32,383 bases of DNA from Bacteroidia bacterium (GTDB lineage: Bacteria; Bacteroidota; Bacteroidia; SpSt-205): positions 1 through 32,383 of the forward strand of contig JANXAJ010000024.1 in NCBI GenBank assembly GCA_025062295.1, given 5' to 3'. This document shows positions 1 to 32,383 of this stretch, one piece after another. The first letter of the stretch is position 1, and every line of letters begins with the position of its first letter. Both the position numbers and the translations under genes were made by a program. The notes beneath the pieces are model-generated. The model made no database searches and was not told where the DNA came from. It was given only the letters and a program-made list of their open reading frames with translations.

Positions 1-2
1 CT

Positions 3-65
3 CCCCCCTCTGCTTCTGAAAGCAATCCCAGCAAAGCAGTGAAGACTCTTAATGCTTTTTCCTAA
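3..65 (+). other. Possible 3' end of a plus-strand gene entering from the left
   Basis: One plus-strand frame is open from the window edge to a TAA at 63-65 (about 20 codons, ending LNAFS). Its stop would overlap the stop of the convergent VIT gene (62-64), a pattern seen elsewhere in this window. Twenty open codons are weak evidence. The minus strand offers no start codon ATG here, so a downstream minus gene is not visible. No function can be assigned. Confidence 0.2.
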
Positions 66-940
66 ATGGGAATTTCGGGAAAAAGGTATCGAAGCAATTC
101 TCCAAAACCATAGGATAAAAGGGAAGTAGCTGTGAGCACGGCGGTACTTTCTACGGCCTCCTTCCGAAAGGGGCGATTGAAGATGACGGAATTGTAATAA
201 GTGAAGCCTCCTATAAGGATAAGAGCAAGTATCACTGATCCCGCAAAAGCCAGAAGCATCTTAGAAAAAGTAAAATACGGCATCGCTAAGAGTACCACAG
301 CTGAGAGGTATGAGCCTCCTGTATAAATAGCAGAGCGAACGGAAGAAAGAGTGGTGTTTTGCTTTGCTTGGAGGTAAGCAGCGGAAGCCATAGAAATAGA
401 GGCAGCAAAGCCGACGATAAGGCCAGCAATACCAGCGGTCAGCGGGCGATAGGAGAGGCCTAAAAACCCCGCATGTACCCCTGTCACTTCAATGATGGCA
501 TCAGAGAGCCCAAGCACAATGAATCCTAAGTAGCGAAGACGAGGCTCCTCCGCCTGAATAGCCTCTAAGAATTTAGCTTCATGTTTTTCCTCCTCTTGAA
601 TAAAACGATTGAGAGCAGCCTGAGCTGGGGGTGGTAGTGTTGGCACTAATTGGCGATAGACTTCTATAGCTTGATGTTCTCGCTGTTCAACAAGGCAAAG
701 GATGAAGCTCACACCGAAAAGCCGACTCAAAAGCTGGTACCATCGCAGGCGCCAGCGAGGAAAGGAAACTTTCTGAGGTACCCACTGCTGCCAGAAGTGG
801 TAGTGAGCGCGTTCTTGTTCAGCAAATTGACGCAGTACCTCTTGAAGTGTGGGTAGGTGAGTATTTCGTGCAAGCCACTCATAGAGGTGAGCATTGAAGA
901 GCTCTTCAGCAGCATAATACAAAGCAAGCTGAGGTGACAC
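62..940 (-). CDS. Ferritin-like (erythrin) + VIT1/CCC1 membrane iron transporter
   Basis: Predicted inner-membrane iron (or manganese) transporter with an N-terminal diiron domain, the architecture of Er-VIT1/MbfA proteins that export iron under excess. Residues 1-130 form a four-helix ferritin-like domain with the classic ligand pattern: E13, E43xxH46, E85 and E117xxH120. Residues about 138-292 carry roughly five hydrophobic segments typical of VIT/CCC1, the first with the family-like GLSDAI motif near 143-148. The start is GTG at 938-940. I keep it because a -7-like box (TACCTTCG, 945-952) ends exactly four bases upstream, matching other genes in the window. It diverges from the thiolase gene with only 29 bases between the start codons. 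Family assignment is secure; metal and direction of transport are inferred from the family. Confidence 0.88.
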   Translation of the reverse strand: MSPQLALYYAAEELFNAHLYEWLARNTHLPTLQEVLRQFAEQERAHYHFWQQWVPQKVSFPRWRLRWYQLLSRLFGVSFILCLVEQREHQAIEVYRQLVPTLPPPAQAALNRFIQEEEKHEAKFLEAIQAEEPRLRYLGFIVLGLSDAIIEVTGVHAGFLGLSYRPLTAGIAGLIVGFAASISMASAAYLQAKQNTTLSSVRSAIYTGGSYLSAVVLLAMPYFTFSKMLLAFAGSVILALILIGGFTYYNSVIFNRPFRKEAVESTAVLTATSLLSYGFGELLRYLFPEIPI

Positions 941-944
941 CCTG

Positions 945-952
945 CGAAGGTA
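945..952 (-). promoter_or_regulatory. -7 box of the VIT gene
   Basis: On the minus strand the sequence reads TACCTTCG, one mismatch from the Bacteroidota -7 consensus TAnnTTTG. Four bases separate it from the GTG start at 940, so transcription would begin at or next to the start codon. No convincing -33 TTG is visible. Confidence 0.5.
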
Positions 953-957
953 TGCTG

Positions 958-965
958 TATCTTCG
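958..965 (+). promoter_or_regulatory. -7 box of the thiolase gene
   Basis: The sequence TATCTTCG is one mismatch from TAnnTTTG and ends four bases before the ATG at 970. It lies five bases from the divergent -7 box at 945-952, so the two promoters face away from each other and any -33 contact would fall inside the opposite gene. No clear -33 TTG is seen. Confidence 0.5.
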
Positions 966-969
966 CTCT

Positions 970-2148
970 ATGCGGGCGATTTATATCGTTGGGGCGAAAC
1001 GCACTCCCATTGGAAGTTTCATGGGTAGTCTCTCTTCTGTGCCAGCGACTGAACTTGGATCCGTTGCTTTGAAGGCAGCAATAGAACAAGCAAGCGTTTC
1101 ACCAGAATGGATAGAGGAAGTCTATTTTGGGAATGTGCTTTCGGCTAATCTTGGGCAAGCTCCAGCCACCCAAGTAGCCCTCAAAGCAGGGATTCCTCCC
1201 ACTGTGCCCACTACGCTTGTCAATAAGGTCTGTGCTTCGGGCCTCAAGGCGGTGATGCTCGGGGCTCAAACGATCGCCTTAGGACAGGCAGACCTCATCG
1301 CTGCAGGTGGGATGGAAAGCATGAGTCAGACCCCATTTTATCTTCCACAGTTTCGCAGTGGAAGCCGATATGGACATGTCACCCTTCTGGATGGCATTCT
1401 GCGAGATGGATTAGAAGATGCATATTGTGGGCTAACGATGGGGGCATTGACAGAGACCTGCGCGGCGACCTACCACCTCACTCGTGAGGCCCAAGATGAA
1501 TACGCTATCCTCTCCTACAAGCGAGCTCAAGAAGCTCAAAAGAAAGGACTTTTTGCTCAAGAGGTGGTGAGCGTGTCATTTGAGCAAAAAGGAAAAACTA
1601 TTGAAGTCAAAGAAGATGAGGAGCCAGGGAAAGCTCAGTTTGAAAAGATTCCTACTCTCAAGCCTGCGTTCAAACCGGATGGTACAATAACCGCTGCGAA
1701 TGCCTCAAAGACCAATGATGGAGCTGCGGCTCTCATTTTAGCATCCGAGGAAGCAGTAAAGAAATATAGCCTGCGCCCACTTGCCCGCATTTTGAGCTGG
1801 GCAGATGCGGCAAGGTCCCCTGAATGGTTCACGATTGCTCCAGCCGATGCCCTTCAAAAAGCTCTTCAGCGAGCCAATCTGTCTCTCAAGGACATAGACT
1901 TATTTGAGATCAATGAAGCTTTTTCAGCTGTAGCATTGGTCAATCAGAAGATTTTAGAGATTCCCATAGAAAAACTAAACATCTTAGGAGGGGCCATCGC
2001 ATTAGGACATCCTTTGGGAGCGAGTGGAGCCCGGATTCTCGTAACCCTTCTCACCGCTCTTGAGCATGTAGGCGGGCGATATGGGGCAGTGGGCATTTGT
2101 AATGGAGGGGGGGGCGCTTCTGCCCTTGTCGTAGAGCGTCTTTCTTAG
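970..2148 (+). CDS. Acetyl-CoA C-acetyltransferase (thiolase)
   Basis: A biosynthetic-type or general thiolase of 392 residues, condensing or cleaving acetoacetyl-CoA in the cytoplasm. The full catalytic set is visible: nucleophile C88 in NKVCASG, the NEAFSA motif, H347 in GHPLGASG, and acid/base C377 in CNGGGG. The AAGGMESMS stretch near 110-120 is also typical. The frame is open back to a GTG at 934 and an ATG at 952, but family members begin just before the IYIVGAKRTPIG stretch. The ATG at 970 fits this and is preceded at four bases by a -7-like box, so it is preferred. No partner genes of butanoate or mevalonate metabolism are adjacent, so the physiological direction is open. It ends one base before the stop of the convergent hydrolase. 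Confidence 0.93.
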   Translation: MRAIYIVGAKRTPIGSFMGSLSSVPATELGSVALKAAIEQASVSPEWIEEVYFGNVLSANLGQAPATQVALKAGIPPTVPTTLVNKVCASGLKAVMLGAQTIALGQADLIAAGGMESMSQTPFYLPQFRSGSRYGHVTLLDGILRDGLEDAYCGLTMGALTETCAATYHLTREAQDEYAILSYKRAQEAQKKGLFAQEVVSVSFEQKGKTIEVKEDEEPGKAQFEKIPTLKPAFKPDGTITAANASKTNDGAAALILASEEAVKKYSLRPLARILSWADAARSPEWFTIAPADALQKALQRANLSLKDIDLFEINEAFSAVALVNQKILEIPIEKLNILGGAIALGHPLGASGARILVTLLTALEHVGGRYGAVGICNGGGGASALVVERLS

Positions 2149-2149
2149 C

Positions 2150-2962
2150 CTATTTTGTGCGGGAACGAGCCCTCACTTCTTCCAAAAATGTCTCTATGTA
2201 TTTATTCACTATATCTGGCGCCTCTATTGTGGATAGGTGTCCTACATGAGGAAGGCAGTAATAGAGAGCATGCGGGATTTTTTCTCGGATTTTTTCTGAT
2301 TCATGAGGGGGAGTAGCTAAATCCTCTTCTCCTGCGATGATAAGGACGGGAATAGAGATTTGAGATAGCTCTTCAAGTATGCGCTGGCGCTGAAGCACAG
2401 CACGCACAGCTTGTGTGATGCTTCGGCGATTATTCAGTACATGCTCGCGCCAAGCAAGGCGCAGCTTCGCCTTGGAGGGATCATTCAAAAAGCTCTTTCC
2501 AAACATCAGCTCAATCACTGTATCTACTACAGGTCTGAGTCCAAATATCTTTGCGATGAGGTTGAGAAGCCCGAAGCGGAATGCTCTTGGTTCTATGTCA
2601 GCGGAAGTATTGAGGAGGACACAACTGCGCAAGAGGTCAGGGCGCCTCGCAGCAATCCGCATCCCCACGAATCCACCCATAGAAAGACCTACAAAGTGGC
2701 AGGGAGCTATTCCAAGCTTTTCAATAAGCTCTACTGCATCTGCGTAGAGGGTCTCTATATCAAATGAATGGGGACTATCACTACTGCGACCATGGTTTCG
2801 GTGCTCATACACGATGCACCTATAACGAGGACTGAAGTAAGCTACCTGAGCATCGTACAAATGGGCATTCAAAAGAAGTCCGTGGGAAAACAGTATAGTC
2901 TCTGTCCCTTCGCCTGATATCTCGTAGTATAGGTTGACTCCATTCACTTGGATGAAGGCCAT
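2150..2962 (-). CDS. Alpha/beta-fold hydrolase
   Basis: A 270-residue cytoplasmic alpha/beta hydrolase resembling 3-oxoadipate enol-lactonases and small esterases. Visible features are the oxyanion HG at about 27-28, nucleophile S94 in the elbow GLSMGG, a likely acid in the GEEDLATP stretch near residue 214, and the catalytic H242 in VGHLS. There is no signal peptide. No aromatic-degradation genes flank it, so a lactonase role is not supported by context and the substrate is unknown. It is divergent from ispG, with only 14 bases between the annotated starts. A weak box TAACTTCA (2970-2977, minus) lies seven bases upstream. The fold is secure; the specificity is not. Confidence 0.88.
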   Translation of the reverse strand: MAFIQVNGVNLYYEISGEGTETILFSHGLLLNAHLYDAQVAYFSPRYRCIVYEHRNHGRSSDSPHSFDIETLYADAVELIEKLGIAPCHFVGLSMGGFVGMRIAARRPDLLRSCVLLNTSADIEPRAFRFGLLNLIAKIFGLRPVVDTVIELMFGKSFLNDPSKAKLRLAWREHVLNNRRSITQAVRAVLQRQRILEELSQISIPVLIIAGEEDLATPPHESEKIREKIPHALYYCLPHVGHLSTIEAPDIVNKYIETFLEEVRARSRTK

Positions 2963-2976
2963 AATGGAGTGAAGTT

Positions 2977-4974
2977 ATGGAAAAGTGTGGCTACGACTCT
3001 CCAGATATATTTTGTTTTTTTGGGATTGTGCTCTCTCCTTCTCTGCGTGAAAGACAGACCTATTATACCTCTCTTGTAGCGCCGAAGCGGCTCAGGACGC
3101 TGGAAGTAGCGATTGGTGATGTGCCCGTAGGTGGGCAAAATCCGATTCGGATCCAGACGATGACCACTACAGACACACTGGACATAGAGGGGACTGTCGC
3201 TCAGGTCATTCGGCTGGTGGAAGCGGGAGCCGAGTACGTTCGCATCACTGCTCCTAGTCAGCGAGAAGCAGAAGCCCTGGCTGAGATCAAAAGGCGTCTC
3301 CGACAAGCAGGATATAAAGTACCACTGGTAGCTGATATTCACTTCACTCCTAAGGCAGCCGAAATCGCTGCCCGAATCGTGGAGAAAGTGCGCATCAACC
3401 CTGGTAACTATGCCGATAAAAAACGCTTTGAGCAGCGAACCTACACCGACGCTGAATACCAAGCCGAACTGGAGCGGATTTATGAACGATTTGCCCCCCT
3501 TGTGCGCATATGTAAGGAATACGGCACAGCCATGCGAATCGGTGTAAACCATGGCTCTCTTTCCGATCGCATTCTCAATCGGTATGGGGATACGCCCGAG
3601 GGAATGGTGGAGTCCGCAATGGAGTTTATTCGCATCTGTGAGGCTGAAGGCTTTTTTCAAATCGTGGTCTCTATGAAGGCTTCTAATCCAGCGGTCATGG
3701 TGCAGGCGTATCGCCATTTAGTAGTTCGGCTCAAAGCACATGGCCGCCTGTATCCAATTCACTTAGGTCTCACTGAGGCAGGGGGGGGTAGCGATGGACG
3801 GATTAAGTCTGCTTTAGGGATTGAATCGCTCCTTCTGGATGGGATTGGTGACACTGTGCGCGTCTCTCTAACTGAACCCCCAGAAAATGAACTGCCTACC
3901 TGTAAAGCTCTCGTTGCATTTGCAGAGCAATATCGGGAGAGCGAACTTTTTCTTCCCGAGCCTAAGTGGGAGAGGGGAGGATTGGAATATCAACGGTTTA
4001 GCCACACGCAAGTGGAAAAAGTCGGAGCTGGTCAGCCAGCTGTCGTGATTGCCGATCATAGTCAGAACCTTCAGGGGATAGAGCTGTATGGAGGCGAACA
4101 AAAGCCAGATTATATCTATGTCGGAAAAAGAGAGGTCTTGATTCCGACTTCTATCCCCCTAATCTATGATTACGATATTTGGCAGCAGGTAGCTCGTTCT
4201 CAAGATGTTCCTTATTTTCCCTCAGTTAGGGCTTGGGAGAATGCTTCTTCTTTTCATCCGAGACTCAATTTTGTTCGGCTGGAGCCGAGAGACCTTCTTG
4301 AAAGGGGAGATGTGAGTTTTCTGCAAGACTCCCGTGTGGTTTGGGTGATAGAGGGTCAGACGGCGCTGCCTGGTCGCGAAGTGCGATGGATGCGGTTGTA
4401 TGCTGCTGAAAAGGGAGCATTCCCACCGATGATTGCTCGTCTGAATTTAGCTCCCCCTGCTGAGAGTCCCGAGCCACTCCCAGCTCATGCGCTTGCTGTA
4501 GAGATGGGTTGCCATGTAAGCCCTTTTCTAGTTGACGGTATGGTAGATGGATTGTGGCTGTTCATCTCTGGCCGTCCTCCAGCCGTGGGGGTGCGTATGG
4601 CATTCGACCTACTTCAAGGAGCACGACTTCGACTCATCCGAACTGATTACATTGCTTGCCCTTCGTGTGGGAGAACCCTCTTCAACTTGGAAGAGGTAAC
4701 TGCTCGCATTCGCAGCCGTACCAGCCACCTCAAGGGACTTAAAATTGCCATCATGGGCTGTATCGTCAACGGACCTGGGGAAATGGCAGATGCAGATTAT
4801 GGATATGTGGGTTCAGGACCAGGACTTGTGCACCTATATAGAGGCAAGGAGATTGTGCGTAAAAATGTCAAAGAGTCTGAAGCGCTGGAGGCCCTTATAG
4901 AACTCATTCGGACGGATGGACGATGGATTGATCCGCCGGATACACCTGACTTAGCCGAGCTACAGCCTCTCTGA
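2977..4974 (+). CDS. ispG: 4-hydroxy-3-methylbut-2-enyl diphosphate synthase IspG (long form)
   Basis: IspG (GcpE) converts 2-C-methyl-erythritol 2,4-cyclodiphosphate to HMBPP in the MEP isoprenoid pathway, using a 4Fe-4S cluster. At up to 665 residues this is the three-domain form of Bacteroidota, Chlorobi, Chlamydiae and plants: a TIM barrel (about 35-320, with the opening motif NPIRIQTMTTTDT), a long insert (about 330-545) and the cluster domain. The three Cys ligands C561, C564 (CPSC) and C595 (MGCIVNGPGE) and E602 are present. The start is uncertain: similarity begins near residue 29, and the first 28 residues look unlike the family. An in-frame GTG at 3028 downstream of an AT-rich, -7-like stretch (TATATTTT, 3006-3013) may be the true start. 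The 3' end overlaps the convergent aminotransferase by 71 bases. Confidence 0.95.
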   Translation: MEKCGYDSPDIFCFFGIVLSPSLRERQTYYTSLVAPKRLRTLEVAIGDVPVGGQNPIRIQTMTTTDTLDIEGTVAQVIRLVEAGAEYVRITAPSQREAEALAEIKRRLRQAGYKVPLVADIHFTPKAAEIAARIVEKVRINPGNYADKKRFEQRTYTDAEYQAELERIYERFAPLVRICKEYGTAMRIGVNHGSLSDRILNRYGDTPEGMVESAMEFIRICEAEGFFQIVVSMKASNPAVMVQAYRHLVVRLKAHGRLYPIHLGLTEAGGGSDGRIKSALGIESLLLDGIGDTVRVSLTEPPENELPTCKALVAFAEQYRESELFLPEPKWERGGLEYQRFSHTQVEKVGAGQPAVVIADHSQNLQGIELYGGEQKPDYIYVGKREVLIPTSIPLIYDYDIWQQVARSQDVPYFPSVRAWENASSFHPRLNFVRLEPRDLLERGDVSFLQDSRVVWVIEGQTALPGREVRWMRLYAAEKGAFPPMIARLNLAPPAESPEPLPAHALAVEMGCHVSPFLVDGMVDGLWLFISGRPPAVGVRMAFDLLQGARLRLIRTDYIACPSCGRTLFNLEEVTARIRSRTSHLKGLKIAIMGCIVNGPGEMADADYGYVGSGPGLVHLYRGKEIVRKNVKESEALEALIELIRTDGRWIDPPDTPDLAELQPL

Positions 4975-6076
4975 TCATCTCAGTAGGACGAGCGAAACAT
5001 AGTCGAAGCCATTTACTTTCATAGCTCTCTGAGTAAAAGGGGCTTAATGGAATCATCGCTACCTTTATCTCCTTTGTCAGCTTCTCTGCCAGAGCCGTAT
5101 CCGAAAGCTGAGAATGAGGCGGACGCACTAAAACGAAGTATCCTCCTTCCGGAGGGATAACCTCCAGCCCTGTATGACGCTGAAGAAGGTCTATGCATAA
5201 TTGTCGTCGCTCCAGCAGCATAGAGTGAAAGTAAAGCGCTCTTTGGGGTTCAGCCAAGTAATGGGCTGCAACTGCCTGAAAAGGACTGGGTGCGCAGAAA
5301 GTAATAAACTGATGGACTGTCCGAATTCGCTCTGTGAGGTGGGGCGGGGCAAGGATATGTCCTAAGCGCCACCCTGTCGTGCCCATCATCTTGCCCAGTG
5401 ACCCTATAATCACACTGCGGGAGCGCAATAGCTCAGACATCCTTACACTTCGCCGCTCACCCTCCCAACAGAGGAGTTCATATGCCTCATCTACTAAGAG
5501 ATACAGATTAGGAAAGGATTCCACTATCTCCTCTAGCATCCTGACATCCTGCTCATGAAGCACATAGCCAGTAGGATTGTGGGGAAAGTTTAGCAGAAGT
5601 AGGCGAGTGCGAGGATTCAACTGCTCCTGAAGCGCTATCCAAGGGAACTTGATGCCTTCTGGCTCAATATCTAACCTCAATACCCGAGGGGTTAGTCCTC
5701 CTATCTGGCAGGCAGGTCGGTAGCTATCATAAGCAGGCTCTATTATGAAAACCTCATCTCCTACTGTGCTTAGGGCTTGAATTGCACAGAAAAGACCCTC
5801 TGTCGCTCCAGCTGTAATAGTGATTTCTCGCTCTGGGTCATAGGAGGTCTGAAAAAAGTGAAGAGAAAGCCGAGCCACTGTTTCTCGGAGGGAGAGAAGG
5901 CCGGCAGGGGAGGTGTACTGCTGCTGCGCAGAATCTGAAGCTAAAGTCGCCGTGTACTCTAAGAGAAGCGGGTCAAGAGGAAGCCACATCAATCCTTGGG
6001 CTAAATTGAGCGCATTCTCCTCTTGGGCAAGGGCTGTCATCCGAGCGAAAATGCTCAGTGTCGGCTCTATGCGCAT
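4904..6076 (-). CDS. PLP-dependent class I/II aminotransferase, methionine-aminotransferase (YbdL)-like
   Basis: A fold-type I aminotransferase of 390 residues. PLP-site residues are visible: the phosphate-loop region GATEG (about 90-94), N167 in NFPHNPTG, D196 and Y199 in VDEAY, and the Schiff-base lysine K229 in GSLGKMMG, followed by the conserved GWRLG and an Arg in the C-terminal LRLCFA segment. The wording around K229 and the HQF stretch that follows resemble methionine/glutamine (YbdL/KAT-like) transaminases, but substrate choice cannot be read from sequence. A weak box TATCTTAT sits six bases before the ATG (6083-6090). The last 24 codons lie antisense to the end of ispG. Since the conserved core ends near VARLSQV, most of the overlap is in tail sequence. 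Confidence 0.9.
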   Translation of the reverse strand: MRIEPTLSIFARMTALAQEENALNLAQGLMWLPLDPLLLEYTATLASDSAQQQYTSPAGLLSLRETVARLSLHFFQTSYDPEREITITAGATEGLFCAIQALSTVGDEVFIIEPAYDSYRPACQIGGLTPRVLRLDIEPEGIKFPWIALQEQLNPRTRLLLLNFPHNPTGYVLHEQDVRMLEEIVESFPNLYLLVDEAYELLCWEGERRSVRMSELLRSRSVIIGSLGKMMGTTGWRLGHILAPPHLTERIRTVHQFITFCAPSPFQAVAAHYLAEPQRALYFHSMLLERRQLCIDLLQRHTGLEVIPPEGGYFVLVRPPHSQLSDTALAEKLTKEIKVAMIPLSPFYSESYESKWLRLCFARPTEMIREAVARLSQVYPADQSIVHPSE

Positions 6077-6156
6077 TGTTGTATAAGATACGGCTTTTCA
6101 GCTTGTTAGGTTATGAAGCCCGGGTTTGAGCCTCCTTATGAGGGGGAGAAAAACCA

Positions 6157-6164
6157 TACCTTTA
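6157..6164 (+). promoter_or_regulatory. -7 box of the CxxxM receptor gene
   Basis: TACCTTTA, one mismatch from TAnnTTTG, ends four bases before the ATG at 6169. There is no good -33 TTG at the usual spacing. It matches the geometry of the other leaderless candidates. Confidence 0.5.
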
Positions 6165-6168
6165 TCGC

Positions 6169-8190
6169 ATGAGGCATTTGAGGGTGCTTCCCTTTTGCTT
6201 CCTCTTATGGGGGCAGGAAGCTGACACGACTCGCCTCTACATCTTAGACACGATCTACATTCAGGGGATAAGCTTGCAGCATGCCACTGTTTCGGAGAGC
6301 GGGGTTGAGCGGATAAGTCGGCTTCTCCCCTTTACTCAATTAGTGTATCGGAGTGTGCCTTTTGCCCAAGAGGTGGCGTATCAGGGGCTGCTGCCGACAC
6401 AGACTCAAATCACCATAGAAGGAATGAGAGTTGTTCCTGCCTGTGTGGATCGAATGGATCCCGTCCTTACTTTTGTAGAAGCGGCGGTGATTGAGGAGGC
6501 TTCGTGGCAGAGGGCTGCTCGGTGGGGGGCCATGCCTACTCTTCAGGTTGGTCTATTTTCCTCAGAGGGTCCGAATGGCGGAGGCGCTACTCTGATGGGG
6601 GGAGACAATTACCATCGGCTCTTTCTAACTACTCGTCATCGTGAGCAGTTTAGGCGATTTCGTCTCGCTACGGCTCTCACCTTTCGTCTCGGCAGCAATT
6701 ATGCTGTGGGCGGTAGCTCTATAGGGAGCACCCCTTCCTCAGAAAGCCCATGGAAAAGAGATACCCTTCTTGATATACCCTCCTTCAAAAAATTCAACCT
6801 TTATACGACTTGCTCTTATGATCTCTCTGAAGAGCAAAGGGTAGAATTTAGCTACATGGGTGATTACTTCTATGATGTGGCTTATCCAGCTTTGATTATG
6901 GATGCTCGGCATTCAGCCATGCACCTTCTCAGCTTTCGGCATCGCTGGAAGTCTATCTCAGACTTTCGGCTCTACGCTAATACCGTCTTCCACGACATGA
7001 CAGATGAGAATCGTCCTGAATCTTTGATTCGGAGCCGTCCAGTAATGCCGAATATGTACATGCCTATGCGTGGCATAACACGAACCGCTGGCACTACTTG
7101 GATGCTTACTTGGTGGGAAAAGGCACCGTTTCAAATCCAGCAGTACAGCGAATACAGCTACACCGCAGCTCTTAGTTCAATGGAAATGCTTCCACTGGAT
7201 GGAGGAAGCCGAATGTTCCTTATGAACTTAGCTGATATTAGATTTCATCAGGGGGGAACCGCTTTGAGTCTCTCTTACAGGAAAGGGTCATGGAAGGCAC
7301 GAGTAGAGGGGCGTGGCAGTGCTTTTGTCTATCGCATCAGAGATACCCTCTCTTATAGGCCTCTTCTTGCTTATCAAGTGGAATATGCCGGAGAAGCCCA
7401 AATGAGCCGCTCGTTTGTAGTGTATGAAATCAAAGGAGAGCTTGAGCGAAGCTTTGGCGCGCACACCTTAAGCTGGAGTCTTTCTCAAGGGACTCGGCCT
7501 CCTACTCATATGGAACTTTATGCTTATTACCTGTATGTTCCGATGGATAATAGCATCCAGATGGGGAATTCGCTTCTCAGACCTGAGGGACTGGCTCGGA
7601 GCGAGCTAACCTACAGCTTTACTTGGCGTTCTTTAGCCCTGAGCTTTCAGACTTTTGCGAATTCTATTCGGAACTACATCTCCCCCGTTACTTTTATGCC
7701 GCTGGGCGCGCCTTCCAATCAGAGCTCTCTTCAGTGGCGCATACTCAAAAATACCGGCCGAGCTTATACCCTTGGGTTCTCCCTACGAGCTGCGCTTCAT
7801 CCGACAAAAAATACGCTTATTGAGCTTTGGAGTGGCTACACCTACGGTCAGCATGAGAGTCTGAGAGAACCTCTACCTTGGATTTACCCATTTTTTGGTC
7901 GTTTGCGCTTCACTCAGCGATATGGACCCCATCGGGTAACGATAGAGCTCCATGGTACGGCGACTCAGTCCCGAATCTCTCAAATCATTTACATGGAGGA
8001 CCCAACGCCCGGCTATTGGCTTGCCCATCTCCGCTATGGCTTTTCCGTATGGGAGAAAGGTAGCTCCCATCTTACACTTACAGCAAGTGTTGAAAACTTA
8101 TTGGATACTTATGGATGGGATCACCTGAGTGTAGGAAACATGCCTTTTTTGGGGCGGGTATTCCGAGTAGGAGCTATTTGCTCGTGGTAG
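6169..8190 (+). CDS. TonB-dependent outer-membrane receptor of the copper (OprC/NosA) type
   Basis: A 673-residue outer-membrane receptor. It has a short signal peptide (about 1-16), a TonB-box-like stretch DTIYIQG (27-33), a plug (about 50-140) and a 22-strand-type barrel rich in alternating aromatic and polar residues. It has no carboxypeptidase-like extension, unlike the other two receptors in the window. The plug contains C92-x3-M96 in ACVDRMDP, matching the CxxxM copper site of Pseudomonas OprC and its NosA relatives. A later H275-x-M277 (FHDM) resembles the HxM pair that completes that site. I infer copper acquisition. The segment 291-300 is rich in Met, which fits a soft-metal role. 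The gene is monocistronic with its own -7-like box. Receptor identity is solid; the metal is an inference from motifs. Confidence 0.85.
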   Translation: MRHLRVLPFCFLLWGQEADTTRLYILDTIYIQGISLQHATVSESGVERISRLLPFTQLVYRSVPFAQEVAYQGLLPTQTQITIEGMRVVPACVDRMDPVLTFVEAAVIEEASWQRAARWGAMPTLQVGLFSSEGPNGGGATLMGGDNYHRLFLTTRHREQFRRFRLATALTFRLGSNYAVGGSSIGSTPSSESPWKRDTLLDIPSFKKFNLYTTCSYDLSEEQRVEFSYMGDYFYDVAYPALIMDARHSAMHLLSFRHRWKSISDFRLYANTVFHDMTDENRPESLIRSRPVMPNMYMPMRGITRTAGTTWMLTWWEKAPFQIQQYSEYSYTAALSSMEMLPLDGGSRMFLMNLADIRFHQGGTALSLSYRKGSWKARVEGRGSAFVYRIRDTLSYRPLLAYQVEYAGEAQMSRSFVVYEIKGELERSFGAHTLSWSLSQGTRPPTHMELYAYYLYVPMDNSIQMGNSLLRPEGLARSELTYSFTWRSLALSFQTFANSIRNYISPVTFMPLGAPSNQSSLQWRILKNTGRAYTLGFSLRAALHPTKNTLIELWSGYTYGQHESLREPLPWIYPFFGRLRFTQRYGPHRVTIELHGTATQSRISQIIYMEDPTPGYWLAHLRYGFSVWEKGSSHLTLTASVENLLDTYGWDHLSVGNMPFLGRVFRVGAICSW

Positions 8191-8223
8191 ATAAAGCTCA
8201 TAAGCAGAAAAGTGCTAAAATCT

Positions 8224-8799
8224 CTATGGTTCTAAGGCATCATCCATGTAGTCGGGTATTCCTGGTCGTTGGATTCGCTGAGTGCTAATGTAGCGGATAG
8301 TTTCAAGCGTAATTACAGGACCCTCTCTGTCTTGGTCTAAACGCAAAAGAAAGCTCCACTCCTGATAGGGGAGCATGATTGTTTCGCCAATGGAGCGTAT
8401 AGCTACCTGCTGCTGGAGACGAGGGAGAATCTCGTCTTTGATGCGAAGGAAATAGAAATGGTCCCGATGAAGGAGGGTCAGAACTGTGTCTAAGAGAGCG
8501 ATAAATCCTCGAGTGAATCCTTGAGAGAAGGGGTAGTCAGGAGGCACTCTCACCTCATAAGTGATATGATGTCGTATGCAAGCCCGCTGTTCGATCCGAA
8601 CTCGCAGAGAGGGTCTCAGCCAGAGGGTTTCGGTTTTGAGTGTGGGATCCCACTCATAGCGATACATGTAAGGAAAGAAAGGAGGAACAATAGGCCGCAG
8701 AGAGTCGGCTGAAACTCTGCAATCACCACTGAGAGGATTTTGGCTGAGGCGAATCTGAGCGTAAAGAATACTTAGGAGAAGAAATCTTAGATACGGCAT
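8224..8799 (-). CDS. Secreted protein of unknown function
   Basis: I do not recognise this 191-residue protein. It starts with a short hydrophobic signal-like segment (MPYLRFLLLSILYAQ), with likely cleavage near residue 15-20 and no lipobox Cys, so a periplasmic or outer-membrane location is plausible. The mature part is rich in Arg, Tyr and Pro (for example the PPFFPYMYRYEW segment). Two Cys (about C27 and C74) could form a disulfide. The gene overlaps the end of thiD by 13 bases and so is probably the last gene of a sucC-thiD transcript. The codon and base pattern is like its neighbours. Coding potential is supported by the signal peptide and the tight overlap, not by homology. Confidence 0.65.
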   Translation of the reverse strand: MPYLRFLLLSILYAQIRLSQNPLSGDCRVSADSLRPIVPPFFPYMYRYEWDPTLKTETLWLRPSLRVRIEQRACIRHHITYEVRVPPDYPFSQGFTRGFIALLDTVLTLLHRDHFYFLRIKDEILPRLQQQVAIRSIGETIMLPYQEWSFLLRLDQDREGPVITLETIRYISTQRIQRPGIPDYMDDALEP

Positions 8800-9599
8800 G
8801 CGTTAGGATTGAGAACGGTAGCAGCTCCCCCTAAGTTAAGGTCGGCGTGGGATAAAGCCTTATGAACAAAATCTAGTCCATAAAGCACTGCTTCTACGAT
8901 GGAAGCGCCCCGCGCCGTGAAGGCGGCGATTGCCGAAGCCAATGTACAGCCAGTTCCATGAGGAGGTCGAGGAAGGCTAAGGCGAGGTTGAACGAAACGC
9001 TGGATAAGCCGCCCTTCCTTAAACAGCAATGAAGTAACAGTCCGAGACTCCCATGAGGCATGTCCGCCTTTCAGTAGCCAATATGGAGCTGGAAACAGAG
9101 AGGAGAGCTGGGCTCCTAAAGCAAAAAAATCTTTTTCTGTGGTAGGAATTTCTGTACCTGCAAGTAGGGCTGCTTCTGGAAGGTTCGGTGTTACGAGGTA
9201 TGCTTGAGCAGCGAAAGCTCTGAGAGTTTCTTCTGCCCCTTTGCTCAGCAGGCGGTCGCCTGACGCAGCTACCATCACTGGGTCTACGATTAGGGGAATG
9301 TGGCGAGCTTTTCGTTCAAGAAAGTTCCGTATTCCCTCAATCAGCTCAGCCGAAGCCAACATTCCAGTTTTGATGCTAATAGGTGGAATGTCAGTAAAAA
9401 TGGCTTCCAGTTGAGCCTCAACGAAATCAAGGGGAAGAGGATAAATAGAGCTCACTCCGTAGGTATTTTGAGCGGTTAGAGCAGTAATGACGCTCATCCC
9501 ATAGACCCCTATGGCAGTAAAAGCTTTAAGGTCAGCTTGAATGCCTGCGCCCCCGCTACAGTCTGAGCCAGCGATAGTCAGCACAGGAGCGAGTCCCAT
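8787..9599 (-). CDS. thiD: Hydroxymethylpyrimidine/phosphomethylpyrimidine kinase ThiD
   Basis: ThiD phosphorylates HMP and HMP-phosphate for thiamine synthesis. The 270-residue protein has the ribokinase-fold hallmarks: the opening TIAGSDCSGGAGIQADLK, the QNTYGV stretch, a KGGH motif in the middle, and the anion-hole/catalytic motif HGTGC with C218 near the C-terminus. The frame is open 17 codons further upstream, but that would run into the sucC 3' end. The ATG at 9597-9599 begins the family-typical sequence two bases after the sucC stop, so it is chosen. No other thi genes are in the window. The product would ultimately feed TPP to the E1 enzyme encoded at 25.7 kb, although the two genes are not linked. 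Confidence 0.95.
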   Translation of the reverse strand: MGLAPVLTIAGSDCSGGAGIQADLKAFTAIGVYGMSVITALTAQNTYGVSSIYPLPLDFVEAQLEAIFTDIPPISIKTGMLASAELIEGIRNFLERKARHIPLIVDPVMVAASGDRLLSKGAEETLRAFAAQAYLVTPNLPEAALLAGTEIPTTEKDFFALGAQLSSLFPAPYWLLKGGHASWESRTVTSLLFKEGRLIQRFVQPRLSLPRPPHGTGCTLASAIAAFTARGASIVEAVLYGLDFVHKALSHADLNLGGAATVLNPNACRI

Positions 9600-9601
9600 C
9601 C

Positions 9602-10801
9602 TTATACTGTCTGCCGCAGAGCTTCTTGGACTTTTTGAGCAGCTTCCCAAAGCTCTACAGCAGGGATAATCGGAAGACCCGATTCTCGCAAAATTTGAGC
9701 TGCAATATCTGCATTTGTTCCCTGAAGTCGAACCACTAATGGCACGGGAATAGAGCCTAATCGCTGATAAGCCTCTATAATCCCCCGTGCTACTCTATCA
9801 CATTGTACAATCCCTCCAAATATATTTACGAGGATCACTTTGACAGCGGGGTCCTTGAGAAGGATTTGGAAAGCCTTTGAGATTCTTTCTACATTTGCCC
9901 CGCCGCCTACATCCAGGAAGTTTGCAGGCCAGCCTCCTGCCAGTTTGATCATATCCATAGTTGCCATGGCTAAGCCTGCCCCATTCACCATGCAGCCTAC
10001 GTTTCCATCTAACTTGATGTAGCTAAGGCCCGCTTCCCGTGCCTCAGTCTCTAAAGGCTCTTCTTCTCTGAGATCCCTAAGAGCTTCTAAGGCTTGGTGG
10101 CGTACGCTCAGGGCGTTATCTTCAATCTCCAACTTAGCGTCTAATGCAATGACCTTTTCATCAGAGGTCTTGAGCATTGGATTAATCTCCAAGAGGCTGG
10201 CGTCTAAGCTGTCATAGGCTTTGTAGAGCTTGATGAGAAAGTCAACTGCGTTTTTGAATGCCTCTCCTGTCAGTCCAAGTTTATGAACGATCTCCCTCGC
10301 TTGATAGGGCATCAGCCCCATGAAGGGATTGATGGTGATCTTGTGGATAGCTTCTGGGTGGGCTGCAGCTACCTCTTCTATATCTACACCGCCTTCAGCG
10401 CTGGCAATCAGAACATCTCGTCCAATAGCTCGATCTAAAGTAAGGCTGACATAGAACTCCCGAATCGGATTAGGACCAGGATAAAACGCATCACCTGTTA
10501 TGTAGAGGAGATGAACGATTTTGCCTTGAGGACCGGTCTGAGGAGTGACGAGCTTCATCCCCAGCATTTGAGATGAGAGGTTTCGTACTTCTTCTAAGGA
10601 CCGGGCTAGTCGGACGCCACCCGCTTTACCCCGCCCCCCCGCATGAACCTGAGCTTTGAGCACCCATGGGCCTTGACCCGTTGGATCTATCCGTTGAGCA
10701 GCTTCAATAGCTTGCTCGGGTGTTTCCGCTACATATCCGCTCGCTACAGGGATACCGTATTGGCTCAGAAGGTCCTTCGCTTGGTATTCATGGAGCTTCA
10801 T
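9602..10801 (-). CDS. sucC: Succinate-CoA ligase, ADP/GDP-forming, beta subunit
   Basis: The beta subunit of succinyl-CoA synthetase (TCA cycle), 399 residues. It opens with MKLHEYQAKDLL, contains the ATP-grasp segment GGRGKAGGV, the LEINPM motif with metal-binding residues, and the C-terminal NIFGGIVQCD segment of the subunit interface and CoA-ligase domain. A TTG three codons upstream (10810) is in frame, but the ATG at 10801 matches the family N-terminus. A -7-like box TAATATTG (10808-10815) lies six bases before it. The alpha subunit gene sucD is not adjacent; instead thiD follows after two bases. Confidence 0.96.
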   Translation of the reverse strand: MKLHEYQAKDLLSQYGIPVASGYVAETPEQAIEAAQRIDPTGQGPWVLKAQVHAGGRGKAGGVRLARSLEEVRNLSSQMLGMKLVTPQTGPQGKIVHLLYITGDAFYPGPNPIREFYVSLTLDRAIGRDVLIASAEGGVDIEEVAAAHPEAIHKITINPFMGLMPYQAREIVHKLGLTGEAFKNAVDFLIKLYKAYDSLDASLLEINPMLKTSDEKVIALDAKLEIEDNALSVRHQALEALRDLREEEPLETEAREAGLSYIKLDGNVGCMVNGAGLAMATMDMIKLAGGWPANFLDVGGGANVERISKAFQILLKDPAVKVILVNIFGGIVQCDRVARGIIEAYQRLGSIPVPLVVRLQGTNADIAAQILRESGLPIIPAVELWEAAQKVQEALRQTV

Positions 10802-10807
10802 TAGGGG

Positions 10808-10815
10808 CAATATTA
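10808..10815 (-). promoter_or_regulatory. -7 box of sucC
   Basis: The minus strand reads TAATATTG, one mismatch from TAnnTTTG, six bases before the sucC ATG. This predicts a 5' leader of about two bases. It lies in the 53-base gap after the MerR-like gene. Confidence 0.4.
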
Positions 10816-10854
10816 GACAAAAGGGATGAAAAGCTTGGAAACATAATCCTATCT

Positions 10855-11181
10855 CTAATCCTTGCCTAGCTCATGTAAGAGCTCCTCTATCTCTGCGAGG
10901 ATTTCTTTGAGGAGGGTGGGATAATCTAGAAGTTTTGGAGTGTTTAGCTCGGGGCGAGTTTGACCTTCAATGAACTGGCGAAGATTTTCACCTCGCAGCC
11001 GATATAAATACACCCCCTCTCGGATCTTTCGCAGGCGAGGGAGGGCTTCAGCAGGGACACGCAAAGTCTTATGAGGAGGAAGGTCAAAGAACAGGCGTAT
11101 CCATCGGCGGGCTTGGTGAATGGGTACATCTAAGAGCTTGGCTATTTCTGCCAAGGTGTAATACCGTTTAGTGGAGTCCAT
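10855..11181 (-). CDS. MerR-like helix-turn-helix protein
   Basis: A 108-residue protein. Residues 7-40 (YYTLAEIAKLLDVPIHQARRW) form a MerR-type winged-helix recognition segment, with the wing and second helix pair up to about residue 75. The C-terminal 25 residues (LKEILAEIEELLHEL) are a likely dimerisation helix. There is no Cys-rich metal site or larger effector domain, so it is a short regulator or nucleoid-type DNA binder. Its ATG lies inside the end of the M23 gene (14-base overlap), which implies translational coupling. An M23 peptidase next to a MerR-like protein is, as I recall it, a common pair in Bacteroidota. The target genes are unknown. Confidence 0.8.
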   Translation of the reverse strand: MDSTKRYYTLAEIAKLLDVPIHQARRWIRLFFDLPPHKTLRVPAEALPRLRKIREGVYLYRLRGENLRQFIEGQTRPELNTPKLLDYPTLLKEILAEIEELLHELGKD

Positions 11182-12088
11182 GGCTCTGAAGAGCCAGAAC
11201 CTGCTTCCAGTGGAGGCGCTCTTCCCAACTCATCTGACCCCAGAGGTAGGGGAAGGGGTCTGTCGCCTCATCTGCTACTCGGACCTCATAATGAAGGAAA
11301 GGTACTTTCCCCACTGAGAGTCGTGCCACAGTTCCAATAATACTGCCGGCACTGATCCACTGACCTACTTGCACCTGAGGATTGACAGGATAGTAGACAG
11401 TGAGGAGGGTGGGAGAGTGCTGAATAAGAATCCGTGCGCCTTCACCAGGACGGGAAGTCTCTATTCCCCGCACAAGTCCTTCCGCTGTAGCTAACACGAT
11501 TGTATTCTCACTTGTGAGAAAATCTATTCCTTCATGCTTTTGGACTGCTTCTGTGAGAGGATGAATGAGTGAGCCCACGCCCGCTCCTATCTCTTTGCAT
11601 TCGCAAGGGAGGAGCCGAGGGAGATGGGGTGAACGGAGTTCAGGGCTTTGAAGGACAGCCTCAGCTCGTACAAGAGACCGAAGCATTTCTTCGGTGCGAG
11701 CTAAATAGCGACTCAAGGTATCTTCCGACAGAAATCCTTTCCCTAACGGCTGAGACTCCATTTTTTTCTGCTTGTCAAGGGGTGTCATGGGCACTAATTG
11801 ATGATAAATGTGCCGTTCTATACTATCAGTAGCTTGGGTAAGGTATTGAATGCTATCCTGTCGCATTTGAATCACCGAGAGCTGGTATTCTTCTGTTTTT
11901 TGTCGGTGAAGCGCAGCTCTTACGGTGGGTGAAGGGCGCCAGCGGAAAGTGAAGTACGCTACCACCCATGCCCCTATCCCTACTCCTATAAGGAACATGA
12001 GCCAGTGTCCGATTCGCAGAGTCTGCCAGCGCGGTAGGCGGCGAAACTCTAATTGTCGGGGGAAGAAACGATATTGCCGTTGAGCCAT
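11168..12088 (-). CDS. Membrane-anchored M23 (LytM) family protein with degenerate active site
   Basis: A 306-residue envelope protein with a cytoplasmic N-terminus of about 27 residues, one membrane segment (about 28-48), a helical/coiled stalk (about 55-150) and a C-terminal LytM domain (about 165-285). The zinc ligands of the fold appear kept: H185 and D189 in KHEGID, and H266 in FLHYEV. Both catalytic histidines appear lost: the usual YAHL motif reads YYPV (P234), and the usual HLH reads FLH (F264). This recalls EnvC/NlpD-type proteins, which lack hydrolase activity and activate amidases. I infer a regulatory or scaffold role in peptidoglycan splitting. It is coupled to the MerR-like gene. 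No promoter was seen; the upstream DNA is occupied by the antisense ffs promoter. Confidence 0.88.
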   Translation of the reverse strand: MAQRQYRFFPRQLEFRRLPRWQTLRIGHWLMFLIGVGIGAWVVAYFTFRWRPSPTVRAALHRQKTEEYQLSVIQMRQDSIQYLTQATDSIERHIYHQLVPMTPLDKQKKMESQPLGKGFLSEDTLSRYLARTEEMLRSLVRAEAVLQSPELRSPHLPRLLPCECKEIGAGVGSLIHPLTEAVQKHEGIDFLTSENTIVLATAEGLVRGIETSRPGEGARILIQHSPTLLTVYYPVNPQVQVGQWISAGSIIGTVARLSVGKVPFLHYEVRVADEATDPFPYLWGQMSWEERLHWKQVLALQSHGLH

Positions 12089-12109
12089 AGCTTATTTTGT
12101 GTACTTTTG
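12080..12109 (+). promoter_or_regulatory. Promoter of the SRP RNA gene (-33 TTG, -7 TACTTTTG)
   Basis: TTG at 12080-12082 and TACTTTTG at 12102-12109 are separated by 19 bases, matching the Bacteroidota housekeeping promoter (TTG, then TAnnTTTG). The first base of the predicted RNA closing stem is at 12114, so the -7 box ends four bases before transcription starts. This calibrates the spacing rule applied to mRNAs in this window. Confidence 0.75.
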
Positions 12110-12113
12110 TCAT

Positions 12114-12205
12114 GCGGAGGGCACGACGCGCTCCTTCCTAACTCCCCCAGGTCCGAAAGGAAGCAAGGGTCGGAAGCGAGGCGGGCGATGCTACTCCGCT
12201 TTTTT
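12114..12205 (+). ncRNA. ffs: Signal recognition particle RNA, small bacterial (4.5S) type
   Basis: The conserved SRP domain IV is visible at about 12150-12171: AGGTCC, a GAAA tetraloop, then GGAAGCAA, the Ffh-binding internal loops. The ends pair as GCGGAG (12114-12119) with CTCCGC (12194-12199), giving an RNA of about 86-92 nt. Eight T residues (12200-12207) follow as an intrinsic terminator. The RNA pairs with Ffh to target membrane and secreted proteins to the Sec translocon (secG is at 25.4 kb). The gene lies antisense between two minus-strand genes, htpX and the M23 gene. Its T-tract overlaps the htpX stop codon (12206-12208). Confidence 0.93.
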
Positions 12206-12207
12206 TT
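12200..12207 (+). terminator. ffs: T-tract terminator of ffs
   Basis: Eight T residues directly follow the closing stem of the SRP RNA (CTCCGC ends at 12199). Its last bases form part of the htpX stop codon on the other strand. Confidence 0.7.
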
Positions 12208-13096
12208 ACCCCAAACGATACCGCTGCTGTTTCAGCTGGCGCAGCTTTTCTATTCGCTTTGGAATCGGTGGATGCGTGCTGAAGAGGGTCATAAGAATAT
12301 CTCCCATGCCACTGAATGGATTTGCAATAAACAGATGAGCCGTCGCACTATTAGCCTGTTCCATCGGGATTGCTTGGGTCAAATGATGCAACTTGGCTAA
12401 GGCATTAATAAGTCCATCGGGGCTGCCTACCAGCAGAGCTGCAGTACGATCTGCCTCATATTCTCGGGCTCGGGAGATAGCTAATTGGATTAGAGTTGCC
12501 GCTATCGCCGCTACGATCCCTATCACGATAGAAAGAATCAGTCCTAATCCGTTATCTTCTTCCCGATCACGGCTGCTGCGAAAGAAGATAGACCAGCGAA
12601 GCATATCAACAAGCCATGTAATAGCTCCTACAATTGTCGCGGCGATTGTCATTGTGAGCATGTCCCGATTTTTGATATGGGCCAGTTCATGGGCTAAAAC
12701 GCCCTCTACTTCATCAGGGGTCATTTGTTGGAGGAGGCCTGCGGTGAAAGCTACGATGCCTTGGGAAGGCGAAGGTCCTGTAGCAAATGCATTTGGTTGA
12801 AGCTCGGGAATGAGGTACAGCTTAGGCATGGGGAGGCCTGCCCGCTGCGTGAGCCGCCGAGTCATATCATAGAGCCATCGGTATTCCCGTTCAGGAAGTG
12901 GCTGCGCCCGATATTGCCATAGAATAATCTTGTGTCCAAAAAAATAAGCTACCAAGTTCATGAAGGCTGCCATAATGAGGGCAATCGTCATGCCTACCGC
13001 TCCTCCCGCCATTTTCCCGATTATCACTAATAGCACAGTAAGCGTGGCAAGGAGGAGAAAGGTCTTCACGCTATTCCAGGTCATATCAGCAAACAT
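12206..13096 (-). CDS. htpX: HtpX-type M48 membrane metalloprotease
   Basis: A zinc protease of the inner membrane that degrades misfolded membrane proteins in the HtpX family. In this 296-residue protein, two N-terminal membrane segments (about 10-28 and 32-54) precede the catalytic site H136-E-L-A-H140. Two further segments (about 148-166 and 183-208) follow, and then the third ligand Glu in SRAREYEAD. The C-terminal TLFSTHPPIPKRIEKL segment is typical of the family. The start at 13096 gives a normal N-terminus; M5 is an alternative. A possible -7 box TAGCTCTG is at 13111-13118 (14 bases upstream), which is weak. It ends against the ffs terminator. Confidence 0.95.
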   Translation of the reverse strand: MFADMTWNSVKTFLLLATLTVLLVIIGKMAGGAVGMTIALIMAAFMNLVAYFFGHKIILWQYRAQPLPEREYRWLYDMTRRLTQRAGLPMPKLYLIPELQPNAFATGPSPSQGIVAFTAGLLQQMTPDEVEGVLAHELAHIKNRDMLTMTIAATIVGAITWLVDMLRWSIFFRSSRDREEDNGLGLILSIVIGIVAAIAATLIQLAISRAREYEADRTAALLVGSPDGLINALAKLHHLTQAIPMEQANSATAHLFIANPFSGMGDILMTLFSTHPPIPKRIEKLRQLKQQRYRLG

Positions 13097-13129
13097 AACA
13101 AATCTCTTGCCAGAGCTAAGTTGTCAGTC

Positions 13130-16100
13130 TTATGGAAGGAAAGGGTCGTAGACCCATTGGATGTAGTATAGGGAGCCGAGCGTCGGACCACCGGCAATCT
13201 CTATATGACGATTGTTCAAGATGTTTTGCCCGCCAATCCGAATCTGGCTATTGATTTTAGGAAACTTATAGGCGACTTGGGCATCTACAAGCTGATAGGT
13301 GGGGATGATACGGCTGTGAAAAGGCTCTTCAAAGAGGTAAGCATTGACCCATCTGTAGCCGATTGAAAATCCAAGGCGTTTATTAGCTAAAAATTCTCTT
13401 CCCGTGAGATAAGCATTTGCCCGGTAACGGGGCGTATTGAACTGAGCAATCAGCTGATCTCTCCTGCTTTCCTCTGTGAGGATAATCTCAGCAAAGGTGA
13501 AGTTGGTATTCAAAAAGAGGCGACGAGAGATAGTGTACTGAAAGGCAATAGAGAAATTATGTGAGGCTACGATGGAAGCGCTATTGTAGTAGCGACGATA
13601 GGTGTTATATGCCCCAGCTGCCACAGAGTCAGGAGTTAGCTGACCGATTTGCCATTTTCCGTCTGCCTGCAGATAGCGGCGCGGACCTACGAATTCTACG
13701 CTCCCGATAAAATCGCGATACCAAGAGTAAGCATAATCAATATCTATGTAGATCCGATTGGCAATAAGGTGGCGAGAGCCCACCTCTACAGCGGAAACCC
13801 TCTCAGGTCTGAGATTTTCTATTGGATAAGTGCGCAGAAGGTCAGCATAATCCGCTGGATTAGAGCTACCTCGGGTGCGGCGAGCAAGAGAGTCCCTGAA
13901 AGCATTGACTGATTCTGTAGAGTAATTATTTCCAATAATTCCGTAGAATTCATCCGAGGCCCGAAGGCCACCGATAAGTCTGAAGGGACCCACATTCAGA
14001 TCAATATATTGAGCTTGGAGTGTGGGTATTCGGAAGCCTGTCTGATAAGAGAGACGAAGGTTATGATTTTTCCGCTGGTCTATGGCGAAGAGAGTGCCTA
14101 TACGAGGGGTAAATCGGCCTTCAAAATTGACATTTTTGTCGTATCGGAGTGAGGCCAGCAGTCGCACTCGTTCTTGCCAGAAGGTTCGACTCCCCTGAAT
14201 AAAAGCTCCATATTCCCATACTCCAATGGGGGCAGTGGTATCTGAAAAGATGGTGCCTTCTGAGTTGATGAGGAAGTAACGAAAATTCCCTCCTATCAGC
14301 AAGTTGATGAAGCGGATGCGCTGGGAAAGATCATACTGTCCTTCCAAGTGGTAGAGGGAGCTGCGATCGAAAAAGCGAGCCCCACCTTCGGCAAAATTGG
14401 GGCGACGAGCCACGGCATCCAGCTTCTGCCGAAACTCTGGGGATCCAGGAGTTGGACGCGCGCCACCTGCAAAAAGAGAGTAAATCGGTTCGGGAAAACC
14501 GAGGTTCCTTAGAGGTTCAATCAGAGCTTGAGCCCGATCAGAATCTGCATAGGCCCGAGCTGCAGCATGGTCGCCCCCACTTGGTATGCCTAGCCCCTGT
14601 GGGTCAAGGCCGAGCTGCTGAGCCATCCGATATAGCTGTCCTGTATAGGAGAGGATATAATGAATCATCCAGTTATTGTGAGATTTGACGCCATTGAGAA
14701 GGTTCAGAGCAGCAAATCGGCTATCGTAGCTATTACCAGCGTCTTCTAAAGCAGCATAGGCCCATATCCGAAATTCAGGTCCGCTTAACTCTAACTTATT
14801 GACGCCAAAGATGAATTCTCGCAAGCTGTATCGGTTATTTCCTTGATATACTGTTGCCCCCGTGGAGATGAATCCCAGATAGCTAAGTTGGAGTCGGTCC
14901 GTTAGACGATAGTATGCTCCGACAGAGCCCTTAAGGACGCGAGCAGAATATCTAATCAGGTCACGTTCCCAGTAGCCTGTCCGGGCTACATAAAATCCTA
15001 AGTCGTTTGTATCGTTTGGTAGTCCTCCCCCTAAAGCTGGACCCAACCCGAGAGCGATTCGCCTTACCGTGGCGGGATCAATTCGGGCTTCATCTCCATA
15101 GATATTGACTGCGTCGTATCCTGGATTAGTCGGACCAGGTGTGCTATATCGTCCAGATGCTCCACCATAGCTTCCCCTGTCGGTTGGATCAGCAGCCACC
15201 CAATCATGGCCATCAAAGACATTCATGAACACTTTGAAGCCCAGTCGGTTATTCCAAGCTTTTGCATAACGGAAAGCTATCTCATACAGAGGTCGGGGCG
15301 TTGTATCTATTCTATCCGAGTGATTTACCCCTATGCGTACTGAACTTGAGAGCCCTGGGAATCGAAAGGGATCTTTCGTATAAACATTCATAATCCCATT
15401 GAAGGCATTTGGACCATAAAGGGCAGAGGCTGGACCAGGAGTGATCTCTACACTTTCTATATCTAAGTCAGCTGCATTTGTGATAGCCCCGACAGGGAAA
15501 TTGAGGGCAGGTGCCTGCATCTCCACTCCATCCAGTCGCTGTACGAATCGAGTGTTGGTGGTGGAATTGAATCCTCTCGTGTTGATAATCTGAAAGGTGA
15601 GACTAGAGGAGACTTGTTCGGTCCCTTTGACAAAAGTGATGTTTTGGAAAAGATTTACCCCTGGGGCTTCTTGAATCTCCCGGCTGCTCATTTTGACCAC
15701 AGTAATGGATGAATTCATAATAGTCTCACTCACACGACTAGCGGAAATGACTACCTCTTGAGCTCGAATCCCTGTCTCCTGAAGGGTAATCGTGAGAGGT
15801 TGTTTGGCTTGAGCAAGGGGGAGAGTAAGCGTGGCTGTTTCATATCCTAAGAAACTGGCTTCAAGGACGATAGGGTCTGTCGGCGCTAATAGGACGAGAC
15901 GGAATTCACCCGAGGTCCCAGCTACAGACCCCTGTACGGAACCGCGAACTCGCACATAGGCACCTGGCAAGGGTTCTCCTTCTTGTGAGATGACTTTACC
16001 CTGCAGGGTAATACTCATAGGGCGAGGGGAGGTCATCTCTTGGCGTGGGGCAGCTGGGCGCCCAGTCTCCCGCTCCTCTTGAGCAAAAAGGAGACCTGCT

Positions 16101-16132
16101 ATAAGAAATAGGGATACATACTGGCTCATCAC
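13130..16132 (-). CDS. TonB-dependent receptor with carboxypeptidase-like domain (paralog 1)
   Basis: A 1000-residue outer-membrane receptor. It has a signal peptide (about 1-18), a linker, a carboxypeptidase regulatory-like beta domain (about 41-118, with GEPLPGAYV and GTSGEFRL), a TonB-box-like AQEVVISAS (124-132), a plug (about 140-260) with INTRGFNST (183-191) and SALYGPNAFNG (236-246), and then a long barrel. No SusD/RagB partner is adjacent, so a glycan SusCD system is unlikely and the substrate is unknown. It is paralogous to the receptor at 19.2-22.1 kb. The start at 16132 is GTG; an ATG follows immediately (16129). I keep the GTG because a perfect -7 box (TAACTTTG, 16137-16144) ends four bases before it. 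Confidence 0.92.
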   Translation of the reverse strand: MMSQYVSLFLIAGLLFAQEERETGRPAAPRQEMTSPRPMSITLQGKVISQEGEPLPGAYVRVRGSVQGSVAGTSGEFRLVLLAPTDPIVLEASFLGYETATLTLPLAQAKQPLTITLQETGIRAQEVVISASRVSETIMNSSITVVKMSSREIQEAPGVNLFQNITFVKGTEQVSSSLTFQIINTRGFNSTTNTRFVQRLDGVEMQAPALNFPVGAITNAADLDIESVEITPGPASALYGPNAFNGIMNVYTKDPFRFPGLSSSVRIGVNHSDRIDTTPRPLYEIAFRYAKAWNNRLGFKVFMNVFDGHDWVAADPTDRGSYGGASGRYSTPGPTNPGYDAVNIYGDEARIDPATVRRIALGLGPALGGGLPNDTNDLGFYVARTGYWERDLIRYSARVLKGSVGAYYRLTDRLQLSYLGFISTGATVYQGNNRYSLREFIFGVNKLELSGPEFRIWAYAALEDAGNSYDSRFAALNLLNGVKSHNNWMIHYILSYTGQLYRMAQQLGLDPQGLGIPSGGDHAAARAYADSDRAQALIEPLRNLGFPEPIYSLFAGGARPTPGSPEFRQKLDAVARRPNFAEGGARFFDRSSLYHLEGQYDLSQRIRFINLLIGGNFRYFLINSEGTIFSDTTAPIGVWEYGAFIQGSRTFWQERVRLLASLRYDKNVNFEGRFTPRIGTLFAIDQRKNHNLRLSYQTGFRIPTLQAQYIDLNVGPFRLIGGLRASDEFYGIIGNNYSTESVNAFRDSLARRTRGSSNPADYADLLRTYPIENLRPERVSAVEVGSRHLIANRIYIDIDYAYSWYRDFIGSVEFVGPRRYLQADGKWQIGQLTPDSVAAGAYNTYRRYYNSASIVASHNFSIAFQYTISRRLFLNTNFTFAEIILTEESRRDQLIAQFNTPRYRANAYLTGREFLANKRLGFSIGYRWVNAYLFEEPFHSRIIPTYQLVDAQVAYKFPKINSQIRIGGQNILNNRHIEIAGGPTLGSLYYIQWVYDPFLP

Positions 16133-16136
16133 CTTC

Positions 16137-16144
16137 CAAAGTTA
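16137..16144 (-). promoter_or_regulatory. -7 box of TonB receptor paralog 1
   Basis: The minus strand reads TAACTTTG, an exact match to TAnnTTTG. It ends four bases before the GTG at 16132 and seven before the ATG at 16129. No -33 TTG is seen at the normal spacing. Confidence 0.55.
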
Positions 16145-16243
16145 GTAGAAAAAGAGGGGTCTTGATCTACATACGGCAGCCCCTGCATCGGTTGGCTTTG
16201 CATTTGAACTTGTACTCAGGGTGAGCAACTGACCGCTGCTTAG

Positions 16244-16251
16244 TATCTTAG
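16244..16251 (+). promoter_or_regulatory. -7 box of the mscS-dapF unit
   Basis: TATCTTAG, one mismatch from TAnnTTTG, ends four bases before the ATG at 16256. The same 8-mer serves dapA at 19204-19211. Confidence 0.5.
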
Positions 16252-16255
16252 AAGC

Positions 16256-17413
16256 ATGAGTTGGTGGCGACTCCTATGGGAGACTGAGTGGAAAGGAATT
16301 CTCCTTGGACGATGGGTGATTGCGGTCATCCTACTGATAGGTGGGTATTTTGTCGCTCGGCTCTGTGCTCGTCTTCTCAGTCGCTTGCTTTATCTTGCTT
16401 TGGGCAAAGCTCGGGAGGATATTACTCGTGAAGAGCTTCATCGGCTTATGCGTCCTGCTTGGCTTTTCCCTCTTTTTCTTCTCGCAGCCTATGGAGCAGG
16501 TAGCATTGTCCATTTTCTTCATCTGCCAGAGAAATCCATCTCTTGGATCAGCCGAGTATTTGAGGCTTTAGCATTATTGGCTATGGGGCTTCTTGGCAGC
16601 CGGTTTCTTGCTGTATTAGAGACCATTTTAGCGGCTCAGTATCAGCGAGCTGGCGAAACCTACAAGCTTCAGCTCGTCCATCCTCTCTTCACGATTGGGC
16701 GAGTAGTCCTCTTCTTGTTAGTGGGATTCCTGATGTTAGAGCACACCCTCAAGCTCAATGTAGCACCATTTTTTACGACGCTGGGATTAGGGGGGCTGGC
16801 GGTTGCTTTAGCGGCGCAGGAGACGCTTCAGCATTTCATAGGTGCCCTGGCTATATTTGCTGACAAGCCTTTCCAAATTGGGGACATTATTCGCCTAGAC
16901 CCTCAGACCATAGGCACAATTGAAAAAATTGGGCTTCGCTCCACTCATATTCGTACTTTTGACAATCATCTGCTGGTTATTCCAAATAAACGGCTTGCAG
17001 ACAGTCCTTTAGAGAATCTCTCCCGAACGCCGCATCGTCGGGTGATTTTTCGGATTGGGGTGCTCTACAGTACTCCTCTTTCGGTCTTAGAACAACTTAT
17101 AACTGAGCTCCGAGCTGCCTTGAGCGAACTTCCTTTTTTGGCACATCCTCCAAGTGTATATTTTACAAATTTTCAAGACTCTGCTCTGGAGATTACAATT
17201 ATTGCCTTCGTCCGAATGGACTATCGAGAGTCACCGGAGGCAGAGCCGCCACCTATATTCTACTTTCAAGATAAAATCGCTTGGACGATCCTTCGCACTG
17301 TACGGCGGTACGAAAAACACACTGGCTTTGCTTTTCCCACCCGAACTTTGCACATTCAATCACTTCCTCAGATGCATGCTCCGATTTCAGAAGCTACAGG
17401 CGACGGGCAATGA
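16256..17413 (+). CDS. MscS-family mechanosensitive ion channel
   Basis: A 385-residue inner-membrane channel that would release solutes on hypo-osmotic shock. About five hydrophobic segments are visible (roughly 16-36, 68-90, 100-125, 142-165, 170-200). The last is the Gly/Ala-rich pore helix (GLGGLAVALAAQETL) followed by the canonical FADKPFQIGDII of the MscS beta domain. The mixed alpha/beta C-terminal domain extends to about residue 370. It has two more N-terminal helices than E. coli MscS, as many family members do. Its last 38 bases overlap the start of dapF, so the two genes are co-transcribed. The gene starts with ATG, with a -7-like box four bases upstream. Confidence 0.92.
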   Translation: MSWWRLLWETEWKGILLGRWVIAVILLIGGYFVARLCARLLSRLLYLALGKAREDITREELHRLMRPAWLFPLFLLAAYGAGSIVHFLHLPEKSISWISRVFEALALLAMGLLGSRFLAVLETILAAQYQRAGETYKLQLVHPLFTIGRVVLFLLVGFLMLEHTLKLNVAPFFTTLGLGGLAVALAAQETLQHFIGALAIFADKPFQIGDIIRLDPQTIGTIEKIGLRSTHIRTFDNHLLVIPNKRLADSPLENLSRTPHRRVIFRIGVLYSTPLSVLEQLITELRAALSELPFLAHPPSVYFTNFQDSALEITIIAFVRMDYRESPEAEPPPIFYFQDKIAWTILRTVRRYEKHTGFAFPTRTLHIQSLPQMHAPISEATGDGQ

Positions 17414-18170
17414 TTTCCTTATTCTTGAAGGCAACCCTGCTGAGCTTAGCGAAGAGCAGCGGCGTCGCCTTTGCGATAGGCACTTTGGGATCGGAGCAGA
17501 TGGGATTATTGCTGTTGAGCCCATCAAGCTCCTTCCTACATCCTCCAGAGGGATTTTACGCATGAGATACTGGAATGCAGATGGGCGGGAAGGGACTTTT
17601 TGTGGAAACGGAGCTCGCGCAGCTGCATGGATAGGTTATCAGCAGTGGAGACTTCAAAAGCTTCTCCTAAATGCGGCTGATGGTCTGCATAAAGCTCTGC
17701 TTTTGAGTACTGAACCTCCTCTCATTAGCGTTCAGCTTTTTGTTTATCAGATTCCTGTTTCCCTTGGACGGGGGCGGTGGTTTGTCCATACAGGTTCGCC
17801 TCACGTACTTATAGAGACAGGGAGGGAGGACTTAGAGAGGGTGAGACTTTTGGAAGAAGCTCCCCCACTGCGGTGGGACACGACTCATGATCTCGGGGGT
17901 GTGAATGTGAGCTTTTTTGCCTCTAATGGCGAGGGTAAATGGAAAATTCGCACCTATGAGCGCGGAGTAGAGGCAGAGACTCTCAGTTGTGGAACAGCAT
18001 GTGTGGCGCTGGCAGCTCTGACAGGGATGAATCAAATTCAGATTGAGACGAAGGGAGGTCTCCTGCGCATTTGCCGAGTCTCAAAGCGCGAATTCTGGCT
18101 GATTGGGCCTGTGGATGCTGTTTTTCATGGCTGCTATACAGGGAGTTTGGAGCCTTTGAGCTACTTTTAG
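17376..18170 (+). CDS. dapF: Diaminopimelate epimerase
   Basis: DapF interconverts LL- and meso-diaminopimelate for lysine and peptidoglycan synthesis, without a cofactor, using two Cys. Both are visible in this 264-residue protein: C76 in TFCGNGARA and C205 in LSCGTAC. The opening FQKLQATGNDF and FGIGADGI are also typical. The second Cys motif reads CGTA where CGTG is usual, a small change in the substrate loop. The frame is open another 74 codons upstream inside mscS, but the ATG at 17376 gives the family N-terminus. It lies within mscS (38-base overlap), which implies coupled translation. dapA converges on it from the other side of a 112-base gap, so two steps of the same pathway sit together. 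Confidence 0.95.
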   Translation: MLRFQKLQATGNDFLILEGNPAELSEEQRRRLCDRHFGIGADGIIAVEPIKLLPTSSRGILRMRYWNADGREGTFCGNGARAAAWIGYQQWRLQKLLLNAADGLHKALLLSTEPPLISVQLFVYQIPVSLGRGRWFVHTGSPHVLIETGREDLERVRLLEEAPPLRWDTTHDLGGVNVSFFASNGEGKWKIRTYERGVEAETLSCGTACVALAALTGMNQIQIETKGGLLRICRVSKREFWLIGPVDAVFHGCYTGSLEPLSYF

Positions 18171-18282
18171 ATGAGGGCCTAACTGCCGTGCAAATTCCAT
18201 GTCAGCGCCATAGACCTAAACCCACCCACTCTTACAAGTGGGGAGAGCAAAGGTTCAATCCTTGAGGGCGTTATCTTCTATC
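18171..18282. other. Convergent intergenic region between dapF and dapA, weak hairpin
   Basis: This gap holds an inverted repeat CCCACT (18225-18230) / AGTGGG (18237-18242) with a 6-base loop. It could serve as a bidirectional transcription end, but no T-tract follows on either strand. Nothing else is recognisable. Confidence 0.25.
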
Positions 18283-19194
18283 TTACGATGCGCTCATTTC
18301 GGCAGACGGACTGATAGAGAGTAGGGAGAGCGCTTCCCGAAATTGCCGACGCAGAGCCTCTGACGCAGGAAGAAGAGGAAGGCGCGTCCACGCCTCTGTC
18401 AATCCTAACTCCGCCAGTAGCCCCTTGATGCTGGTGGGATTGCCTTCAGCAAAACAGAGCCGCATGAGGGGAAGAAGGCGAGATTCAAGCTCCCGTACCT
18501 TCCTCAGCTCTCCGCTCCTTGCTGCGCTTATTAGCTGTTTTACAAGTTGGGTCAAAGCATTTCCTAACACCGAAATCACTCCCACGTATCCCATCAAAAT
18601 GGCAGGGGCTGCTAAAACATCATCTCCAGAAATGAGCTGAAAGCCTGAGGGAACTTGAGCTAGAAGCTCCATACCCTGAATAAGGTCCAGGGAAGCATCC
18701 TTAAGTCCGATGATTTGGCTGGGGAAATCATTTGCGAGGCGGAGAGTAATGGCAGGTGGTAGATGAACCCCTGTGCGAACAGGCACATTGTAGAGGATAA
18801 GAGGATGAGGACTGCGTTCGGCAAGGTAAGCGTAGTGAGTATATAGGCCCTCAGGCGTTGGTTTATTGTAGTACGGCGTAACTGAGAGGAATGCCCGCAC
18901 AGGAAAGTGATGGGCATATATACGCATTTCATCTGCAATCGCCCGAGTGTCATATCCTCCAGCTCCAACGATGATAGGGATGCGCTCTCCAACCTCATCG
19001 AAGAGGACCTCCAAGAGATGAAGTCTCTCCGCCAGAGTCTGTGTAACCGCTTCCCCTGTCGTACCGAGCGCTACGATGTAATCCGCCCCATTTTCAACTA
19101 CATGATGTGCCAGGCGTCGTAGGGCAGGCTCATCCAAACTTCCATCTTGTTTGAAGGGCGTAGCTAATGCCACGCCTAACCCTGAGCAATCCAT
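18283..19194 (-). CDS. dapA: 4-hydroxy-tetrahydrodipicolinate synthase
   Basis: DapA condenses pyruvate and aspartate semialdehyde, the first step of diaminopimelate and lysine synthesis. In this 303-residue protein the Schiff-base lysine is K165 in GLKDAS, with Y135 in YNVPVRTG, R140, the pyruvate-binding GTTGE (44-48) and YYNKPT (108-113). Length and order match the family. A -7-like box TATCTTAG (19204-19211) lies nine bases before the ATG, predicting a leader of about five bases. It is convergent with dapF. Confidence 0.96.
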   Translation of the reverse strand: MDCSGLGVALATPFKQDGSLDEPALRRLAHHVVENGADYIVALGTTGEAVTQTLAERLHLLEVLFDEVGERIPIIVGAGGYDTRAIADEMRIYAHHFPVRAFLSVTPYYNKPTPEGLYTHYAYLAERSPHPLILYNVPVRTGVHLPPAITLRLANDFPSQIIGLKDASLDLIQGMELLAQVPSGFQLISGDDVLAAPAILMGYVGVISVLGNALTQLVKQLISAARSGELRKVRELESRLLPLMRLCFAEGNPTSIKGLLAELGLTEAWTRLPLLPASEALRRQFREALSLLSISPSAEMSAS

Positions 19195-19203
19195 ATCTCG
19201 CCC

Positions 19204-19211
19204 CTAAGATA
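19204..19211 (-). promoter_or_regulatory. -7 box of dapA
   Basis: The minus strand reads TATCTTAG, one mismatch from TAnnTTTG and identical to the mscS box. Nine bases separate it from the dapA ATG, so unlike its neighbours this mRNA would carry a leader of about five bases. Confidence 0.4.
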
Positions 19212-19227
19212 ATCTTTTTCTTCGAGT

Positions 19228-22143
19228 CTATAGAATGTCTATCCAGATACCTCCATACACCAGTCGTCCTATATAGGGGGCCCCATAGGCTTGGAAGAAG
19301 CGTCGTCCAATTAGATTGGTGCCGCCTACTTTGTAGGTAACTGAGGGGGTAGCAGCTGGCCTCCAGCTCAATTGCCCGTCCAGGGTGCCGTAGGAGGGTA
19401 CATATCCTGTAAACTGAGGGGAACCCTCAAACCAGAATCCATGAACCCATCGCCAAGTGAGAGTGAAGCCTATGTATCGCAGATCTCGCCCTCCCAAAGG
19501 GATAATCAGATCATGGGCATTGAGTCCCAGATTATACTTGTGAGGAGGTGTGTTGAAAGCTGGGATAATTGGGTCATCATGAGGAGGTATCTCACGAAAG
19601 ACTCGCCGTCCAAAAAGCTGATTGCCAAAGCGGGCTATCTCGTTCATCCATGAGCCTCCTTTATTGAGGATAGCCCATGTATAGCTACCTGAAAGGGTAT
19701 ATTTTTTCGCAAAATAGTAGGAAAGGCCAACAGCAAGTCCCTGTGTCGTTACAATGTCAGATGCATTCGCAGAGAGCCGATAAATCTGGACAGGGCGCCC
19801 TGTAGTTAGGTCTGGTATGGTGGAAACAAGACGGAATCCTAAAAAATCCCAGTACCAACTAAAGAAGTAGCCCGCATCTATAAAGAGCTGATCCTTCCAG
19901 ATACCTTTATATCCTACTTCAAGGGTGCGAAGGCGTTCTGGGCGTACGCCTGACACGAAGATGGGTTCTAATAATCGCATATCTCCTGTGGCTAGGAAGT
20001 CATACAGGTTTTCTAAGGGGATAATGTTGCCCATGCCTTTGGGGTTTCCTAAGAGGATAGCGCGTCCAACATTGTAGTATAAATACTGATCCTGAAGGGT
20101 AGGGTAGCGCAGAGCGGAGGTATAAGCCATCCGAAGGGTATGAAATCGCGCTACATTGTAAGCCACAGTGAGGGCTGGTGAATAGATAAAATTGTACCGA
20201 AGGGCACGCTGGAGGCGTTCGGGTGAAAATCGCTGAAGGAGGTTTCGTTCTCTCACATAGTTCTGCTGAACATCAGCTCGAAGGGCTGCACCCACGCGCA
20301 GCCGATCTTGGGGGAGCCATCGGCTCTCTAAGTGAGCAAAGACTCCCCATTCGTATAGCGTGATTCGGTTGTATCCAAGCTCTGGTCGGCTTGGATCTTT
20401 CAGGGTGTCGGCAAAAATGGTTCCATATGAGCGGGGAAGGTACTTCCGATAATTTCCTCCCCAGTTGAGTACAAACCGATCGGCAAACTTCAATTCATGG
20501 CCTCCTTGTAAGTGGATCAGCGATGAATTGTCCACAAAGCGACTTCCTCCTCCTAAAAAGCTGGGATTAGAAATAATTCGCTGAAAAACGGCGTTGAATT
20601 CAGGAGTACCTGGCTCAAGGCGGCTGCGACAAGTATCACAGAAAAAGGTGTTCCCTGGACTATCAGCAAACGCTCGAGCTCTTTGATGCCAAATAATAAG
20701 TGAGTCGCGGTATTTGTTGAGAATATTTTGATACTGTGCAGAGAAGTTTGGATTATTCACGAATGATGATGGAAACTCTGGATCCTGGCGAATAGCCTGA
20801 CTATAGGGGATGAAAGCGGCTTGGTAATCCAAGGCCCAGCGAGGGGAGGGTTTGACATAGTTCTGAAGTAAAAGGGCTGTAAAGACAATGTCATAGGATT
20901 TTCCAGCATCCTCTGTGGTGTGATAGGCTCGGATATAGAAGTCCTTCCCTTTGACTTCAGCTTTATGTTGAAAGAAGAGAATGTCCCGAATGCTGTAGCG
21001 ATTATCTCCCTGATATACGGTCGTGCCTGTTCCGAGGTTAGCGCTATATTCAAGACGCAGCTCTGGGTTTAGGCGGTAGTACAATCCAGTAGAAAGTTTG
21101 AAGCTTCTCACAGTGTAGTCTACTAGCTCTTTTTCCCAGTAGCCTGTTCGGTGGTAGATGCCCAGGCCAGGGAAAAAGAAACGACTATAGTCGGAGTTAT
21201 CATAGTTGTTAGAGCGAGGGTCTGGATTTTCGTCTCCGTATCGATTGACGGCGTCATAGCCCCCTGGATTATCTCTATCCACAAGGGACTGGGTGGTTGG
21301 AGCATCGTTCTCAGCAGGCCAATCTCGCGCCTGCATGAAAGAGCCGCTCAGTCTGAAAGCAAACCGTTCCGATTTACCCACCGGCTGGGCGAAACGAAAT
21401 GCTGCCTCTAAAAGATCGCGATTGCCTACCTTGAAGCTCACGGAGGTCCCAGAATGAAGAAAAGGATCCTTAAGATTCATGAGGATGACCCCATTGAAGG
21501 CGTTCGGTCCATACAAAGCCGATTGAGCTCCTACGATAAGCTCTACGGATTGGATATCTAATTCAGATGCACCAACGAAATTCCCCAAGGAGAAATTGAG
21601 GCCTGGTGCTTGATTATCCATTCCATCCACAATCTGAAGGGTACGAACGGGGCGTGTGCTATTGAACCCTCGGGTGTTGATGATTTTGAATCCTAAGCTG
21701 GCAGTGGTGATATCTACGCCTTTGAGATTAGCGAGATTTTCATAGAAGTCAGGAGAAGGACTATCTCTCACAGCGAGAGCATCCATCGTCTCTATAGTGA
21801 GGGGGGACTCTTGTTGTTTCTGGCTGATGCGAATCTCTACAATTTCTACTGCCTGCTGGAGCACTTCTCGCTCGCCTAAGGGAATGCGGAGCGGCTTCAA
21901 GCTGGAGACAGGAACCTTTGCTGTGTCATACCCTACATAGGTAACTATGAGGAAAACCGGCAGCCTTTCTTTGAGAGGCAAAGAGAAGTTGCCTTGCTCG
22001 TCAGTCAGAGTGCCGATAGGGGTGCCCTGAATTCGGACAGTTGCACCAGGGAGGGGTTCTCCTGTGGCTCCGTCATATACCGTTCCTGTAATCACCTGAC
22101 TGACTCCTATGCTTAGAGAGAAGGCGATAAACAGATGCCGCAT
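19228..22143 (-). CDS. TonB-dependent receptor with carboxypeptidase-like domain (paralog 2)
   Basis: A 971-residue outer-membrane receptor, similar in order to the receptor at 13.1-16.1 kb. It has a signal peptide (about 1-16 from the chosen start), a carboxypeptidase regulatory-like domain (about 17-92, with GEPLPGATVRI and DEQGNFSL), and a plug with INTRGFNST (155-163) and SALYGPNAFNG (208-218). Both proteins share a GYDAVNxYGDE loop in the early barrel. A Cys-x2-Cys (CDTC) loop occurs only in this copy. The frame continues 13 codons to an ATG at 22182, but the ATG at 22141-22143 begins a cleaner signal peptide (MRHLFIAFSLSIGVSQ) and has TTTCTTCG ending four bases upstream. The substrate is unknown; no SusD partner is present. 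Confidence 0.9.
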   Translation of the reverse strand: MRHLFIAFSLSIGVSQVITGTVYDGATGEPLPGATVRIQGTPIGTLTDEQGNFSLPLKERLPVFLIVTYVGYDTAKVPVSSLKPLRIPLGEREVLQQAVEIVEIRISQKQQESPLTIETMDALAVRDSPSPDFYENLANLKGVDITTASLGFKIINTRGFNSTRPVRTLQIVDGMDNQAPGLNFSLGNFVGASELDIQSVELIVGAQSALYGPNAFNGVILMNLKDPFLHSGTSVSFKVGNRDLLEAAFRFAQPVGKSERFAFRLSGSFMQARDWPAENDAPTTQSLVDRDNPGGYDAVNRYGDENPDPRSNNYDNSDYSRFFFPGLGIYHRTGYWEKELVDYTVRSFKLSTGLYYRLNPELRLEYSANLGTGTTVYQGDNRYSIRDILFFQHKAEVKGKDFYIRAYHTTEDAGKSYDIVFTALLLQNYVKPSPRWALDYQAAFIPYSQAIRQDPEFPSSFVNNPNFSAQYQNILNKYRDSLIIWHQRARAFADSPGNTFFCDTCRSRLEPGTPEFNAVFQRIISNPSFLGGGSRFVDNSSLIHLQGGHELKFADRFVLNWGGNYRKYLPRSYGTIFADTLKDPSRPELGYNRITLYEWGVFAHLESRWLPQDRLRVGAALRADVQQNYVRERNLLQRFSPERLQRALRYNFIYSPALTVAYNVARFHTLRMAYTSALRYPTLQDQYLYYNVGRAILLGNPKGMGNIIPLENLYDFLATGDMRLLEPIFVSGVRPERLRTLEVGYKGIWKDQLFIDAGYFFSWYWDFLGFRLVSTIPDLTTGRPVQIYRLSANASDIVTTQGLAVGLSYYFAKKYTLSGSYTWAILNKGGSWMNEIARFGNQLFGRRVFREIPPHDDPIIPAFNTPPHKYNLGLNAHDLIIPLGGRDLRYIGFTLTWRWVHGFWFEGSPQFTGYVPSYGTLDGQLSWRPAATPSVTYKVGGTNLIGRRFFQAYGAPYIGRLVYGGIWIDIL

Positions 22144-22279
22144 GGGACGAAGAAAAAAATAAAATAGGCAAAGTCGCTTCATTTGGGGTCTTGCAAAGAA
22201 TTTTCTTGATTTTCTATTCAGTACTGATGAGCCTTCCTCCCCGCTGCTTTTGCCTCAGCTCAGACTCTTCTAAAGCCTG

Positions 22280-22287
22280 TACCTTTG
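22280..22287 (+). promoter_or_regulatory. -7 box of the heptose kinase gene
   Basis: TACCTTTG is an exact match to TAnnTTTG and ends five bases before the ATG at 22293. The nearest upstream TTTG is about 27 bases away, too far for a normal -33. Confidence 0.55.
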
Positions 22288-22292
22288 AATAG

Positions 22293-23261
22293 ATGAATTT
22301 CTCAGGCTTGCGGTTTCTGGTAGTGGGGGATGTGATGGTTGATCGGTATTTGTATGGACGCGTTCAGCGCATTTCTCCGGAGGCTCCTGTGCCGATTTTA
22401 GAGCTTGAGAAAGAGGAGAATCGCTTGGGTGGAGCGGCGAATGTAGCATTTAATCTGCGTAGCTTACAAAGCCAAGTGGTATTAGCAGGTCTCATTGGAG
22501 AAGATCAAGCAGGGGTCTTTCTTCAAAAGGAAGCGCAGCGATGGCATATAGATACCTATGGACTTGTGATGGACCCTCATCGTCCTACTACTACCAAAAT
22601 TCGGCTTATAGCTCAGAAATCCCACCTTTTGAGGGTTGACCGAGAGAGCACTGCCTTTCCCTCTCCGACTGTGGCGGAGTCGCTCATGCTCAAGGTTCGT
22701 TCTCTTCTTCACTTGCCTCTGCATGGCGTAATCATACAAGACTATGACAAGGGTACCCTTACGCCAGAGCTGATTGAGGAAATTATCCGACTGGCGCAAG
22801 CACGCTCTGTCCCTGTGCTTGTAGACCCTAAGCGGCGACTCTTCTGGGCGTATGCAGGCGCCACCCTCTTCAAGCCAAACCTTCGGGAACTGGGCGAAGC
22901 CTTGCAAATCTCCCTCCTTGAAGCTCCCCTTGACGAGATCCAGGAAGCCGTATCGGTGCTTCGGCAACGGATGCCCCACACTTATACTGTCGTAACCCTC
23001 GGTGAGCGGGGGATTTTAGGGTATGGAGAAAAAGAAGGATTCATTCATATTCCCGCTCACTATCGCAACATCGTAGATGTATCTGGGGCAGGGGACACGG
23101 TAGTGAGCGTTCTCGCTGTAGGACTTGCTATGGAAATGCCCTTCCAGAAGACCTTGGCTTTGGCAAACTTAGCTGGAGGATTAGTGTGTGAATATGTAGG
23201 GGTGGTGCCTCTTCCTCGGGACCGGTGGCTGGAGCAAGCTCAAGCTGGCGGTCTGCTCTAA
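22293..23261 (+). CDS. rfaE1: D-glycero-beta-D-manno-heptose-7-phosphate kinase (HldE kinase domain)
   Basis: A PfkB/ribokinase-family sugar kinase of 322 residues that matches the N-terminal half of HldE, making heptose 1,7-bisphosphate for lipopolysaccharide inner core. Visible are the opening VVGDVMVDRYLYGRVQRISPEAPVP (split here at 10-34), the GGAANVA motif (46-52), the mid-region QDYDKG (149-154) and KPNLRE (194-199), and the catalytic site DVSGAGDT with D268. The adenylyltransferase domain of bifunctional HldE is absent, so a separate rfaE2 gene is expected elsewhere. It overlaps the end of the convergent LysM gene by four bases. Confidence 0.92.
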   Translation: MNFSGLRFLVVGDVMVDRYLYGRVQRISPEAPVPILELEKEENRLGGAANVAFNLRSLQSQVVLAGLIGEDQAGVFLQKEAQRWHIDTYGLVMDPHRPTTTKIRLIAQKSHLLRVDRESTAFPSPTVAESLMLKVRSLLHLPLHGVIIQDYDKGTLTPELIEEIIRLAQARSVPVLVDPKRRLFWAYAGATLFKPNLRELGEALQISLLEAPLDEIQEAVSVLRQRMPHTYTVVTLGERGILGYGEKEGFIHIPAHYRNIVDVSGAGDTVVSVLAVGLAMEMPFQKTLALANLAGGLVCEYVGVVPLPRDRWLEQAQAGGLL

Positions 23262-24922
23262 GGGATTTGCAGCTTTTGTCCGGGTTGGAGAGGGACTCGC
23301 GCATTCAGCTTATTGAGCCTGCAGAGGGCATCAACGGTGGTCCCGTACTTTTGAGCAATGCCCCAGAGAGATTCACCCGGGCGTACGATGTGCAGGCGGG
23401 AAGTAGGAGGAGCGGATGAAGCAGCCCCACTTGTAGGGATACGAAGGATTTGTCCGGCTTGAATGCGAGTACTGCGGAGGCGATTGTGGTACTGAAGAAG
23501 AGCAACTGTGGTCCCGTACCGATGGGCAATTTCCGAAAGGGTTTCCCCAGGCTTTACCTTATGATAGAGTAAAGGTGGAGGAGACGAGGTAGAGGGCGTG
23601 CCTCCTCCTTCTCCAGATGAAGGGGGAGGCAAAGTCACCGCTGCCTTCCCAGCGAAGCTTAGGGACGGTTCAGCTGGAAGAGAGACAGTAGCTTTTTCCC
23701 TTTCTAAGGAGGGAAGACTATCCGCAAGATAAAGCTGATAGGTGCGGAGAAGTGCAGTAGCAAGCATATGTCCTCTCAGAGCGTAACCCCTCGGTGTGAG
23801 AGAGAACATATCTGGCTGAATCAAGCCTCTGAGTCGCCAATCCCGAGCAGAGCCAAGAATTCCATAAGCGTCCCATACCGCTGCTCCTTTGTGAGCAGCA
23901 ATCCACCGGAGAAGTCTTGCTGTCTCTTCTACAAGCGGGAAAGGTCGCATCGCTCGATAAAAGTCCTGAGGTGTGATAAGTAAGAGCCCTGCTTCTGGGC
24001 AGGCTTCTTTTAGCTTTTCCAACAGCTCCTCCATAATGCTCCGAAGTTCGGAGAGGGAAGCTTTTGTTCCATGCAAATCGTTCCTGCCTAAGTCAAGGAC
24101 AATGAGGTCTGGCTGAAGGAGCTGTAGGCTTTCCTTTAGATATGGAAGTCGGCTCCATTGGGAGAGATGGATGTCCTTTATCCCTATGGTATGCCAAGTG
24201 ATGCCAGCAGCTCCCTCTTCTATGAATAGGCCATGAAGCTCTGCATACGAAAGAGAATCACCTCCTCCATTCCATCCAAAGCTCCCGCTCAGGCTTCGGA
24301 GGGGTTCGGGGAGAGTTAGGTCGATTACGCTAAGACCCTGAGGGAGGGAAGTCGTAATAGGTGGAAGACGATGATTTACAAAAACAGAACAGCGAATGCC
24401 AGGGTACAAGGTTCGCACCATTAATCGTAAATGAGCTCCCGCCGGTGCAGCAGACCCAGAAGAAGGGGACCATTGAATCATCCAGCGGGCTGCTGGATCG
24501 TAAGTTCCGATTCCTATACCAGTTGCGCCTAGTGGAAAGGGAGAGGTGCTCCACGAGGCGTGAGCTGCGAGCCACTGTCCCTCGCTCATGCTTACATATT
24601 CAGAGGGAGAAGGAATCCCTACAAGCTGAAATGGAAATATAAAGCCTTTTCCTCCTCCCCCCCAAGCCTTGTATAGCAAAGTATGAATTGCTTGAGTTTG
24701 AAATTCTATCCCAGGATGAAGCTCTCCAATATGAAGAATGCGAAGCTTCCTGCGATTCTGGCTTAGGTTTTCCCAGAAGGAAGAGAGGTTTCTGGCAAGA
24801 AATAGAAAGTTTGAATCGCTCCTGATGAACGGATAGCTCGTGTCTGAAACAAGGGAGATAGGCACTCCCTGAGAGTAAGCATAGAGAAGGACAGTACTTG
24901 CGATGAAGGGACGGAAGTTCAT
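23258..24922 (-). CDS. SGNH-hydrolase-like protein with two C-terminal LysM domains
   Basis: A 554-residue exported protein with a signal peptide (about 1-18), an SGNH/GDSL-like domain (about 40-400), a Pro/Ser/Gly linker (about 405-450) and two LysM peptidoglycan-binding domains (about 452-496 and 509-554). The SGNH fold is recognisable from block III GRND (279-282) and block V TPRGY (376-380). But block I, usually HIGDSH in this Bacteroidota group, reads HIGELH (G66-E67-L68), so the nucleophile Ser is Leu, and the block V His position (DxxH) is S374. The catalytic triad therefore looks lost, and the protein may bind peptidoglycan or a partner rather than cut esters. It overlaps ridA upstream by four bases. 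Confidence 0.85.
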   Translation of the reverse strand: MNFRPFIASTVLLYAYSQGVPISLVSDTSYPFIRSDSNFLFLARNLSSFWENLSQNRRKLRILHIGELHPGIEFQTQAIHTLLYKAWGGGGKGFIFPFQLVGIPSPSEYVSMSEGQWLAAHASWSTSPFPLGATGIGIGTYDPAARWMIQWSPSSGSAAPAGAHLRLMVRTLYPGIRCSVFVNHRLPPITTSLPQGLSVIDLTLPEPLRSLSGSFGWNGGGDSLSYAELHGLFIEEGAAGITWHTIGIKDIHLSQWSRLPYLKESLQLLQPDLIVLDLGRNDLHGTKASLSELRSIMEELLEKLKEACPEAGLLLITPQDFYRAMRPFPLVEETARLLRWIAAHKGAAVWDAYGILGSARDWRLRGLIQPDMFSLTPRGYALRGHMLATALLRTYQLYLADSLPSLEREKATVSLPAEPSLSFAGKAAVTLPPPSSGEGGGTPSTSSPPPLLYHKVKPGETLSEIAHRYGTTVALLQYHNRLRSTRIQAGQILRIPTSGAASSAPPTSRLHIVRPGESLWGIAQKYGTTVDALCRLNKLNARVPLQPGQKLQIP

Positions 24923-25296
24923 TCTCCTGCGTAAGCTATACCGCTAATCTCTATCCGAGCCCCGCGAGGCAGAGCAGCTACGGCAACTGTCTCTCGGGCA
25001 GGATAGTTTCCGTTTGGGAAAAATTTTTCATACACTGCATTGACAGCGGGGAAGAAAGCCATGTCGGTAAGATAAATTGTCACTTTGACTAAGTGAGAGG
25101 GAGTGGCTCCTGCAGAGCGAAGTACATGGAGGAGATTGTGCATCACGGTAGAGGCCTCTTCTTCTATGGAAGACTTCTCTAATGTGCCGTCGGGACGGAG
25201 CGCAATTTGTCCTGAGAGGAATATCCAAGGACCTACTCGTACAGCTGGGCTATAAGGGCCAACTGTCGGGACTTCAGGGGGGATAATGCGTTGCAT
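24919..25296 (-). CDS. ridA: RidA family reactive enamine/imine deaminase
   Basis: A 125-residue RidA (YjgF/YER057c/UK114) protein that hydrolyses reactive 2-aminoacrylate and related imines formed by PLP enzymes. The active-site residues are in place: Y15 in GPYSPA, R101 in YPARET and E116 in ARIEISG, which indicates the active RidA subgroup. The gene is first in a two-gene unit, its stop overlapping the start of the SGNH-LysM gene by four bases. It diverges from secG. A -7-like box TATTATTG (25301-25308, minus) ends four bases before the ATG. Confidence 0.94.
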   Translation of the reverse strand: MQRIIPPEVPTVGPYSPAVRVGPWIFLSGQIALRPDGTLEKSSIEEEASTVMHNLLHVLRSAGATPSHLVKVTIYLTDMAFFPAVNAVYEKFFPNGNYPARETVAVAALPRGARIEISGIAYAGE

Positions 25297-25300
25297 AGGG

Positions 25301-25308
25301 CAATAATA
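25301..25308 (-). promoter_or_regulatory. -7 box of ridA
   Basis: The minus strand reads TATTATTG, one mismatch from TAnnTTTG, and ends four bases before the ridA ATG. No -33 TTG is visible. Confidence 0.5.
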
Positions 25309-25353
25309 GCCTTTTTCGTTTCATGTAGCTATCTCTTTTTTTCCGAAGGAAGT

Positions 25354-25361
25354 TACCTTTG
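25354..25361 (+). promoter_or_regulatory. -7 box of secG
   Basis: TACCTTTG is an exact match to TAnnTTTG and ends four bases before the ATG at 25366. It rules against the longer frame beginning at 25291, because that would place the promoter inside the coding region. Confidence 0.6.
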
Positions 25362-25365
25362 TTCT

Positions 25366-25680
25366 ATGTCTATACTTTTAGGTGCCCTTATATTCTTATT
25401 AGTGGTGGATGCCCTTCTTTTGACCTTGCTTGTGCTTATTCAGCAGGGGCGAGGAGGAGGCTTAGCCACGGATATTCAGGGGGTAGCACAGGCTTCTCAG
25501 ATTCTCGGCGTCCGACATGCAGCGGATTTTGCTGAGAAATCTACATGGACTTTATTTGGTGCACTCATCGTTTTGACTCTCCTAATTCATGCGGTTCATA
25601 GTGGGATGCGAGGGGGGGATGAGGTCAAGACTCGGACCTCAGGCGTAGTGGAATCCCTCCCCCCCACCCAGCCTCAGTAA
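25366..25680 (+). CDS. secG: Preprotein translocase subunit SecG
   Basis: A 104-residue inner-membrane subunit of SecYEG. It has two membrane segments (about 3-25 and 62-78) joined by the conserved loop VLIQQGRGGGLA (23-34) and ILGVRHAADFAEKSTW (46-61), and a short hydrophilic tail. The frame is open to an ATG at 25291, but those 25 residues do not belong to the family and cover the promoter. The ATG at 25366 is preceded at four bases by a perfect -7 box. secG is followed after seven bases by the E1 gene, so it probably leads a three-gene unit. Confidence 0.92.
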   Translation: MSILLGALIFLLVVDALLLTLLVLIQQGRGGGLATDIQGVAQASQILGVRHAADFAEKSTWTLFGALIVLTLLIHAVHSGMRGGDEVKTRTSGVVESLPPTQPQ

Positions 25681-25687
25681 AGAAGGA

Positions 25688-27691
25688 ATGGCAACGGTTT
25701 CAGCTACAAGCCCCACCTTCCGATACGAGCCCCGCGGGCTTTCTTCTGAGCTGCTCATTCGGCTCTACAAGGAGATGGTGTATGCTCGTCTTATAGAAGA
25801 AAAAATGCTCTCCCTCCTTCGTCAAGGTAAAGTGAGCAAGTGGTTTTCTGGGATTGGACAGGAAGCCATCGCAGTGGGTGCCACAATGGCACTGCGAGAG
25901 AGCGACTACATTTTTCCTCTTCATCGGAATCTCGGTGTTTTCACCAGTCGGGGCATGCCGCTGCGCCGTCTCTTTGCTCAATGGCAAGGGAAGGCTTCAG
26001 GCTTTACAAGAGGACGAGAACGGTCTTTCCATTTTGGGGCTCCAGAATATCGAGTAATAGGGATGATCTCCCATTTAGGGGCGATGCTCCCAGTGGCAGC
26101 AGGAGTCGCTTTAGCAAGTGTGCTGGATGGCTCAGATTTCATAGTGTTAGCTTTTATTGGCGATGGAGGCACCAGTGAAGGCGATTTCCATGAAGCCCTC
26201 AACGTAGCCAGTGTGTGGCGTCTCCCTGTCCTTTTCCTCATAGAGAATAATGGATATGGGCTATCTACTCCTACTTCAGAGCAATACGCCTGCAAGCGCC
26301 TTTCGGACAGAGCTGTAGGATATGGAATGGAGGGATACACCATAGAGGGGAATAATGTGCTGGAAGTCTATCATACTGTTAGGACTCTGGCTGAAAAGAT
26401 GCGTCAGGACCACCTCCCTCGCTTAGTGGAAGCTGTAACCTTTCGCATGAGGGGTCATGAGGAAGCCTCAGGTACAAAGTACATCCCTTCTTTTCTCTTT
26501 GAAGAGTGGAGCAAACGAGACCCTATCATCAACTACGAACGCTTTCTGATAGAAGCGGGGTACCTTTCAGCAGAGGAGAGTCAGCGTCTGCGGCGCGAGC
26601 TGAAAAAGAGGATAGAGGAAGAGATTCGCCCTGTTCTGTCTGAGCCAGATCCGACGCCGGAGCCAGCGGCAGTGTATGCTCCATTTGAGGATCCTTTGGT
26701 ACCGCCTCCGCCTGATGCGGGCTCACGCAACCTTCGGTTTGTAGATGCGATTGCCGAAGCCCTTCGCCAAGCGATGGAGCGCGATCCTCGCTTGATCCTC
26801 ATGGGTCAAGACATCGCCGAATATGGGGGAGTCTTCAAGGTTACAGAAGGATTAGTGGAGCAATTCGGAAAAGCGAGGGTCCGAAATACCCCTCTCTGTG
26901 AATCAGCCATTTTAGGGATGAGCTTGGGGCTTAGCTTGGGTAACTACTCCAGCATGGTAGAAATGCAGTTTGCCGACTTTGTCAGCTACGGCTTCACGCA
27001 GATTGCGAACAACTTAGCAAAAAACTACTACCGATGGGGAGTCGCCCCAAAGGTAGTAGTTCGCCTTCCCACAGGAGCTGGAGTAGGAGCCGGACCTTTC
27101 CACTCTCAGAGTTTGGAGGGAATTTTTCTCCATATTCCTGGTCTCAAGATCGTTTATCCCTCTACTGCCTACGATGCTAAGGGGCTTCTTACGACAGCTC
27201 TGAGGGATCCTAATCCCGTGTTATATTTTGAGCACAAAGCCCTTTATCGGAGCGTACAAGATGCTGTACCTGAGGCATATTACAACTTGCCCTTAGGGGT
27301 AGCTCGGGTAGCTCGGAGTGGTCGTGATTTATGCATTATTACCTATGGCATGGGTGTAGTAGAAGCGCTAAAGCTAGCTGATCGCCTCTCTCCCCAATGG
27401 GAAATAGAAGTGATAGACTTACGCACCCTTCTCCCCTGGGATCAAGAAGGAGTAGCGGCTGCTGTTCGGAAAACCCATCGAGTCCTTGTATTATATGAAG
27501 GTACTTACACGGGAGGAGTAGGTGCAGAGATTGCTGCTTGGATTGGGGAGCATCTTTTTGAATACTTAGATGCGCCCGTGATGCGGGTTGCTTCTCGGGA
27601 CACGCCTGTGCCTTTCAATCCAGTCTTGGAAGCAGACTTTTTGCCGTGGGGTCGTTTGCCCCAGGCTGTTGAAAAACTCCTTGCCTACTAA
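25688..27691 (+). CDS. Fused 2-oxoacid (branched-chain type) dehydrogenase E1 alpha/beta
   Basis: A TPP-dependent E1 component of 667 residues with alpha and beta subunits in one chain, as is common in Bacteroidota. The alpha part (about 20-325) holds the SKWFSGIGQEA motif, H79-R80, and the TPP site GDGGTSEGDFHEALN (158-172) through NN (187-188). The beta part starts near residue 349 (RFVDAIAEAL) and carries MGQDIAEYGG, the conserved Glu in PLCESAI and the RLPTGAG stretch. Similarity in the alpha part points to branched-chain 2-oxoacids (isoleucine, leucine and valine breakdown, branched fatty-acid primers), but pyruvate cannot be excluded. E2 and E3 genes are not here. An AAGAAGGA stretch directly before the ATG may act as a ribosome site. 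Confidence 0.93.
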   Translation: MATVSATSPTFRYEPRGLSSELLIRLYKEMVYARLIEEKMLSLLRQGKVSKWFSGIGQEAIAVGATMALRESDYIFPLHRNLGVFTSRGMPLRRLFAQWQGKASGFTRGRERSFHFGAPEYRVIGMISHLGAMLPVAAGVALASVLDGSDFIVLAFIGDGGTSEGDFHEALNVASVWRLPVLFLIENNGYGLSTPTSEQYACKRLSDRAVGYGMEGYTIEGNNVLEVYHTVRTLAEKMRQDHLPRLVEAVTFRMRGHEEASGTKYIPSFLFEEWSKRDPIINYERFLIEAGYLSAEESQRLRRELKKRIEEEIRPVLSEPDPTPEPAAVYAPFEDPLVPPPPDAGSRNLRFVDAIAEALRQAMERDPRLILMGQDIAEYGGVFKVTEGLVEQFGKARVRNTPLCESAILGMSLGLSLGNYSSMVEMQFADFVSYGFTQIANNLAKNYYRWGVAPKVVVRLPTGAGVGAGPFHSQSLEGIFLHIPGLKIVYPSTAYDAKGLLTTALRDPNPVLYFEHKALYRSVQDAVPEAYYNLPLGVARVARSGRDLCIITYGMGVVEALKLADRLSPQWEIEVIDLRTLLPWDQEGVAAAVRKTHRVLVLYEGTYTGGVGAEIAAWIGEHLFEYLDAPVMRVASRDTPVPFNPVLEADFLPWGRLPQAVEKLLAY

Positions 27692-28506
27692 TGCTAAACG
27701 TTAGCAATTATATCGGGCTTTTTACGGGGCTTCTGATTGCAGGTATGGGAGTCTATCTCCTTTATGCGGACTCCATTCGCCTTGGGCTTCCTACCTGGCT
27801 TCAACTGAGCGCACCGATTTTCTTCATAGGATATGGAGCGATTCGGTTTGGATTGAGTCTCTATCACCTCCTCAGACACCGTCGTCCTTCGGGCTCTGAT
27901 ATGGTGCTTGTAGTAGGGGTACTCCTTCTGAATGCCTGCCGAAGGGGGCCCGAAGCTAATTTGCGTGTGCGCTTTGATTATGTGGGCGAATGCGCCTCTT
28001 GCCCTTTGGCTCGGATGGACTCTATCCTGCGGGTATTTTTTCCCTTAGGTGTAGTAGCTGTCTCTTTGGATAGCGCGCAAGTTCAAGTAGTTTTAGATTT
28101 AGATACCCACTATGTCCGTTTGGATACCGTAAAGCATGTCCTGCTGGGCTTTGGATATGAGGTGGATGAAGAGATAGCAGTTGATCCTATTCTTTCGCCC
28201 TGCTGTGTTTCTGTTTCATCTGAAGTGGCGAGCGGAAGTTCGCTCATCGTCGGTGTCTCTCCCTCAGAAGTTCATGCGGAAATGAGCCTGCTAGAGCGAG
28301 AGCTCGAGTCAGAGCTTGGAGAATCGCCTTCCATCAACTTAGATACTGAGCTCAATCTGGAAGAAGACTTGGGATTAGAAGAATTGGACTTGGAGAGCGG
28401 TTTAGAAACGGAGGGCTTGGGCTTAGAGGAGCTGGACCTGGAATTGGAACTTGAACTTGATGAACCTAAAGCAAAGGGGACGCCAAAACCTCAACCGAAG
28501 AAATGA
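27691..28506 (+). CDS. Composite membrane / HMA-like CxxC / acidic-tail protein
   Basis: A 271-residue protein that I do not recognise as a whole. Residues 1-62 hold two membrane helices (about 7-25 and 40-60) and end in a basic RHRR. Residues 71-83 look like a lipoprotein signal (MVLVVGVLLLNAC, C83 in LNAC). Residues 92-160 fit a heavy-metal-associated fold: C101-x2-C104 in GECASCPLARMD, beta strands around VVAVSL and VQVVLDL, and a final GYEVDEE. C171-C172 follow. Residues 198-258 are an acidic Leu/Glu repeat (EELDLE twice), then a basic Lys/Pro tail. It may be one fused protein, or a membrane protein plus a lipoprotein from an internal start at 27901. The start overlaps the E1 stop by one base (TAATG). 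A metal-binding role is inferred. Confidence 0.75.
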   Translation: MLNVSNYIGLFTGLLIAGMGVYLLYADSIRLGLPTWLQLSAPIFFIGYGAIRFGLSLYHLLRHRRPSGSDMVLVVGVLLLNACRRGPEANLRVRFDYVGECASCPLARMDSILRVFFPLGVVAVSLDSAQVQVVLDLDTHYVRLDTVKHVLLGFGYEVDEEIAVDPILSPCCVSVSSEVASGSSLIVGVSPSEVHAEMSLLERELESELGESPSINLDTELNLEEDLGLEELDLESGLETEGLGLEELDLELELELDEPKAKGTPKPQPKK

Positions 28507-29008
28507 ACAATCGTCTTCGGATCCACTGTAGTATGAAGGATTCGGGGATTCGGTGGGGCTGCCAATGGAGGTCTGCTTGACGGTAGAAAGGGCGCCGCTG
28601 CTCTAATAAGTGAAGCCAATCTGGGAGCGAGCCTCTGGCAAGTAGGGGGCGGGTTTCCTTGCAGCTTTGCCAGCGTTCTATAAGCCACTCCGTTGGAGGG
28701 TCTATCCATAGAAGGTATCCCGACTGGCGTAAGAAGGATATGGCTCCTGCCTGTGCTGGAAAACCTCCCCCTATTGCTATGATTCCGGTTTGCCCTTCCT
28801 GAAGCAGCGCCCTTACCGTTTGCCACTCCGCCTGTCGGAAAGCCTCCTCGCCTTCAGCGAACCACTCTGAAATGGAGCGGTTCGTTCGGCGAACCACCTC
28901 CTGGTCCGTATCCCAGAAGGGTATCCCTAACTGCTCTGCCCATTGGGCGCCAAAAGTACTTTTGCCTGAGGCAGGGGGTCCTATCAATAGTAGTCTCTGC
29001 TCCCTCAC
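28466..29008 (-). CDS. aroK: Shikimate kinase
   Basis: AroK phosphorylates shikimate in the aromatic amino-acid pathway. The 180-residue protein has Walker A GPPASGKST (10-18, K16), the shikimate-binding D33/D35 (DTD), R58 in the FRQAE motif (57-61), the Walker-like GGG (80-82) and a later RPLL lid Arg. The start overlaps the upstream DUF4835 stop by four bases, so it is the last gene of the bamD operon. The C-terminal tail is antisense to the last 41 bases of the convergent HMA-like gene. Confidence 0.92.
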   Translation of the reverse strand: MREQRLLLIGPPASGKSTFGAQWAEQLGIPFWDTDQEVVRRTNRSISEWFAEGEEAFRQAEWQTVRALLQEGQTGIIAIGGGFPAQAGAISFLRQSGYLLWIDPPTEWLIERWQSCKETRPLLARGSLPDWLHLLEQRRPFYRQADLHWQPHRIPESFILQWIRRRLFISSVEVLASPLL

Positions 29009-29895
29009 CGACTTTCTTCTTGAAGGAGGTTCTCATACACGGTGAGGTTATTTGGATCTAGCTGACGCATAATCGTTACAAATCGCTGCTTCTGCTCAGG
29101 TAGGGCCTTTCGGAAAGCCTGCATAAGCTCTGTGCCTTTTGTATCCACGAATAGGCGAATAAGGACGCTATTTGGATTCTCTTGGCTGAAGCGCATCATC
29201 TCCTGAAGCACTTGCAGAAGGGTCTCGCGAGCAGCTGCTGGATCTTTGTGCATTTTATCCAGTCCTTCTCGGTGGTAGCGGTAAAAAAGAGTGTGAAAGC
29301 TCCGATAGCTAGAGTTGAGTAAGTTTTCCAGTATCCAATAGCGAGAACGAAGGAAGTTACCAGTTGGCTGCCAGCCTGGCTCGCTGCTATTAGCTGCGGC
29401 TAAGTTGAGGACCTGCTGAGCTCTCTGGAAAAAAGGCGTGCCCGCCTCCAGACCGAAGCTATTGTAGTCCATCCCAAGGATGAGATATGCATAAAAGTTG
29501 AGAAGGGCAGTGAGGTTGTCAACATAAGTATTTTCAGAGAACTGAAGAGTCTGAGTAGCAGTGTAGTTGATGCGTAGCTCAGGGTCATTGAAGTTGAAGG
29601 TAAGCGTTTCATAGGTGCTATTATACACGGGACGGATAGCCTGCACCTGTATCGTGCCTTCAAAGCGAGTAGGGTTAGGTAGAGCTGTGATTACAATATT
29701 GAAAAGGCATTTGATGCGTTCATTGGGGGCAAATACATCTTCAGAGAAGCGGTTAGTGCTGAGGTACTGAGTAATATCCTGTTGGAGCTGTTGAAGTAGG
29801 CTTCGGTCTATGCCTTGGATGCCTGGAGCTTGGATATTCACGATTGGAAGAAGCTCCTGTGCCCAAAGGGTGCTATACCATAGCAGGCGTCTCAT
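29005..29895 (-). CDS. DUF4835 family exported protein
   Basis: A 296-residue protein with a short signal peptide (MRRLLWYSTLWAQ) that matches the Bacteroidota family DUF4835: an early PxVNIQAPGIQG strand, NERIKCLFNIVIT, the IRPVYNSTYE motif, NFNDPE, and the central NFYAYLILGMDYNSFGLEAGTPFF. The second half is helical, with RYWILENLLNSSYR and YHREGLD. Its function is not established; the family is usually found, as here, next to coaBC. The frame is open upstream to 30030, but the ATG at 29893-29895 gives the signal peptide. It overlaps the coaBC end by 23 bases. Confidence 0.88.
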   Translation of the reverse strand: MRRLLWYSTLWAQELLPIVNIQAPGIQGIDRSLLQQLQQDITQYLSTNRFSEDVFAPNERIKCLFNIVITALPNPTRFEGTIQVQAIRPVYNSTYETLTFNFNDPELRINYTATQTLQFSENTYVDNLTALLNFYAYLILGMDYNSFGLEAGTPFFQRAQQVLNLAAANSSEPGWQPTGNFLRSRYWILENLLNSSYRSFHTLFYRYHREGLDKMHKDPAAARETLLQVLQEMMRFSQENPNSVLIRLFVDTKGTELMQAFRKALPEQKQRFVTIMRQLDPNNLTVYENLLQEESR

Positions 29896-31087
29896 GAGCA
29901 ATGAATTTAAGCATTTCTTTAGCGATTTGGGATTTAGGGGCGAGGGGAAAATCCTGACGATGACCCCATCGGCTGAAAAGGGTGAGTGCATTAGTAGGGC
30001 TTCCCATGCCTGTAGAGGGGGAGATTTCATTGAGTGCCATCCAGTCTGCTCCTTTCCGATGGAGCTTTTCTAATGCCCGATTATAAGCTTCCTTTTCTTC
30101 TAAAGCGAAACCAATAAGAAGCTGAGAGGGCAGACGATGTGCGCCCGCCCATGCCAAGATATCAGGGGCTGGAATGAGTGTCAGATTTATACTTGCTTCG
30201 GACTTTTTATACTTGTAAGGGAGGGTTTCGGCGAGAGTATAGTCACTAACAGCAGCCGCGAAGATGATCCAGTCATATTTATGATAGATTTTCTGAAAGG
30301 CTGTCATCATCTCCTGAGCGGTAGGGGCTCGGGTAATTTGGAAAATGCCTTTTGGGAGTGGTATCTCGGTGTGTCCAGCGAGAAGATGAATGTCAGTTGC
30401 ACCAAGTTCATAGGCTGCTTCGGCGAGGGCAAGTCCCATTTGACCTGTGGAGCCATTGGAGAGAAACCGCACAGTATCCCATGGCTCGCGCGTAGCTCCC
30501 AGGGTAATGAGGACTTTCTTATTCTTGAGAAGAGGAGGGGAGAGCGCACGTTCAACGGCGAGTAGCAGGCGTCTGAGTGAAGCAAACCGTCCTATATCCC
30601 GGTCTCCACTAGCTAAAAAGCCGCGTCCAGGAGGGATAAACGAGACCCAAGGCAGTCGTTGGAGCCGACGGATATTAGCTTGAGTAGCTGGATGGCGATA
30701 CATATGCCCTTCCATGGCGGGAGCAATCAAAACGGGCTTCCGAGTACTGAGGAAAATAGCCGAGAGCAAGTCATCACATAGACCTTGAGCGAGCTTAGCG
30801 ATAGTGTGAGCAGTTGCAGGGGCAATTAGCAAAAGGTCAGCTTTTTTAGCCAGTGCGATGTGCTGAGTCCACTCCCCAGGCAAGCTCCCTCTAGCTTTCG
30901 TGCTCCATAGATTTGTGAGTACGGGTCCCCGGCTCAATACTTCAAGGGTGAGGGGAGAAACGAGCTCTTGGGCTCCACGGGTGAGAATTACAGTAATGGT
31001 GTGTCCTCGCTTCTGTAAAGCTCGGACCAGAAGCGGTGCTTTGTAAGCGGCGATGCTTCCAGTAACGCCTAAAAGAATGTGAGCCAC
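29873..31087 (-). CDS. coaBC: Bifunctional phosphopantothenoylcysteine decarboxylase/synthase
   Basis: CoaBC makes 4'-phosphopantetheine in coenzyme A synthesis, joining phosphopantothenate to Cys (CoaB) and decarboxylating it with FMN (CoaC). The 404-residue protein has the CoaC part (1-180) with GVTGSIAAYKA (8-18), the catalytic H76 and PAM (123-125), and the CoaB part (about 185-404) with ITLGATREPWD, NGSTGQMG and AAAVSDY. The E. coli CoaC flap has a catalytic Cys in ACGxxG; here the segment reads FLASGDRDIGR, with Ser at 160. I believe other Bacteroidota share this LASG form. It starts one base after the rpoZ stop, so the genes are coupled. Confidence 0.95.
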   Translation of the reverse strand: MAHILLGVTGSIAAYKAPLLVRALQKRGHTITVILTRGAQELVSPLTLEVLSRGPVLTNLWSTKARGSLPGEWTQHIALAKKADLLLIAPATAHTIAKLAQGLCDDLLSAIFLSTRKPVLIAPAMEGHMYRHPATQANIRRLQRLPWVSFIPPGRGFLASGDRDIGRFASLRRLLLAVERALSPPLLKNKKVLITLGATREPWDTVRFLSNGSTGQMGLALAEAAYELGATDIHLLAGHTEIPLPKGIFQITRAPTAQEMMTAFQKIYHKYDWIIFAAAVSDYTLAETLPYKYKKSEASINLTLIPAPDILAWAGAHRLPSQLLIGFALEEKEAYNRALEKLHRKGADWMALNEISPSTGMGSPTNALTLFSRWGHRQDFPLAPKSQIAKEMLKFIAHETPAMV

Positions 31088-31088
31088 T

Positions 31089-31442
31089 TCACTCAGTAGA
31101 GGGTGCCTCGTGAAGCTTTTCCCAGAGGCTAATCAGGGTGGGTTTGGGCAGGGAGCGATACAACTCAACCCACTGCTGAAGGGCTGCTTGCAATTCCTGC
31201 TGTTGAGCAGGATCTCTTTGCATCAGGTCTTCCTGTGCATTGATCTCATCCAATTTGGCTCGCAGCTCTTGAGTGAGCTCTGATAAAATTTCTTCCGCTC
31301 GCCGACTCATAGCTGATACCACTTCATACACATTCTGTTGGGGCGATCGCCGAAGAAGCTCCTTAATTGAGACTGGCTCAATCTCCTGAGGAACCTGGAG
31401 CTTCTCGGCGAGGGACCTGTAGTATTCTCTGCGTGTACTCAT
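31089..31442 (-). CDS. rpoZ: RpoZ-like (omega) RNA polymerase subunit, Bacteroidota type
   Basis: A 117-residue protein that resembles the Bacteroidota omega-like subunit, which stabilises the beta-prime subunit. The recognisable core is YEVVSAMSRRAEEI (39-52), with the helix that follows and the C-terminal LPKPTLIS motif (97-104). A Gln-rich stretch between them (about 70-88) is polar and variable. The location between bamD and coaBC is the usual context and supports the call. The first 65 bases overlap the end of bamD in another frame. No later start would keep the core, so the overlap appears real. Confidence 0.82.
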   Translation of the reverse strand: MSTRREYYRSLAEKLQVPQEIEPVSIKELLRRSPQQNVYEVVSAMSRRAEEILSELTQELRAKLDEINAQEDLMQRDPAQQQELQAALQQWVELYRSLPKPTLISLWEKLHEAPSTE

Positions 31443-32190
31443 ACTGCGTTTTTAGAAGAGGAATGTACGAACTATTCGGATAGGCTTTAACAAAAGCAAA
31501 ATAGAGGGCTTCTGCTTCAGAAAAGCGAGGGAGTTGCTTCTCTTGGATACTGTTTTCTGCTGTCCGAAAGGCAGCAGCGACTTGCTTATAGGCAGCTTCC
31601 TCACGCAGATCTGGAAGACTCCCGTAAGTCAGAAAATCACTATACAGTACCTGTGCGGCTCGGTAGCGTTCTATCTTGTAGAAAACTTCGGCTGTATGAT
31701 AAGCCTTCAGTTCTAACTTGCGCTCCAGCTCGGCAAGCATCTTTTCTGCCTCTGTAGCGTAACGCCCTTGAGGGTAAAGAGTAAGATACACTTGGAGTTT
31801 ATCAATACCGCGACGGGTCTCTCGCTGATCAAAGTCAAAATCAGCCGAAAGAATATAATTCATTTTTGCTTGCAGAAAGAGAGCTTCCTCAGCCCGAGGA
31901 CTGAGGGGATATTCTTCTGCAAGCTGACCAAAATAGCGTTCGGCAGCGTAGTAATCTTTGAGGTACATGCGAGCAAGAGCGAGATGGTAAAGAACTTCTG
32001 CTGCACGAAGATTGCCCCGGTATAGCCCCACAAGCTCTTCCATGAGTTGAGAAGCCGACTCGTACTGCTTCTTGCGAAAGTAACCAAACGCAGCTGAATC
32101 TCGGTCAGCAAGGCTTTTGCTGCGGGCTAGCCGACGATAAGGATCACAACCAATTGCTACTACAATTAGGAAGAGGAAGCCTTGCCGCAT
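31378..32190 (-). CDS. bamD: Outer-membrane assembly lipoprotein BamD
   Basis: BamD is the essential TPR lipoprotein of the BAM complex that folds beta-barrels such as the three TonB receptors in this window. The 270-residue protein has a lipoprotein signal (MRQGFLFLIVVAIGC, acylated C15), followed by about five TPR-type helix pairs (about 30-250) with family phrases such as RAEEALFLQAKMNY and AAYKQV. It leads the operon bamD-rpoZ-coaBC-DUF4835-aroK. A perfect -7 box (TACCTTTG, 32195-32202) ends four bases before the ATG. Confidence 0.92.
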   Translation of the reverse strand: MRQGFLFLIVVAIGCDPYRRLARSKSLADRDSAAFGYFRKKQYESASQLMEELVGLYRGNLRAAEVLYHLALARMYLKDYYAAERYFGQLAEEYPLSPRAEEALFLQAKMNYILSADFDFDQRETRRGIDKLQVYLTLYPQGRYATEAEKMLAELERKLELKAYHTAEVFYKIERYRAAQVLYSDFLTYGSLPDLREEAAYKQVAAAFRTAENSIQEKQLPRFSEAEALYFAFVKAYPNSSYIPLLKTQYEYTQRILQVPRREAPGSSGD

Positions 32191-32194
32191 CTCT

Positions 32195-32202
32195 CAAAGG
32201 TA
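32195..32202 (-). promoter_or_regulatory. -7 box of the bamD operon
   Basis: The minus strand reads TACCTTTG, exact to TAnnTTTG, four bases before the bamD ATG. A TTTG lies 16 bases further upstream, a short but possible -33 element. Confidence 0.6.
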
Positions 32203-32383
32203 AGATACCGTTGGGATTCAAAGAGAAAATTTCTGCCCTTCTCGGTATTTGCTCAGCTTTTGGAAAGCGAAGGCTTTGGAATGCCCTCTAAATAGAATGA
32301 TGTGGCGGAAAAGATCAGAAAGCCTTTTGTATCTGGCGAAGGTAGAGGCGTGAAGACATTTTTCTTGGGAGTGCCCCTTTTGT
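32203..32383. other. Right-end region, gene content unresolved
   Basis: A minus-strand frame is open from the window edge to a TGA at 32253-32255 (43 codons, with the phrases FTPLPSPDTKG and FYLEGIPKP), which could be the end of a gene upstream of bamD. A competing plus-strand frame starts at a GTG near 32303 and also stays open to the edge. Neither has a recognisable family and both are short, so no gene is called. Confidence 0.3.

Follow-up and report, generated by a model that had tools for sequence, protein, structure and literature searches.

The window analysed here, a 32,383-nucleotide stretch of DNA from a Bacteroidia bacterium (contig JANXAJ010000024.1), carries on its minus strand a gene for a degenerate Ape1-type SGNH protein, together with the upstream gene of the same operon:

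24919..25296, minus strand: ridA (Rid family), upstream gene of the operon (TIGR00004, 117.7 bits, above the cut-off)
23258..24922, minus strand: open frame of 554 aa coding for a degenerate SGNH protein of Ape1 type that ends in two LysM domains
24869..24922, minus strand: hydrophobic N terminus, a putative signal peptide covering roughly residues 1-18
24719..24727, minus strand: block I, which aligns as G66-E67-L68 with GDS of relatives and so lacks the nucleophile Ser
24218..24622, minus strand: predicted beta-rich module (residues 101-235) inserted after block I and before block II, at the position of the Ape1 carbohydrate-binding module
24170..24178, minus strand: block II, K249-D250-I251 (NGA or SGA in relatives), oxyanion Gly lost, by alignment with relatives
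24077..24088, minus strand: block III, G279-R280-N281-D282, with Arg in place of Thr280 and the oxyanion Asn retained, by alignment with relatives
23801..23812, minus strand: block V, D371-M-F-S374, which by alignment with relatives retains the Asp but not the catalytic His
23432..23569, minus strand: LysM domain 1, residues 452-497 (Pfam)
23261..23395, minus strand: LysM domain 2, residues 510-554 (Pfam)

Pfam assigns Lipase_GDSL_2 (4.5e-10) and LysM (2.3e-32) to the protein, the latter in two stretches (PF01476, 111.1 bits against a cut-off of 20.9), so the two LysM domains that the first-pass annotation placed after the SGNH domain are present. These domains predict a LysM peptidoglycan-binding protein, with binding itself putative. 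An AlphaFold model built from 12 aligned sequences (mean pLDDT 77.4, pTM 0.68) has residues 1-27 below a pLDDT of 50 and a linker of low confidence between the SGNH part and the LysM domains.

The closest SGNH structure by sequence is 4k3u (E 1.1e-16), and comparison of the model using VIA-align gave meningococcal Ape1 (4k3u_B) as the best match (Z 31.3, rmsd 2.8, 331 residues) and Campylobacter Ape1 (8gld_A) as the second (Z 28.4), with the next entry at only Z 16.3. The alignment with meningococcal Ape1 spans residues 39-398, and the Ape1 fold, an SGNH domain with an inserted module, is present in the model. Foldseek supports the Ape1 match at 3.4e-21 and gave weaker matches of the insert to CBM6/36/61-type modules. 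By sequence, the protein is evidently descended from an Ape1-type peptidoglycan O-acetylesterase carrying two LysM domains.

The Ser-His-Asp triad and its Gly/Asn oxyanion hole are incomplete in the window protein. Alignment with relatives identifies three losses (S68L, G250D and H374S), while Asn281 and Asp371 are retained; at block II the relatives within the genus read NGA, SGA, AGA, VGA or NGL. The first-pass annotation had read GEL in place of GDS in block I and S374 in place of the catalytic His in block V, and both readings hold. Its count of two residue losses is right for Ser and His but falls one short, having missed the change from Gly to Asp in block II. Similarly, the GRND and TPRGY (residues 376-380) stretches it described as intact are both there, but GRND itself carries a substitution, T280R, in a column that is otherwise invariant and reads GTND in genus relatives. 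Its broader proposal, a pseudoenzyme with a preserved fold and wall-binding domains, is supported by the predicted Ape1-like structure, the residue losses and the LysM domains. Misalignment of block I or V can be ruled out, as phmmer pairs IGELH with IGDSH and PDMFSLTPRGY with KDGVHFSAKGY of meningococcal Ape1, and the ortholog rows agree.

An ortholog is encoded in all 13 genomes of the order that were searched. The records matching 11 of these are MAGs, and several of the isolate names among the order's MAGs presumably come from hot springs; a scan of genome contigs recognised no further species of the genus. In 11 of the 13 genomes the Ser, Gly, Asn, Asp and His are all intact. The two exceptions are the window protein and its ortholog in genome G004 (L014, 551 aa), in which S68, G250, N281 and H374 are gone, four of the five catalytic positions. 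Inspection of positions 67-68 and 374 across homologs found both Ser and His in 25 of 27 aligned rows, including every one of the 15 from families elsewhere in the class, with the same two proteins as exceptions and no local misalignment. Two loci with in-frame stops in the match (L030 and L033) were omitted from this alignment; the G050 gene behind L033, read again as L214, is intact. A 28th ortholog, from G006, is split by frameshifts in the assembly and has both Ser and His. The G007 ortholog (L012/L063) has an intact triad, reads NGL rather than NGA in block II and changes faster than the other intact rows; relaxation could have just begun in it.

Ser, His and the oxyanion Gly are described as defining the SGNH mechanism (PMC9487903), and judged by its residues the window protein can no longer work by Ser-His-Asp catalysis. 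It is very improbable that it is still an enzyme with a different residue set: Asp371 and Asn281 remain, but the three defining residues are all lost and the replacements in the G004 ortholog differ (E67/L68 in the window protein against D67/Q68, D250 against N250, N281 against Q281 and S374 against R374). A local paralog supplying the esterase activity is rejected as far as Pfam can see, since a second Lipase_GDSL_2 gene was not found in the genus genomes and the single match in each is this gene.

The gene order CoaBC, AroK, pyruvate dehydrogenase E1, SecG, RidA and the SGNH gene is common to relatives. In every one of the 12 genomes checked from the genus and family, RidA precedes the SGNH gene; a four-base overlap (ATGA) joins the two genes in 10 of these, those of the window and G004 included. 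The coupling to ridA, for which the first-pass annotation saw no obvious reason, is on comparison of these genomes an old operon that also occurs where the enzyme is intact. Elsewhere in the window, positions 22293-23261 encode an HldE-like sugar kinase (311 bits against the cut-off of 345 of the heptose-phosphate kinase model), and positions 27691-28506 hold a 271-aa ORF that is a conserved neighbour of the ridA/SGNH operon; it has no Pfam match at E 0.01 and is acidic, with a leucine-rich C-terminal repeat of the LGLEELDLE type.

Peptidoglycan receives O-acetyl groups from the MBOAT protein PatA together with PatB, which is an SGNH protein from the DUF459 family, and Ape1 strips them off again (PMC12148441, PMC9487903, PMC5077204). 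An MBOAT protein (PF03062) is encoded in 10 of the 13 genomes of the order, the copies within the family being 64-74% identical to that of G002. Nine of the ten have a C-terminal FXYXXF, described as the acyl-shuttle motif of PatA (PMC12148441), and the tenth gene is cut by a contig end. In nine genomes the MBOAT gene is preceded by one for an SGNH protein with a weak match to DUF459, reported as the PatB family (PMC9487903); the pair is therefore PatA-/PatB-like. PF03062 found no MBOAT protein in the window's genome (G000), G004 or G008, and a PatA protein of the genus used as query found nothing in these three even at E 10. A PatB search to E 10 also found nothing in G000, G004 or G008, and missed the divergent G012 copy too. 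Completeness is 99.25% for G000, 98% for G004 and 81% for G008. The G008 ortholog has an intact triad and no PatA/PatB pair, an exception explained only by incompleteness, as the whole neighbourhood, ActF and the membrane-fusion gene included, is absent from this genome.

The sites where the pair would be expected are present in both genomes with a degenerate protein. The window's genome has the genes after which G005 carries PatA/PatB, and the pair is absent. In G004, the small gene normally just upstream of patB still adjoins ActF, and the gene normally after patA survives at another place on that contig, again without the pair. The expected place in L161 and in L156 gave no convincing relic of patA or patB, the best E being 0.049 and 0.084. 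The single-contig G006 genome (L069, L150, L160) has patB and the ape1 ortholog split over several frames with their motifs intact, and these splits are probably assembly errors.

The loss of catalytic residues and the absence of PatA/PatB coincide in the same two genomes, an association of two species; with G008 set aside and relatedness ignored, the chance that two genomes picked at random among 12 would coincide in this way is 1 in 66. Acetylation of the OatA type is rejected for the order on the strength of a PF01757 search, which found an AT3/OatA-type protein in none of its 13 genomes and in 10 of 14 control genomes. Among the gene sets searched, no known route to O-acetyl peptidoglycan appears in the window's genome. 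Absence of PatA/PatB may not equal zero O-acetylation, because Campylobacter patA and patB deletions are reported to have retained 2-3% (PMC5077204).

The link to MBOAT genes extends to other families of the class, where 18 regions were compared. An MBOAT gene lies near the Ape1-like SGNH gene in 15 and is fused to it in one, and a second SGNH gene is directly upstream of the Ape1-like gene in 13. In the 13 loci of these families that were read through (L201-L205, L207-L214) both SGNH genes retain the catalytic Ser and His. The two genes are different and are followed by MBOAT in 12 of these loci, with none nearby in L204, and the upstream SGNH is of a divergent type (GDSQ/GDSM/GDSF, RG.SG, DYTHF). 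In G023 (L031, L212) the Ape1-like SGNH and MBOAT parts share one ORF of 921-948 aa, an esterase-acyltransferase fusion.

The two degenerate proteins appear not to come from sister species. In a species tree of six concatenated proteins, built without the pyruvate dehydrogenase of G012, which at 36% identity is probably a paralog, the window's genome groups with G002, G003 and G005 (100/99), and a clade of G000 and G004 is rejected (AU p 0.00175, or 0.00689 without two poorly filled rows). The gene tree, made without the frameshifted G006 gene, joins the window and G004 proteins at 99/99, and the two alone share 20 columns. This pattern would fit one degenerate allele that passed from lineage to lineage by gene exchange, a history compatible with our functional reading below but one we think rather doubtful. 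Both proteins sit on long end branches (0.79 and 2.05; median 0.5), so attraction is possible, and trees constrained to keep the window protein in its species clade pass the AU test (p 0.07, 0.36 and 0.19 with three column sets). They are also only 40% identical, and in both genomes the gene lies after ridA and pyruvate dehydrogenase. Two losses with convergent drift, or one exchanged degenerate allele, could each account for the data.

To compare constraint, columns that do not vary among nine intact rows were counted; residues 60-400 contain 109 of them and the LysM domains 35. The window protein has changed 28 of the 109 and 3 of the 35 (Fisher p 0.034), and the G004 protein 47 and 5, respectively (Fisher p 0.002); in the window protein the LysM changes are 3 of 20 columns in LysM 1 and 0 of 15 in LysM 2. 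Within residues 60-400 of the window protein, 3 of 5 catalytic positions have changed against 25 of 104 other invariant positions, so that the catalytic residues are not clearly worse hit. These counts show no enrichment of loss at catalytic residues, and nothing therefore indicates selection for inactivity as such. Second codon positions of the window gene differ from those of G005 by 0.28 and third positions by 0.62, with part of this history predating the loss and saturated third positions giving no clean dN/dS. Both frames are free of stops and frameshifts (554 codons in the window, 551 in G004), for which a rough estimate of the chance under neutral drift of that size is about 2e-4 and 1e-7, respectively. 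The protein seems to have been kept while its catalytic half relaxed, because the LysM columns are little changed, third codon positions have changed more than second positions and an open frame is unlikely under neutrality.

A vestigial gene, in which the esterase is merely decaying after PatA/PatB loss and has no present function, would account for the faster change of both degenerate proteins seen in their end branches, and for erosion that is broad across the catalytic half and reaches beyond the triad. We consider it unlikely, since neither lineage has acquired a stop or frameshift, most LysM columns are kept in both, second codon positions change far less than third, and the ATGA overlap with ridA is preserved. 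Less likely again is a neofunctionalised lectin, the first-pass idea in a broader form, whose SGNH pocket would hold some other wall sugar or modification and leave it uncut. The kept fold, the retained Asn281 and Asp371, the carbohydrate-binding-like insert and the two LysM domains would all suit such a protein, but the pocket positions differ between the window and G004 proteins, so no new shared pocket is visible. The first-pass suggestion that the protein recognises acetylated wall sugars is itself unlikely, because the window's genome has no known maker of them, lacking PatA, PatB and any AT3/OatA protein.

An intact gene without catalytic residues or partner genes suggests a second, non-catalytic job. 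Residue losses, Ape1 ancestry, absence of the pair and uneven constraint, as read from sequence, point to a loss of acetylation followed by catalytic erosion of an Ape1-type esterase, the protein being retained as a wall-bound non-catalytic partner, and we regard this course of events as fairly probable. The PatA/PatB pair would have been lost in the window's lineage, and the wall would then probably be free of the esters once removed by the esterase, because their makers were gone. Since the esterase would now have no substrate, its catalytic half would be free to erode, with loss of Ser, His and the oxyanion Gly. The gene would have been retained, with its open frame and ridA coupling preserved and its LysM half nearly untouched, for a wall-tethered partner of peptidoglycan hydrolases, most likely of a lytic transglycosylase. 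Ape1 may already have had such a partner role beside catalysis. In Neisseria, LtgA and Ape1 are reported to act jointly, each raising the activity of the other (PMC7083599), and DipM, with its catalytically inactive LytM domain, is described as stimulating several autolysins (PMC10336132). By analogy with these we propose an adaptor role; its partner, a wall lacking acetyl groups and the order of events are also inferred. More tentatively, an ancestral non-catalytic wall function of Ape1-type proteins could alone have kept the protein in this genus after acetylation was lost, possibly twice in different lineages, which would make it a LysM-anchored SGNH pseudoenzyme regulating autolysins.

What appears in this genome, as far as its gene content indicates, is a natural dead Ape1 in an organism apparently rid of peptidoglycan O-acetylation; the literature searched, which excludes most subscription papers, contains no report of a natural pseudo-Ape1. 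Roles of Ape1 beyond deacetylation are hard to probe where its deletion alters wall acetylation, and a genome seemingly without acetylation yet with a dead Ape1 separates the two. The window protein would be a natural separation-of-function protein, with that of G004 as a second example, and offers a test of whether selection acts on the protein itself, by way of its binding to peptidoglycan and hydrolases.

Ape1 of Neisseria meningitidis (4k3u) and Campylobacter jejuni (8gkd, 8gld) likewise has a beta-rich module set into its SGNH domain, and these structures align with the window model over 331-349 residues (Z 28-31). Compared with them, the window protein has lost the Ser, the His and the block II Gly and gained two LysM domains, and PatA and PatB, which accompany Ape1 in both species, were not found in its genome. 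Closer relatives are the intact Ape1-LysM orthologs of the genus (for example that of G005, 49% identity), which have the same domain order, ridA operon and neighbourhood; they differ in keeping GDSH, GTND and DxVH or DxIH and, except in the incomplete G008, PatA/PatB. The G004 ortholog shares the loss of Ser, Gly and His, the retention of LysM and the lack of a detectable PatA/PatB pair, but has also lost Asn281 and carries other replacement residues. The LytM-type proteins DipM, NlpD and ActS likewise combine a wall-hydrolase fold without catalysis with LysM domains, and are described as regulating autolysins (PMC10336132, PMC8360153). The likeness is solely one of how the proteins may work, as the metallopeptidase fold LytM has no relation to SGNH, and a Pfam search of the window protein to E 1 found LysM and GDSL families but not the peptidase M23 that would indicate a degenerate LytM domain. 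On the more tentative reading above, the window protein would be a pseudoenzyme autolysin regulator built on the SGNH rather than the LytM fold.
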